Source: an uncultured Pelagibacteraceae bacterium
Lineage (GTDB): Bacteria; Pseudomonadota; Alphaproteobacteria; Pelagibacterales; Pelagibacteraceae
DNA length: 64,000 bases
Assembly (NCBI GenBank): GCA_902523495.1
Contig: CABYZU010000002.1
Location: forward strand, 1-64,000
Direction: 5' to 3'
Of the stretch, positions 1 through 64,000 are shown in pieces; the first letter of the stretch is position 1; every line of letters begins with the position of its first letter. Both the position numbers and the translations under genes were made by a program. The notes beneath the pieces are model-generated. The model saw only the letters and a program-made list of their open reading frames with translations, did not search any database and was not told the origin of the DNA.

Positions 1-1764
1 AACCATTCTCTGAGTAGCAGCACTTGGTTCTGAAGTCATTAAACTTACCACAACCATAGATACTAAGCTGACCGCTGAACCGAAGATACCAAATGTTAAC
101 TGTGTTATACCTAAGAATCCACTTCCGCCTGTTCTTACCCAAACTAGGTAACCAGCACCAGAAATTAATCCTAAAGCCATACCAGCTATAGCACCTTCTT
201 TGTTAGCTCTCTTCCACCATACACCAAGTACTAGTGGGAAGAACAGTCCTGACATCGCAAAGTCAAAAGCCCAGATTACTGAACCTAAGATACCTTGGAT
301 TTCAAGAGCTGCGATTGTTGCTCCTGCAAAACCAATTACTACAAGTAATACCCTTGCAACAACTAGTCTCTTCGCAGTCTCAGCTTTTGGATCGATGATC
401 TTATAGTAAACATCGTGTGAGATTGCGTTTGCAATTGCTAAAATCAAACCATCAGCTGTTGACATGGCAGCAGCCATACCTCCAGCAGCAACTAGACCTG
501 AGATTACATATGGTAATCCAGCTATTTCCGGAGTTGCTAACACAACGGCTTTACCACCCATGAAAAACTCGTTTAATTCAAGAGTTCCATTTCCGTTAAA
601 GTCGCTTACAAACATCAAGTTTGCTTGGTTCCAGTTTTGATACCAATCTATCGCTTGAACATCAGTTATTGATTTACCGATAATACCTGTTGGTAGTGAC
701 GGATCAATCAATGACAACTTAGATAGTGTCGCTAACATTGGAGCAGAAGAATAAAGTAGGAATATAAAGAATAATGACCAACCTACTGATTTTCTAGCTG
801 CTTTTACGCTTGGAGTAGTAAAATATCTCATCATAACGTGAGGCAATGAAGCTGTTCCCATCATCATCGCTAACGCTAATGAAATAAATGCCCAAGGTGT
901 TGCGTTCACCGCTGAGTGAGCTTTAGTTATTCCAGCCAAACCTTTTGGTACTTCTTTTAGATTTTCAGCAGAGTTTTTAACAAAACCAAACTGAGCCTCT
1001 AATTCAGCTATTCTAGAAACTTCATCAGCTAACATGAAGTGTGGGAAGAAACCCGCACCCATTTTATTACTGATCCAGAATACTGGTAATAAGTAAGCTA
1101 TGATTAGTACGATATATTGAGCTACCTGTGTCCAAGTTACCCCTCTCATACCGCCAAGCATTGAACAAAGTAAGATGCTTATTAGTCCAACGTATACAGC
1201 GTATTGAAATGGAATATCCAGTGCAACAGATGCAATTGTACCTGTGGCGTTAATTTGTGCAGTCACATAAGTAAATGAAGCAACAGTTAAAACTACTACT
1301 GCCATGAATCTACTTAAATTACCACCGTATCTTGTACCTATAAAATCTGGAACTGTGTAACAGCCAAATTTTCTTAAGTAAGGTGCTAATAGTGATGCAA
1401 CTAATACATATCCACCAGTCCAACCTACAAGTAGTGCCATATATCCGTAACCTTTAAAGTAAATACCACCAGCCATTGCAACGAATGAGGCACCAGACAT
1501 CCAGTCTGCTGCTGTCGCCATTCCGTTGAACACGGTTGGTACTTGTCTTCCAGCTACGTAATAAGCATCTGCTTGCGCTGTACGTGATAGATAACCAATT
1601 ATTGCATAGATGGCTACTGTGAAGGCAACGAAACAAATACCAATTGTTTTCGCTGTCATACCCATCTGTTCGGCAATCGACATAATGATTATGAAACCTA
1701 AAAATCCTCCTGTATAGATTCCATAAACCTTAGGTAAATTGTCTATAAAATTACCTTTTAGCAT
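1..1764 (-). CDS. Sodium/solute symporter family (VC_2705-like, acetate-permease-like), 3' end cut by window edge
   Basis: Open frame read from ATG at 1764 down to position 1 with no stop (MLKGNFIDNLPKVYGIYTGGFLGFIIIM...DAYYVAGRQVPTVFNGMATAADWMSGASF...); SSS-family signature; not in ORF track because it is truncated. Confidence 0.9.
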   Translation of the reverse strand, partial: MLKGNFIDNLPKVYGIYTGGFLGFIIIMSIAEQMGMTAKTIGICFVAFTVAIYAIIGYLSRTAQADAYYVAGRQVPTVFNGMATAADWMSGASFVAMAGGIYFKGYGYMALLVGWTGGYVLVASLLAPYLRKFGCYTVPDFIGTRYGGNLSRFMAVVVLTVASFTYVTAQINATGTIASVALDIPFQYAVYVGLISILLCSMLGGMRGVTWTQVAQYIVLIIAYLLPVFWISNKMGAGFFPHFMLADEVSRIAELEAQFGFVKNSAENLKEVPKGLAGITKAHSAVNATPWAFISLALAMMMGTASLPHVMMRYFTTPSVKAARKSVGWSLFFIFLLYSSAPMLATLSKLSLIDPSLPTGIIGKSITDVQAIDWYQNWNQANLMFVSDFNGNGTLELNEFFMGGKAVVLATPEIAGLPYVISGLVAAGGMAAAMSTADGLILAIANAISHDVYYKIIDPKAETAKRLVVARVLLVVIGFAGATIAALEIQGILGSVIWAFDFAMSGLFFPLVLGVWWKRANKEGAIAGMALGLISGAGYLVWVRTGGSGFLGITQLTFGIFGSAVSLVSMVVVSLMTSEPSAATQRMV

Positions 1765-2024
1765 TAGTCATCTCCTCTCTCACTAAAGCCAAACTCTTCA
1801 TCAATTTTTTCTTGTCTATTCGCAAACCAGAAAATTAGTATCACGAAAATTCCAAGAGAACCTTGACAAGTGAACCAATAAGTCAACGGATAACCAAATG
1901 GTCCCGTAACATCGTTCATTTCAGCCCCGAATAAGAAGATGCCAATTGAGAAAACGAACCAAATTGCTAGCGTCATAATCAGCAAGCCTTTGGATTTTTC
2001 CCAGTGTTGTTCTTGTTTTGACAT
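1764..2024 (-). CDS. DUF4212 small membrane subunit of the symporter
   Basis: 86 aa, two hydrophobic segments, W/P-rich pattern; stop overlaps start of the symporter gene (TAATG). Confidence 0.85.
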   Translation of the reverse strand: MSKQEQHWEKSKGLLIMTLAIWFVFSIGIFLFGAEMNDVTGPFGYPLTYWFTCQGSLGIFVILIFWFANRQEKIDEEFGFSERGDD

Positions 2025-2128
2025 TTATACCTCTCTCTTTTTAGTTATAACTGGCGAAAACCATAACCATTATGAAATAGATTTAAAGTGTTAAAATTGG
2101 TAAATTTACTAGCCTTTTTTAGATATAA

Positions 2129-2773
2129 GTGTCAAAAATAGGGCTTTTTATGGGAAAATACAAATTAACTTGGAGAGACTTAACCTTGCATGATTTTAAG
2201 ACTTATCTATTCGCCATGTTTAAAGCTTTCATTCCTAAAGGGAAAATTAGTAATTTAGATCAACTTGAAGCTTTTATTCAAACAAAGTCCGCTTGGGTGA
2301 GCCAAGTCACTCTTTATGGGTATCTTAAAACCAGGATGGGAACTAGATATGTACTTCATTTTGAGAATGATACTTTCATGGACTCAGTTAACCTTGCTAA
2401 GTGGAATATTTATTCAGTTGCTCTCCAAGATCTTACATTCTTTACATTTTCAAAGCTTAAAGCAAATTTTAATTATCAAGATACTGAAAAGGCAAAAGAA
2501 ATTTTTTTAAAAATTTTAGATGACGAGACTACAAACAAAATGCCTACAGATATCATAGAAAATGCAAAAAAAGGTTTTGATGAAAGATTTCAGAATATCA
2601 ATTGGGATAATTATCACAAGGATTTACCGTTTAATCCTAGTGCATTATCGTTATACAAGTGGGCACCAATTGCTGATGATTTGAAGACGTTAGATCGTAA
2701 AATTGTTCTTAATTCAGTTATTTTAAAATGGGATGTTGTAAAAAAAGAATTCAAAGAGAGAATAAAGTTTTAA
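2129..2773 (+). CDS. Conserved hypothetical protein
   Basis: 214 aa ORF with GTG start; no family recognised with certainty. Confidence 0.65.
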
Positions 2774-4842
2774 ATATTTTTTCTATTATCTACCAAACTA
2801 TCTACAACAGTTGGATCAGCAAGAGTAGTTGTATCACCTAGTTGTCCATGTTCATTTGCTGCAATTTTTCTTAAAATTCTTCTCATAATTTTTCCAGACC
2901 TCGTTTTTGGAAGTCCTGGGGTAAAATGAATTAGATCTGGTGTTGCCAAAGGCCCTATTTGTTTTCTCACCCAAAGTTTTAGTTCTCTGTCTAAGTCGCC
3001 AGTCTCACTCTCTCCTGCGTTAAGTGTAACATAACAGTATAATCCATTTCCCTTAATATCATGAGGATATCCAACTACTGCAGCCTCAGCTACTTTTGGA
3101 TGTGCAACAAATGCGCTTTCAATTTCAGCTGTACCTAAATTATGTCCTGAAACAATAATCACATCATCAACTCTACCAGTGATCCAGTAGTAACCATCTT
3201 TATCTCTTTTACATCCGTCCCCAGTAAAATATTTTCCATCAAACTGTGAAAAATAAGTATCAATAAACCTCTGATGATCACCATATACCGTTCTCATTTG
3301 ACCAGGCCAAGATTGAGCTATACAAAGCCTACCTTCTCCCTCACCTTTTATTTCTTTTCCATCTTTATTAACTAACACCGGTTTAATTCCATAAAAAGGT
3401 TTTGTTGCTGATCCTGGTTTTAATGGAATAGCTCCAGTTTGTGGTGCAATAAGAATTCCCCCTGTTTCTGTCTGCCACCATGTGTCAACTATAGGACATT
3501 TTGAATTTCCAACAGTTTTATAATACCACATCCACGCTTCTGGATTTATTGGTTCTCCAACAGTTCCCAATAGTTTTAAGGATTTTCTAGAAGTTTTATT
3601 GACAGGGCCATTGCCCTCTCGCATTAAGGCTCTTATGGCAGTTGGTGCAGTATAAAAAGTATTTACTTTATACTTGTCTACTATTTGCCACCACCTTGAG
3701 CTATCAGGATAATTAGGAACACCTTCAAACATTATAGTGGTTGCTCCATTTGCAAGAGGGCCATAAATTATATAACTATGACCAGTTACCCATCCAATAT
3801 CGGCTGTGCACCAATAAATATCGTTTGGTTTATAATTAAAAATGTATTGATGAGTCATAGAAGCATAAACCATATATCCCCCGGTAGTATGCAGAACCCC
3901 TTTAGGTTTTCCAGTTGATCCTGATGTATAAAGAATAAATAAAGGATCTTCTGCATTCATTTCCTCAGGCTCAGAATGACTTGGAACATCTTTTATCAAA
4001 TCATGATACCAAACATCTCGATCTTCATTCCAGAACACATAGTTACCAGTTCTCTTCACTACAATACATTTTTTGACGTCTGGGCAATTTGATAAAGCTT
4101 CATCTGTTGTTGCTTTCAGAGGAATAGTCTTACCTCCCCTCACTCCTTCATCAGCAGTAATTATATATTCAGATTTACAATCATTAACTCTTCCTGAGAT
4201 TGATTCTGCAGAAAAACCACCAAAAATTATCGAGTGTACTGCACCTATTCTTGCACAAGCCAACATTAAGATTGCTAATTCAGGAATCATTGTCAGATAA
4301 ATAGTTACACGATCACCTTTTTGTATTCCTAATTTTTTTAAGCCATTAGCAGCTTTTGAAACCTTTTGATGTAATTGTTTGTAAGAAATTTTTTGAGTAT
4401 CCTTTGGATCATCACCTACCCAAATAATTGCAGTTTTGTCTTTTTTATCTTTCAAATGACGATCAATACAGTTAACTGACGCATTTAAGGTACCATCTTC
4501 AAACCACTTAATCCTCACTTCATCTTTGCTATACTTCACGTCCTTTATCTTTTTGTAAGGCTTTATCCACGTAATTCTTTTTCCCTCTTTTTTCCAAAAT
4601 GTATTATTATTTTTAATAGATTCAGAATATTTTTTTTGATACTGAGATTTATTTGCTAGACTTCTTTTAATCCACTCAGGTTTAATCTTAATTATTTGTT
4701 CCTTAGTGGATAATTCAATTTTTTTACTTTTAGATTTTTTTTTGTAGGTTTTTTTAGCTTTCGATATTCTGCTTATTTTCCTCTTTTTTTTTTGAATATT
4801 TTTTTTAGCTTTTTTGTTTTTTGATTTTTTTTTCTTTGGCAT
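2770..4842 (-). CDS. acs: Acetyl-CoA synthetase with a long lysine-rich N-terminal extension
   Basis: [59 protein letters not shown] motifs. Confidence 0.95.
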
Positions 4843-4846
4843 ATAT

Positions 4847-5260
4847 TTAAAATTTACTCATCTTATTTAAAATCTTCCAGCTTTTAGAGTCAATAGACAT
4901 TACAGATAATCTGCTTTGTTTAATTAGAGATAAATGGCTTAAATCCTTGTTTTTTTTTATATCTTCCAAAGTTACTGGTTTATCTAATTTTTTTAAAAAT
5001 TTAACAGTTACTGCTACAAACTTCCCAGATTTATCTGTTCTGTCAATGAAATGCTCTTTCACAACCTCTACTATTCCCACAATTTCTTTCCCAATATTTG
5101 AATGATAAAAAAAACACTGGTCTCCCTTTTTCATATTTTTAAGATTTTTGGCTGCTTGATAATTTCTTACACCATCCCAAGGCGCTCCTTTTGGACCAGC
5201 TTTTTTTTGTTGATCAATTGACCATACATCGGGTTCCGATTTGAGTAACCAATATTGCAT
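4847..5260 (-). CDS. EVE domain-containing protein
   Basis: [18 protein letters not shown]...[28 protein letters not shown]. Confidence 0.9.
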
Positions 5261-6333
5261 TATAATTTTACTCCAGCTCCTTTTAAAAAACTCGCTTTAT
5301 CATCTAATGGCCATCTTGGTTTTGCTGGATAATCTAGATCATTAAACTGTTTTAACTTAAATTTTTCTAAACCTACCATTCCAATCATTGCAGCATTATC
5401 ACCACAAAGGTCAATTGGAGGAAATATACTTAAATAATTTTTTTCTTCGCATAAATTAATTAACATTGATCTAATTTTTTTATTTGCTGCAACACCACCA
5501 GCTACAACAAAAACTTTTTTTTTAAGAGTTTTGTTTTTTTCAAATTGTTTAAAAGCAATTTTGGTTTTTTTAGATAATATTTCTTCGATAGTCTTTTGAA
5601 ACGATGCTGCTAAATCAAATTTTTCTTGTTCTGTTTTGATAGTTTTATTTATCTTTAAAACTGCTGTTTTTAGTCCAGCAAAAGATAAATTGCATCCACC
5701 TTTATTGAAAATTGGTTTTGGCAAATCATATTTTTCTGGATCACCTTTTTTAGCCAAAATTTCGATTTGTGGTCCACCTGGAAATTCGACCCCTAAAAGT
5801 TTAGCTGTTTTATCAAATGCTTCACCTAAAGCATCATCAATAGTTGTTCCCAACCTTTTATATTTGCCTAAACTTTGAACATCAAGATACTGTGAGTGTC
5901 CTCCAGATATTAAAAGTAGTAAATACGGATAATCTAGCGATGAATTTATTTTGGGACTTAGTGCATGGCCCTCAAGATGATTTACAGCAATAAAAGGTTT
6001 GTTTGTTATCGATGCAAAAGTTTTTGCAAAATTTAAACCAACTGATAAACACACAATAAGTCCAGGCCCCGCTGTGCAAGCTATTGCATCAATTTCCTCT
6101 ATTTTTTTTCCACTTTCACTTATTGCTTTTTGAACAATTAAATCTATTTTTTCTATATGAGATCTAGCTGCTAATTCGGGAACAACCCCACCAAAATCTC
6201 TGTGAACTTCTACCTGACTTGATATAATATTTGATAATATAATAGGTAATCCTTGTTCATTTTCAGATATCAAAGAGGCCGCCGTTTCATCACAACTAGA
6301 CTCTATTCCAAGAATTAAGGGTTTTTTACTCAT
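5260..6333 (-). CDS. tsaD: tRNA N6-threonylcarbamoyladenosine transferase TsaD
   Basis: LGIESSCDETAASL, NHLEGHALSP, LLISGGHSQ, GDNAAMIG motifs. Confidence 0.96.
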   Translation of the reverse strand: MSKKPLILGIESSCDETAASLISENEQGLPIILSNIISSQVEVHRDFGGVVPELAARSHIEKIDLIVQKAISESGKKIEEIDAIACTAGPGLIVCLSVGLNFAKTFASITNKPFIAVNHLEGHALSPKINSSLDYPYLLLLISGGHSQYLDVQSLGKYKRLGTTIDDALGEAFDKTAKLLGVEFPGGPQIEILAKKGDPEKYDLPKPIFNKGGCNLSFAGLKTAVLKINKTIKTEQEKFDLAASFQKTIEEILSKKTKIAFKQFEKNKTLKKKVFVVAGGVAANKKIRSMLINLCEEKNYLSIFPPIDLCGDNAAMIGMVGLEKFKLKQFNDLDYPAKPRWPLDDKASFLKGAGVKL

Positions 6334-6389
6334 TCAAATAGTTTTTAATAATTGTACAATCCCAATACAAGTAAGAAATAAATTTATTT

Positions 6390-7307
6390 ATGAGTAAAAA
6401 AATTATTATTGGATCAAGAAGCAGCAAGTTAGCTTTGTTATATGCACAAAAAGTAAGAGATAAAATTATAAATAATACTGATTTTACAGAGCGAGATATT
6501 GCTATAAAAAAAATAACCACCAAAGGTGATGAGTTTAAAGATGTGAGATTGTCAGAGTTTGGGGGTAAAGGATTATTTTCAAGTAATATTGAAAATGAGC
6601 TTAAGCATAAAAATATTGATATAGCTGTTCATGCTCTTAAAGATATGCCTGCTTCAGAGACAGAAGGCCTTACTACAGATACATTTTTAAAAAGAAATGA
6701 TCCAAGAGAAATCCTTATTACACTTAATAAAAAAAAATTAAGCGAATTAAAAATCAATTCTATTATTGGTACTTCTTCTTTTCGGAGAGAGTATCAAATA
6801 AAAAAAATTAGATCAGATATTCAATGTAAGCTTATTAGAGGTAATGTTGACACAAGATTAAAAAAATTAAAAGATGGATTATATGATGCAATAATTTTAT
6901 CTTATGCAGGAATTAAATCTTTAGAGTTTGATAGTGAAATTTCAGAGGTATTTCCACCAGAAAAAATAATTCCTAGTGCTGGACAAGGTATAATAGCACT
7001 TCAATGCAGAGAACAAGATGAAAAAATAACCTCAATTTTGAAAAAAATAAATCATGATGAAACATTTATGAGAGCGCATAGCGAAAGAAATGTCTTGAAA
7101 GTTTTAGAAGGTGATTGTGAAACAGCTGTTGGAGCTTATTCAAAAATAGAGGGGAGCAAAATCACTTTAGAGGCTGAACTTTTCTCACTCGACGGTTCAG
7201 AAAGATTTTATGAAAAAAAAACTGGTAGAGTAGAAGATTATAGTAAAATAGGCAGAGAAGTTGGTGAAATTTTAAAATCAAAATCTAATAATTCTTATAA
7301 AAGATAA
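6390..7307 (+). CDS. hemC: Hydroxymethylbilane synthase
   Basis: IIIGSRSSKLALLYA, VHALKDMPA, GTSSFRREYQ, EGDCETAVGAY. Confidence 0.95.
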   Translation: MSKKIIIGSRSSKLALLYAQKVRDKIINNTDFTERDIAIKKITTKGDEFKDVRLSEFGGKGLFSSNIENELKHKNIDIAVHALKDMPASETEGLTTDTFLKRNDPREILITLNKKKLSELKINSIIGTSSFRREYQIKKIRSDIQCKLIRGNVDTRLKKLKDGLYDAIILSYAGIKSLEFDSEISEVFPPEKIIPSAGQGIIALQCREQDEKITSILKKINHDETFMRAHSERNVLKVLEGDCETAVGAYSKIEGSKITLEAELFSLDGSERFYEKKTGRVEDYSKIGREVGEILKSKSNNSYKR

Positions 7308-7308
7308 T

Positions 7309-8007
7309 ATGCATATTTTATTAACAAGACCTTTAGAAGATTGTTCTGAAATGATTATTAAATTTCAGTCTCTGGGTCATCAGGTTTCTCATCTTCCGTT
7401 ATTAAGTGTAGAGAAAATAGTTTATGAAAAAATTGATTTTACAGATTATGACGGGATCATCTTTACAAGTGCTAATGCTGTAAAATTTTTAAATCTAAAT
7501 GAAATTAATAAAAAAATTAGATGTTTTTGTGTTGGAGAGGCTACTGAAAAAAAAGCTAGAAAATTAGGTTTTCAAAATACAATTGCTGCAGGGGGAAACG
7601 TTTCAAATTTAAAGGAATTAATTATACAAAATTATAATTCATCAACTGGAAATCTACTTTATATAAGTGGAGAAAAAATATCAGCAAACCTAGATCAAGA
7701 ATTATCAAAGGAAGGCTATAAAATTAAAAGAATTATAAACTATAGAATTAATCATAATAAAAATTTTAGTGAACAATTTATAAAAGAATTAAAAAAAGAT
7801 ATGCCTAATATGGTCTATATATACTCTCAAAATAGTGCACATAGTTTTTTAAATTTTATCAAATTTCATCAATTAGAAACTCTTTGCATGGACACGAATT
7901 TAATGTGTATAGGTGAAAAAACCTCGTCAATATTGAATGAAATTAAATGGAAAAAAATATTTCTTTTTAATCCTGGTGAAGAGGAGTTTTTGTTATATAA
8001 AATTTAG
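7309..8007 (+). CDS. hemD: Uroporphyrinogen-III synthase
   Basis: HILLTRPLEDC..., position directly after hemC, TSANAVKFL motif. Confidence 0.82.
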   Translation: MHILLTRPLEDCSEMIIKFQSLGHQVSHLPLLSVEKIVYEKIDFTDYDGIIFTSANAVKFLNLNEINKKIRCFCVGEATEKKARKLGFQNTIAAGGNVSNLKELIIQNYNSSTGNLLYISGEKISANLDQELSKEGYKIKRIINYRINHNKNFSEQFIKELKKDMPNMVYIYSQNSAHSFLNFIKFHQLETLCMDTNLMCIGEKTSSILNEIKWKKIFLFNPGEEEFLLYKI

Positions 8008-8009
8008 AA

Positions 8010-9095
8010 ATGGAAATAATAAATAATTTTTCTGAAATATTTTTATCTGTTTGGAGTAGAGGAATTCTTGGGGTAGATATTTTTCAAATATTAATTGGTA
8101 TTCTTATATTCTTAGTGTTTCTAGTTTTTCGGGGGTTAATAAGTAGATTAGTTATTAAAAAATTAGAACTTATTTCAAAAAAAACTACGAACAAACTAGA
8201 TGACACTTTTGTTCGCTCTCTTGAGGGACCAGCTAGATTTTTACCTATTGTTCTGGGCTTCTTTATAGCTAGCTACTATATGACATTTACATCCGAAGGC
8301 AGAGATATAGTGGATACAATTAATAGAACGTTAATAACAATCTTAATATTTTGGGTTATCCATCAAATAATTGAGCCTATATCTTATATATTAAGTGGAT
8401 TAGACAGACTTTTAACAAGAGAACTTATTGGATGGATAATTAAATCATTAAAAATATTAATTTTTATTTTAGGTTTAGCAGCTGTGCTTGAATTATGGGG
8501 CATTAAAATTGGTCCAATTATTGCAGGGCTTGGTTTATTTGGCGTTGCTGTTGCTTTAGGTGCACAGGATCTTTTTAAAAATTTAATATCTGGAATTTTA
8601 GTTTTAGTGGAGAAAAGATTTAAAATTGGAGACTGGATACGGGTTGAGGGAATTATTGAGGGAATTGTTGAAAAAATTGGATTTAGATCAACTACGATAA
8701 GAAAGTTTGATAAATCCCTAGCAATCATACCCAATTTTCAATTTGCAGAAAATGCTGTCATTAATAATAGTGCTAAAAATAATTGGGCAATTAGCTGGAT
8801 CATAACTCTCCAATATGACTCTACTGTTGATCAATTGAAAACTATTAGAAATGAAATTGAGGCTTACATTAATAGTAGTGAAGATTATGACACAAAAGTT
8901 GGCGTAGCCGTAAGAGTGGATAAATTTTCAGATAGCTCAATTGATATGTATGTTCGTTGTTTTACAAAGTCAAATAGTTGGAATGAGTGGCTGTCAGTAA
9001 AAGAGAGATTGGCGATTGAAATTAAAAACATAGTAGAGAAGAATAAAGCATCCTTTGCATTTCCAAGTTCATCTGTCTACATTGAAAAAAAATGA
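8010..9095 (+). CDS. Mechanosensitive ion channel, MscS family
   Basis: GLGLFGVAVALGAQDLFKNLISGILVLVEKRFKIGDWIRVEG, IIPNFQFAENAVINNS. Confidence 0.92.
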   Translation: MEIINNFSEIFLSVWSRGILGVDIFQILIGILIFLVFLVFRGLISRLVIKKLELISKKTTNKLDDTFVRSLEGPARFLPIVLGFFIASYYMTFTSEGRDIVDTINRTLITILIFWVIHQIIEPISYILSGLDRLLTRELIGWIIKSLKILIFILGLAAVLELWGIKIGPIIAGLGLFGVAVALGAQDLFKNLISGILVLVEKRFKIGDWIRVEGIIEGIVEKIGFRSTTIRKFDKSLAIIPNFQFAENAVINNSAKNNWAISWIITLQYDSTVDQLKTIRNEIEAYINSSEDYDTKVGVAVRVDKFSDSSIDMYVRCFTKSNSWNEWLSVKERLAIEIKNIVEKNKASFAFPSSSVYIEKK

Positions 9096-9382
9096 TAGCT
9101 ATTTTTTATTTGGCTTTACAAATTTTAAAGCTCTACTCTTATGTAGTTATTGCCAATGTAGCTATAAGTTGGTTAATTGCTTTTAATATATTGAATACTC
9201 AAAATAGATTTGTTTATTCTATACTAGAGTTAACTTATCGCTTAACAGACCCGTTTTTAATTAGAATAAGACGTTTTTTACCAAATTTAGGATCTTTAGA
9301 TATTTCACCCATAATATTACTTCTATTGATTTGGTTTATAGAAATGTGTATGAAGCTCTACATCGCACCCATAATATTTTAA
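9092..9382 (+). CDS. YggT family membrane protein
   Basis: YSYVVIANVAISWL...LTDPFLIRIRRFLPNLGSLDISPIILLL. Confidence 0.9.
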   Translation: MIAIFYLALQILKLYSYVVIANVAISWLIAFNILNTQNRFVYSILELTYRLTDPFLIRIRRFLPNLGSLDISPIILLLLIWFIEMCMKLYIAPIIF

Positions 9383-9386
9383 ACTT

Positions 9387-10232
9387 ATGATTTTAATAGA
9401 TGGAAAAAAGGCAGCAGCTGAATTAAGAGAAGAGCTTAGAAAAGAGGTAATTGAATTAAAAGATAAACATAATAGAGTTCCAGGATTAACAGTTATATTG
9501 ATCGGAGATCTTACGCCAAGCCAAATATATGTAAGAAATAAAGAGAAATCAGCAAAAGAAGTAGGGTTAAATTCTGAGGTAGTTAAATATCCTGACACTG
9601 TTGAGGAAAGAGTTATCTTAGATAAAATTGATGAGCTAAACAAAGAAGATAGCGTCTCAGGTATTTTGGTTCAGTTACCTTTGCCAAAACATATAGACAA
9701 AAAAAAGATTATAGAGGCAATTGACCCAGCTAAAGATGTTGATGGGTTCCATCCAATGAATGTGGGAAATCTTTCCTCAGGTTACGAAAGTTCTGTTCCG
9801 TGTACTCCGTTAGGATGTTATTTGTTAATTAAACAAATTGAGCCAAAATTAAGTGGAAAAAAAGCAGTAATAGTAGGCAGATCAAATTTGAATGGAAAAC
9901 CAATGACACAATTACTTTTGAAAGAAAATTGTACAGTGACAATCACTCACTCAAAAACAAAAGATCTCAAGGCTGAATGTTTGGAAGCGGACATTCTTGT
10001 TGCAGCCGTTGGTATACCTGAGCTTGTAAAAGGAGACTGGGTAAAAAAAGATGCAATAGTAATTGATGTAGGAATCAATAAAACAGATAAGGGCATTGTT
10101 GGAGATGTTGCTTTTGATGAAGTTTCAAAAAAAGCTAAAGCTTTAACGCCAGTTCCAGGTGGTGTTGGCCCAATGACAATTGCATGTTTACTAAAAAATA
10201 CCGTAGAGTGTTTCAAAAGATCGCAACTTTAA
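9387..10232 (+). CDS. folD: Methylenetetrahydrofolate dehydrogenase/cyclohydrolase
   Basis: SGILVQLPLPKHI, PAKDVDGFHPMNVG, VIVGRSNLNGKPM, LTPVPGGVGPMTIACLL. Confidence 0.97.
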   Translation: MILIDGKKAAAELREELRKEVIELKDKHNRVPGLTVILIGDLTPSQIYVRNKEKSAKEVGLNSEVVKYPDTVEERVILDKIDELNKEDSVSGILVQLPLPKHIDKKKIIEAIDPAKDVDGFHPMNVGNLSSGYESSVPCTPLGCYLLIKQIEPKLSGKKAVIVGRSNLNGKPMTQLLLKENCTVTITHSKTKDLKAECLEADILVAAVGIPELVKGDWVKKDAIVIDVGINKTDKGIVGDVAFDEVSKKAKALTPVPGGVGPMTIACLLKNTVECFKRSQL

Positions 10233-10267
10233 AGTTACAACTTATTAATTTTTTGATACTTTAAGGT

Positions 10268-10477
10268 GTGAAGAAACCTAAATATCCTTATAGAATTGCA
10301 ATAGTATTCTTAATTTTAACAGTTCCAACTATTGGAGCAACCCAATTGGGGTGGTACTTATATGACCAACAAACGGGTTTTGATTATGGTATGATTGTAG
10401 GAACATTTTCAGTTATATATGCTGCTTGGTTAATGTATGAAAAAAATTGGCGAGAAGAGGAAGAGGATGATGATTAG
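10268..10477 (+). CDS. Small membrane protein, hypothetical
   Basis: 69 aa, two hydrophobic segments, acidic C-terminus; compact between folD and the next gene. Confidence 0.6.
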   Translation: MKKPKYPYRIAIVFLILTVPTIGATQLGWYLYDQQTGFDYGMIVGTFSVIYAAWLMYEKNWREEEEDDD

Positions 10478-10480
10478 ATT

Positions 10481-10747
10481 ATGGAAAAATTAATTTTTTT
10501 TGGATTAGTAATTCCAATTTTCCTTTTTGTTTTATATTTGGGTGGCACAGCCATTATGAGTGGTTTTAGCGCTAAAGAAGCTAATCGAAAGGTAAAGGAT
10601 GATATCGAAGACGATATTTCATATGATCAACTTAGTGATGAACAGTCTTTAAGTGATGAGCTTGAAAAACTTAACAAATTAAAAGATTCTGGAGTTTTGA
10701 CACAAGAGGAATTTGAAAAGGCTAAAAATAAATTATTAAATAATTAA
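10481..10747 (+). CDS. SHOCT-domain-like membrane protein
   Basis: N-terminal TM; C-terminal LEKLNKLKDSGVLTQEEFEKAKNKLL. Confidence 0.75.
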   Translation: MEKLIFFGLVIPIFLFVLYLGGTAIMSGFSAKEANRKVKDDIEDDISYDQLSDEQSLSDELEKLNKLKDSGVLTQEEFEKAKNKLLNN

Positions 10748-10748
10748 A

Positions 10749-11645
10749 TTACTTTGTTAGTAATAATAATGTTGCCCCTGAAATAAATATTATAATACCC
10801 ATAATTTCGATAAAAGTTATTTTTTCCTTAAAAAGATATTTTGACGACATATAACTAAAAAGTATTTCAATTTGACCGACCGCTCTAACAAAAGAGGCTT
10901 GAATTAAGGTAAACGCAAAAAACCATGATAATGTTGCTAAAAAACCTGCTAATCCTGTGAAACAAATTTCAACTTTATTTTGATAAAATTTTTTAAATTC
11001 CGACTTTTCAAAAATCAAAAGATAAGTCGTTACTACTGCAGTTTGGATAAACAAACCAAAAAATAAAGTTGTAACTGCCTTATCAAAATTTGATGAAAAA
11101 TTTTCAAGTGATAATGCTGCTGCTCTGAAATAAACAACACTCAAACCTAAAATCAGACCTGTTGTTAATCCTATAAGAGTAACTTTTGAAAAAAAATTTC
11201 TAAAAAATAATTTTACATCTTTAATTGTTATAACAATAACACCTATAGTGGCGACTATTATTCCAATAATTCCAAATAAATTTAATTTATCTTTAAGTAT
11301 AATATATTCGAATATAGCTATTTGTATCACCTCTGTTTTACTTAAGGACGTTCCCACAACAAAATTGGAAAATTTGAAAAGATACAACAATAGTAATGTG
11401 AATATGACCTGAAAAATTGCTCCTAAGAAAGTATAGTAAATAAAATTATTTTGATCTAAAATTATTTGAACTATATCTAAACTACGAAAATTAACAAAAA
11501 ATATTATAAATGCAAATGGCAAAGCAAAAGCAAACCTTACATATGCTGAGGCAACCAATGATAGATTCTTATTTAATCTTTTCTGTAACGACGTTCTTAA
11601 ATTTTGAAAAAAAGCTGCTAAAACTGTAAAGATAACCCAATTCAT
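10749..11645 (-). CDS. EamA/DMT-family transporter
   Basis: 298 aa, about 10 hydrophobic segments, EamA-like arrangement. Confidence 0.85.
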   Translation of the reverse strand: MNWVIFTVLAAFFQNLRTSLQKRLNKNLSLVASAYVRFAFALPFAFIIFFVNFRSLDIVQIILDQNNFIYYTFLGAIFQVIFTLLLLYLFKFSNFVVGTSLSKTEVIQIAIFEYIILKDKLNLFGIIGIIVATIGVIVITIKDVKLFFRNFFSKVTLIGLTTGLILGLSVVYFRAAALSLENFSSNFDKAVTTLFFGLFIQTAVVTTYLLIFEKSEFKKFYQNKVEICFTGLAGFLATLSWFFAFTLIQASFVRAVGQIEILFSYMSSKYLFKEKITFIEIMGIIIFISGATLLLLTK

Positions 11646-11702
11646 AAATTTATTTAGATTAAAGTTTTAATAGAATTAATTACTTAGTTGTATCTAAAAA
11701 AA

Positions 11703-12767
11703 CTACTTTTTCTCCATTAGCCAAAGAGCATCTGCACCTAAAAAGTAAATTTTCCCATTACTTGGATGTACTTGAATATCTCTTATTCTCCCAATTTTAT
11801 CCTTAAAAATGATAACTTCCCTCACATTTGAAGTGTCATCAAATATTAATTTTCTCAAAGACTTATCTTTTAGTGAGGTAACCAGAGCATGTCCATTCCA
11901 CTCATTAAATTCTTTACCTTTATAGATTGTTATCGCACTTGTTGCGATAGATGGAACCCAATAATGAATTGCTTTTGTAAATCCCGGTTTCCATTTAGGC
12001 CCGATTGGAATGCCTGAATAGTTTGTTCCACCCCATCCTAAAATCTTCCATCCATAATTTTCACCTTTTTTGGCTTCACCAAACCAATCACCCCCTCGTG
12101 CTCCATGATTACTCATATAAATTTTTCCGTCATATGGAGACAAAGTTAAACCTTGAGGATTTCTAATTCCAATTTGATAAATTTCTGGCAGCCAATTTGA
12201 TTTACCTTGAAATTTTGGATTATCTTTTGGAATACTACCATTAATATTAATTCTAATAATACTGCCAGGATGTTTAGTAGGATCTTGCGCAATCATTCCC
12301 TGACCTCTCTCTCCAGCAGATATAAATAGAAAATTATCTTTTATAGCAAGTCGTGATCCAAAGTGATATCCAGAGTCAATCGGTGGATTTGCTTGAAAAA
12401 TATTTTTAAATAAAAGATTTTGTCTATTAAACTTAGCTTTTGCTACTGAAGTACTGGTTTTTCCATTACCTCTATCCTCAGTGTAAGAAATATATATAAA
12501 ATTATCCTTAAAGAGGATGTCTAACAAACCTCCTTGACCATGTTCTAAGTAATTAAGATTGTGTTTAATTTCATAAATTTTTTTTTTATTGAGGTCAAAA
12601 AATTTAATCTTTCCACCCTTCTCTGAAATAATTAATTTATTATTGTCAATAAAAGATGATCCCCAAGGGCCATCTAAATCGATTAATTTTTGAAATTTTA
12701 AGTTATCAGATTGAACAGCTGAAATGCTGATGATAAAAAAAAAAATTATTTTAATTAAAATTTTCAG
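11703..12767 (-). CDS. PQQ-dependent sugar dehydrogenase (glucose/sorbosone dehydrogenase family), start codon uncertain
   Basis: ORF track starts at TTG 12527, but the frame stays open and coding-like upstream (LKILIKIIFFFIISISAVQSDNLKFQKLIDLDGPWGSSFIDNNKLIISEKGGKIKFFDL...HGQGGL) up to the stop at 12771; family motifs RIRDIQVHPSNGKIYFL, GIRNPQGLTL. Confidence 0.85.
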   Translation of the reverse strand: MKILIKIIFFFIISISAVQSDNLKFQKLIDLDGPWGSSFIDNNKLIISEKGGKIKFFDLNKKKIYEIKHNLNYLEHGQGGLLDILFKDNFIYISYTEDRGNGKTSTSVAKAKFNRQNLLFKNIFQANPPIDSGYHFGSRLAIKDNFLFISAGERGQGMIAQDPTKHPGSIIRININGSIPKDNPKFQGKSNWLPEIYQIGIRNPQGLTLSPYDGKIYMSNHGARGGDWFGEAKKGENYGWKILGWGGTNYSGIPIGPKWKPGFTKAIHYWVPSIATSAITIYKGKEFNEWNGHALVTSLKDKSLRKLIFDDTSNVREVIIFKDKIGRIRDIQVHPSNGKIYFLGADALWLMEKK

Positions 12768-12770
12768 TTT

Positions 12771-13520
12771 TTACTCCGCTCTTCCTTGAATATAAAATTC
12801 ATTATTATTATTTTTTTTTACTTTATCTTTTGTATTAAACCATTTATTTCCAAACACGCTTATATCTCCTTTTACATGTAGTGTTTCATCTTCAAGTTTT
12901 GTATCACAATATACATTGTCTCCCATTAGAGTTCCTTCTATTGATCTTTTTTTATATTCTAAGACTTTTTCTGTATTTTCAAATGTTGTATTAATCGCAC
13001 ATGGACCAATTTCTGTCATACCCCAATTTATCATGAACTTACAACCTCTTTTGACAAAATTAATTATTAAATCCCATTCCACAGGCTCACTACCACATGT
13101 CACCCAAATACCATTTAGATCTAAACTTTTGAATGATTTAGTAAGAGAGATAGCTTTGCCATGATCAGGAGTAATGTGTGTATGGGTAAAGTTTCTTATT
13201 TTTTTACAAAAACTAAAAGCGTTAAACTTTTCAATTTTTATCTGCGCACCAACCTCAAAAGCAGGAAGTGTTTGTGCTAATAGGCCGCCCGCATGTTCCA
13301 TCTTACAAATAGTATAAATTTTACTTTTAGAAGAAATTTTTTGGCATTCTCGTGCAATTTTATTTGCACTTTTCAATTTTTCTGGTGGCTGATAAATCCT
13401 TTTTTGTGGTCCAGTTGTACCACTTGATTTTAATTCAACTCCGTTTCTTAATATTTGAGCCAAACTGTTTTTCTGTTCCATCAACAATTTTTTTTGCAAG
13501 TTTGTAAGGTGTGAAAACAA
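12771..13520 (-). CDS. Short AMP-binding (ANL superfamily) enzyme; true start may be internal (ATG near 13478)
   Basis: LKSSGTTGPQKRI P-loop-like motif, NWGMTEIGP, WFNTKDKVKKNNNNEFYIQGRAE; ends right after the GR[AD] motif. Confidence 0.8.
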   Translation of the reverse strand: MFSHLTNLQKKLLMEQKNSLAQILRNGVELKSSGTTGPQKRIYQPPEKLKSANKIARECQKISSKSKIYTICKMEHAGGLLAQTLPAFEVGAQIKIEKFNAFSFCKKIRNFTHTHITPDHGKAISLTKSFKSLDLNGIWVTCGSEPVEWDLIINFVKRGCKFMINWGMTEIGPCAINTTFENTEKVLEYKKRSIEGTLMGDNVYCDTKLEDETLHVKGDISVFGNKWFNTKDKVKKNNNNEFYIQGRAE

Positions 13521-13656
13521 AGATCCACGGAAAAATACTGTGTATTACACCAGTAATAAAAATCAAAAGAGCTAAAAAATTAAAATAGCTCGCATATAAA
13601 AAATGTTTTAACCATGAAGAATTAATTTTCTTAAGATGTTTAAAATCTAAATCCAT
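13435..13656 (-). CDS. DUF6356-like small membrane protein
   Basis: MDLDFKHLKKINSSWLKHFLYASYFNFLALLIFITGVIHSIFPWIFVFTPYKLAKKI; start taken at the internal ATG just after the SDR stop. Confidence 0.7.
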   Translation of the reverse strand: MDLDFKHLKKINSSWLKHFLYASYFNFLALLIFITGVIHSIFPWIFVFTPYKLAKKIVDGTEKQFGSNIKKRS

Positions 13657-13657
13657 T

Positions 13658-14368
13658 CTAAGAAAGTTTGGATCTGCCACCGTCGACAGCAATTATTTGA
13701 CCGGTAACCCATGAGCTATCATCGGTAATTAGAAATTTGGCAAGAGCAGCTGAGTCTTTTCCTTCACCTAATCTTTTTAAAGGATGAGCTTTCGCTATAC
13801 CATCTGCCAAAGCTTTATTTTTTAACATTGGTTCTGCAATTTTTGAATTTGTTAAGCTTGGAGCAATACAGTTTACTCTTATATTTGGTGCAAACTCTGC
13901 AGCTAATGAAACTGTCAATCCCTCAACAGCCGCTTTTGTAGAAGCTATTATTGCGTGATTAGTAAATCCTCTCTGAGCAGCTACAGTTGAAAACAGAACT
14001 ACTGATCCTTTATTTTTTTTTAAACTTTCTTGATAACCTTTAATGACCTCAACTGCTGAATAAAGATTTAATTTCATACATTTATTAAAATCTTCCTCGG
14101 TTACCATTCTCAAAGGTTTTAGATCTATGGAACCTACACAGTAAGCAATGCCTTTAACTTCTGGAATGTCATTTTTAACTTTTTCAATAAACCCATTTTC
14201 TAAAACGTTGGCTATTGTAAAAGTACAACCCAATTTCTCAGAAATATCCTTTGTTTCAGTTTCGCTTCTCCCAATCAAATGAATATTAAATCCCGAATTT
14301 ACCATTTGTTCGGCCAAGCTTGATCCGATTGAACCTGTCGCACCAAAAATTAGATATTTTTCTGACAT
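13658..14368 (-). CDS. SDR family oxidoreductase
   Basis: IFGATGSIGSSLAEQ, TKAAVEGLTVSLAAEFAPNIRVNCIAPS, WVTGQIIAVDGG; active-site YxxxK is replaced (HAIIASTK). Confidence 0.92.
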   Translation of the reverse strand: MSEKYLIFGATGSIGSSLAEQMVNSGFNIHLIGRSETETKDISEKLGCTFTIANVLENGFIEKVKNDIPEVKGIAYCVGSIDLKPLRMVTEEDFNKCMKLNLYSAVEVIKGYQESLKKNKGSVVLFSTVAAQRGFTNHAIIASTKAAVEGLTVSLAAEFAPNIRVNCIAPSLTNSKIAEPMLKNKALADGIAKAHPLKRLGEGKDSAALAKFLITDDSSWVTGQIIAVDGGRSKLS

Positions 14369-14395
14369 AAAAAATTTTATTAGTTATATTTAGCT

Positions 14396-15886
14396 ATGAA
14401 CTTATTCTTTATACTGGGAAACCAATTATTTCCATCAAAATACTTAGATCGCTTCAAAAAAGACCATCTATTTTTCATGGCTGAAGATTATGAATTGTGT
14501 ACTTATGAAAAACATCATAAACAAAAGATACTTCTTTTCTTATCTTCTATGCGATCACATGCAGAAAGTCTTAAAAAAGATAAATTTAAATTAGAATATA
14601 TTAAAATTGAAGATAAAGAATTTAAAGATGATTATTTAAAGAAATTAAAGAGAATCATTATTTCAAAAAAAATAAAAGAAATTTCAAGTTTTGAAGTTGA
14701 GGATAAATTTTTTGAAAAAAAAATAAATCAATTTATTAAAAAAGAAAAACTAAAGTGGAATGTTATACAAACCCCAATGTTTTTAAATTCAAGAGAAGAA
14801 TTTAAACAATATTTATCTAAATCAAAAAAACCTTTTATGGCAACTTTTTATAAGGATGTCAGAAAAAAATCAGGAATATTAATGGGTTCAGATGGGAACC
14901 CTATAGGAGGTAAATGGAGCTTTGATGAGGATAATAGAAATAAATTACCTAAAAATATTTCTATTCCAAAATTTCCGAAAATTAATGAGACAAACCACAC
15001 AAAAAAATTAAAACCAATTATTGAAAAATTATTTAATGATCATCCTGGTAAAACAGATAATTTTTGGCATGCAACAGAATATAATGATGTCATTAAGCTT
15101 TTAAATTTTTTCATTAAGGAAAAATCAAATTTATTTGGTGATTATGAGGATGCAGTTGATCAAAAGGATAATATCTTATTTCATAGTGCTTTAAGTCCTT
15201 ATATAAATTTAGGCTTGATAACGCCTGAGTTGATTATAAAAAGAATACTCGATTTTCATAAAAGTAAAAAAATTAAATTAAATTCTTTAGAAGGTTACAT
15301 ACGTCAAGTAATCGGTTGGAGAGAATTTATGAGAGGAATTTACCAGAGTTACTCTAATGAAATGGAAACTGGAAATTTTTTTAAACAAAATAGAAAAATG
15401 AAAAAATCTTGGTACGAAGGAACAACTGGTTTACCACCACTCGATTATGCAATTAAAAACGCTCTTAATCATGGATGGTCTCATCACATTGAAAGGTTAA
15501 TGATTTTATCCAACATCATGAATCTATGTGAGATAAAACCAACTGTTGTTTATAAGTGGTTTATGGAAATGTTTGTAGACTCCTCTGATTGGGTAATGGT
15601 GCCAAATGTCTATGGGATGGGGTTGTTTAGTGATGGAGGAATATTTGCAACCAAACCATACATTTGTGGATCAAGTTATTTTATGAAAATGATGGATTTT
15701 AAAAAAGGTGATTGGTGTAACATAATGGATGGGTTGTACTGGAGATTTATTGATCGAAACAGAAAATTTTTTTTGAAAAATCCTAGACTATCCATGATGG
15801 TTAGAATCTTTGATAAAATGAAAACTGATAGAAAAAAATTAATTCTTCCAGCTGCAGAAAGATTCATTAAACAAAATACAATTTAG
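14396..15886 (+). CDS. Cryptochrome/photolyase, deoxyribodipyrimidine photolyase-related (FeS-BCP / PhrB-type) family
   Basis: N-terminal LGNQLFPSKYLDRFKKDHLFFMAEDYE; GYIRQVIGWREFMRGIY; HIERLMILSN; WVMVPNVYGMGLFSDGG; KPYICGSSYFMKM. Confidence 0.93.
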   Translation: MNLFFILGNQLFPSKYLDRFKKDHLFFMAEDYELCTYEKHHKQKILLFLSSMRSHAESLKKDKFKLEYIKIEDKEFKDDYLKKLKRIIISKKIKEISSFEVEDKFFEKKINQFIKKEKLKWNVIQTPMFLNSREEFKQYLSKSKKPFMATFYKDVRKKSGILMGSDGNPIGGKWSFDEDNRNKLPKNISIPKFPKINETNHTKKLKPIIEKLFNDHPGKTDNFWHATEYNDVIKLLNFFIKEKSNLFGDYEDAVDQKDNILFHSALSPYINLGLITPELIIKRILDFHKSKKIKLNSLEGYIRQVIGWREFMRGIYQSYSNEMETGNFFKQNRKMKKSWYEGTTGLPPLDYAIKNALNHGWSHHIERLMILSNIMNLCEIKPTVVYKWFMEMFVDSSDWVMVPNVYGMGLFSDGGIFATKPYICGSSYFMKMMDFKKGDWCNIMDGLYWRFIDRNRKFFLKNPRLSMMVRIFDKMKTDRKKLILPAAERFIKQNTI

Positions 15887-16017
15887 TGAGAAAAGAAAAT
15901 CTTCCTTTTAAAATCTGTATTATTTGTAAAAAACCTTTTACATGGAGAAAAAAATGGAAGTTAAATTGGGAAAGAGTTAAGTATTGTTCAAAGAGATGTT
16001 CTAGCAAAAAAATATGA
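15886..16017 (+). CDS. DUF2256-like zinc-ribbon-type small protein (43 aa), absent from the ORF track
   Basis: GTG start overlapping photolyase stop by 1 nt; translation VRKENLPFKICIICKKPFTWRKKWKLNWERVKYCSKRCSSKKI with CxxC...CxxxC; its TGA overlaps the next ATG. Confidence 0.88.
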   Translation: MRKENLPFKICIICKKPFTWRKKWKLNWERVKYCSKRCSSKKI

Positions 16018-16547
16018 ACTTAGAAAAATACAAATGGAAAACTAGAATCTTACTTGTTTCTACACCAAATTATAAGGATAGAACCTATCTAGAGGTGAAA
16101 AAAATTTATCAATCTAAAATAAAAGATTTTCATAAAAGATATGTAAAATTAATTTGTAAAATTAATAAGAAGGAAAAATCTTCTATTAATTTAATTGGTT
16201 TTGATGGAAAATCTAAAAAGAAGATGGATAACCTTAACTATAAAATAGCGTTTAAAATCATAGATAAAATGCCACTAAGTAAAAAATTTAGACCAATAAA
16301 TTTGTCTCTTTATTCAGATTATAATCCCAAAACCACCACTCAAGGTTTGGGATTTAAAAATAAGGAAAAAGCCCTTTATACAATTAAAACTATAAAAAAT
16401 CGTTCAAGTAAGTATCAGGTGAATGTCATTGCAACCATGTTGGGTAGAGCAAAGAACCATCCTAACAAAACTGAAGATATGGAGGATGCCATAAAAATAT
16501 TTAGTGATTGGATGAAAAAATATAAAAGTAAAAAAAGTAAGAATTAA
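16014..16547 (+). CDS. DUF4174-like N-terminal domain fused to an uncharacterised C-terminal domain
   Basis: YKWKTRILLVSTPNYKD...LIGFDGKSKKKM...FKIIDKMPLSKK fits DUF4174; tail GLGFKNKEKALYTIKTIKNRSSKYQVNVIATMLGRAKNHPNKTEDMEDAIKIFSDWM unassigned. Confidence 0.75.
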   Translation: MNLEKYKWKTRILLVSTPNYKDRTYLEVKKIYQSKIKDFHKRYVKLICKINKKEKSSINLIGFDGKSKKKMDNLNYKIAFKIIDKMPLSKKFRPINLSLYSDYNPKTTTQGLGFKNKEKALYTIKTIKNRSSKYQVNVIATMLGRAKNHPNKTEDMEDAIKIFSDWMKKYKSKKSKN

Positions 16548-16548
16548 G

Positions 16549-17979
16549 ATGATAAAATATTTAAAAAAAGTAGTAGTTTTATTTTTTCTGTTAATCCCAA
16601 ATAGTCTATATGCTGATTTTTTTGAGGATATTACAAACCAAATCGTCGATAATCCCCAAAGGCTTAGTTATGGAGTTTCTGTGACGGACGTAAACCAAGA
16701 TGGAAATTTTGATTTTATAGTCACCGGATTTGGTTATTTGAATTTAGCTTTATCATATGAGAATGGAAAATTAATCAATATTGTAAATCAAAAAAAATTT
16801 ACAGATGAGTTTAGGAGAACTATTGGGGTCGCTGCATGCGATATAGATAAAGATGGATATGAAGAAATATATTTTCTTAACACTGATACATATAGTGGTA
16901 CAAAAAAATATTCAGACAGACTTATCGATTTAGAAAAAGATAAGTATGTAGATTTATTTGAAATTGAAAAAAATCAGAGCGATCTTAATTTAACTGCTGG
17001 CAGATCAGTTGTCTGTGTCGACAGAAAAGGTGATGGAAATTATGGTGTTTATGTTGCTAATTATGGAGGACCAACTAGGTTTTATGAATATAGTGACGAG
17101 ATAATAGTTGATAAATCTGTTCAATTAAATCTTGCAAAGGTCACTGGTGGTCGAGCTGTTGTAGCTGGACATATTATTTCTGATAAAATTGATGTTTTTG
17201 CAGCTAATGAAAGAGGAGCAAATTTTTTATATAAAAACAATCAGGGTAAATTTTTAGACGTTGCAAACGAATATAGAGTTGAAGATTTTCTTCAAAATGG
17301 GAGAGGAACTGCTTTGTCTGATATTTATTATAGAGGACGATTGGATATTTTAAACGGAAATTGGGGAGGATTTCACAGAGCCTATGTGTTAAAGGATAAT
17401 ATCTTTCAAGATATAGCCCAGCCACCTTTTGATGAGCCATCAAGAATAAGAACTGTTATTTCAGCTGATTTAGATAATGATGGTTATGATGAAGTCTTCA
17501 TGAACAACATTGGTGAACCTAATAAACTTTTTAAAATATTGGATAATGGTGTGATTGAGCAAATACCATTAGATGTTGGCTTAGAGCCAAATGGATATGG
17601 AACTGGTGCAGCAGTTGCTGATATAGATAATGACGGTGTTCTAGAGTTATTAGTTTCACACGGAGAAAGTTTTGATCAACCATTGTCCTTGTACAAAGCA
17701 AAAGTAAATCCTCAAAATAAATATTTAAGAATAAAACCTTTAAATAAATACGGTGCGCCCGCAAGAGGAGCAACAGTGACATTAATTTCAAATTTGAGAA
17801 AACATTCTAAAACAATTGACTCTGGATCTGGTTATCTTTGCCAAATGGAGCCAGTGGCTCACTATGGAATTCGAGAAAATGAAAAAAATATAAAAATTCA
17901 GGTTAGGTGGACTAATGGTGAAACCGAAACGATTTCTATCAAAAAATTAAACGAAACAATTGTCTTAAATCAAAAATAA
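16549..17979 (+). CDS. Secreted FG-GAP/VCBS-repeat protein with ASPIC/UnbV C-terminal domain (CRTAC1-like)
   Basis: Signal peptide; repeated DxDxDG motifs (DVNQDGNFDF, DIDKDGYEEI, DLDNDGYDEV, DIDNDGVLEL); C-terminal GAPARGATVTLIS...VRWTNGETETISI. Confidence 0.88.
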   Translation: MIKYLKKVVVLFFLLIPNSLYADFFEDITNQIVDNPQRLSYGVSVTDVNQDGNFDFIVTGFGYLNLALSYENGKLINIVNQKKFTDEFRRTIGVAACDIDKDGYEEIYFLNTDTYSGTKKYSDRLIDLEKDKYVDLFEIEKNQSDLNLTAGRSVVCVDRKGDGNYGVYVANYGGPTRFYEYSDEIIVDKSVQLNLAKVTGGRAVVAGHIISDKIDVFAANERGANFLYKNNQGKFLDVANEYRVEDFLQNGRGTALSDIYYRGRLDILNGNWGGFHRAYVLKDNIFQDIAQPPFDEPSRIRTVISADLDNDGYDEVFMNNIGEPNKLFKILDNGVIEQIPLDVGLEPNGYGTGAAVADIDNDGVLELLVSHGESFDQPLSLYKAKVNPQNKYLRIKPLNKYGAPARGATVTLISNLRKHSKTIDSGSGYLCQMEPVAHYGIRENEKNIKIQVRWTNGETETISIKKLNETIVLNQK

Positions 17980-18453
17980 CTAATTTAAAGGTTGCAGAAC
18001 TCTATTTATAAAATGGATTACACCATTCGGAGCTTCAATGTCAGCCGTTACAACTTCAGCCTCATTTATATATACAATTCCATTAACCTTTTTAATCGTT
18101 ATCTCTTCACCATTAATTGCCTTAATTTTTATTTCACCGTTTATTTCTGAAGAAGTTATTTTTTTTGAAATAACATGTCTTCCTAAAATGTTAATTAGTT
18201 TTTCTTTGTTCTCTTCTTTTAAGAGGCCGTAATATGTTTGTGCACTAATTGCAGCAAATGCATCATCTAATGGTGCAAAAATTGTAAATGGTCCATCGCC
18301 CTCTAGATTTTTATCTAAACCCGACTTAGTTAGTGTTTCATTTAATTTAGTAAACTTACCAGTCTCATTAAGTTGATTAATTATATTTGCAAATGTAATC
18401 GTTGGTACGAAAATCATTATTAGTAAACAGATAATTGAACTAATTTTTTTCAT
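17980..18453 (-). CDS. Fasciclin (FAS1) domain secreted protein
   Basis: Signal peptide; GDGPFTIFAPLDDAFAAI; NGVIHFINRVLQP. Confidence 0.93.
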   Translation of the reverse strand: MKKISSIICLLIMIFVPTITFANIINQLNETGKFTKLNETLTKSGLDKNLEGDGPFTIFAPLDDAFAAISAQTYYGLLKEENKEKLINILGRHVISKKITSSEINGEIKIKAINGEEITIKKVNGIVYINEAEVVTADIEAPNGVIHFINRVLQPLN

Positions 18454-18604
18454 TTATTTTAAATATATAAAAATTAATAATTTAAAAGGTTAATTTAGTG
18501 CGACAAATGTTTAATCAAAAACTTCATATTGTTTATATTTAACACTAGAAAGTTACAACTATTAATTTAGACTGAAATTTAATCATAAATTTTAATCTAA
18601 ATAA

Positions 18605-19306
18605 ATGAGATTTTTAAAAAATATAATTAAGACATCGGTCATTATAGCTCTAGTTTTATCTTTTTCAAATATCTCAAATTCATCAGAAAAAAACTATTAC
18701 AAAGATTTGATTAATGACTGGTCAAGAATATTTCCAGATAAAAATAGAAATGCTGCAGGCCCAAAATTCTTTAAATATATAATTGATAAAGATATTACTT
18801 ATAAAGATTTTATTGAGTACAACAAATTATATTGTGCTGTATCTGGCTCATTAATTGATCCTAACAGTCAGCCAGATTTTATATTTCTTAAAGAAAGAAA
18901 AACTAAAAATAAGATTTGTGGTAGCTACTATAAATGCTGTATCCCATGTTCATGTGATATTATGAAATACTCCGAGGTTCAAAGAATGAAACATAAATTT
19001 AGCGATGGTGTAAAAGAGTTTTTTGTTTTTACAATTAAAAATCCCTGCAAGAAACAAGACTTTCCAAACAGAGTAAATAAAGATTATTTTTGTGATGGTA
19101 ATAAAATTAATGATAAACAAGTTTACAGTATCAAAGATCGAATAGTAATAGGTTTACTACATAACGGGAAAAGCTGTGAAAAGGATGAGATAGATTTTGT
19201 AAAGAGTCATCAGATAACTGGAAGATTTTGCGAATTTAGAAATAATACCCCTATAGAAAATTTAGAAGCTGGCATGGGTGATATTTTTATAAAACTTGCA
19301 AGATAA
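18605..19306 (+). CDS. Secreted cysteine-rich hypothetical protein
   Basis: Signal peptide; KICGSYYKCCIPCSCDIMKY cysteine cluster plus C-terminal cysteines. Confidence 0.7.
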   Translation: MRFLKNIIKTSVIIALVLSFSNISNSSEKNYYKDLINDWSRIFPDKNRNAAGPKFFKYIIDKDITYKDFIEYNKLYCAVSGSLIDPNSQPDFIFLKERKTKNKICGSYYKCCIPCSCDIMKYSEVQRMKHKFSDGVKEFFVFTIKNPCKKQDFPNRVNKDYFCDGNKINDKQVYSIKDRIVIGLLHNGKSCEKDEIDFVKSHQITGRFCEFRNNTPIENLEAGMGDIFIKLAR

Positions 19307-19312
19307 CTTTTT

Positions 19313-19459
19313 ATGGGAAAGAAAATCAAAAAAAGAAAAAAAATAAAAAAAAAAAATCCAATAGCAAAATTATTAAGTTCACCAATGTTAAGAAATAAAA
19401 TAATAAAAAATGAAAAAAAAATTTATAATAGAAAAAAAATTAAATTTGAGAATGAATAA
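19313..19459 (+). CDS. Small lysine-rich protein (48 aa), ArfA-/DUF7230-like, absent from ORF track
   Basis: MGKKIKKRKKIKKKNPIAKLLSSPMLRNKIIKNEKKIYNRKKIKFENE; N-[AP]-x-x-x-L-L-x-x-P-x-[FL]-R-x-[RK]...Y-x-R-K pattern resembles the core of ArfA. Confidence 0.6.
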   Translation: MGKKIKKRKKIKKKNPIAKLLSSPMLRNKIIKNEKKIYNRKKIKFENE

Positions 19460-19468
19460 AATTTAATC

Positions 19469-20608
19469 TTAATTAAAAGTTGAAATTATTTTGGGAATAT
19501 AATTCTTAAAATTAAAAAAACCTTTATTACAATATTGCCAAGAATACTGATCTAGTTTTCTATACAGAAAATCAAATTTTAAACTATTCGAATTTAAATA
19601 GTCCAGATTTTCACCAACATTTGGATATAACGCGAATACTCTTTCATTTATATTTTTAATTTCATTTATATCTATTGTTTCACAACTTATGGACTTATCA
19701 TTTAATCTTTGCTTTTGGTCATTAATTAAAAGTAATTTAAATTTTATAACATTTTCACTTAATTTTATAGATCTAGTTTCATTTTTATTTGAAATTATAT
19801 AAATCTTTTTAAATTCATTATTTTGGAAATCACTAGCTTCAAAAGATAAATTATTTTCAAAAATTAAAAGATTTCTATCATCTAAATTTTTATTACTAAA
19901 ATCTTGTTTGACAATTGGGTAAGTTTTTTCCGAAACCCTTGGGGGAGCGTTCTCATTTAACTTTATATTATTAAATCTATTATTTGTGAATTTTTTAATA
20001 TTCCATTCACTGGCTAGATAATGTTTTCCTTGCGTTTGAACCCCAGCTACCCATCTCCAACCAAGAGTGTTAGACGCAGCATCTCCATCATAAAGGTGTT
20101 GCATAAAAAATTCTGCTCCTAACTGCCAGGGCAACTCCAAAGTAAAAATCCAAATACTTGCGAACCACATTCTTGTATGATTATGTAAATAGTTGTTTTC
20201 TTTGAGTTCATTTACCCAAAAATTAAAACACTCAATATCTGTTTTCCCTTCAATAGCGTTTTTATAATTTTGGTTATTCTTAAAATCTTCTCTAATTTTA
20301 TTCAATTCAACCAAATAATCTGTCCAAACATTTGGTCTTAATTCTAACCAACCTTTCCAATAAGTTCGCCATAAAACTTCTTGAATAAATTTTTCATTTT
20401 TTGAAAAAGAAAATTTGCTGAGTGATTTCTCAATTATTTCTCTTTCGTTTATGACGCCATGGGTAATGTAAGGAGATAAACAGGATACATTGGTTCTCTT
20501 TTCTGGCCCAAAATCAAAATTTCTTAATTTAGAATATTCAGCAAGATTTTCTTCAACAAAATTGTTTAATTTATTTAAGGCTGCAGCCCTAGACGCTTCA
20601 AATTTCAT
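19469..20608 (-). CDS. Photolyase/cryptochrome FAD-binding domain protein without N-terminal antenna domain
   Basis: SCLSPYITHGVINEREI; LWRTYWKGWLELRP; HNHTRMWFASIWIFTLELPWQLGAEFFMQHLYDGDAASNTLGWRWVAGVQTQGKHYLASEWNIKKFT. Confidence 0.88.
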   Translation of the reverse strand: MKFEASRAAALNKLNNFVEENLAEYSKLRNFDFGPEKRTNVSCLSPYITHGVINEREIIEKSLSKFSFSKNEKFIQEVLWRTYWKGWLELRPNVWTDYLVELNKIREDFKNNQNYKNAIEGKTDIECFNFWVNELKENNYLHNHTRMWFASIWIFTLELPWQLGAEFFMQHLYDGDAASNTLGWRWVAGVQTQGKHYLASEWNIKKFTNNRFNNIKLNENAPPRVSEKTYPIVKQDFSNKNLDDRNLLIFENNLSFEASDFQNNEFKKIYIISNKNETRSIKLSENVIKFKLLLINDQKQRLNDKSISCETIDINEIKNINERVFALYPNVGENLDYLNSNSLKFDFLYRKLDQYSWQYCNKGFFNFKNYIPKIISTFN

Positions 20609-20614
20609 TTTTAT

Positions 20615-20995
20615 TTATTTTGATTTTTTTTTCTTAAGACCAAGTTTATCACTATGTCTTAATCTAAGAATAACAATTGCACCTGCAATCAATACTATAG
20701 CAATAGCTTCATAAACTAATGCTGTTGGATCCATTTCTTTTCCTTGAAGAATTATAAATCTCGCTAGAGCTGTAATAGCTATTAAAAGTGGCAATGTAAT
20801 GCTTATTGATTGTTGGTTCCAAAAAACTCGCACCATTGCAAGTACTTCTAGGTAAAGAAACATTAATAGTAAATCAGCTAAAGTAACTGACCTGTTTTCA
20901 AACATTTTATACATCTCTATACCCACAGCAATTACTGTACTTATTAAAATAATAACCATTAAAATAAGTTGTAAATTTTTTGCTACTTTTTCCAT
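20615..20995 (-). CDS. PsiE-like membrane protein
   Basis: Hydrophobic, LADLLLMFLYLEVLAMVRVFW...LLIAITALARFIIL pattern of phosphate-starvation-inducible PsiE family. Confidence 0.75.
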   Translation of the reverse strand: MEKVAKNLQLILMVIILISTVIAVGIEMYKMFENRSVTLADLLLMFLYLEVLAMVRVFWNQQSISITLPLLIAITALARFIILQGKEMDPTALVYEAIAIVLIAGAIVILRLRHSDKLGLKKKKSK

Positions 20996-21453
20996 TATTT
21001 GTCTTTGCTAAATGGCAACCATTTTTCAAATACTGATTTTGATGAACCATCGTATGGTATTGAATAAGAGTAGGGGTTTGGACTTGTTAGAACTTCAATT
21101 CCCTTTGAAAATACGAATATAAATACGATTACAAAAACTAGGACCATAATTTTAAAGGGGTCAAAATTTTTTGTCTTAAAAACACTAGATGAATTTTCTT
21201 CAGCCCTGTGAAAATGTTTAAAGGTCATATACACAGCAAAGATCAAACCAATATGAGCTAAAAAAAGTCCAGTCCAACCAAATACAAAAGTTGTGTATGA
21301 AAATACGTATAAACTAAAAACTGTTGTCCAAATAAAGCTCAAAACTAATAAAATTTGCAACCTAACAGTTTTAGGAAGTGAACGTAGATCATTTTTACTA
21401 TCGTCAAACAATATGTTTGCTGTATCTTTCATCCAATTTCTAAATGATTCCAT
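20995..21453 (-). CDS. 2TM/multi-TM hypothetical membrane protein
   Basis: 152 aa with three hydrophobic segments; abuts the PsiE-like gene. Confidence 0.6.
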   Translation of the reverse strand: MESFRNWMKDTANILFDDSKNDLRSLPKTVRLQILLVLSFIWTTVFSLYVFSYTTFVFGWTGLFLAHIGLIFAVYMTFKHFHRAEENSSSVFKTKNFDPFKIMVLVFVIVFIFVFSKGIEVLTSPNPYSYSIPYDGSSKSVFEKWLPFSKDK

Positions 21454-21516
21454 TTTTCTAAGATATAACTAAAAATAAATTTAACAAACCATAAATTGTC
21501 CTAAAACTTAATAATA

Positions 21517-22698
21517 TTAGAGTTTTTTCTTATGATAATTAATAAATCTTTCAACATTAGATTTATTGAAAGTTTTATTTTCTTCAAAAGAAACTTTTTT
21601 CATTGAGTATGCATTACTTTTTGTAATTCTAGATTGGATAGTGATATTCCCTTTATATAGTTTAAGTTTAACAGACCCATTTACCTTACTTCTCTTTTGA
21701 TCAATAATTTTTTGTAATTTAAATCTCTCTTTTGAATACCAATAACCATTATATATTAGTTCAGCATATCTTGGCATAATTGTATCTTTTTTGTGCATTG
21801 TATTTTTATCTAACGTCACTGACTCAATTGCTCGGTGGGCATGAATTAAAAGTGTTCCTCCTGGAGTTTCATAAACTCCCCTTGACTTAATACCAAGAAA
21901 TCTATTTTCGACTAAATCAACTCTTCCTATGCCATTTTTTCCAGCTATAAAATTTAATTTAGTTAGAATTTTTTCAGGGTTTAATTTTTTTCCATTTATT
22001 CCAACTGGATCACCGTTTTTAAAGTTGATTGAAATATAAGTTGGTTTGCTTGGTGCTTTTTCAGGTGAGACTATTCTTTGAAAAATAAATTCTGGAGCTG
22101 AATTTTTTGGATTTTCTAAAATCTTACCTTCAGTTGATGTATGAAATAAATTATCATCAACAGAAAAAGGTGGTGCACCTTTTTTATCTTTTGGAATAGG
22201 TATCCCATATTTTTTTGCATAATTAACTAAATCGCTTCTAGATTTTAATTTCCAAATTCTCCAAGGAGCGATAACTTTTATCTTTGGATCAAAATAGTGA
22301 TAACCTAGCTCAAATCTTACCTGATCGTTTCCTTTTCCAGTAGCACCATGAGAAACGGCATATGCTTTAAATTTTTTAGCTATACTTATTTGATCTTTCG
22401 CAATCAATGGTCTTGCAATGGAAGTTCCTAATAAATAAACCCCTTCATAAATTGCATTACCTCGTATCATTGGAAAAACATAATCTTTTACGAAAAGATT
22501 TTTTAAATCTTTAATTATAATATTTTTAACACCAAATTTTTTTGCAGTGTTAATTATTTTTTTTCGATTAATCTCTTGTCCTATGTCAGCCGTATAACAT
22601 ATGACTTCTGCGTTATAATTTTCTTGAAGCCATTTCAGAATTATGGATGTATCTAACCCACCTGAATAAGCTAAAACAATTCTCTTTTTTAATTTCAT
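21517..22698 (-). CDS. argG: Argininosuccinate synthase
   Basis: VLAYSGGLDTSIILKWLQE, AVSHGATGKGNDQVRFEL, GRVDLVENRFLGIKSRGVYETPGGTLL. Confidence 0.97.
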   Translation of the reverse strand: MKLKKRIVLAYSGGLDTSIILKWLQENYNAEVICYTADIGQEINRKKIINTAKKFGVKNIIIKDLKNLFVKDYVFPMIRGNAIYEGVYLLGTSIARPLIAKDQISIAKKFKAYAVSHGATGKGNDQVRFELGYHYFDPKIKVIAPWRIWKLKSRSDLVNYAKKYGIPIPKDKKGAPPFSVDDNLFHTSTEGKILENPKNSAPEFIFQRIVSPEKAPSKPTYISINFKNGDPVGINGKKLNPEKILTKLNFIAGKNGIGRVDLVENRFLGIKSRGVYETPGGTLLIHAHRAIESVTLDKNTMHKKDTIMPRYAELIYNGYWYSKERFKLQKIIDQKRSKVNGSVKLKLYKGNITIQSRITKSNAYSMKKVSFEENKTFNKSNVERFINYHKKKL

Positions 22699-22701
22699 CT
22701 A

Positions 22702-23208
22702 TTAACTGCAAGCTTTTTTTGCAGAATTATAAGCTTTTGTGAATCCTAATAATGAGTAATGATCTATGGTTTGAGATCCTTTTTCATTGTAACCAGTAAC
22801 CATAATTCTCGATCCTTTTTTCATAACCTTAACCATTATTTTTTCTTTTTTATTACTCGTCATCCAGGCAAAACCCTGCTGTTTAATATCGAACTTAAAT
22901 TTGTTATTTCCTGACGTGGCTAAAACAGAATTATTCTTGTTAAATTCATATCCAGCAGTTGCACTAATCTCATTAGAAATTTTTGCATTCGGTCTGAAGG
23001 TAACAAATAATCTAGCATCCCTCTTATTTGTTTTTGGTGCTTGTAAAACTGGAATAGATTGAGCAAAACAGACTTTTCCAGAACTCTCTTGGACTACTAA
23101 CGTTTCCCAATCTTTAAATTTACCAACCTTTTTAATATCTGCTAAAGTAATCGTCATAGGAATGATTAAAAATAGAAACGTGAAGATAAATTTTTTATTT
23201 ATGGACAT
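22702..23208 (-). CDS. Invasion-associated locus B (IalB)-like secreted protein
   Basis: Signal peptide; KDWETLVVQESSGKVCFAQS...; MVTGYNEKGSQTIDHYSLLGFTKAYNSA. Confidence 0.82.
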   Translation of the reverse strand: MSINKKFIFTFLFLIIPMTITLADIKKVGKFKDWETLVVQESSGKVCFAQSIPVLQAPKTNKRDARLFVTFRPNAKISNEISATAGYEFNKNNSVLATSGNNKFKFDIKQQGFAWMTSNKKEKIMVKVMKKGSRIMVTGYNEKGSQTIDHYSLLGFTKAYNSAKKACS

Positions 23209-24239
23209 GGATTTGGGTATTTCTGTTGAATTTTGTTAATATCATTAATTATATCACTGTTTAAATTAACATTTACACTTTCTATATTTGTTTTCAACTG
23301 TTCCATTGTTGTTGCTCCAATAATAACGCTTGTTGTGAAATGTTGAATTTCACAGAATTTTAAGGACATTTGAGTAAAATCTAAATTATATTTTTTTGAA
23401 ATTTTGTAGTATTCATCAATGGCTTTTTGACCATTTTCATTTTTATATCGATTAAAATTTTTAAATAGTTGCATCCGAGATTTTGCTGGTAGTTTATTAT
23501 TTCTATATTTTCCTGTAAGATATCCAAACGCTAATGGAGAGTAAGCTAATAAGCCGCTTTGTTCCCTTACAGAAATTTCTGCCAAACCAACTTCATAGGT
23601 TCTATTGAGTAAATTATATGGATTTTGCACTGACATCATTTTTGGAAGCCCTTTAATCTTTGAGAGTTCAAGAAATTTAGATAGACCCCAGGCAGTTTCA
23701 TTTGATAAACCTACATATCTAATTTTACCTTGTTCAATAAATTTTTCTAAACTTTCCAAAATTTCCTCAAAAGGTGTCCAATTTTTATCATTCTCATCAT
23801 GTTCATAACCATAATCGCCAAAAAAATTTGTATTTCTTTCAGGCCAATGAAGTTGATATAAGTCAATATAGTCGGTTTTTAGTCTCTTTAAACTTTCATC
23901 TAAAGCTTCAATAATCTTTTTTTTCCCAAAATTATTTCCGCCACCTCTAATATATTTGTTTGATGTATTCCCGCATACTTTTGTAGCTAGAACAATTTCA
24001 TTTCTTTTTTTTGTTTTCTGAAACCAATTACCAATTATTCTTTCAGTTTCCCCATAGGTTTCTTCTCTCATTGGAATTGAATATATTTCTGCTGTATCCC
24101 AAAAATTTACACCTTGGTTTAAAGCAAAATCCATTTGTTCGAAACCATCTTTTTCTGAGTTTTGTTCACCCCAGGTCATCGTGCCGAGACAAATTGTACT
24201 CACATTTAGATCAGTATTTCCTAATTTTTTGTAATTCAT
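23199..24239 (-). CDS. Aldo/keto reductase
   Basis: LGTMTWGEQNSEKDGFEQMDFALNQGVNFWDTAEIY; IDLYQLHWPER; VIIGATTMEQLKTNI. Confidence 0.94.
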   Translation of the reverse strand: MNYKKLGNTDLNVSTICLGTMTWGEQNSEKDGFEQMDFALNQGVNFWDTAEIYSIPMREETYGETERIIGNWFQKTKKRNEIVLATKVCGNTSNKYIRGGGNNFGKKKIIEALDESLKRLKTDYIDLYQLHWPERNTNFFGDYGYEHDENDKNWTPFEEILESLEKFIEQGKIRYVGLSNETAWGLSKFLELSKIKGLPKMMSVQNPYNLLNRTYEVGLAEISVREQSGLLAYSPLAFGYLTGKYRNNKLPAKSRMQLFKNFNRYKNENGQKAIDEYYKISKKYNLDFTQMSLKFCEIQHFTTSVIIGATTMEQLKTNIESVNVNLNSDIINDINKIQQKYPNPCP

Positions 24240-24316
24240 TACTATATTACCGTATTAGTCATTTATTGTTTTTTTGATATCTTGAATAATTAATAAAAGA
24301 TTATATATATTTCATT

Positions 24317-25087
24317 ATGGAATTTAATAAAAAAGGTATCTTAGGAAGAGCAAAACAAGCTGCTCAACAATCAGCTACAGCAACAGTTACAGACGAAGGC
24401 TTAAGAGCTTATATGCTTAAAGTATATAACTACATGGCAACTGGAATTCTTCTAACAGGTATAATTGCACTTGTGACTTTTAAAATGTCTGTTTTGACTG
24501 ATAGTTCAGGGTCTATAGTTGGACTAACTCAAATGGGTAACGCAATTTACATGTCAGGGTTAAAGTGGTTGGTTATGTTAGCTCCTCTTGGAGTAGTATT
24601 TTATATGAGTTTTGGAATAAATAAAATGAGTGCATCAAAAGCTCAGACAACTTTTTGGATTTTTGCAGCGTTAATGGGTTTGTCTCTTTCATCAATTTTA
24701 TTAGTTTATACCGGCATGAGTATCACAAGGGTATTTTTCATTTGTTCAGCAACATTTGGAGCTATGAGCATATACGGCTACACAACTAAAAGAGACCTAA
24801 CAAAATTAGGATCATTTTTAATGATGGGATTAATTGGAATCATAATTGCATCAATAGTTAACTTATTTATGAAATCTTCGATGATGTATTTTGTAATTTC
24901 AATTTTAGGAGTTTTAATTTTTGTAGGTCTTACTGCTTACGATACCCAAAAAATTAAGAACATGTATGCTGCTAGCGACACAGGTGAACTTATGGGCAAA
25001 AAAGCTGTAATGGGCGCGTTAACACTTTATTTAGACTTTATTAATTTGTTTATTATGTTGCTTAGACTTTTTGGCCAAAGAAGATAA
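24317..25087 (+). CDS. Bax inhibitor-1/YccA family membrane protein
   Basis: LRAYMLKVYNYMATGILLTG; FVGLTAYDTQKIKNMY; LTLYLDFINLFIMLLRLFG. Confidence 0.94.
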   Translation: MEFNKKGILGRAKQAAQQSATATVTDEGLRAYMLKVYNYMATGILLTGIIALVTFKMSVLTDSSGSIVGLTQMGNAIYMSGLKWLVMLAPLGVVFYMSFGINKMSASKAQTTFWIFAALMGLSLSSILLVYTGMSITRVFFICSATFGAMSIYGYTTKRDLTKLGSFLMMGLIGIIIASIVNLFMKSSMMYFVISILGVLIFVGLTAYDTQKIKNMYAASDTGELMGKKAVMGALTLYLDFINLFIMLLRLFGQRR

Positions 25088-25088
25088 T

Positions 25089-25430
25089 TCAAAGTTTTTT
25101 CCAATTAATATTTCTTAACAGACTACTTAATTCAGATGAATTTCTGAATATTTTTCCATTAGCATCAGTAATTAGATATTTAAGATTTTTATTTTTTGGC
25201 TTAAAATTTTTGCAAATCTTATACAAAGCATTTTCGGTAGTGTTTTTAAAAACACTAAAACCAACTTGTTTACTCGAAATGTTAAGACCATAATCCTTCC
25301 ATGATCCTTCAGAGACCATTTTTGCATATAGGTCTAAAATTATCTTTAATTCATCTTTCTCAAAAAAATGTTTTTCCTCAATATTCTTTTTATTAACATT
25401 ATTGATTATCAGACGTAAATTATTACTCAT
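25089..25430 (-). CDS. DUF2794 protein
   Basis: FEKDELKIILDLYAKMVSEGSWKDYGLN...GFSVFKNTTENALYKICK. Confidence 0.85.
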   Translation of the reverse strand: MSNNLRLIINNVNKKNIEEKHFFEKDELKIILDLYAKMVSEGSWKDYGLNISSKQVGFSVFKNTTENALYKICKNFKPKNKNLKYLITDANGKIFRNSSELSSLLRNINWKKL

Positions 25431-25974
25431 TTGTTTTATATTTATTTATTAAACTTACTTGGAAAGCAGTAAATATAAATGTAATTGGTAATAATCCCCA
25501 AACTTTAAAGTTTACCCAAAATTCTTCAGATTGAGTTCTCCAAACTATTTCGTTGAGTATTGCAAGGCTAAAGAAGAAATATATCCACCTTTTATTTAGC
25601 ACCTCCCAACCTTCATCTGTTAGTGAAATAGATTTGCCCATTAATTTTTTTAAAACAGGTCCATTTGTGAAGTATCTTCCAAATATCAAAGCAAATGCAA
25701 AAAGAATATTTATAATTGTCGGTTTAATGTAAATAAAAACTGGGTTATTAAAGTAAATTGTTAAGCCACCAAAGAAAGTAATTAAAACTCCGCTTAACAA
25801 AGTAACTTTTGGTATCTTTTTTTCTAAAAACCATACGATTGATAATGCTATTATTGTCGCAATAATAAACGGAGGAATGGCAATTTTTAAGTCTTTTCCA
25901 CTATCGTAGTAATAGTAAAAAAAAATTACTAAAGGTCCAAAATCTGTTAGAAACTTTAAAAATGATTTGTTCAC
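25423..25974 (-). CDS. yciB: Intracellular septation protein A (YciB/IspZ)
   Basis: FLTDFGPLVIFFYYYY; GWEVLNKRWIYFFFSLAILNEIVWR. Confidence 0.9.
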   Translation of the reverse strand: MNKSFLKFLTDFGPLVIFFYYYYDSGKDLKIAIPPFIIATIIALSIVWFLEKKIPKVTLLSGVLITFFGGLTIYFNNPVFIYIKPTIINILFAFALIFGRYFTNGPVLKKLMGKSISLTDEGWEVLNKRWIYFFFSLAILNEIVWRTQSEEFWVNFKVWGLLPITFIFTAFQVSLINKYKTNE

Positions 25975-26062
25975 GAGTAAGATATTAACACAAATAATAT
26001 TTTCGTAAAAACTTTTAATTTTTCTTATTGATTTTTAATTTTAAATACCCATACTAAACATA

Positions 26063-26383
26063 ATGGCAATTCAAAAAGCTAAATTCTCAATAGGTGATAT
26101 TGTAAAACATAAACACTTTGACTTTAGAGGTGTGATTTATGACGTTGATTTTGAGTTTAATAATTCTGAAGAATGGTACCAATCCATTCCAAAAAATGTA
26201 AGACCTAGAAAAGATCAACCTTTTTATCATCTGTTGGCTGAAAATGATGAAATCACTTATGAAGCATACGTTTCTGAGCAAAATCTTCTAGTTGATGACT
26301 CAGATGAACCAATAAAACATCCTCTAATTGAGGAAATTTTCTCTGGAAAAAAAGGATCTAGCTATTTTAAGCTATCTAATTAA
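26063..26383 (+). CDS. hspQ: Heat shock protein HspQ
   Basis: KAKFSIGDIVKHKHFDFRGVIYDVDFEF; QPFYHLLAENDE; AYVSEQNLL; HPLIEEIF. Confidence 0.93.
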   Translation: MAIQKAKFSIGDIVKHKHFDFRGVIYDVDFEFNNSEEWYQSIPKNVRPRKDQPFYHLLAENDEITYEAYVSEQNLLVDDSDEPIKHPLIEEIFSGKKGSSYFKLSN

Positions 26384-26418
26384 ATCAATCACTTTTTTAA
26401 CACATTTAGCTCAAACCT

Positions 26419-26446
26419 TTGACACAGCAATTTGTTTATATAGGTT
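26419..26446 (+). promoter_or_regulatory. Candidate sigma70-type promoter
   Basis: TTGACA at 26419-26424, 16-nt spacer, TAGGTT (weak -10) at 26441-26446; predicted +1 close to the start of the hairpin at 26451. Confidence 0.35.
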
Positions 26447-26450
26447 AATT

Positions 26451-26521
26451 CTGATCAAGGGTGCTACTTATTTACCCTTCGTTATTATCTCCCTCTAGCA
26501 TTCTTGATCAGGCAGTTTTTT
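26451..26521 (+). ncRNA. Candidate hairpin RNA / attenuator or terminator between hspQ and ccmC
   Basis: CTGATCAAGGGTGCT (26451-26465) pairs fully, with two G-U, with AGCATTCTTGATCAG (26497-26511), followed by T6 at 26516-26521. Confidence 0.45.
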
Positions 26522-26541
26522 CATAATAAAAATAATTCCAT

Positions 26542-27249
26542 ATGTTTAAATATTTTGAACCAAATAAAATCTTTTCGATAACATCAAAAGCTCCTAAGTA
26601 TGTTTTATTTTTATTTATTGTCATTCTTTCGATAGGATTAACAGAAGCATTAATATTATCTCCTGAGGATTACAAACAAAGTCACTCTGTTAGAATTATG
26701 TATGTTCATGTACCAGCAGCTTGGATTTCGTTAGGAATTTTTTCTTTTATTACTTTTTTATCTTTAGTTGGATACATTTTTAAGTTAAGAAATTTTTTTT
26801 TAATTGCAAAAAGTTTGGCACCCTCTGGATTGGTATTCAATATAATAGCTCTTGTTACTGGCTCAATATGGGGAAAACCTACCTGGGGAACATGGTGGGC
26901 TTGGGACGCAAGAATTACCTCTATGTTAATATTAGCACTATTTTACTTAATGTACGTTGTTGCGTGGAGAATATTTGAAAATGATGATAAAGTATTTAAA
27001 GTTACATCAATTGTTTCAATTTTAGGAATAATTAATGTTCCTATCATAAAGTACTCAGTAGATTGGTGGAATACATTGCATCAACCAGCTTCAATTAACA
27101 TTCTATCGAAATCATCAATTGATGTTTCAATGCTCTTTCCTTTGTTAATAATGACTGCGGCATTTGCCCTATTCTCACTACTGATTTTTTTAATGAAATA
27201 TAATACAGAACTGATAAAAATTAAAAATAAAGGGTTAGATAGATTATGA
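26542..27249 (+). CDS. ccmC: Heme exporter CcmC
   Basis: IMYVHVPAAWISLGIF; WGTWWAWDARITSMLILALFYLMY; YSVDWWNTLHQPASI. Confidence 0.96.
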   Translation: MFKYFEPNKIFSITSKAPKYVLFLFIVILSIGLTEALILSPEDYKQSHSVRIMYVHVPAAWISLGIFSFITFLSLVGYIFKLRNFFLIAKSLAPSGLVFNIIALVTGSIWGKPTWGTWWAWDARITSMLILALFYLMYVVAWRIFENDDKVFKVTSIVSILGIINVPIIKYSVDWWNTLHQPASINILSKSSIDVSMLFPLLIMTAAFALFSLLIFLMKYNTELIKIKNKGLDRL

Positions 27250-27473
27250 TTGAAAATTTGTTTTTTATGGATGGATATGGACAGTATGTTTGGTCAGCAT
27301 TTTCATTTACTCTGGTTAGTTTTTTGACACTTTTTTTAGTTGTCAAAGCACAATACAATAGAGAAAAAAATAAATTTATAACAAAATTTGGATCTTTAAA
27401 TTCTGAGAGAGCAGCTTTTGCAAAATCTCAAAGTATAAACAAAGAAATTTTGTCAAATACTTCAAGTATTTAA
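27246..27473 (+). CDS. ccmD: CcmD-like small membrane protein
   Basis: MDGYGQYVWSAFSFTLVSFLTLF; position in ccm cluster. Confidence 0.85.
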   Translation: MIENLFFMDGYGQYVWSAFSFTLVSFLTLFLVVKAQYNREKNKFITKFGSLNSERAAFAKSQSINKEILSNTSSI

Positions 27474-27482
27474 CTTTTAAAC

Positions 27483-27902
27483 ATGTATGGGCGAAAAGTT
27501 AAATTAAGATTTTTTTTTGTATTATTAATATTAACAACTTTAGCGTTATCAGTTTTTTTATTGATCAAGTCTTTAGAGGAAAACGTTATTTTTTTTAAAT
27601 CACCAACAGAAATTAAAGCTTTAAGTGAAATTGAAAAAAATAAAATTAGAATAGGTGGAATGGTTAAGAAAGACTCTATAACTATGATTTCAAAAGAAAT
27701 AAAATTTGTTGTTACAGATTTTAAAAATGAGATAAATGTTGTTTATTCTGGAGTTGTGCCAAATCTTTTTGCTGAAGAAAAAGGAGTTGTTGCTGAAGGT
27801 TATTTAAAAGATAAAAATTTTTTTTTAGCTACAAAGATTTTAGCTAAACATGATGAAAATTATATGCCACCAGAAGTTAAGGCTGCATTAGAGGAGAAAT
27901 AA
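27483..27902 (+). CDS. ccmE: Cytochrome c maturation chaperone CcmE
   Basis: [49 protein letters not shown] (heme-binding His motif HDENY). Confidence 0.95.
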
Positions 27903-27904
27903 AT

Positions 27905-29782
27905 TTGGCAAGTTTAATAGGTTCTTATTCATTAGGTTTTGGACTTTTCTTTTCATTTCTTATTATTTTTTTTTCTTTCAGAAATTTAAGAAATACTGAA
28001 ATTTTAGATAAAAGAATTTTATCTTTTACATTTATTCAATTTTTTTTTGTAGTAATTAGTTTTTTAGGGTTAATTGTATCTTTTGTTAACTCAGATTTTA
28101 GCAACGAAACTGTTTTCAATAACTCTCACACAACCAAACCATTATTTTACAAAATCTCAGGAACCTGGGGAAATCATGAGGGGAGTTTATTGTTATGGCT
28201 GCTAGTATTAACTTTATTTATTTCAATTTTTTTAATTAAATCTAAACAACAGCCAAAAAAATATAGAATTTTTACTTTATTGTTTCAACAAATAATAATT
28301 ATTGGCTTTTTTATTTTTTTAATCAAAACCTCCAGTCCATTTAATTATATTTCCCCAACACCAAATGAGGGTTTAGGTTTGAACCCAATATTACAAGATC
28401 CTGCTTTAGCGATACATCCACCAATTTTATATTTGGGCTATGTAGGTTCCTCGATAATTTTCTCATCAGCTCTTGCCGCTATGGTTACATCATATGTATC
28501 AAAAGAATGGGCGAAACATGTTAAACAATGGGTATTAGCCTCTTGGGTTTTTCTTACACTAGGAATTTTACTTGGATCTATTTGGGCATACTATGAATTA
28601 GGTTGGGGAGGTTTTTGGTTTTGGGATCCAGTTGAAAATGTATCTTTAATGCCATGGTTTGCGTTAACAACTTTACTTCACTGTATACTAGTCTTGGAGA
28701 AGAAGAAAATATTAACCTCATGGGCCATGATATTATCAATTGCAACTTTTGCTTTAAGTATGAGTGGTACTTTTTTAGTAAGATCTGGAATTTTAAATTC
28801 AGTTCATACATTTGCAAATGATCCAGAGAGAGGTTTATTTATTTTAATTTTTCTTTTTATACTTATTTTTTTATCTATTTTTATTTTTATTTTTTTTCAC
28901 ACAGAAAAAGAAAAATTAGAAAATAGTTTTTTTTGGCTTAGTAAAGAGTCATCTATTTTAGTTAATAATTGGTTTATGATGTATTTTTTATCAGTAGTTT
29001 TGATAGGGACAATTTATCCAATATTTTTAGAAGTTTTAACCACAAATAAAATATCCGTTGGACCTCCTTTTTATAACAAACTCATATTGCCTTTCTTAAT
29101 TCCATTTTTAGTAGCTATGGCAATAGGACCAAATCTCAATTGGGTTAAATCAGATTTTAAAAATAAGTTTTATATGACAATGTTTTTAATAATATCGTTT
29201 TTGTTATCAGCATTAATAATCAAACAATTTGATATAAATTTTTTGATTAACACAATTTTAGTTACTTCTGCTTTCTTTTTATTTTTTTCTACTTTTAGGG
29301 AATTTTTTGTCAAAAGATTTAGAAATTTATCTCAGAATATTGCTCATTTTGGTTTTAGTTTATTAATTCTAAGTATTCTATTTAATAATATTTTTTCTAA
29401 TGAAGTAATTACTAATCTAAAAATTGGTGAAACATTTAAGACTGAAAAATTTACAATAAATTTTGAAAAAATTGAGCAAGAAGATGAAAAAAATTTTAAA
29501 GCAATTAAAGGAAAATTTAATGTGCAAAATTTAGATGGGACGTTAGATATTCTAAACCCTGAGTTAAGAATATACAATCAACCAAATATAATTACGAGCG
29601 AGGCTGACATTAAAACTAACTTACTTACAGATAAATTTATGACAATGAATTATGTTCAGAACCAGGAATACTTCAATATTAGATATCAAGTAAAACCTTT
29701 TATGATTTGGATATGGATTTCAGTAATATTAATAAGTTTTGGTGGCTTTTTAAGTTTTTTTAAAAAAAGATATGAAATCTAA
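27905..29782 (+). CDS. ccmF: CcmF heme lyase subunit
   Basis: KISGTWGNHEGSLLLW; GLGLNPILQDPALAIHPPILYLGYVG; ELGWGGFWFWDPVENVSLMPW; TTG start. Confidence 0.96.
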   Translation: MASLIGSYSLGFGLFFSFLIIFFSFRNLRNTEILDKRILSFTFIQFFFVVISFLGLIVSFVNSDFSNETVFNNSHTTKPLFYKISGTWGNHEGSLLLWLLVLTLFISIFLIKSKQQPKKYRIFTLLFQQIIIIGFFIFLIKTSSPFNYISPTPNEGLGLNPILQDPALAIHPPILYLGYVGSSIIFSSALAAMVTSYVSKEWAKHVKQWVLASWVFLTLGILLGSIWAYYELGWGGFWFWDPVENVSLMPWFALTTLLHCILVLEKKKILTSWAMILSIATFALSMSGTFLVRSGILNSVHTFANDPERGLFILIFLFILIFLSIFIFIFFHTEKEKLENSFFWLSKESSILVNNWFMMYFLSVVLIGTIYPIFLEVLTTNKISVGPPFYNKLILPFLIPFLVAMAIGPNLNWVKSDFKNKFYMTMFLIISFLLSALIIKQFDINFLINTILVTSAFFLFFSTFREFFVKRFRNLSQNIAHFGFSLLILSILFNNIFSNEVITNLKIGETFKTEKFTINFEKIEQEDEKNFKAIKGKFNVQNLDGTLDILNPELRIYNQPNIITSEADIKTNLLTDKFMTMNYVQNQEYFNIRYQVKPFMIWIWISVILISFGGFLSFFKKRYEI

Positions 29783-30290
29783 ATTTATCCCGCTAATTTT
29801 AATTTTATTTTTTTTAATTACTTTTGTAATTTTTTTCAAAGGCTTAAGAAATTCAAATATTTATATTCCTGACACCAATTTAAAAAAAGCAGTTCCATCA
29901 TTCGAGTTAAAATCTTTTGAGAATGGCTCTATTGTCATTTCAGAAAAAATTTTTGAAGATAATGATTATTATTTTATGAACATCTGGGCATCATGGTGTA
30001 TTCCTTGTAAAGAGGAACATGAATTTCTAATGGAATTAAAAAAAGACGACAGAATAGAATTAATAGGATTTAATTATAAAGACAACTATACAAATGCCTC
30101 AAGTTTTTTAAAAGATTTGGGAAATCCTTATGATATAATTGTATCAGATAAGAATGGCATAGCATCAATTGATTGGGGTGCTTATGGGGTGCCAGAAAGT
30201 TTTTTGGTATATCAAAATAAAATTATAAAAAGATTTATTGGACCAATAAACAATGAGGATTTATTAGAAATTCAGAAAATAATTAGATGA
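29772..30290 (+). CDS. ccmG: Thiol:disulfide interchange protein CcmG/DsbE
   Basis: NIWASWCIPCKEEH; DWGAYGVPESFLV. Confidence 0.95.
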   Translation: MKSKFIPLILILFFLITFVIFFKGLRNSNIYIPDTNLKKAVPSFELKSFENGSIVISEKIFEDNDYYFMNIWASWCIPCKEEHEFLMELKKDDRIELIGFNYKDNYTNASSFLKDLGNPYDIIVSDKNGIASIDWGAYGVPESFLVYQNKIIKRFIGPINNEDLLEIQKIIR

Positions 30291-30649
30291 AATTTATTCA
30301 TATATTTTTGATTGTAGCTATAATTTTAAATTTTAATTTCTTAAAGGCAGATGAAGTTAAAACTGAAAATAAAATAGCCAAAAATTTGAGATGCTTAATT
30401 TGTCAAGGCCAATCTGTGTATGACTCAGATTCAGAGTTCGCGATAAGTCTAAAGTTAGTTATTAAAAATAAAATCCAGGAAGGTCTAAGTGAGGAACAAA
30501 TATATAGTTTTTTAAAAATGAAATATGGAGAATGGATATTGTATGATCCAGTTTTCAACAGAAATACCTATTTTTTATGGTTATTGCCTATCTTGATATT
30601 CTTAGCGGGTGGTGCAATAATCGTTAAAAGGTTTTATAATAAAAAATAA
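30287..30649 (+). CDS. ccmH: Cytochrome c maturation protein CcmH
   Basis: IAKNLRCLICQGQSVYDSDSEFA (LRCxxCQ motif). Confidence 0.95.
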   Translation: MKFIHIFLIVAIILNFNFLKADEVKTENKIAKNLRCLICQGQSVYDSDSEFAISLKLVIKNKIQEGLSEEQIYSFLKMKYGEWILYDPVFNRNTYFLWLLPILIFLAGGAIIVKRFYNKK

Positions 30650-30664
30650 TCTTAATAAGAAATA

Positions 30665-31174
30665 ATGAGTTTAAAAAAAATTTTTTTAGTTTTGTTAATT
30701 TTTGTTCTGCCTTCAAAGTTAATTGGAGATACTGATATTGAAAATGACAACCATCAATTTAATCTATACCTTGGGAATTTTGATTTTAGTGATGATAAAC
30801 AAAAGGCAACACTGCTAGGGTTCCAGCACCAAAATGAAGATTTAAATAGGAATACATTTTTAGGGAATATTTCGCCTGTGACAGGAGGTTTTATAACAGA
30901 AAATTCTGCAGCATATATTTACACAGGTGTAGAGTGGAATATGGACATGGGCCAATTTTTTTTTACTCCAAGCTTTACTCCTGGACTTTACCATGAAGGC
31001 GATGGAAAGGATCTTGGACATGTTCTTGAATTTAAGTCAGAGTTACAGCTTTCTTATAAAACTACAGATACAACAAATTTTGCTGTATCATATAATCATG
31101 TGTCTAATGCTAGTTTAGGCGATAAAAATCCTGGGGCAAATAGTTATATGTTTAATTTCCTTAAAAAGTTTTAA
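30665..31174 (+). CDS. PagL-like acyloxyacyl hydrolase / lipid A deacylase family
   Basis: Signal peptide, beta-rich, C-terminal SYNHVSNASLGDKNPGANSYMFNFLKKF (H-x-SN...NPG pattern). Confidence 0.75.
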   Translation: MSLKKIFLVLLIFVLPSKLIGDTDIENDNHQFNLYLGNFDFSDDKQKATLLGFQHQNEDLNRNTFLGNISPVTGGFITENSAAYIYTGVEWNMDMGQFFFTPSFTPGLYHEGDGKDLGHVLEFKSELQLSYKTTDTTNFAVSYNHVSNASLGDKNPGANSYMFNFLKKF

Positions 31175-31182
31175 GAAAAATC

Positions 31183-32334
31183 ATGAATTTAAAAGATTGC
31201 CATAATTTTAGTGACTTTAGAAAATTAGCTCAAAAAAAACTACCATCACCCATTTTTCATTATATTGATGGTGCAGCAGATGATGAAGTTACATATGCTA
31301 GGAATACTAGTGCATTCGACGATGTAGATTTAGTTCCTAATGTTTTGCGGGGAGTTGAAGAAGTTGATTTGTCTACCACCATATTTGGAAAAAAATTAGA
31401 TTTACCTTTTTATTTATCTCCAACAGCTTTACAGAGACTTTTTCATTACGACGGAGAAAGAGCAGTTGGAAAAGCTGCAAAAAAATTTAATACAATGTTT
31501 GGTGTTTCTGCTCTAGCCACAGTTAGTGTTGAGGAAATTTCCTCAATGATTGACACACCTAAAATGTTTCAGTTTTATTTTCATAAAGATAGAGGATTAA
31601 ACGACTCTTGTTTGGAAAGAGCTAAAGCAGCAAATTTTGATGTCATGGCTTTAACAGTTGATACTATTACTGGAGGAAATAGGGAGAGAGACTTAAGAAC
31701 AGGATTTACCTCCCCGCCAAAGTTAACTTTAGCAAGTTTATTTAGTTTTGCTACTAAGCCAATGTGGGGAATTAATTATTTAACAAAAGGTAAGTTTGAA
31801 TTACCTCATTTACAAGATTTTGTGAAAGAAGGCACTGATGTAAACTCATCAATTGGAAATTATTTTTCAACTATGTTGGATCAATCCATGAATTGGAAAG
31901 ACGCAGAAAATCTTTGTTCTAAATGGGGAGGTCATTTTGCTCTCAAAGGAGTTATGAGCGTAGAAGATGCAAAAAGAGCGGTAGACATAGGTTGCACAGG
32001 TATAATGGTATCAAATCATGGCGGAAGACAGTTAGATGGATCTAGAGCGCCTTTTGATCAACTTGCAGAAATTGTTGATGCGGTTGGAGATAAATTAGAC
32101 GTGATTTGTGAAGGTGGAATTCATAGAGGAACTCATATGTTAAAAGCCTTATCATTAGGTGCGAAAGCATGTTCAGGTGGTAGACTTTATCTTTACGCTT
32201 TAGCAGCTGCTGGCCAAGCTGGAGTTGAGAGAGCATTAGAAAAGTATAGAACTGAATTAGAGCGTAATATGAAACTTATGGGCTGTACAAAAATAAGTGA
32301 TTTAAGTCGAAATAATTTAAGATTCAGAAGATAG
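31183..32334 (+). CDS. FMN-dependent alpha-hydroxy acid dehydrogenase (LldD family), copy 1
   Basis: FHYIDGAADDEVT; LFHYDGERAVGKAA; ALKGVMSVEDAKRAVDIGCTGIMVSNHGGRQLDGSRAPFD. Confidence 0.93.
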   Translation: MNLKDCHNFSDFRKLAQKKLPSPIFHYIDGAADDEVTYARNTSAFDDVDLVPNVLRGVEEVDLSTTIFGKKLDLPFYLSPTALQRLFHYDGERAVGKAAKKFNTMFGVSALATVSVEEISSMIDTPKMFQFYFHKDRGLNDSCLERAKAANFDVMALTVDTITGGNRERDLRTGFTSPPKLTLASLFSFATKPMWGINYLTKGKFELPHLQDFVKEGTDVNSSIGNYFSTMLDQSMNWKDAENLCSKWGGHFALKGVMSVEDAKRAVDIGCTGIMVSNHGGRQLDGSRAPFDQLAEIVDAVGDKLDVICEGGIHRGTHMLKALSLGAKACSGGRLYLYALAAAGQAGVERALEKYRTELERNMKLMGCTKISDLSRNNLRFRR

Positions 32335-33485
32335 TGAGTTTAAAAAATTGCTATAATTTCCAGGATTTTAGAAATTTAGCAAAAAAAAAATTACCATCAC
32401 CAATTTTTCATTATATTGATGGTGGTTCCGATGATGAAGCTACTTTAAGAAGAAACACAGACTCATTTAATGAATGTGACTTAGTTCCAAATGTTTTAGC
32501 AAATGTTGGTAAACCTGATTTAACAACAACTTTGTTTGGAAGAAAAATAGATATGCCAATTTTTCTTTCTCCAGCCGCAATGCAGAGACTTTATCATGTT
32601 GATGGAGATAAAGCCTCAGCAAGAGCAGCAGAAAAATTTGGAACATTTTACAGTATGTCTTCGATGAGTAATAACTCTATTGAGGAGATATCCAATATTT
32701 CAAGTGGTCCAAAATTATTTCAACTTTATGTTCATAAAGATAAATCAATCACAGATGATTTGATTGATAGGTCAAGAAGATCAGGATTTGATGCAATGTG
32801 TCTGACTGTAGATACTTTAGTAGCAGGAAACAGAGAAAAAGATCATAGAACAGGATTTACAACACCCCCAAAATTTACATTGGAAAGCTTAATGAGTTTT
32901 GCGATGAGACCAGGTTGGGTTTTTAATTATTTAACTGGAAAAAAATTTGAACTCTCAAATGTAAAGAAAAAAACAGACAAAGGAACGAACATTGCAAAAT
33001 CAGTTATTGAATATATTAATGAGCAGTATGATCCATTGATGGGATGGAAAGATGCAGAATATTGTGCAAAAAAATGGAATGGACCATTTGCTCTAAAAGG
33101 AGTTATGTCAGTTGAGGATGCAAAAAAGGCAGTTGATATTGGATGTACTGCTATTATGATCTCAAATCATGGAGGAAGACAGCTAGATGGCTCTAGATCA
33201 CCTTTTGATCAAGTGAAAGCGATTTCAGATGCAGTTGGTGATAAACTTGAAATTATTTTAGATGGAGGTGTAAGAAGAGGAACTCACGTGTTGAAAGCAA
33301 TCGCTGCTGGAGCCAAAGCTTGTAGTTTTGGAAAGATGTTTTTGTTCTCTTTGGCCGCAGGGGGTCAACAAGGCGTTGAACATTTACTTAAAAACATGCA
33401 CGATGAGATAAATAGAAATATGGTTTTAATGGGGTGCAAAAATTTAAAAGAGTTGAATAGTTCAAAATTAATATATAGAAAATAG
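32334..33485 (+). CDS. FMN-dependent alpha-hydroxy acid dehydrogenase (LldD family), copy 2
   Basis: Paralogue of preceding gene, GTG start overlapping previous TAG; ISNHGGRQLDGSRSPFDQ. Confidence 0.93.
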   Translation: MSLKNCYNFQDFRNLAKKKLPSPIFHYIDGGSDDEATLRRNTDSFNECDLVPNVLANVGKPDLTTTLFGRKIDMPIFLSPAAMQRLYHVDGDKASARAAEKFGTFYSMSSMSNNSIEEISNISSGPKLFQLYVHKDKSITDDLIDRSRRSGFDAMCLTVDTLVAGNREKDHRTGFTTPPKFTLESLMSFAMRPGWVFNYLTGKKFELSNVKKKTDKGTNIAKSVIEYINEQYDPLMGWKDAEYCAKKWNGPFALKGVMSVEDAKKAVDIGCTAIMISNHGGRQLDGSRSPFDQVKAISDAVGDKLEIILDGGVRRGTHVLKAIAAGAKACSFGKMFLFSLAAGGQQGVEHLLKNMHDEINRNMVLMGCKNLKELNSSKLIYRK

Positions 33486-33495
33486 GATTAAAATT

Positions 33496-34665
33496 ATGAA
33501 ATTAGCTAAAAGTTTAGAAAGATTAGGAACAGAGTCTGCATTTACAGTTTTGGCAGAAGCAAAAAAATTGGAAGCTCAAGGAAAACCTATGATCCATTTG
33601 GGATTGGGTCAGCCCGACTTTAAAACTCCTAAACATGTTGTTGATGCCGCAAAGAAAGCTTTAGATGATGGACATCATGGATACGTAATGTCAAATGGTA
33701 TTCCTGAATGTCGTCAAGCTGTAACAAGGTGGATAAAAAAACGTTACAATGTTGATATTGATTTCGAGAGAATACTAATCATGCCTGGTGGTAAACCCAC
33801 TATGAGTTATGCTATCCAATGTTTCGGTGAACCTGGAGCAGAAATTATACATCCAACACCTGCTTTCCCAATTTATGAGTCAATGATAAATTATACTGGT
33901 TCGACCTCCGTTCCATACGATTTAACTGAAAATAAAGATTTGAAATTTGATCCTGATAAAATATTATCTATGATTACTGATAAAACTCGACTGTTAATTT
34001 TAATCAATCCGAATAATCCAACAGGTAGCTTTGTAGAGAGAAAAGATATTGATGTTTTAGCAGACGGTCTTAAGAAATATCCTCATGTTACTATACTTAG
34101 TGATGAAATTTATAGCAGACAAATTTTTGATGGAAAAGAGATGCCAACATTTTTTAATTATCCAGAGTTAAGAGAAAGATTAATAGTATTAGAAGGATGG
34201 AGTAAAGCTTATTCAATGACTGGGTGGAGACTTGGTTGGAGCTTCTGGCCACAACATTTAGTTGAGCATGTTAATAAATTATTAATAAATAGTGTTTCAT
34301 GTGTTAATGCTGCTGCTCAGTTTGCAGGAATTGCTGCACTAGATGGACCAGATGACTCAATTGATGCAATGATGGAAAAATTTACTCAAAGAAGAGAAAT
34401 AATTTATAAGGGCTTAAATGATTTACCAGGCGTGGAATGTAGCTTGCCTGGTGGAGCCTTCTATGCATTTCCAAAAGTAATTGGTACTGGAATGAATGGA
34501 GCAGAGTTTGCTAGAAAAGCTATGCATGAAGCAGGAGTAGCAATAGTGCCTGGGTCAGCTTTTGGTGAAACTTGTCAAAATTATGTAAGATTTAGTTTTG
34601 CTGCATCCAGAGATAACATTTCACAGGCTTTAGAAAATATAAAGAAAATGCTTGCAAATAAATAA
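33496..34665 (+). CDS. Class I/II pyridoxal-phosphate aminotransferase
   Basis: LGLGQPDFKTPKHV; NPNNPTGSFV; SKAYSMTGWRLGW; VRFSFAASRDNI. Confidence 0.95.
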   Translation: MKLAKSLERLGTESAFTVLAEAKKLEAQGKPMIHLGLGQPDFKTPKHVVDAAKKALDDGHHGYVMSNGIPECRQAVTRWIKKRYNVDIDFERILIMPGGKPTMSYAIQCFGEPGAEIIHPTPAFPIYESMINYTGSTSVPYDLTENKDLKFDPDKILSMITDKTRLLILINPNNPTGSFVERKDIDVLADGLKKYPHVTILSDEIYSRQIFDGKEMPTFFNYPELRERLIVLEGWSKAYSMTGWRLGWSFWPQHLVEHVNKLLINSVSCVNAAAQFAGIAALDGPDDSIDAMMEKFTQRREIIYKGLNDLPGVECSLPGGAFYAFPKVIGTGMNGAEFARKAMHEAGVAIVPGSAFGETCQNYVRFSFAASRDNISQALENIKKMLANK

Positions 34666-34704
34666 GGTATATTTTTTTTATATTTTTTATTAGTATCAAT
34701 TCTT

Positions 34705-36078
34705 ATGAATAATCAAGTCCAAGCTGAATTTAAAAGAATTTTTAATTCCAGATTTTCAACCTCTGTGTCTACAAGAACAAATTATGCTAGAGGTGAAGAC
34801 ACCTATGATCCGATTTTATCAAAAGCCGTAGTATTTCCGGAGACTAATGAAGAGGTTTCTCAAATACTAAGAATTTGTAATGAACATAAAATTCCAGTTG
34901 TGCCTTTTGGCACAGGAACATCACTAGAAGGTAATGTTGTAGGTAATGAAGAAGGAATAACAATTTGTTTAGAAAAAATGAATAAAATTTTGAGTGTTAA
35001 CGCTGAGGACTTTGATTGCAGAGTTCAGGCTTGTGTAACAAAAGAGCAACTTAATGATTATTTAAGAGAAGATGGTGTTTTTTTTCCAATTGACCCAGGT
35101 GCTAATGCAGCTATTGGAGGTATGGCTTCTACCTCAGCTTCAGGAACAATGGCAGTTAAATATGGAACAATGAAAACCGTCATTTCGGGGCTCACTGTCG
35201 TTTTACCCTCTGGTGATATTATTAATACGGGAGGAAGAACTAAAAAAACTTCTGCTGGTTATAATTTAACTAATTTGTTCATAGGCTCTGAAGGAACGTT
35301 AGGAATAATAACAGAAGTTCAATTAAGACTTTCACCTATACCAGAGAGTATAATGTCTGCAGTTTGCCATTTTCCATCTTTAGAAAATGCAGTACAGACT
35401 GCGCAACAAGTAATCCAATATGGTGTACCAATTGCGAGAATTGAAATGCTGAATAAAGATCAAATGGGTATAAGTATAAATTATTCAAAATTAAGCAATA
35501 TAGAAGAGACGCCCACATTATTTTTTGAATTTCATGGATCAGAACTATCTAATAATGAAAATATCAAAATCGTAGAGGAAATATCTAATGATAATAATGG
35601 CAGCTCTTTTAAATGGGCTAAAGATTTAGAGGAAAGAAACAAACTTTGGAGAGCGAGATGGGATGTTTACTACTCAGTAAAAGCTTTAATAAATAATGGA
35701 AGAGTCTACTCAACTGACGTGTGTTTACCAATCTCAAGTATAACAGAGTGTGTAAATTATGCAGAAGAACAAGCAGAAAAATTTGGACTAAGAGCACCAA
35801 TGGTCGGACACTTAGGTGATGGAAATTTTCATGTGCTTTTACCATTCGATCCAGAAGACAAAGAAATGTATAAAAGAATTAAACAATTCAATGATTTGTT
35901 AATAAAAAAAGCGCTGGAATTAAATGGAACGATCACAGGAGAACATGGTGTAGGTCTTCACAAAAAAGAATATCTTTTAAAGGAGCATGGAGACAATATT
36001 CCAGTAATGAAATTAATAAAAAGAAGCATTGATCAAAACAATATCATGAATCCAGGTAAGATTTTCGATCTTAATTGA
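34705..36078 (+). CDS. FAD-linked oxidase, GlcD/D-lactate dehydrogenase family
   Basis: VVPFGTGTSLEGNV; GSEGTLGIITEVQLRLSP; VGHLGDGNFHVLLPF; GEHGVGLHKKEYL; NIMNPGKIF. Confidence 0.94.
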   Translation: MNNQVQAEFKRIFNSRFSTSVSTRTNYARGEDTYDPILSKAVVFPETNEEVSQILRICNEHKIPVVPFGTGTSLEGNVVGNEEGITICLEKMNKILSVNAEDFDCRVQACVTKEQLNDYLREDGVFFPIDPGANAAIGGMASTSASGTMAVKYGTMKTVISGLTVVLPSGDIINTGGRTKKTSAGYNLTNLFIGSEGTLGIITEVQLRLSPIPESIMSAVCHFPSLENAVQTAQQVIQYGVPIARIEMLNKDQMGISINYSKLSNIEETPTLFFEFHGSELSNNENIKIVEEISNDNNGSSFKWAKDLEERNKLWRARWDVYYSVKALINNGRVYSTDVCLPISSITECVNYAEEQAEKFGLRAPMVGHLGDGNFHVLLPFDPEDKEMYKRIKQFNDLLIKKALELNGTITGEHGVGLHKKEYLLKEHGDNIPVMKLIKRSIDQNNIMNPGKIFDLN

Positions 36079-36089
36079 TATAAAATTCT

Positions 36090-37043
36090 ATGAAAAAAAT
36101 CTTGATTACGAGAAAACTGATTAAAGATAGTGAAGATAAAGCTTCTAAAACATTTAATCCAATATTTAATACTAATGATGAGTTATACTCTCAGTCCAAA
36201 GTAGTAGATATGAGCCAAGGTTGCGATGGAATTTTAACATCACTCACTGATAAAATGGATAAAGAGACTATAAACAAGTTGCCAGATACAATTAAAATTA
36301 TCTCAAACTTTGCAGTAGGTTTTGGAAATATCGATTTAAATGCTGCTAATGAAAAAGGTATCGCAGTTACTAATACCCCAGATGTGTTGTCTGACGCTAC
36401 AGCAGAAATAGGTGTATTGTTAATATTAGGTGCATGTAGAAGAGCCTCTGAAGGTATCCAGTCAGCAAAAGATGGTGGTTGGAAATGGTCTGCAGATTAT
36501 TTGATTGGTAAACAATTAACTGGAACTAGATTGGGTATTTTAGGAATGGGAAGGATTGGACAGAAAATTGCAAGAATAGCAAAGTCTTTAGGCATGATCA
36601 TACATTATCATAATAGATCAAAGTTACCTAAAGATAAGGAAGATGGAGCAACTTACCATGACAATATTAAAAGTCTTTTTTCAGTCTCAGATGTCTTATC
36701 TATTTGTTGCCCTGCAACTAAAGAGACTGAAAATATGATAAATAAAGAAACAGTTGAGTATTTCCCAAAAGGGGCGGTAGTAACAAATGTTGCAAGAGGC
36801 GACATAGTTGATGACGAAGCTTTGATAGACGCACTTAATAGAAGAAAGATTTATGCAGTGGGTTTAGATGTTTACAAGAATGAACCAAATTTAAATCCCG
36901 GTTATTTAAAAATTAAATCAGCATTCATTTTACCTCATTTAGGAAGCGCAACTAAAGACACCAGAATTGCAATGGCTAATTTAGCAATTGATAATATTGA
37001 TGAGTTTTTCAACACTGGAAATTGTGTAAATAAAGTCAATTAA
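36090..37043 (+). CDS. D-2-hydroxyacid dehydrogenase (glyoxylate/hydroxypyruvate reductase-like)
   Basis: LGILGMGRIGQKIARIAKSLGM; VTNVARGDIVDDEALIDAL; FILPHLGSATKDTR. Confidence 0.93.
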   Translation: MKKILITRKLIKDSEDKASKTFNPIFNTNDELYSQSKVVDMSQGCDGILTSLTDKMDKETINKLPDTIKIISNFAVGFGNIDLNAANEKGIAVTNTPDVLSDATAEIGVLLILGACRRASEGIQSAKDGGWKWSADYLIGKQLTGTRLGILGMGRIGQKIARIAKSLGMIIHYHNRSKLPKDKEDGATYHDNIKSLFSVSDVLSICCPATKETENMINKETVEYFPKGAVVTNVARGDIVDDEALIDALNRRKIYAVGLDVYKNEPNLNPGYLKIKSAFILPHLGSATKDTRIAMANLAIDNIDEFFNTGNCVNKVN

Positions 37044-37159
37044 TACTACCCTAGATTGAATTTAATTAAATTTCTGCGGCATCAACACGTTTTTTTAGAA
37101 AGACTCTAATTTGATTCTATGTTTAATTACCCTAGTTAATTAACTAAAGAGGAGTAATA

Positions 37160-38317
37160 ATGACTAAAGAAAACAAATCATTGAAGATAAAAACATCTTC
37201 AAGACGTAAGTTCTTTAAAACTGCTGCTAAAGCTAGTGCTGTAGCTGCAGCTGCTGTTGCAATGCCAAACATAGCAACTGCTGGCGGTCACAAAACTTTA
37301 AAGATGCAAGCTGCATGGCCAAGTGGAGCGAACATCTTTTTTGAAATGGCCGGAGACTACTGCAAAATGGTAGATGAAATGTCTGGAGGCACACTTAAGA
37401 TAGATCTTCAACCAGTTGGAGCAGTCGTAAAGACTTCAGAAATCGGACAAGCAGTAAGTTCTGGTGTAGTTGATATGGGTCACTGGGTGACTGCATATTG
37501 GTATGGTAAAAATCCAGCTGCATCTTTATTTGGGACTGGTCCTTCATACGGTATGTCATCTCAAGAAGTTATGGGATGGATGGAATATGGTGGAGGGAGA
37601 AAACTATATGATGAAACACTTGCAAAAGTAGGTTTTGATTATATTGGATTTTTCCACATGCCTATGCCTGCGCAGCCTTTCGGTTGGTTCAAAAAGAACG
37701 TAACTAAAGTATCTGATGTTAAAGGTATGAAGTACAGAACAGTTGGTCTAGCGACTAACGTTTTAACCGCAATGGGAATGGTAGTTAGACAATTACCAGG
37801 TGGTGAAATTCAACCAGCTATGAAAACTGGTTTGATTGAAGCAGCTGAGTTTAACAACCCAACTTCAGACTCTCAATTTGGTATGCAAGATGTTTCTAAG
37901 CACTATCACTTAGGAAGCTTTCACCAATCTCAAGAGATGTTTGAAATTCCAGTTAACAAAAAAACATATAATAGCTTATCACCAGCGCACCAAGCAATAT
38001 TGAAAAATGCTGCTTATGCTGCAAATAGTGATAACTACTTTAAAGCTTTAGTGAGATACTCAGCTGACTTAGCTAAGTTAATGAACGAGCATAAAGTAAA
38101 TGTTTACCAAACTTCTGATGAAATCTTGGCTCAACAATTAAAGGGTTGGGATAAGGTGATTGGCGATTTTAATAAGAAAGATCCTTTCTTTAAAAAAGTT
38201 GTCGATTCTCAGAAATCATATGCGAAGAGAGTAATGAAATACTTGCTGATGAATCAGCCAAATTACAAACTTGCGTATGAAAATGAGTTTGGTCCAATTG
38301 GAAAAGTTAAGATATAA
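37160..38317 (+). CDS. TRAP transporter substrate-binding protein (DctP family) with Tat-like signal
   Basis: SSRRKFFKTAAKASAVAAAAVAMPNIATAGG; KTSEIGQAVSSGVVDMGHWVTAYW; YRTVGLATNVLTAMG. Confidence 0.94.
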   Translation: MTKENKSLKIKTSSRRKFFKTAAKASAVAAAAVAMPNIATAGGHKTLKMQAAWPSGANIFFEMAGDYCKMVDEMSGGTLKIDLQPVGAVVKTSEIGQAVSSGVVDMGHWVTAYWYGKNPAASLFGTGPSYGMSSQEVMGWMEYGGGRKLYDETLAKVGFDYIGFFHMPMPAQPFGWFKKNVTKVSDVKGMKYRTVGLATNVLTAMGMVVRQLPGGEIQPAMKTGLIEAAEFNNPTSDSQFGMQDVSKHYHLGSFHQSQEMFEIPVNKKTYNSLSPAHQAILKNAAYAANSDNYFKALVRYSADLAKLMNEHKVNVYQTSDEILAQQLKGWDKVIGDFNKKDPFFKKVVDSQKSYAKRVMKYLLMNQPNYKLAYENEFGPIGKVKI

Positions 38318-38339
38318 TTAACTTTTATAAATTTTATAA

Positions 38340-38363
38340 AGGGGGCTTCGGCCCCCTTTTTTG
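38340..38363 (+). terminator. Rho-independent terminator
   Basis: AAGGGGGC-TTCG-GCCCCCTT followed by T-tract, directly after dctP-like gene. Confidence 0.95.
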
Positions 38364-38402
38364 TTTGATTATTTAAGTACAATTCAATAAAAGTTTATAT
38401 CT

Positions 38403-38993
38403 ATGATGAGATCTTATATAAAGTTTGCTGATCGTTTGAGTGTCTCGATGGGTAAAGCTTTTTCTTGGTGTATAGTTATCTTAATGGGTGGAACATGCTA
38501 TGAGGTATTTATGGCATATGCACTTAATGCTCCCACTTTATGGAATTTTGATTTTAGTCTTCAAATGTACGGAGCAATTTTTATGATGGCGGGTGCTTAT
38601 ACATTGTCAACTGAAGCGCATGTTAGGGGAGATGTTATCTATAGATTATTCTCTCAAAAAACACAGGCTTATATTGACTTAGTTTTATATTTTATTTTCT
38701 TTTTTCCAGGCGTTATCGCTCTTGCCTTTTATGGTTATGAATATGCTGCTTTGGCTTGGAAAATTGGAGAGACAAGCTGGAATAGCCCAGCACAAATACA
38801 AATTTATATGGCAAAGTCTCTAATACCTTTGTCAGGAACTCTTTTAACATTGCAGGGCATTAGTGAAGTATTCAGATGTTTGATTTGTATTAAGCAGGGT
38901 AGTTGGCCAGAAAGAGTTTCAGCAGATGCAGAAGAAACTGAAAAAATATTAATGAGAACTGCTCAGAAAGGAAATGCAGACGATGTTATTTAG
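38403..38993 (+). CDS. TRAP transporter small permease (DctQ)
   Basis: Four hydrophobic segments; GAIFMMAGAYTLSTEAHVRGDVIYR. Confidence 0.92.
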   Translation: MMRSYIKFADRLSVSMGKAFSWCIVILMGGTCYEVFMAYALNAPTLWNFDFSLQMYGAIFMMAGAYTLSTEAHVRGDVIYRLFSQKTQAYIDLVLYFIFFFPGVIALAFYGYEYAALAWKIGETSWNSPAQIQIYMAKSLIPLSGTLLTLQGISEVFRCLICIKQGSWPERVSADAEETEKILMRTAQKGNADDVI

Positions 38994-40344
38994 TCTTACT
39001 AACCCAGAAGTAGCAATTATGATGATGGGTATATTTCTCTTTGCAGTTTTATTAGGATTTCCAATTGCATTTACATTAATGGCAATGGGTTTAGGTTTTG
39101 GATATTACGCTTACTTCGATCCAACAAAAATGGAACATCTTTTTGACAATAGGATATTCCAACTTTTTGTGCAAAATACTTATACGGTGATGGACAACAA
39201 TGTCTTGACCGCCGTACCACTTTTTCTATTCATGGGTTATTTAGTTGAAAGAGCAGGAATAGTTGCAAAATTATTTTTTGCAATTAGACTAGCCTCTCAC
39301 AAACTTCCTGCTTCGATGGCAGTTGCAGCATTAATAACTTGTACTTTATTTTCAACAGCAACAGGAATTATTGGAGCTGTTGTTACTTTAATGGGACTTT
39401 TAGCTTGGCCAGCAATGGTAAAAGCTGGGTATGATAAAAAATTTGCATCTGGAATAATTTGTTCTGGTGGATGCTTAGGAATCTTAATTCCACCAAGCAT
39501 TATGTTAATTGTTTACTCTGTTATTGCACAGTTATCTCCTTTGAGATTATTTGCTGCTGCCATATTTCCAGGACTGATGTTAGCCGGTTTATACATAGGT
39601 TATGCAGTTTTTAGGGCTTGGTTAAATCCATCAATAGCCCCAAAACCAGCTGCTGAGGAGATACCACCACCATCTGTAATCATGAGAGAAGTTTTAGTTT
39701 CATTCTTACCATTATTCTCACTTATTATTTTAGTTTTGGGAACTATACTTGCGGGTATTGCTACTCCAGCAGAGGCCGCAGCAGTGGGTGCTTTTGGTGC
39801 TTTAGTGCTTTCCTATTTCTATAAAACCTTGAAATGGAAAAATTTTAAAGAGTCAGTATTTTTAACAGCAAAAACAACAGCTATGATTATGTGGTTGTTT
39901 ATCGGTTCTTGGACTTTCGCTTCTGTTTTTTCTTATTTAGGTGGTCATGAAGTATTTGAACATTTCTTTAAATCTTTAAATCTTCAGCCTTGGCAGTTCT
40001 TAGTTATAACCCAAATAATTATTTTTTTATTAGGTTGGCCACTAGAATGGACAGAAATTTTAATTATTTTTGTTCCAATTTTTTTACCTTTGGTTGAATT
40101 TTTTGGAGTTAATCCATATTTCTTTGCAATGTTGATTGCATTAAATTTACAAACCTCATTTTTAACCCCACCTATGGCAATGTCTGCCTATTATTTAAAA
40201 GGTGTGCAATCAAGAAATGTTGAATTGATGCAAATATTTAGTGGTATAATGCCGTTTTTGGGAATTGTAATTTTAGCAATGGTTTTAATGTATTTGTTTC
40301 CAGGAATAGCACTTTGGTTGCCAGAGACTTTATTTGCTAATTAA
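38974..40344 (+). CDS. TRAP transporter large permease (DctM)
   Basis: NVLTAVPLFLFMGYLVERAGI; CSGGCLGILIPPSIMLIVYSV; ATPAEAAAVGAFGAL; QTSFLTPPMAMSAYYLKGV. Confidence 0.95.
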   Translation: MQTMLFSLTNPEVAIMMMGIFLFAVLLGFPIAFTLMAMGLGFGYYAYFDPTKMEHLFDNRIFQLFVQNTYTVMDNNVLTAVPLFLFMGYLVERAGIVAKLFFAIRLASHKLPASMAVAALITCTLFSTATGIIGAVVTLMGLLAWPAMVKAGYDKKFASGIICSGGCLGILIPPSIMLIVYSVIAQLSPLRLFAAAIFPGLMLAGLYIGYAVFRAWLNPSIAPKPAAEEIPPPSVIMREVLVSFLPLFSLIILVLGTILAGIATPAEAAAVGAFGALVLSYFYKTLKWKNFKESVFLTAKTTAMIMWLFIGSWTFASVFSYLGGHEVFEHFFKSLNLQPWQFLVITQIIIFLLGWPLEWTEILIIFVPIFLPLVEFFGVNPYFFAMLIALNLQTSFLTPPMAMSAYYLKGVQSRNVELMQIFSGIMPFLGIVILAMVLMYLFPGIALWLPETLFAN

Positions 40345-40350
40345 CTTTGA

Positions 40351-41679
40351 ATGACAGACATATTCTCTTTAAGCTTAGAAGAATTAAGTGAAAAAATAAA
40401 GAGTGGGCAACTTACATCAGTTGAGGTTTGTGAAAAATATATAGAGAGAATAAAAAAGTTTGATAAAGATATAAAAGCCTGGGCATATTTTGATAGGAAA
40501 GTTTTATTAGAAAAAGCATCTGAAGCGGATGAACATAGAAGAGCGGGTAAACCCACAGGTTCTCTTCATGGAGTGCCAATAGCAGTTAAAGATATAATTG
40601 GGACTGTTGATATGCCAACTGAATGTGGAACCGTTATTAGAAAAGGCAAATCTTATTCACAAAATGCTGAAATAATTGATTTGCTACATTCATCAGGATC
40701 AATTGTTATGGGCAAAACAGCAACTTCAGAACTTGCTTATTTAGGCCCACCACCAACCACAAATCCACATGATAAAACTAGAACACCAGGTGGTTCATCA
40801 AGTGGATCTGCTGCCTCTGTCGCCTCATTTATGGCACCAGCTTCCATTGGCTCTCAAACAGGTGGATCTGTAATTAGACCAGCATCTTATTGTGGCGTTG
40901 TTGGTTACAAACCAAGTTATGGACTTATTTCAAGAAATGGTGTTTTGAGAACATCATATAATTTAGACCAAATTGGTATGTTTGGCCGAAAGGTTGAAGA
41001 TGTAGCTATGTTAGCGAAAGTGTTGATTAAAAAGGATAAGTATGACCCAGCTACAATTCACTATTCAACAGAAAATATTTTATCGGAAACAAAAAAAGGT
41101 CCAATATTTGAACCTAAGTTTATTTTTTATAAAACTGATTATTGGAAAATAATTGATAAAAAATCAAGAGAGGCTTTTGAGTATTTTATTAAATCTTTTA
41201 AAAAAAATATTGAGATTTTTGATACTCCGTCGTATTTCAAAGATATACACAAATATCATCAGATTATTCATGAAACTGATTTAGCTAATAATTTCTCAAT
41301 TTATTATAAAAAGTATAAAAAAAAACTTTCTAAATATATGCAGGATGCTATTTCAAACGGAAATAAGTACACCGCTAAAGAATATGCCGAGGCAATTGAC
41401 TTTATGAAAAGAAGCTACGAGTCTTACGAGGAAGTATTTGAAGATTATCATGGAGTTTTATCCCCATCAAGCCCCGGTGTTGCACCAAAAGGCTTAAAAA
41501 GCACTGGCACAGCGGAATTTAATAAAGTTTGGTCTTATCTGGGAACACCATGTATTTCACTGCCTTTACTTGAGGGAGAAAATAATTTACCATTAGGAGT
41601 ACAATTAGTTGGCAATAAGTATGACGATCACAGATTTTTAGGTATTGCCAAATGGTTAGAGAAAGAATGTCAGGAATAA
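40351..41679 (+). CDS. Amidase (amidase signature family)
   Basis: GVPIAVKDIIGTVDMPTECG; TPGGSSSGSAASVASFMAPASIGSQTGGSVIRPASYCGVVGYKPS. Confidence 0.94.
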   Translation: MTDIFSLSLEELSEKIKSGQLTSVEVCEKYIERIKKFDKDIKAWAYFDRKVLLEKASEADEHRRAGKPTGSLHGVPIAVKDIIGTVDMPTECGTVIRKGKSYSQNAEIIDLLHSSGSIVMGKTATSELAYLGPPPTTNPHDKTRTPGGSSSGSAASVASFMAPASIGSQTGGSVIRPASYCGVVGYKPSYGLISRNGVLRTSYNLDQIGMFGRKVEDVAMLAKVLIKKDKYDPATIHYSTENILSETKKGPIFEPKFIFYKTDYWKIIDKKSREAFEYFIKSFKKNIEIFDTPSYFKDIHKYHQIIHETDLANNFSIYYKKYKKKLSKYMQDAISNGNKYTAKEYAEAIDFMKRSYESYEEVFEDYHGVLSPSSPGVAPKGLKSTGTAEFNKVWSYLGTPCISLPLLEGENNLPLGVQLVGNKYDDHRFLGIAKWLEKECQE

Positions 41680-41683
41680 TAGT

Positions 41684-41860
41684 ATGAATAAAATAACAAC
41701 ATTAATAGGTTTATCATTTGCTGTTTTTTTTTTAGTTGGTTTGGCAACGACGCTGACCAAATCAATGATGATAGGCTTTCTCGATGTATTGCCAGTTTAT
41801 ATTTTAATGGCTGCTGCCATCATTATGATGATTTACGAAGCCTTTTTTGATAAAAGTTAA
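41684..41860 (+). CDS. Small 2-TM membrane protein (58 aa), absent from ORF track
   Basis: MNKITTLIGLSFAVFFLVGLATTLTKSMMIGFLDVLPVYILMAAAIIMMIYEAFFDKS, fits exactly in the amidase-EamA gap. Confidence 0.65.
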   Translation: MNKITTLIGLSFAVFFLVGLATTLTKSMMIGFLDVLPVYILMAAAIIMMIYEAFFDKS

Positions 41861-41871
41861 TTTCAATTAAA

Positions 41872-42777
41872 TTGATTAACTCGAAAAAAAATTTTTTTGC
41901 ATTTTCATTATTATTTATTCAACCTATTTTTATGGCAAGCAATCTTGTCGTAGCAAGAGGTGGTGTCGAGTTTGTCCCTCCAATATCATTAGCTTTTTGG
42001 AGATGGGCACTAGTTTTTTTAATATTGTTGCCTTTTACCTATGTAACATTAAAGAAAAATTTTAAAATCATTAAAAAGGAATATAAAAAATTATTTTTTT
42101 TAGGCTTAATGGGATGTGGAGTATGCGGAGCCTTTCCATTTTTGGCAGGCGAAACCACAACTGTGACTAATATGGGAATTATTTATACATCTTCGCCTGT
42201 ATTCATAATTTTGATTTCATATTTTTTTTTTCATGAAAAAATAAATTTCACAAAAATAATTGGACTAATTTCATGCTTAATAGGTGTCTTTATAATCATT
42301 ATAAAAGGAAATTTATATTTATTAATTAATTTACAATTTACTATTGGTGATTTATGGATGTTGGCTGCAGCTGTTGGATGGGCATTATATTCAATTTATT
42401 TATATTATTGGAATTCAGAACTAAAAATTTTTGAGAGATTTACTTTAATATCATTTTTTGGAGCTTTAAGTTTATTACCTTTCTATATAGGTGAGGAAAT
42501 ATTTTATAAACAGACAGTTTTTATACCTGAATTTTATTTTTGGGTAATTTTTGCTGCTATTTCCCCAGGAATAATTGCTTTTACACTTTACACTGTCGCT
42601 CAAAAAAAATTAGGTACGTCCTTGACGGGGTTCACCCTTTATGTTTTTACAGTCTATGGAGCAATTTATGGTTATTTTTTATTTGATGAAAAATTTGAAA
42701 ATTATCATTTCATTGGAACAATCCTGGTATTTTTTGGCATATACTTAGCAAAGAAAAAAAATGTTAAAAAAGTCTAG
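41872..42777 (+). CDS. EamA/DMT-family transporter
   Basis: 10-TM pattern; MASNLVVARGGVEFVPPISLAFWRW; IYTSSPVFIILISY. Confidence 0.92.
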   Translation: MINSKKNFFAFSLLFIQPIFMASNLVVARGGVEFVPPISLAFWRWALVFLILLPFTYVTLKKNFKIIKKEYKKLFFLGLMGCGVCGAFPFLAGETTTVTNMGIIYTSSPVFIILISYFFFHEKINFTKIIGLISCLIGVFIIIIKGNLYLLINLQFTIGDLWMLAAAVGWALYSIYLYYWNSELKIFERFTLISFFGALSLLPFYIGEEIFYKQTVFIPEFYFWVIFAAISPGIIAFTLYTVAQKKLGTSLTGFTLYVFTVYGAIYGYFLFDEKFENYHFIGTILVFFGIYLAKKKNVKKV

Positions 42778-43579
42778 GAATATTTTGTTGTTATTTTTTC
42801 AAATTATTATTTTTGTCTATTTTTTAATCTTAGTTTTTTTATATTTTTATCAGAGAAATTTGTTGTATCATCCAAATGAAAATAATTATTCAGGTGATCA
42901 AATATCAGTCCCTATTGCAAAGGTAAAAATTAAGACGGAAGATAATATTGATTTATTGGGCTGGTTTCATGAGAAAGACTTAGAAAAATATAAAACGGTT
43001 TTATTTTTTCACGGAAATGCCGGTTCCCTTGAAAATAGAATTCATAAATTAAACCATTTCCATAAAATGGATGTTAATTTTTTAATAATTGCCTGGAGAG
43101 GGTTTAGTGGCAATAAAGGTAAACCATCTGAGGAAGGCCTTTATAAAGATGGAAGAAGTGGAATAAATTGGTTAGTCAGAAAAGGTGTAAAAGAAGAAAA
43201 TATTGTTATTTATGGCGAATCATTAGGAACTGGTGTTGCAACTCATTTGTCACAAAATAAAAATTTTGCTGGCGTTGTACTGGAAACTCCTTTTACTTCT
43301 ATGATTGATGCAGCCAAAACGTTTTATCCATATGCACCTGTAAGTTTATTATTGAAAGATAAATTTGATAATAAAAGCAAAATTAAGAATATAAATGTTC
43401 CAATTTTAATAATGCATGGTGAGGCTGATCAAATTGTTCCATTTTTTATGGGAAAAAAAATGTATGAAAAAGCTAATATGCCAAAATATTCTTATTTCAC
43501 AAAACATGACAATCATATGATGGAGTACGATGAAAACCTTGTTAAAGCCCTTAACTCATTTTTTAAAAGTTTAAATTAA
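42761..43579 (+). CDS. Alpha/beta hydrolase (BEM46-like)
   Basis: LFFHGNAGSLENR; IYGESLGTGVATHL; ILIMHGEADQIVPF. Confidence 0.92.
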   Translation: MLKKSRNILLLFFQIIIFVYFLILVFLYFYQRNLLYHPNENNYSGDQISVPIAKVKIKTEDNIDLLGWFHEKDLEKYKTVLFFHGNAGSLENRIHKLNHFHKMDVNFLIIAWRGFSGNKGKPSEEGLYKDGRSGINWLVRKGVKEENIVIYGESLGTGVATHLSQNKNFAGVVLETPFTSMIDAAKTFYPYAPVSLLLKDKFDNKSKIKNINVPILIMHGEADQIVPFFMGKKMYEKANMPKYSYFTKHDNHMMEYDENLVKALNSFFKSLN

Positions 43580-43629
43580 GCCACAATCTCAACAAATATA
43601 CTTCAAGAATTTAATTTAATAAAAAGATA

Positions 43630-44193
43630 ATGAAAAAATTATTTGTTTTATTTATTGCGTTCCTTGTTTTTATTACTAATGTTTATTCACAAGATGAATT
43701 TTTTCAACCAGATGATTTATTTCATATAGATCATATGGACTCACATAACAAAGAATTTAGCTTATATTTTAAAGGTAGAGAAAAATCTATTTTAGCAAGA
43801 GGCGAAAATAATAATTACATAAATGATTATCCAAAAGATCTTTATATTTATAGTTATTTAACAAAGTCTTCTTCACCTCTAATTTCTTATGAGTGGTTTC
43901 CTTCACAAGCTAAATATTTTTTACAAGAATATGATTTTCCAGTGTTTCCAGATGATTTTGCATATTATTTATTAAAAGATGACAAAACATTAGTAATGAT
44001 TAGCGCTGTGAAAAGTTTAAATGTTAATTTTAAATATGACATCACAAGTAAAAAACTAGAACTTTATCCTACTACTGGAAAATTTGAATTTATAATCTCG
44101 TCATTTTCTAAAGATTGCGGACATTATAAATTTGATGATAATTACAAATGTAATATTTATAAACCTTTAATTTCCAGCAATTTAATTAATTAA
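43630..44193 (+). CDS. Secreted hypothetical protein
   Basis: 187 aa with N-terminal signal peptide. Confidence 0.65.
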   Translation: MKKLFVLFIAFLVFITNVYSQDEFFQPDDLFHIDHMDSHNKEFSLYFKGREKSILARGENNNYINDYPKDLYIYSYLTKSSSPLISYEWFPSQAKYFLQEYDFPVFPDDFAYYLLKDDKTLVMISAVKSLNVNFKYDITSKKLELYPTTGKFEFIISSFSKDCGHYKFDDNYKCNIYKPLISSNLIN

Positions 44194-45103
44194 TTTGGGT
44201 AAAAGCCTCAGCAAATTTTTCTGCTTCGAACAATTGTAAGTCGTCTACTTTTTCACCCAAACCAAGTGCAATAATTGGGATTTCATATTTTTTTGCCAGC
44301 GCTAACAAAATTCCTCCCTTGGCTGTGCCATCTAATTTTGTCATCACGATACCTGTTATCGGGATGATTTTATTAAATTCCTCGACTTGATTTAATACAT
44401 TTTGTCCTGAGGTTGCATCTAAAACTAAAATAACATTATGAGGCGCGTTGGGATCTATTTTTTTTGTGACATTCGCTATCTTTTTATATTCTTCCATTAA
44501 ATTTTTTTTATTTTGGAGTCTTCCTGCAGTATCTATCAAAACTTGATCAAAATTATTTTTAATAGCTTCATCCACAGCCTTAAAAGCAACTGAAGCGGGA
44601 TCAGCTCCTTGAGATGATTTTACTATTTGAACACCAACTTTACTTGCCCAATTTTCTAATTGTTCGATTGCAGCGGCACGAAATGTATCTGAAGCTGCAA
44701 ACATGACTTTACTGCCGTTAGTCTTCAATATTTTTCCTATTTTACCGATAGTGGTTGTTTTACCAACACCGTTCACACCAGAAATTAACGTTGCATTAAG
44801 GTTTTCTTTTTTCTCAAAGAAGAATTTATTTTCTAAGGGTTTCATCAAAGAAATTATATATTCTTTTAAAATAGAGTTTATCTCTTTAGATAGATCTTTA
44901 TTTGGATCAATTTTTTTTCTAGAAATTATTTCTTTTATTTCAGATGCAGCCTCAACCCCCACATCTGATCTAATTAAAAATTCCTCAATTTTATTTAAAT
45001 TTTCGTCATTAATTTCTTTTTTGACAATTATATCTTTAAGTCCAGATGTAAAAGCTGATGCACTTTTCTTAAATCCGATTTTAAATTTATCAAAGATACC
45101 CAT
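44186..45103 (-). CDS. ftsY: Signal recognition particle receptor FtsY
   Basis: ISGVNGVGKTTTIGKI; AASDTFRAAAIEQLENW; LIDTAGRLQNKKNLM; TKLDGTAKGG. Confidence 0.96.
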   Translation of the reverse strand: MGIFDKFKIGFKKSASAFTSGLKDIIVKKEINDENLNKIEEFLIRSDVGVEAASEIKEIISRKKIDPNKDLSKEINSILKEYIISLMKPLENKFFFEKKENLNATLISGVNGVGKTTTIGKIGKILKTNGSKVMFAASDTFRAAAIEQLENWASKVGVQIVKSSQGADPASVAFKAVDEAIKNNFDQVLIDTAGRLQNKKNLMEEYKKIANVTKKIDPNAPHNVILVLDATSGQNVLNQVEEFNKIIPITGIVMTKLDGTAKGGILLALAKKYEIPIIALGLGEKVDDLQLFEAEKFAEAFTQIN

Positions 45104-45927
45104 TACAATTTTATCTTAATTTCTTTAATATCTGAAACAGGTCCTTTCATGTGGATAGAATTATTTTCATCTATCGAAATTGATAATTTTCCAGTTGCAA
45201 ACTCTATATCAGTTTTATTTTCTGTAAGATTATGTAATTTACCTGCATATGCTGTAGCACACGCTGCAGTTCCACAAGCTTTAGTTAGACCAGCTCCTCT
45301 TTCCCAAACTTTTACCTTGATCAAATTTTTATTAAAAATTTGCGCAATTGTTACGTTACATTTCTCTGGGAAGATTTCTTGATTTTCTATCTCAGGGCCA
45401 ATTTTCTCAATATTGAAATCCTCAATCCTTTTAACGAAAAAAACAATATGTGGGTTACCCACATTAATTGCAGTGCCACCTAAGTACTCATTATTATTTT
45501 TATCAATAATTTTGACATTTAAGTTCTTTGTATCCATTTTTTTTGATAAAGGTATTTCATCCCATTTTAATTTTGCTTTACCAATTTCTGTTGTAACAAT
45601 TTTTTTTCCTAAAATTTCAGATTTTAATTTTCCAGATAGCGTATTTAAAATTATTAATTTGTTATTTTTTTCGCTTGAAATCAAATTTGCAACACATCTA
45701 GTTCCATTTCCACATGCCCCAGACTCTCCTCCATCTGAATTAAAAAATCTTAAACTTGCATCTGCAGAACTATCTGGTTCAATAAATATTAGTTGATCAC
45801 AACCAATAAAATTTCTATCACAAATTTTAACTATCTGATCCTTCGTCAATTTGGTAATTTTCTCTCTATTATCGATTATAACAAAATCATTACCTAATCC
45901 GTCCATTTTAAAAGCTTTGATGTCCAT
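45103..45927 (-). CDS. dapF: Diaminopimelate epimerase
   Basis: FKMDGLGNDFVIID; GACGNGTRCVA; VWERGAGLTKACGTAACA. Confidence 0.96.
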   Translation of the reverse strand: MDIKAFKMDGLGNDFVIIDNREKITKLTKDQIVKICDRNFIGCDQLIFIEPDSSADASLRFFNSDGGESGACGNGTRCVANLISSEKNNKLIILNTLSGKLKSEILGKKIVTTEIGKAKLKWDEIPLSKKMDTKNLNVKIIDKNNNEYLGGTAINVGNPHIVFFVKRIEDFNIEKIGPEIENQEIFPEKCNVTIAQIFNKNLIKVKVWERGAGLTKACGTAACATAYAGKLHNLTENKTDIEFATGKLSISIDENNSIHMKGPVSDIKEIKIKL

Positions 45928-46009
45928 ATATAGTTATTTAACTTATTTATTGACTTTTTGTAGCTCTATTATAGTTTGTGGCAGTTTCCGCAAAAACATT
46001 AAATTTGCG

Positions 46010-46064
46010 GTGTCTTTGGAAACAAAGAGATCGACACTAGTCAGCGAGGGTTCGCCCACTAGTG
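46010..46064 (+). promoter_or_regulatory. Candidate structured leader upstream of ffh
   Basis: Hairpin A: GTGTC-TTTG-GAAA-CAAA...GACAC (46010-46037); hairpin B: CACTAGT (46035-46041)-CAGCGA-GGG-TTCG-CCC-ACTAGTG (46058-46064); locally GC-richer than flanks. Confidence 0.4.
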
Positions 46065-46088
46065 CGTTTGCTGCTATGTGTAATAAAT

Positions 46089-47447
46089 ATGTTTGAAAAT
46101 TTAACAAATAAATTTGAGGAAGTTTTTTCCTCACTAAAAAAAGCTCCATCACTTGATGAAAATCAGGTTGATGAGGGGTTGAGAGGAATAAGACAAGCTT
46201 TATTAGAAGCTGATGTGTCTCTTGAAGTTGCTAAAGATTTTATTGAAAAGGTTAAACCAAAAGCATTAGGTCAAGAAATTATTAGATCAACATCACCTGG
46301 TGATATGGTAATAAAGATTGTTTATGATGAGTTAGTTAATCTTTTAGGTGAAAAGAATAATGATGTAAATTTAAATGCAGTTCCACCAGTGCCAATGATG
46401 CTGGTCGGGTTACAAGGTTCTGGTAAAACAACAACAACTGCTAAGCTTGCAAGATATTTAGCGAATACAAAAAAAAAGAAAGTAATGATGGTCAGTTTAG
46501 ATATTTACAGACCAGCTGCTCAAGAGCAGTTAAAATCTTTGGGTGAACAAAATAATATATTAACTCTCCCAATAATTGAGGGTCAACAACCCAGTGATAT
46601 TTGTCAAAGAGCAATTAGTGCAGCAAACTTGAATGGTGCAGATATAATATTATTCGATACTGCCGGTAGAACACAAATAGATTTGCAGATGATGAGTGAA
46701 ATTAAACAAATTGAAAACACCATCAAACCGGCAGAGACGTTTTTAGTTGCCGACTCGCTTACTGGACAAGTAGCTGCATCAGTGGCAAAAGAATTTAATA
46801 ATACAGTAAATTTATCTGGAATTATTTTAACAAGAGCAGATGGTGATGCGAGAGGCGGAGCTGCTGTAAGTATGAAATTTGTTTCACAGGTTCCAATTAA
46901 ATTTTTAGGTATTGGTGAAAAGATTGAAAATTTTGAAGTTTTTCACCCAGATAGAATTGCAAATAGAATTCTTGGGATGGGAGATATTGTTTCTCTTGTT
47001 GAAAAAGCAGCCCAAGATCTTGGGGAAGAAAATTTAAAAAAAACAGAGGAAAATTTAAAAAAAGGACAATTCTCTATGCAAGATTATTTAACGCAACTGA
47101 GACAAATGAAAAAAATGGGAGGGATCGAAGGTATAATGTCTTTTATGCCAGGCGTTTCAAAGGCTAAATCTCAAATGGATGCAGCGGGTATTGATGAGAG
47201 TGTTATTACAAAAAATGAGGCTATAATTTTATCAATGACCAAAAAAGAAAGAGAGAACCCAAAAATAATTGATGGTTCTAGAAAAAAAAGAATTGCTAAT
47301 GGTTCAGGAACTGATCCAGCCACTATCAATAAATTGTTAAAACAATTTAAAATGATGTCTGAAATGATGAAGAAGATGTCAAAAGGAAATCTGAAAGGTA
47401 TGTCTGACAAAGGAATACCTCCAGAATTATTTAATCAATTAAAATAA
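46089..47447 (+). CDS. ffh: Signal recognition particle protein Ffh
   Basis: MFENLTNKFEEVFSSLKK; LVGLQGSGKTTTTAKLA; LFDTAGRTQIDLQMM; start moved to the ATG at 46089. Confidence 0.96.
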   Translation: MFENLTNKFEEVFSSLKKAPSLDENQVDEGLRGIRQALLEADVSLEVAKDFIEKVKPKALGQEIIRSTSPGDMVIKIVYDELVNLLGEKNNDVNLNAVPPVPMMLVGLQGSGKTTTTAKLARYLANTKKKKVMMVSLDIYRPAAQEQLKSLGEQNNILTLPIIEGQQPSDICQRAISAANLNGADIILFDTAGRTQIDLQMMSEIKQIENTIKPAETFLVADSLTGQVAASVAKEFNNTVNLSGIILTRADGDARGGAAVSMKFVSQVPIKFLGIGEKIENFEVFHPDRIANRILGMGDIVSLVEKAAQDLGEENLKKTEENLKKGQFSMQDYLTQLRQMKKMGGIEGIMSFMPGVSKAKSQMDAAGIDESVITKNEAIILSMTKKERENPKIIDGSRKKRIANGSGTDPATINKLLKQFKMMSEMMKKMSKGNLKGMSDKGIPPELFNQLK

Positions 47448-47459
47448 AAAGGAGAGTGA

Positions 47460-47942
47460 ATGTTAAAATTAAGATTATCTAGAGGTGGCACAAAAAAGAG
47501 GCCTGTTTATAAGGTTGTTGTAGCTGATAGTCGATTTGCTAGAGATGGTAGATTTATAGAGAAAGTAGGTTTTTTTAATCCTTTGTTACCAAAAGAAAAA
47601 AAGGAAAGAATTGGATTAGAGGCTGAGAGAATAAAATACTGGCTTGGTCAAGGTGCGCAACCTACAACAAGAGTAGCTAGAATTTTAGGTGAGAGTGAAT
47701 TGATGCCTATGCCTGCTAATGGAAATAACCCACAAAAAGCAATTCCAAAAAAAGATAGAAAAAAAGAGGGTTCAGACGAGACTAAAAAGGAAGAGTCTTC
47801 AAAGCCAGATGCTGCTCCAGCTGGAGAAGCTAAAAAAGAAGAAGCTCCAAAAGCAGAAGCTAAAAAAGAAGAAGCTCCAAAAGCAGAAGCTAAAAAAGAA
47901 GAAGCTCCAAAAGCAGAAGTTAAAAAAGAAGAGAAGAAATAA
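47460..47942 (+). CDS. rpsP: 30S ribosomal protein S16 with repetitive C-terminal extension
   Basis: [42 protein letters not shown]-terminal [10 protein letters not shown] repeats. Confidence 0.96.
47826..47937 (+). repeat. 30-bp in-frame tandem repeat, about 3.7 copies, inside rpsP
   Basis: GAAGCTAAAAAAGAAGAAGCTCCAAAAGCA at 47826, 47856 and 47886, plus a diverged partial copy at 47916. Confidence 0.95.
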
Positions 47943-47956
47943 AGTAAAGGATATTA

Positions 47957-48643
47957 ATGTTGCAAGCTCAAGTATTTACACTTTATCCAGATATTTTCCC
48001 TGGGCCTTTGGGAAAAGGTCTTTACGGAAAAGCAATGTCTAAAAAATTGTGGAGTTTGAATGTGATAAATATTAGAGAGGCAGCTACTGACAAACACAAA
48101 ACGGTTGATGATACTCCTTACGGTGGTGGAACAGGTATGTTATTAAAACCTGATGTTTTAGCAAATTCTATCGATCAAAACATAAATGAAGGAGATAGGA
48201 TTTTGTATCTTTCACCGAAAGGTAAAGTATTTAATCAAAAACTTGCGCAAGATCTGTCATTAGAAAAATCCTTCTCATTAATTTGTGGTCATTTCGAAGG
48301 TGTTGATGAGAGAGTATTATCCACAAGAAATATTGAAGAGATTAGTGTAGGAGACTATGTATTGTCAGGCGGAGAAACTGCTGCGCTAGTAGTGCTTGAT
48401 AGTGTATTGAGACTTTTACCTGGAGTGTTAGGGAATGACAAATCAGCTTCAGATGAAACTTTTGAAAATGGCCTTTTGGAGTATCCACAATATACCAAAC
48501 CACAGATTTGGGAGGAAAAATCAGTGCCAGATGTGCTATTATCTGGTGATCACGCTAAAATTAAAGACTGGCGTTTATCTCAATCTGAGGCTATAACACG
48601 CGTCCGTAGACCAGATTTGTGGCATAAATATAAAAAGGATTAG
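47957..48643 (+). CDS. trmD: tRNA (guanine-N1-)-methyltransferase
   Basis: [57 protein letters not shown]. Confidence 0.97.
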
Positions 48644-48644
48644 T

Positions 48645-49226
48645 TTGCTTAGTATCAAAATGAAAACAATAGAAGAGATAAACCAAAGTAACGTAAAAAA
48701 AATTCTTTCAGAAAAAAAAATTCCTGATTTCTTTCCTGGAGATGTTGTAAAAGTTGGTGTCAGAATTACAGAGGGAAAAAAAGAAAGAGTTCAATATTTT
48801 GAAGGTGTCTGTATTGCAAAAAAAAGTAGGAATATAAATTCATCTTTTACTGTTAGAAAAATATCTTTTGGAGAAGGTGTTGAAAGAACTTTCCCATTGT
48901 ATGGAACAGTAATAGATTCAATTAAAGTAATTCGTTCAGGAAAAGTTAGAAGAGCAAAACTTTATTATTTAAGAGATAGAACTGGTAAATCTGCAAGAAT
49001 AGCTGAAAAAATTAGAAAAAAAATCGGTATAGATATTGATGTAAAGCCTGAGAGTGTAACAGAAGAAAATGCAGTACCAACCGCAAAAGAGAATGAACCA
49101 AAGGCACCAAAAGAGGCAAAACCAGCAGTTGTTGAGGCTAAAAAAGAGGAAAATTCAAAAAAAGAGACCTCTGAGGCTGAAATTAAAACAGAAAAAAAAC
49201 TTGAAAATTTACAGGAAAAAAAATAA
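48645..49226 (+). CDS. rplS: 50S ribosomal protein L19 with charged C-terminal extension
   Basis: [51 protein letters not shown]; start may be the ATG at 48660. Confidence 0.95.
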
Positions 49227-49237
49227 TTTTTTTTTCA

Positions 49238-50641
49238 ATGCCCTACACACTTTACGATAAAATTTGGAAAGACCATTTAGTTCATCAGCAAGAAGATGGA
49301 ACAGCACTATTGTTTGTTGATAGACATTTAGTTCATGAAGTAACTAGTCCACAAGCTTTCGAAGGATTGAGAAATTCTAAACGTAAAGTGAGACATCCAA
49401 AATTAACATTAGCAGTTGCGGATCACAACGTTCCAACAACTGATAGATCAAAAGGTATTTCAGACCATGAATCTAAAATCCAAGTTGAAACTCTAGAGGC
49501 TAATTGTAAAGAATTTGGAATTAAACTTTTTGGAATGAGCGATAAAAGACAAGGAATTGTTCATGTAACTGGTCCCGAACAAGGCTTTACTCAACCTGGC
49601 ACAGTTATTGTTTGTGGTGATAGTCATACTGCAACACATGGTGCGTTTGGTGCATTAGCGTTTGGAATTGGAACTTCAGAAGTAGAACACGTTTTAGCAA
49701 CTCAAACATTAGTACAAAAAAAAGCAAAAAATTTTAGAATAAACGTTAACGGCACACTTCCATTGGGCGTTACATCCAAAGATGTAATACTACAAATAAT
49801 TGGAAAAATAGGCACTGCAGGTGGAACAGGATGTGTAATAGAATATGCAGGTGATCTAATCAAATCACTGAGCGTTGAGAACAGAATGACAATTTGCAAT
49901 ATGACGATAGAAGGAGGTGCTAGAGCAGGATTAATAGCTCCAGATGAAAAGATATTTAAATATTTAGAAGGTAGACCAATGTCTCCTAAAGGAGAGGATT
50001 GGGATAAAGCTCTAGAAAATTGGAAAAATTTGAATACTGATGAGGGTGCTAAGTTTGATAAAGAAGTAAATTTAAATGCTAATGAAATTTCACCAATGAT
50101 AACTTGGGGAACGTCACCTCAAGACGTTATTACTATTGATGAAAAAGTACCAAATCCAAAAAATGAGAAGGATGAAGACAAAAAAAATTCTTTAGAAAGA
50201 TCATTAAATTATATGGGTTTGAAACCAGATATGGCAGCTAAAGATATTAAGATTGATAAAGTTTTTATTGGAAGTTGTACTAACGGTAGAATAGAGGATT
50301 TAAGAGAGGCTGCAAAAATTCTTAAAGATAAAAAAATAGCGTCTCATGTAGAAGCTATGGTTGTACCGGGGTCTGGATTAGTGAAAGAACAAGCAGAGCA
50401 AGAGGGATTGGATAAAATTTTTGTAAATTCAGGGTTTGAATGGAGAGAGCCAGGCTGTTCAATGTGTTTAGCAATGAATGCGGACAAATTAAAACCAGAA
50501 GAGAGATGTGCCTCAACATCAAATAGAAATTTTGAAGGAAGACAAGGACGAGGTGGAAGAACTCACTTAGTTAGCCCTGGCATGGCAGCTGCAGCAGCAA
50601 TCTCAGGTAACCTTGACGATGTAAGAAAATATCAAAATTAA
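49238..50641 (+). CDS. leuC: 3-isopropylmalate dehydratase large subunit
   Basis: [69 protein letters not shown]. Confidence 0.97.
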
Positions 50642-50642
50642 T

Positions 50643-51248
50643 ATGCAAAAATTTAATACTTTGAAGAGTATACCGGCATATCTGCCTATAGTTAATATTG
50701 ATACAGATATGATTATTCCAAAACAGTTTTTAAAGACAATTAAAAGAACTGGACTCGGTAAAAATTTATTTTTTGAGATGAGGTATGATGACAAAGGCAA
50801 AGAAATAAATGACTTTGTATTAAATCAAAAACCATACACTAATTCAAAGATTTTAATTGCTGGTAAAAATTTTGGATGTGGTTCATCAAGAGAGCATGCA
50901 CCTTGGGCATTATTAGATTTTGGTATTACTAGTGTAATAAGCTCAAGTTTTGCAGACATTTTTTATAACAACTGTTTTAAAAATGGAATTTTACCAATTA
51001 TTCTTAATGATGAAAAAATTAAAGAATTATCAGAGTATGCAAAAAGAAAAGAAGAAATTTTTATAGACCTAAAGGAAGAAAAAATTATTTTTGGGAATAA
51101 TGAGACAAAATTTAAAATAGACTCATTTAAAAAGAGATGTCTCTTAGAAGGATTGGACGATATAGCATTGTCTTTGAAAAAAACGGATAAAATAAAAAAT
51201 TTTGAGAAAGGTTTGAAAATTAAAAAGCCGTGGGTTTTTAATGATTAA
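50643..51248 (+). CDS. leuD: 3-isopropylmalate dehydratase small subunit
   Basis: [32 protein letters not shown]. Confidence 0.97.
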
Positions 51249-52347
51249 ATTAAAAAAAAGAAAAATTTTATTGCTTCCCGGAGATGGAATTGGTCCAGAG
51301 GTCACTGAAGAAGTTAAAAAAATAATTAATTGGTTTAATGATAAAAAATCCTTAGGCTTTGAGACTGATGAAGAATTGGTTGGAGGTTGTTCTTATGACA
51401 AACATGGAACACCCATTACTGATGAAGTTTTTTACAAAGCATTAGAGAGTGCAGTTATAATGTTGGGGGCTGTTGGTGGACCAAAATGGGAAAGTGTAGA
51501 ATTTTCAAAAAAACCAGAGAGAGCTCTATTAAAGCTGAGAAAGGAATTAAAACTTTTTGCTAACTTAAGACCAGCAATATGCTTTAAGCAATTAGTTGAT
51601 GCCTCAACCTTAAAACCAGAAATAATATCAGGTTTAGATATAATGATTGTAAGGGAGTTAACCGGTGGAGTTTATTTTGGGGAGCCGAGAGGAATTAAGC
51701 CAATAGAAAATGGTGAAAGAAAAGGAGTGAATACACACACTTATACAAGCAGTGAAATTATTAGAGTTGCTAGAATTGCTTTTGATTTAGCGAGAAAAAG
51801 ATCCAATAAAGTTATATCTTGTGAAAAATCTAATGTAATGGAAGCTGGACAACTTTGGAAAGAGGAAGTGCAAGCATTACATGATAAAGATTATAAAGAT
51901 GTAAATTTGAGTCATATGTTAGCAGACAATTGTGCTATGCAATTAGTTAGAAATCCAAAACAATTTGATGTAATTTTAACTGACAATCTTTTTGGTGATA
52001 TGTTATCCGACGAGGCATCAATGTTGACAGGGTCTCTTGGACTTCTTCCATCAGCATCATTAGGAGCAAAAGATAAAGACGGAGAAATGAGAGCAATGTA
52101 TGAACCAATACATGGGTCAGCACCTGATATAGCAGGAAAAGGAGTGGCAAACCCAATAGCAAGTGTATTGAGTTTTGCTATGGCGCTTAAATATTCCTTA
52201 GATTTGGATAAAGAGGCTGAGGTATTAGAGAAAGCTGTACAAGATGTGTTAAATGATGGATTAAGGACAAAAGACATTCTTTCAGAGGGTATGAAAGAAG
52301 TTTCAACTTCGCAAATGGGAGATGCGATAATTTCAAAATTGCAATAA
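51241..52347 (+). CDS. leuB: 3-isopropylmalate dehydrogenase
   Basis: [66 protein letters not shown]. Confidence 0.97.
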
Positions 52348-52373
52348 TTAATTAATTATTTTAAACTGATTAT

Positions 52374-54140
52374 ATGCCAAGCTATATCGCACCTGTAGAA
52401 GATATGATGTTTCTATTCGAGAAACTAAGAGACAATAAATATTATAACGAGTTAGAAAAATATAAAGATGTTAGTCCAGATCTAGTAAAAGATATACTAG
52501 AGGAGGCAGCAAAAATAAATCAAAATTTGATTTTACCACTTGCTAAGGCTGGAGATGAAAATCCTGCTGTCTTGGAGAATGGAGTTGTAAGAACACCACC
52601 CGGGTATAAAGAAGTTTATCAAAAATATATTGAAGATGGTTGGACTTCATTATGTTGTGATCCAAAATATGGCGGGCAAGGAATGCCTAGAACAGTAAGT
52701 GCGTTTTTTGACGAAATGATATCATCAGCAAGCTTAGCATTTAAACTTTATAGTGAATTAACATTAGGTGCTTATAATTGCATTCATCATCACGCAAGTG
52801 ATGAAATAAAAAATAAATTTCTGCCTAAGATGGTTGAGGGTAAATGGAGTGGCACTATGTGTTTAACTGAACCAGTTTGTGGAACTGATTTAGGTTTACT
52901 TAAGACAAAGGCCTTAGAACAGCCAGATGGCACATATAAAATTACAGGTCAAAAGATATTTATTACCTCTGGTGATCATGATTTAACCGAAAATATTATT
53001 CATTTAGTAATAGCTAGAGCAGCAGACTCACCTAAAGGAACAAAAGGAATAAGTTTATTTTTAGTTCCAAAATTTGTCGTAAAAGAAGATGGAACAATCG
53101 GAGCAAGAAATGGAATATCCACAGGCTCGATAGAAACAAAAATGGGTATCAAAGGTTCAGCTACGTGCGTTTTAAATTTTGATGAGGCAACAGGTTTTAT
53201 GATCGGTCCCAAAAATAAGGGATTGAGTCAAATGTTTACAATGATGAATTTAGAGAGAATAGTTGTTGGAATTCAGGGTTTAGGAATATCAGAAATTGCT
53301 TATCAGAACTCATTAAGTTATGCAAAAGATAGAAAGCAAGGAAAAAGTAATAATAATAAAACAGAAAATGGAAGTGCCGACTCAATTATTGAACATGCAG
53401 ATATAAGAAAAACTTTGTTGAATATGAAATCAATTATAGAAGGAGAAAGAGCATTATGTTTTTGGTTGTCACAACAAACTGAAGTTAGCCTAAATCATAA
53501 TGATCAAAAAATTAGACAAGACGCTTCTGATATGGTGTCATTGATGACACCAGTCGTAAAATCTTTATTTTCAGACTTGGGAATGGAAATTACCAGTGAT
53601 GCTATGCAAATATTTGGTGGATATGGTTATACAAAAGATCAAGGTATTGAACAACTGTATAGAGATAACAGGATTACGCCAATTTATGAAGGGACAAATT
53701 CAGTTCAGGCAGCTGATTTAGTTTTCAGAAAATTATCAAATAAAAACGGTAATGTAATTGATAAGTTTTTAGATCTAATTAAATTTGAGGCTAATTCAAA
53801 TAATGAAAATGTGAAGCCATTTATTAAACAATTTAATCACTATATAGACATCCTTTCAAAGTTTAGTGAATGGACAATTGAGAAGACCAAAACTAATAGA
53901 GATGATGTAAGTGCAGCTGCAAATGATTACCTAAAAACTTTGGGATATGTGTCATTAGCTTTTGCATGGGTTAAAGTACTTAATGTAAGTTTTAAAGATT
54001 ATGAAGAAAATAAAAAGTTTTACGACAATAAAATAAATACTGCCAAGTTTTATTTTGATAAAGTTCTACCTAGAGCTGAACAGCACTTTAAATCTGCTAT
54101 TTCAGGAAGCTCAAATATTATGAACTTTAAATTTAACTAA
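52374..54140 (+). CDS. dmdC: Acyl-CoA dehydrogenase, DmdC-like (methylmercaptopropionyl-CoA dehydrogenase candidate)
   Basis: GTMCLTEPVCGTDLGLLKTKA; ITGQKIFITSGDHDLTENIIHLVIARA; QIFGGYGYTKDQGIEQLYRDNRITPIYEGTNSVQA; adjacency to dmdA. Confidence 0.8.
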   Translation: MPSYIAPVEDMMFLFEKLRDNKYYNELEKYKDVSPDLVKDILEEAAKINQNLILPLAKAGDENPAVLENGVVRTPPGYKEVYQKYIEDGWTSLCCDPKYGGQGMPRTVSAFFDEMISSASLAFKLYSELTLGAYNCIHHHASDEIKNKFLPKMVEGKWSGTMCLTEPVCGTDLGLLKTKALEQPDGTYKITGQKIFITSGDHDLTENIIHLVIARAADSPKGTKGISLFLVPKFVVKEDGTIGARNGISTGSIETKMGIKGSATCVLNFDEATGFMIGPKNKGLSQMFTMMNLERIVVGIQGLGISEIAYQNSLSYAKDRKQGKSNNNKTENGSADSIIEHADIRKTLLNMKSIIEGERALCFWLSQQTEVSLNHNDQKIRQDASDMVSLMTPVVKSLFSDLGMEITSDAMQIFGGYGYTKDQGIEQLYRDNRITPIYEGTNSVQAADLVFRKLSNKNGNVIDKFLDLIKFEANSNNENVKPFIKQFNHYIDILSKFSEWTIEKTKTNRDDVSAAANDYLKTLGYVSLAFAWVKVLNVSFKDYEENKKFYDNKINTAKFYFDKVLPRAEQHFKSAISGSSNIMNFKFN

Positions 54141-54141
54141 A

Positions 54142-55761
54142 ATGAGTTCTTACAATACCGATTTAGATAAAAATGCAGCTAATTACGTTCCTCTTACACC
54201 TTTAACTTTTATTAAGAGAGCTAAAGAGATTTATCCAGACTATGAAGCTTTAATTTACGAGGACCGAAAATATTCATGGGCAGAGGTTTACAAACGAACA
54301 GTTAAGTTTGCGAGTGCCTTAAACAATATTGGTATCGGAAAAGGAGATACTGTATCTTTTTTAGCATTTAACACTCCTGAAATCTTTGAAGGTCATTACT
54401 CTGTACCAATGACAGGCGCAGTGCTAAACACAATCAATATAAGATTGGATGCTAAAACAATAGCTTATATTTTAGATCATAGTGAAGCTAAAGTTTTAGT
54501 AGTAGATCGACAGCTACATATTGAAGTGAAAAAAGCTCTTGGTATTTTAAAAAGAAAAATCATAATTATTGATATTAATGACGAACATGCGGATCAATCA
54601 AAATGTGAAAAAATAGGTGAATTAGAGTATGAAAGTTTTTTAAATACAGGTGACGAAAACTATGATTGGAAAATGCCAGAGGATGAATGGCAAGCGATTT
54701 CTCTAAGCTATACTTCAGGTACAACTGGCAATCCAAAAGGTGTTGTCTACCATCACAGAGGCTCCTATTTAATGTCAACTGGAAGTGCAGTAGCTTGGAA
54801 TATGCCTAACAGACTTAATTTCTTAACTATTGTACCAATGTTTCACTGTAATGGATGGGGTTATCCTTGGACTGTTCCTATGTTGAATGGAAGAACTATT
54901 TGTTTAAGAAATATTGATGTAAAGAAAATTTTTAATTTGATTGATGAGCACAACATAACTCACTTTGGTGGAGCACCAATAGTTTTAAATATGATCACAG
55001 GTGCACCAGATGCTGATAAAAAGAAGTTAAAAAACAAAGTTTATGTGCTTACAGCAGGCGCACCACCACCAAGTATAATTTTTAAAAAAATGAATGAACT
55101 TGGATTTGAAGTAATGCATGTATATGGTTTAACAGAAACTTATGGACATGTGACCCAGTGTGCATGGAATGATGCTTGGAATAAATTCGACGAAGAAAAA
55201 CAAAATGAGATTAAAGCCAGACAAGGAGTTAGGTATCCAAACACTGAAGGAATAACTGTAATGAATCCTGAAACAATGAAAGAGGTACCCAAAGATGGAA
55301 AAACAATTGGAGAAATTATGATTAAAGGAAACATAGTTATGAAAGGTTATTTTAAAGATAAAGATGCAACCAGCAAAGCTATGCACGGTGGCTGGTTTCA
55401 TTCTGGTGATTTAGCTGTAATTCACCCCGATGGTTACGTTAAAATTCAAGATAGATCTAAAGATATTATAATTTCTGGTGGTGAAAATATATCCTCCATA
55501 GAAATTGAAAATACTTTGGCAAAACATCCATCTGTATCTATTGCTGCTGTAGTTGCAAAACCAGATGAAAAATGGGGAGAAGTTCCATGTGCATTTATCG
55601 AAATGGTAAAAGATAAACCTGTGACAGAGAAAGAATTAATAAGTTTTTGTAAGGAAACTCTTGCTGGATTTAAGGTGCCCAAACAAGTTGTTTTTTGCGA
55701 GCTACCAAAAACATCAACAGGAAAAATTCAAAAATTTGAATTAAGAAAAAATTTTAGGTAG
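54142..55761 (+). CDS. dmdB: Acyl-CoA synthetase, DmdB-like (methylmercaptopropionate-CoA ligase candidate)
   Basis: LSYTSGTTGNPKGVVYHHRG; VYGLTETYGH; GWFHSGDLAVIHPDGYVKIQDRSKDIIISGGENISSIEIE; PKTSTGKIQKFELR. Confidence 0.8.
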   Translation: MSSYNTDLDKNAANYVPLTPLTFIKRAKEIYPDYEALIYEDRKYSWAEVYKRTVKFASALNNIGIGKGDTVSFLAFNTPEIFEGHYSVPMTGAVLNTINIRLDAKTIAYILDHSEAKVLVVDRQLHIEVKKALGILKRKIIIIDINDEHADQSKCEKIGELEYESFLNTGDENYDWKMPEDEWQAISLSYTSGTTGNPKGVVYHHRGSYLMSTGSAVAWNMPNRLNFLTIVPMFHCNGWGYPWTVPMLNGRTICLRNIDVKKIFNLIDEHNITHFGGAPIVLNMITGAPDADKKKLKNKVYVLTAGAPPPSIIFKKMNELGFEVMHVYGLTETYGHVTQCAWNDAWNKFDEEKQNEIKARQGVRYPNTEGITVMNPETMKEVPKDGKTIGEIMIKGNIVMKGYFKDKDATSKAMHGGWFHSGDLAVIHPDGYVKIQDRSKDIIISGGENISSIEIENTLAKHPSVSIAAVVAKPDEKWGEVPCAFIEMVKDKPVTEKELISFCKETLAGFKVPKQVVFCELPKTSTGKIQKFELRKNFR

Positions 55762-55765
55762 ATAA

Positions 55766-56542
55766 TTGATATTTCAAATAGATGATAAAAAAATTCACGC
55801 ATCTGATTCAGGTCAAGGCATAGATAATCAAAAACAAACAATAGTTTTTCTTCACGGGAGTGGTCTTTCCCATATTGTATGGTCTCTTACTGAGCAATTT
55901 TTTTCAAACAAAAATTTCAATGTACTCTCTTTAGATTTACCTGGACATGGAAGCTCAGATGGACCTTGTTTAGAAAGTATTGAGAAAATTGCTGATTGGT
56001 TAGAGGATGTATTTGATAAATTGAAATTAAAAAATTTAATTTTAGTTGGTCACTCACAAGGATGTCTTGAAATATTAGAATATATTTATAGATACAAAGA
56101 TAAAATTGCTAAAGCAGTTTTTGTTGGTGGATCGAATAAAATGCCTGTTCATCCTGATTTGATAAAGCTAGCTCAAAATGGTGATTCTGATGCAGTTAAG
56201 TTAATGATGAAGTGGGGCTATGAGGGTTCGAAAAAATTTATCGGGGGAAATCCAGTTGAAAAAATAATTCAATCGCCAAGAGATATTAGTGAAATTTTAG
56301 CAACTGATTTAAATGCCTGTAATAATTATGCAAATGGAATAGAGGCAGCAAAGACCATTAAATGTCCAACAATGTTTATATTGGGTGGACTGGACAAGAT
56401 GGTTAATTTGGAACATGCAATGAAATTTGCGAACTCGGTTAAGGACTCAAGTATCCACATAATTCATGGATCTGGACATATGATTATGATTGAAAAAGCT
56501 TTTGAAATGAGAGAAAAGATCTTAGAATTTTTAAAAAAATGA
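55766..56542 (+). CDS. Alpha/beta hydrolase between dmdB-like gene and dmdA
   Basis: [55 protein letters not shown] start. Confidence 0.92.
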
Positions 56543-57648
56543 GAAACTTTCCAATTGTTAAATCAAGAAGATTAAGAAGCACGCCTTATACAGATAGAAT
56601 TGAGGCTCATGGAGTAAGTAGTTACACTGTATATAACCATATGTTATTGCCAGCTTCTTTTAAGTCTTTAGAGTCTGATTATCACCACTTAAAAAAATTT
56701 GTTCAAGTGTGGGATGTTGCAGCTGAAAGACAAGTTGAAATTTCTGGCAAAGACTCTGCTAAGTTAGTTCAATTGATGACATGTAGAGACTTATCTAATT
56801 CAAAAGTAGGTAGATGTTATTATGCGCCTTTGGTAGATCATAAAGGCCTTTTAGTAAATGACCCAATCATAAATAAATTAGCAGATGATAAGTGGTGGTT
56901 ATCTATTGCGGACTCAGATGTTATCTTTTTTGCAAAGGGACTCGCAGCTGGAAAAAAACTTGAAGTTGAAATTAGTGAACCAAACGTGAATATTCTTGCA
57001 GTACAAGGACCTTTGTCAGATGATTTAATGGCAAAATTATTTGGTGAGAAAATTAGAGAGTTAAAATTTTTTAATTTTCAATATTTAGAATTTAAGGGTA
57101 AACAATATTTTATTGCCAGATCTGGATGGTCAAAACAAAGTGGTTTTGAAATTTACGTTGAAGATAATTTAGCTGGTCAGGATCTGTATGATTATTTATT
57201 TGAACTAGGAAAAGAATTTAATGTAAGAGCAGGATGCCCAAATTTAATAGAGAGAATAGAGTCAGCACTCTTATCTTACGGTAATGACTTTGATAATAGA
57301 GATAATCCTTTTGAGGCAAATTTTGATAAGTTTATTAATTTGGACAGCAATGTTGATTTTATTGGAAAAGAAAAATTGAAAAAAATTCAGCAAAAAGGAA
57401 TTGAAAGAAAATTAATGGGAGTAAAAATTGATCATGATAAGATCGATATGTATTGTGAAAAGACATTACTGGATGATGAAAATAATATTGTGGGTTATGT
57501 AAGATCTGCAGCATATTCACCTACTTTCAAAAAAGTAATAGGTATTGCTATGATTAATAAACCCTATTGGGACACCAAAACCCAATTTAAGATAGATATT
57601 GGTGAAAAAATATTTGTTGGAAAAATTTGCGATTTACCTTTCATTTAG
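56539..57648 (+). CDS. dmdA: Dimethylsulfoniopropionate demethylase DmdA (GcvT superfamily)
   Basis: [83 protein letters not shown]. Confidence 0.9.
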
Positions 57649-57663
57649 TGTAAAAGTTACATC

Positions 57664-58671
57664 ATGAATATTGCATTAGTAGGCGCGACTGGAAATGTTG
57701 GAAGAAAAACTTTAGAAGTTCTTGAAACAAAAAAGATTTCTATTGATAATCTTTATTTAGTTGCCTCACCAAAAAGCGTAGGAAAAAAAATTAAATTTCA
57801 AGGAAAAGAAATTGAGGTCTATAATTTAGAAAATTTTGATTTTTCAAAAGTGAATATCGCTTTTTTTGCAGCGGGGGGAAAAATTTCAGAAAAATTTGCA
57901 GAAAAAGCAGCAAAGTATTGTTTGGTAATTGACAACTCAAGCTTTTTTAGAATGGACCCAGATGTTCCTTTAGTGGTTCCTCAAGTTAATTCAGATGATT
58001 TGAATAATATTAAAAAAAATATTATCGCAAATCCAAACTGTTCAACAGCACAATTAGTTATTGCCTTAAAACCATTACATGATCTTTTTGTAATTAAAAG
58101 AATTGTTGTTTCTACATATCAATCAGTTTCAGGAGCTGGTAAAGCACCAATGGATGAGTTATTTGAACAAACTGAACTAGTTTTAGGTGGTAAAAATATT
58201 AATTCTAAAAATTTTACAAAACAAATAGCTTTTAATGCAATTCCGCATATCGATGTTTTTTCTGATGATGGTTATACAAAAGAGGAATTGAAAATGAGGA
58301 ATGAGACTAAAAAAATTTTAGATGATAAAATTGACCTTACAGCAACCTGCGTAAGATTACCAATTTCTGTTTCTCACTCAGAATCAGTGAATCTTCAATT
58401 TAAAAAATCTTTTTCTTTAGAAAAAGTAAGAGAGGTATTGAATAATTTTGAAGGCTGCAAAGTGATTGATGAAAGAGCTGATGGTGGATACATGACACCG
58501 CTAGAAGCAGAGGGAAAAAATGAAACATTTATTTCAAGAATAAGAGAAGATAAAACTATTGATAATGGATTAAATTTATGGATTGTATCTGATAACCTTT
58601 TAAGAGGAGCAGCTTTAAATGCAGTTGAAATAGCAGAAACATTAATTAAAAATAATTTTTATGGAAAATAA
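57664..58671 (+). CDS. asd: Aspartate-semialdehyde dehydrogenase
   Basis: ALVGATGNVGRKTLEVLE; IANPNCSTAQLVIALKPLHD; STYQSVSGAGKAPMDEL. Confidence 0.96.
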   Translation: MNIALVGATGNVGRKTLEVLETKKISIDNLYLVASPKSVGKKIKFQGKEIEVYNLENFDFSKVNIAFFAAGGKISEKFAEKAAKYCLVIDNSSFFRMDPDVPLVVPQVNSDDLNNIKKNIIANPNCSTAQLVIALKPLHDLFVIKRIVVSTYQSVSGAGKAPMDELFEQTELVLGGKNINSKNFTKQIAFNAIPHIDVFSDDGYTKEELKMRNETKKILDDKIDLTATCVRLPISVSHSESVNLQFKKSFSLEKVREVLNNFEGCKVIDERADGGYMTPLEAEGKNETFISRIREDKTIDNGLNLWIVSDNLLRGAALNAVEIAETLIKNNFYGK

Positions 58672-59044
58672 ACCTCCTTTATCTCCGCATATACAAGTTT
58701 ATAGATGGCAAATCTCATCTTTAGTTTCTATCTCTCACAGAATAACAGGAATAATAAACATTATTGCAATTACTTTAATTTGTTTATGGATTTCTTTAAT
58801 ATTTCTTGGTGAAAGCAAATATGAAACTATTAATTTATTGTTAAATTCACCAGTTGGAAAATTTATTATCTTGGGAGTTACATGGTCTTTTTCATTTCAA
58901 ATTTTAAGTGAAATTAGACACTTGATTATGGATCTCGGTTATGGATTTGAACTTAGGACAACTAAGATATCTGGTCTAATAGTAATTTTTGGGTCAGTAA
59001 TTTTAACTATAATTTTTTTTATAATAGGAAAAACTTTTATTTAA
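58661..59044 (+). CDS. sdhC: Succinate dehydrogenase cytochrome b556 subunit
   Basis: PPLSPHIQVYRWQISSLVSISHRITGI; RHLIMDLGYGFEL. Confidence 0.95.
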   Translation: MENKPPLSPHIQVYRWQISSLVSISHRITGIINIIAITLICLWISLIFLGESKYETINLLLNSPVGKFIILGVTWSFSFQILSEIRHLIMDLGYGFELRTTKISGLIVIFGSVILTIIFFIIGKTFI

Positions 59045-59045
59045 T

Positions 59046-59369
59046 ATGATAACTGCAACAAAAAAATGGATTTTTTTAAAAATAAGTGGAGCTCTACTAA
59101 TTCCATTAATGACATGGTTTATTTTGAATTTAATAAAAATCTATGATCAAGATTACTCAAATCTAGTAGCTTTTTTTACAAATCCTTTCTCGAAATTTTT
59201 GTTTAGTATCTTTATTATTAATGCTTACTTTTTCTCAGCCTTGAGTATTAGTGAGGTTTTTGAGGATTATATAAAAAATGATAAAATCAAAAATGTCGCA
59301 AATAAGCTTTTATATGCTTCAACTGTAGCAATTCCATTAATTACAATTATATTAATCATATATATATGA
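59046..59369 (+). CDS. sdhD: Succinate dehydrogenase membrane anchor subunit
   Basis: Three hydrophobic segments between sdhC and sdh[18 protein letters not shown]. Confidence 0.85.
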
Positions 59370-61141
59370 GTTCATATAAAATAATTGATCACGAATACGA
59401 CGTAGTTGTTTTAGGCGCTGGAGGCTCAGGTCTAAGAGCTGCTGTTGGGTTAAGCGAAGCAGGATTAAAGACTGCATGTATTTCGAAAGTATTCCCAACT
59501 AGAAGTCATACCTCTGCTGCACAAGGAGGAATTTCTGCTGCTCTTGGAAACATGGGTGAGGATGATTGGCGATGGCACATGTATGATACTGTAAAAGGTG
59601 CAGATTGGTTAGGTGACCAAGACAGCATTGAGTATCTTTGTAAAGAGGCCCCTAAAGCTGTTATTGAATTAGAAAAATATGGTGTTCCTTTTAGTAGAAC
59701 GGATGACGGAAAAATTTATCAGAGACCTTTTGGGGGAATGACCAAAGATTACGGAAATGGAATAGTTCAAAGAACTTGCGCTGCAGCAGATAGAACTGGG
59801 CACGCAATTTTACACACACTCTACGGGCAAGCTTTAAAACACCGAACTGAATTTTTTATTGAATATTTTGCTCTAGATCTGTTAATGAAAGATGGAGAGT
59901 GCAAAGGTTTAATTGCTTGGAACTTAAACGATGGAACAATACATAGATTTAGATCTCATACGGTGATTATAGCCACTGGTGGATATGGTAAAGTATATTA
60001 TTCAGCGACATCAGCTCATACTTGTACAGGAGATGGAAATGCGATGGTTCTAAGAGCAGGCTTACCATTACAAGATATGGAGTTTGTACAATTTCATCCA
60101 ACAGGAATTTATGGGCACGGAACATTAATTACAGAGGGTGCAAGAGGTGAAGGAGGGTATCTTACAAATTCTAAAGGTGAAAGATTTATGGAAAGATATG
60201 CACCTAAAGCTAAAGATTTAGCATCTCGAGATGTTGTTAGTCGATCTATGTCTATTGAAATTAATGAGGGTAGAGGTGTTGGTAAAGATCAAGATCACGT
60301 TCACTTAAATTTAAATCACCTTGATAAAGAAATTATAGAAAGCAGATTACCAGGTATAACAGAGGCAGCAAGATTATTTGCTAATGTTGACGTTACCAAG
60401 GAACCAATACCAGTTGTACCAACTGTTCATTATAACATGGGTGGAATACCTACTAATTATAAAGCAGAAGTATTAACTGTAAATGGTTCTGAAAAAACAG
60501 TTCCTGGACTAATGGCAATTGGAGAGGCTGCCTGTGTTTCAGTTCATGGAGCTAATAGATTAGGCTCGAACTCTTTAATAGATCTTGTTGTTTTTGGAAG
60601 AGCTGCAGCAAAAAGAGCTGCTGAATTAATTAAACCTGGTATGCCACATGAAGAAATTAGTGAGACGGAGACACAAAAATGTTTAGATCGTTTCGATAAA
60701 ATTAGAAATTCTGAAGGCAATGTTGGTACTGCTGAATTAAGATTGTCTATGCAGAAGACTATGCAATCAAAATGCGCTGTATTTAGAACAGAAAAAACTC
60801 TTAAAGAGGGTGTTAATGAAATTAAAAAAACATTTAATGGTTTAAACTCTATTTCTGTTAAGGATAAATCTTTGATATTTAATACTGATTTAGTCGAGAC
60901 CTTAGAATTTGATAATCTAATTAGACAAGCAGTAGTAACGGTTGATTCTGCCTATAATAGAAAAGAAAGTAGAGGAGCACATGCGAGAGAAGATTATCCT
61001 AAAAGAGATGATGATAAATTTATGCAACACACTCTAGCTTGGTGTGACGGAAAGAATACAAAAATAAGTTATAGAGATGTCCATAAATCTACATTAACTA
61101 ATGATGTACAATATTTTCCGCCTCAGGAAAGAGTTTATTAA
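59366..61141 (+). CDS. sdhA: Succinate dehydrogenase flavoprotein subunit
   Basis: [61 protein letters not shown]. Confidence 0.98.
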
Positions 61142-61920
61142 TGGTACAAATTAGTTTACCTGAAAAGTCTCAAATAAAAAAAGGTAAATATTTCAAAGAT
61201 AAAACTGGTTCAAAAAATTTAAAAAAAGTGAATGTATATAGATGGGATCCATCTTCAGGAGAAAATCCCAGAATTGATACTTACGAAGTTGATATGGATA
61301 ATTGTCCATCTAAAGTCTTAGATGTTTTAAATAAAATTAAAAATGAAATCGACTCCACTCTCGCTTACAGAAGATCATGTGCGCATGGTGTCTGTGGTTC
61401 TTGTGCCATGAATATGGCTGGAAAAAATGGTTTAGCTTGTACAACTCCACATGCAGATATAGATGGAGATATTGATATTTATCCATTACCTCATTTAAAA
61501 GTTAAAAAAGATTTAATTGGAGATTTAGATGGACTGTACAAACAGTATCAATCAATTGAGCCTTGGTTGAAATCTAGTTCAAAATCAGAAGTTAGCGAAA
61601 TTTTTCAATCTAAAGAAGATAGAGCAAAGTTAGATGGTGCATATGAGTGTATTATGTGTGCGTGTTGCTCGACATCATGCCCAAGTTATTGGTGGAATGG
61701 TGACAAGTATTTAGGTCCAGCGGTTTTATTACAAGCATATAGATGGATAATAGATAGTAGAGATGAGGAAAGACAGACAAGACTCAAAAAAGTAGCCGAT
61801 GAACTTAAATTATATCGTTGTCATACAATTCTTAACTGCACAAGTGCATGTCCAAAAGGATTGAATCCTGCAAAGGCAATTGCTGAAATAAAAAAAATGT
61901 TAGCAACAGCTAATATTTAA
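61141..61920 (+). CDS. sdhB: Succinate dehydrogenase iron-sulfur subunit
   Basis: [54 protein letters not shown]. Confidence 0.98.
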
Positions 61921-61962
61921 ACAATAGACTCATAAGATTTTTTGCTCTAAAAGATCGTATTC

Positions 61963-64000
<2,038 letters not shown>

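Follow-up and report, generated by a model that had tools for sequence, protein, structure and literature searches.

A gene in the analysed stretch of Pelagibacteraceae DNA (the window, 64,000 nucleotides) very probably encodes a photolyase of the NewPHL class, with a likely role in DNA repair and a tail that would be a relocated, degenerate relative of the antenna domain. The protein places its FAD domain first, carries the conserved active-site residues, falls into one clade with other FAD-first homologues and ends in a tail with an antenna-like fold. The layout is unusual but not new, having been published in 2020 for the NewPHL class (also called SPL, and Phr7 in Prochlorococcus). The first-pass annotation had suggested a possible domain permutation while allowing that it might already be a standard photolyase subclass. 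The latter proved to be the case, since the architecture is that of the described NewPHL / Phr7 class (PMC9426592, PMC13274461).

Gene layout and conserved residues

The features of the gene are listed in Table 1. The open frame reaches just two codons 5' of the ATG (381 aa from stop to stop), and neither an in-frame upstream antenna domain nor a frameshift was found. Therefore, no antenna domain is concealed upstream in this frame. FAD_binding_7 was the sole Pfam match in the protein (residues 74-198, E 1e-16) and covered only positions 1-127 of the 203 in the profile, while NCBIfam photolyase models matched well below their cut-offs. The tail gave no match to Pfam and nothing significant against the PDB by sequence. 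Together, the Pfam match, the upstream frame and the structure model described below bear out the initial reading that the frame opens directly in the FAD domain and lacks an N-terminal antenna. Given that the whole length including the tail is kept open across genomes and in diverse Alphaproteobacteria, this layout is neither a chance open frame nor a frameshift artefact.

Table 1 Features of the NewPHL-type gene in the window
Feature	Residues	Coordinates	Strand	Basis
Whole gene, very probable NewPHL-type photolyase	379 aa + stop	19469..20608	(-)	Full-length orthologues
N-terminal FAD/DNA-binding helical domain	1-210	19979..20608	(-)	FAD_binding_7, PDB class I homology, AlphaFold2, Foldseek
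HNHTRMW motif	142-148	20165..20185	(-)	Alignment to 1owl/1tez; invariant 26/26
W161 + W184 (Trp dyad), N180	161-184	20057..20128	(-)	Aligned with 1owl; invariant 26/26
C-terminal alpha/beta Z-domain, including short lead-in	238-379	19472..19897	(-)	AlphaFold2, Foldseek, Phr5 profile match
Z-domain end motif DxxxWxxxxxGFFxFKxxIP	353-372	19493..19552	(-)	Conservation, n=26

In the alignment, E77, W80, N143, M147, N180, W161 and W184 correspond to E283, W286, N349, M353, N386, W367 and W390 of 1owl (numbering of 1owl taken from the alignment), and all of them were invariant among the 26 sequences. We take the roles of these 1owl positions (CPD contacts, the Asn beside flavin N5 and the Trp chain) to be established knowledge. 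N143 and M147 take the places of the Asn and Met that contact the CPD in class I photolyases, and N180 that of the Asn beside flavin N5. The alignment (n=26) had no third Trp of the kind that completes the class I triad, and none of the 26 sequences contained the RIFNP segment found after the triad in class I enzymes. Between residues 190 and 245 the window protein has no cysteines and the other alignment rows have at most one. Likewise, the window protein has none of the Phr4/Phr5-type Fe-S cysteines, which follow the FAD domain as CxxC...C.

These residues also bear on whether the protein still repairs DNA. A cryptochrome-like light sensor that has lost its repair activity could be accommodated in SAR11, where repair is covered by other photolyase-family genes (in this genome one that is PhrB-like, 4 kb away, and one of class I, on contig 8). 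However, the family keeps E77, W80, N143 and M147 of the CPD site without exception and published members of the NewPHL class repair CPDs, which makes such a sensor very improbable.

Fold and origin of the C-terminal domain

With an alignment of 26 family members as input, AlphaFold2 modelled the whole protein at a mean pLDDT of 95 and a pTM of 0.93. The model predicts the helical domain at residues 7-207 and a strand-helix pattern from residue 246 on, with alpha/beta domain strands at 246-249, 269-273, 309-313, 324-327 and 346-348. All four segments that had been named as alternating C-terminal strands from the sequence were predicted as the first four of these. In Foldseek, photolyases and cryptochromes matched the whole model over about 215-235 columns. 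Modelled alone, the tail reached a pLDDT of 91. Its best matches in the PDB were bacterial (6-4) photolyases and a related cryptochrome (9q8f, 9hnk, 5lfa, 4dja, 3zxs; probability 1.00, TM-score at most 0.58 on the query, E 0.0036-0.02), and viral photolyases were among the top matches to viral structures. The structure prediction and Foldseek search proposed in the first-pass annotation have accordingly been carried through, with the tail modelled as a folded alpha/beta domain and photolyases leading the PDB list. As Foldseek prints no matched region, it is from length and fold that the region matched by the tail would be the N-terminal antenna domain of photolyases.

The tail matched with weak E-values, and the photolyases are followed in the list by stress proteins and other alpha/beta folds. 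Both points would suit an alpha/beta domain without relation to antennas, such as one of the universal-stress-protein kind, that was fused to the FAD domain independently of them. Against this reading stand profile comparisons with Phr5, the antenna domain that is adjacent or fused to FAD-first Phr4-type proteins in some Alphaproteobacteria and Deinococcus. In hhalign, the Z-domain and Phr5 profiles matched end to end over 121-122 columns, with probabilities of 62% and 86% in the two directions and scores of 33-39. Among the controls, 200 column shuffles of Phr5 scored at most 18.8 (33.2 observed), reversed profiles less than 13 and unrelated families drawn from the loci no more than 18.4, the latter being a limited null of few families (about 17), mostly SAR11-only. 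A cluster of PhrB-like FAD domains scored 26.4 over only 43 columns.

Compared directly with class I antenna profiles, the Z-domain gave no match (2%), which again would favour an unrelated fold. However, Phr5 itself matched the class I antennas at 96%, and the link from the Z-domain to the class I antenna thus passes through Phr5. PhrB-type and class I antennas, both accepted antenna domains, matched each other at less than 1%. With photolyases heading the PDB list, present among the viral top matches and joined by the Phr5 match well clear of its controls, an independently acquired domain is unlikely. Instead, the data support the tail as a putative alpha/beta domain related to antenna domains through a remote match (best Foldseek E 0.0036, hhalign 62-86%). 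Of the proposal that the tail is a displaced or replaced Rossmann-like antenna domain, the antenna relation is upheld by Foldseek and by the controlled profile comparisons, while the architecture turned out to have been described before.

The conservation of the Z-domain bears on whether it still acts as an antenna. If the Z-domain still bound a light-harvesting pigment, the protein would be a full two-pigment photolyase in reverse order, a reading in keeping with the relation of its fold to antenna domains. However, identity with more distant Alphaproteobacteria is only 13-28% in the Z-domain versus 45-58% in the FAD domain, and the end motif alone is kept, rendering this reading quite improbable. 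Within the motif, G363 and F365 are invariant and D353, W357, I371 and P372 are conserved to at least 90% (n=26). The retention of this motif alone would be expected of a contact surface, not of a site that holds a pigment.

More tentatively, and at perhaps a little short of an even chance, the Z-domain may be a true antenna-domain descendant that moved to the C-terminus in a single relocation recorded by both NewPHL and Phr4/5/6, the NewPHL copy having then lost its pigment site and become a lid over the FAD. If true, the NewPHL class would be derived and would not stand near the common ancestor of photolyases. Through its profile match to Phr5, the Z-domain offers a testable origin for the odd domain order; apart from this link, our analysis adds members to a widespread class described in 2020.

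Distribution and genomic neighbourhood

The nearest named records of the protein were Pelagibacteraceae (SAR11) single-cell genomes and MAGs, 'Candidatus Pelagibacter' and HIMB114. Across 60 related genomes, 24 keep its whole length including the tail as an open frame (52-88% identity). Full-length orthologues were present in 22 of the 36 genomes from the same genus, many of which are incomplete, and in 2 of the 24 from another family in the order. In sunlit seawater, few bacterial groups are as abundant as SAR11. Considering this abundance and the full gene in 22 of the 36 same-genus genomes, NewPHL-type repair is likely to be common in the ocean.

In a sample drawn from the phylum, 13 of 299 genomes matched at E 1e-25 (the window's own included), all of the same class. 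Full-length homologues were also present in plasmid records of Niveispirillum, Novosphingobium, Peteryoungia, Asticcacaulis and Ruegeria, where those annotated are called 'FAD-binding domain-containing protein'. Viral contigs contained no match to the protein, and phage records aligned with no more than about half of the query, at 24-32% identity.

A tree of 56 FAD domains placed the window protein inside a clade of 27 FAD-first proteins (support 100/99), including those of Ruegeria, Asticcacaulis and Novosphingobium. The full-length homologues in this clade come from Rhodobacterales, Sphingomonadales and Caulobacterales. Class I (12), Phr4 (9, support 89/85) and PhrB-like (8) proteins formed separate groups, and this tree does not settle which of Phr4 and class I is the closer to NewPHL (86/34). 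Judging by the relatives from related orders and by the features published for the class, the clade is probably also that of the characterised NewPHLs, D. shibae A8LJA9 and M. mesophilicum M7YZC8.

Upstream on the same strand lies a gene for a PsiE-like membrane protein (PF06146, 20615-20995), with the photolyase gene 6 bases downstream of it. It is overlapped by a gene for a 152-aa membrane protein (20995-21453, (-)) that matched UbiA only below the cut-off and has relatives in 47 of 80 genome loci. Neither neighbour is an antenna domain, which settles the check for a split antenna upstream that had been advised at the outset. Phr4-type proteins are FAD-first relatives with Phr5 next door, as in loci L051-L054, and by that precedent the window protein could be one half of a split two-gene photolyase with its antenna protein encoded nearby. 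This was contradicted by the PsiE-like neighbour, by the tail that already fills the Phr5 position and by the place of the window protein outside the Phr4 group in the FAD-domain tree. In addition, no Phr5 match was found in the window's genome (about 76% complete). Taken together, a split photolyase is hardly credible.

Elsewhere, a DUF3429 gene adjoins the NewPHL gene in Asticcacaulis and Novosphingobium (L136, L137), and genes for UbiB-type kinases lie near it in Ruegeria (L135) and Asticcacaulis. The window also holds a second photolyase-family gene, 14396-15886 (+), which is PhrB-like and encodes a DPRP domain and FAD_binding_7. Its product is without all four Fe-S cysteine positions of seven other alphaproteobacterial PhrB-like proteins, the loop with two of these cysteines being deleted. 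This loss parallels the published Prochlorococcus equivalent.

Proposed function and relation to known photolyases

By analogy with published members of its class, the window protein most likely performs light-driven CPD repair with a preference for single-stranded DNA, the tail closing the FAD pocket. The N-terminal helical domain would bind FAD and the lesion. The Z-domain, as a putative relocated and degenerate relative of the photolyase antenna domain, would stand in for the last third of the usual FAD domain, which is missing here, and close the FAD pocket. Blue light would excite the reduced FAD, which would then give an electron to the cyclobutane pyrimidine dimer and split it, most likely in single-stranded DNA, and the flavin would be re-reduced via W184 and W161. 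In the abstract of Emmerich et al. 2020, the C-terminal domain is reportedly described as closing the FAD site. We infer the CPD specificity, the single-strand preference, the sealing role of the tail and the lack of a working antenna pigment from the published class.

NewPHL or SPL proteins have an inverted domain topology and repair CPDs in single-stranded DNA (PMC13274461), and PMC9426592 names Emmerich et al. 2020 as the source for the finding that the class repairs CPDs in single strands. The NewPHL protein of D. shibae has a Trp dyad (PMC8948257) and an Asn at the flavin is conserved in the class (PMC12083526), while Phr7 of Prochlorococcus combines an N-terminal FAD domain with a C-terminal Z-domain and has no Fe-S cysteines (PMC9426592). 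The window protein has the FAD domain first, no N-terminal antenna, a Z-domain in the same chain, no Fe-S cysteines, the Trp dyad and the Asn, and so presents every NewPHL class feature that sequence can show; the Z-domain itself has no library profile, and was recognised from the structure model and from the class as published.

Class I CPD photolyases (1owl, 1dnp, 1tez) share the homologous FAD domain and the CPD-site residues, but differ in their N-terminal antenna, their longer FAD domain with the RIFNP segment and their Trp triad. Phr4/Phr5 and Phr6 of marine Synechococcus and Cyanobium (PMC9426592), with equivalents in L051-L054 and L138, resemble the window protein in placing FAD before the antenna and in a Phr5 profile related to its Z-domain. 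In contrast, they have a full antenna domain, usually as a separate gene, often carry CxxC Fe-S cysteines and form a distinct tree group. A full antenna (Phr5), fused or adjacent, was not found for the window protein, as the tail had no Pfam antenna match and no Phr5 gene neighboured it. The alphaproteobacterial Phr4-type FAD-first proteins of L051, L052 and L142-L144 are without the CxxC Fe-S motif present in L053, L054, L138 and L140.

Phr7 of Prochlorococcus, likened by description, has the same N-terminal FAD and C-terminal Z-domain, the same lack of Fe-S cysteines and a marine surface-water host, but that host is a cyanobacterium. Compared with the NewPHL proteins of Emmerich et al. 2020, which are likened by their published features to a protein known here from sequence, no difference was found. 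The window protein shares with them the leading FAD domain, the terminal Z-domain, the Trp dyad, the flavin Asn and the alphaproteobacterial distribution.
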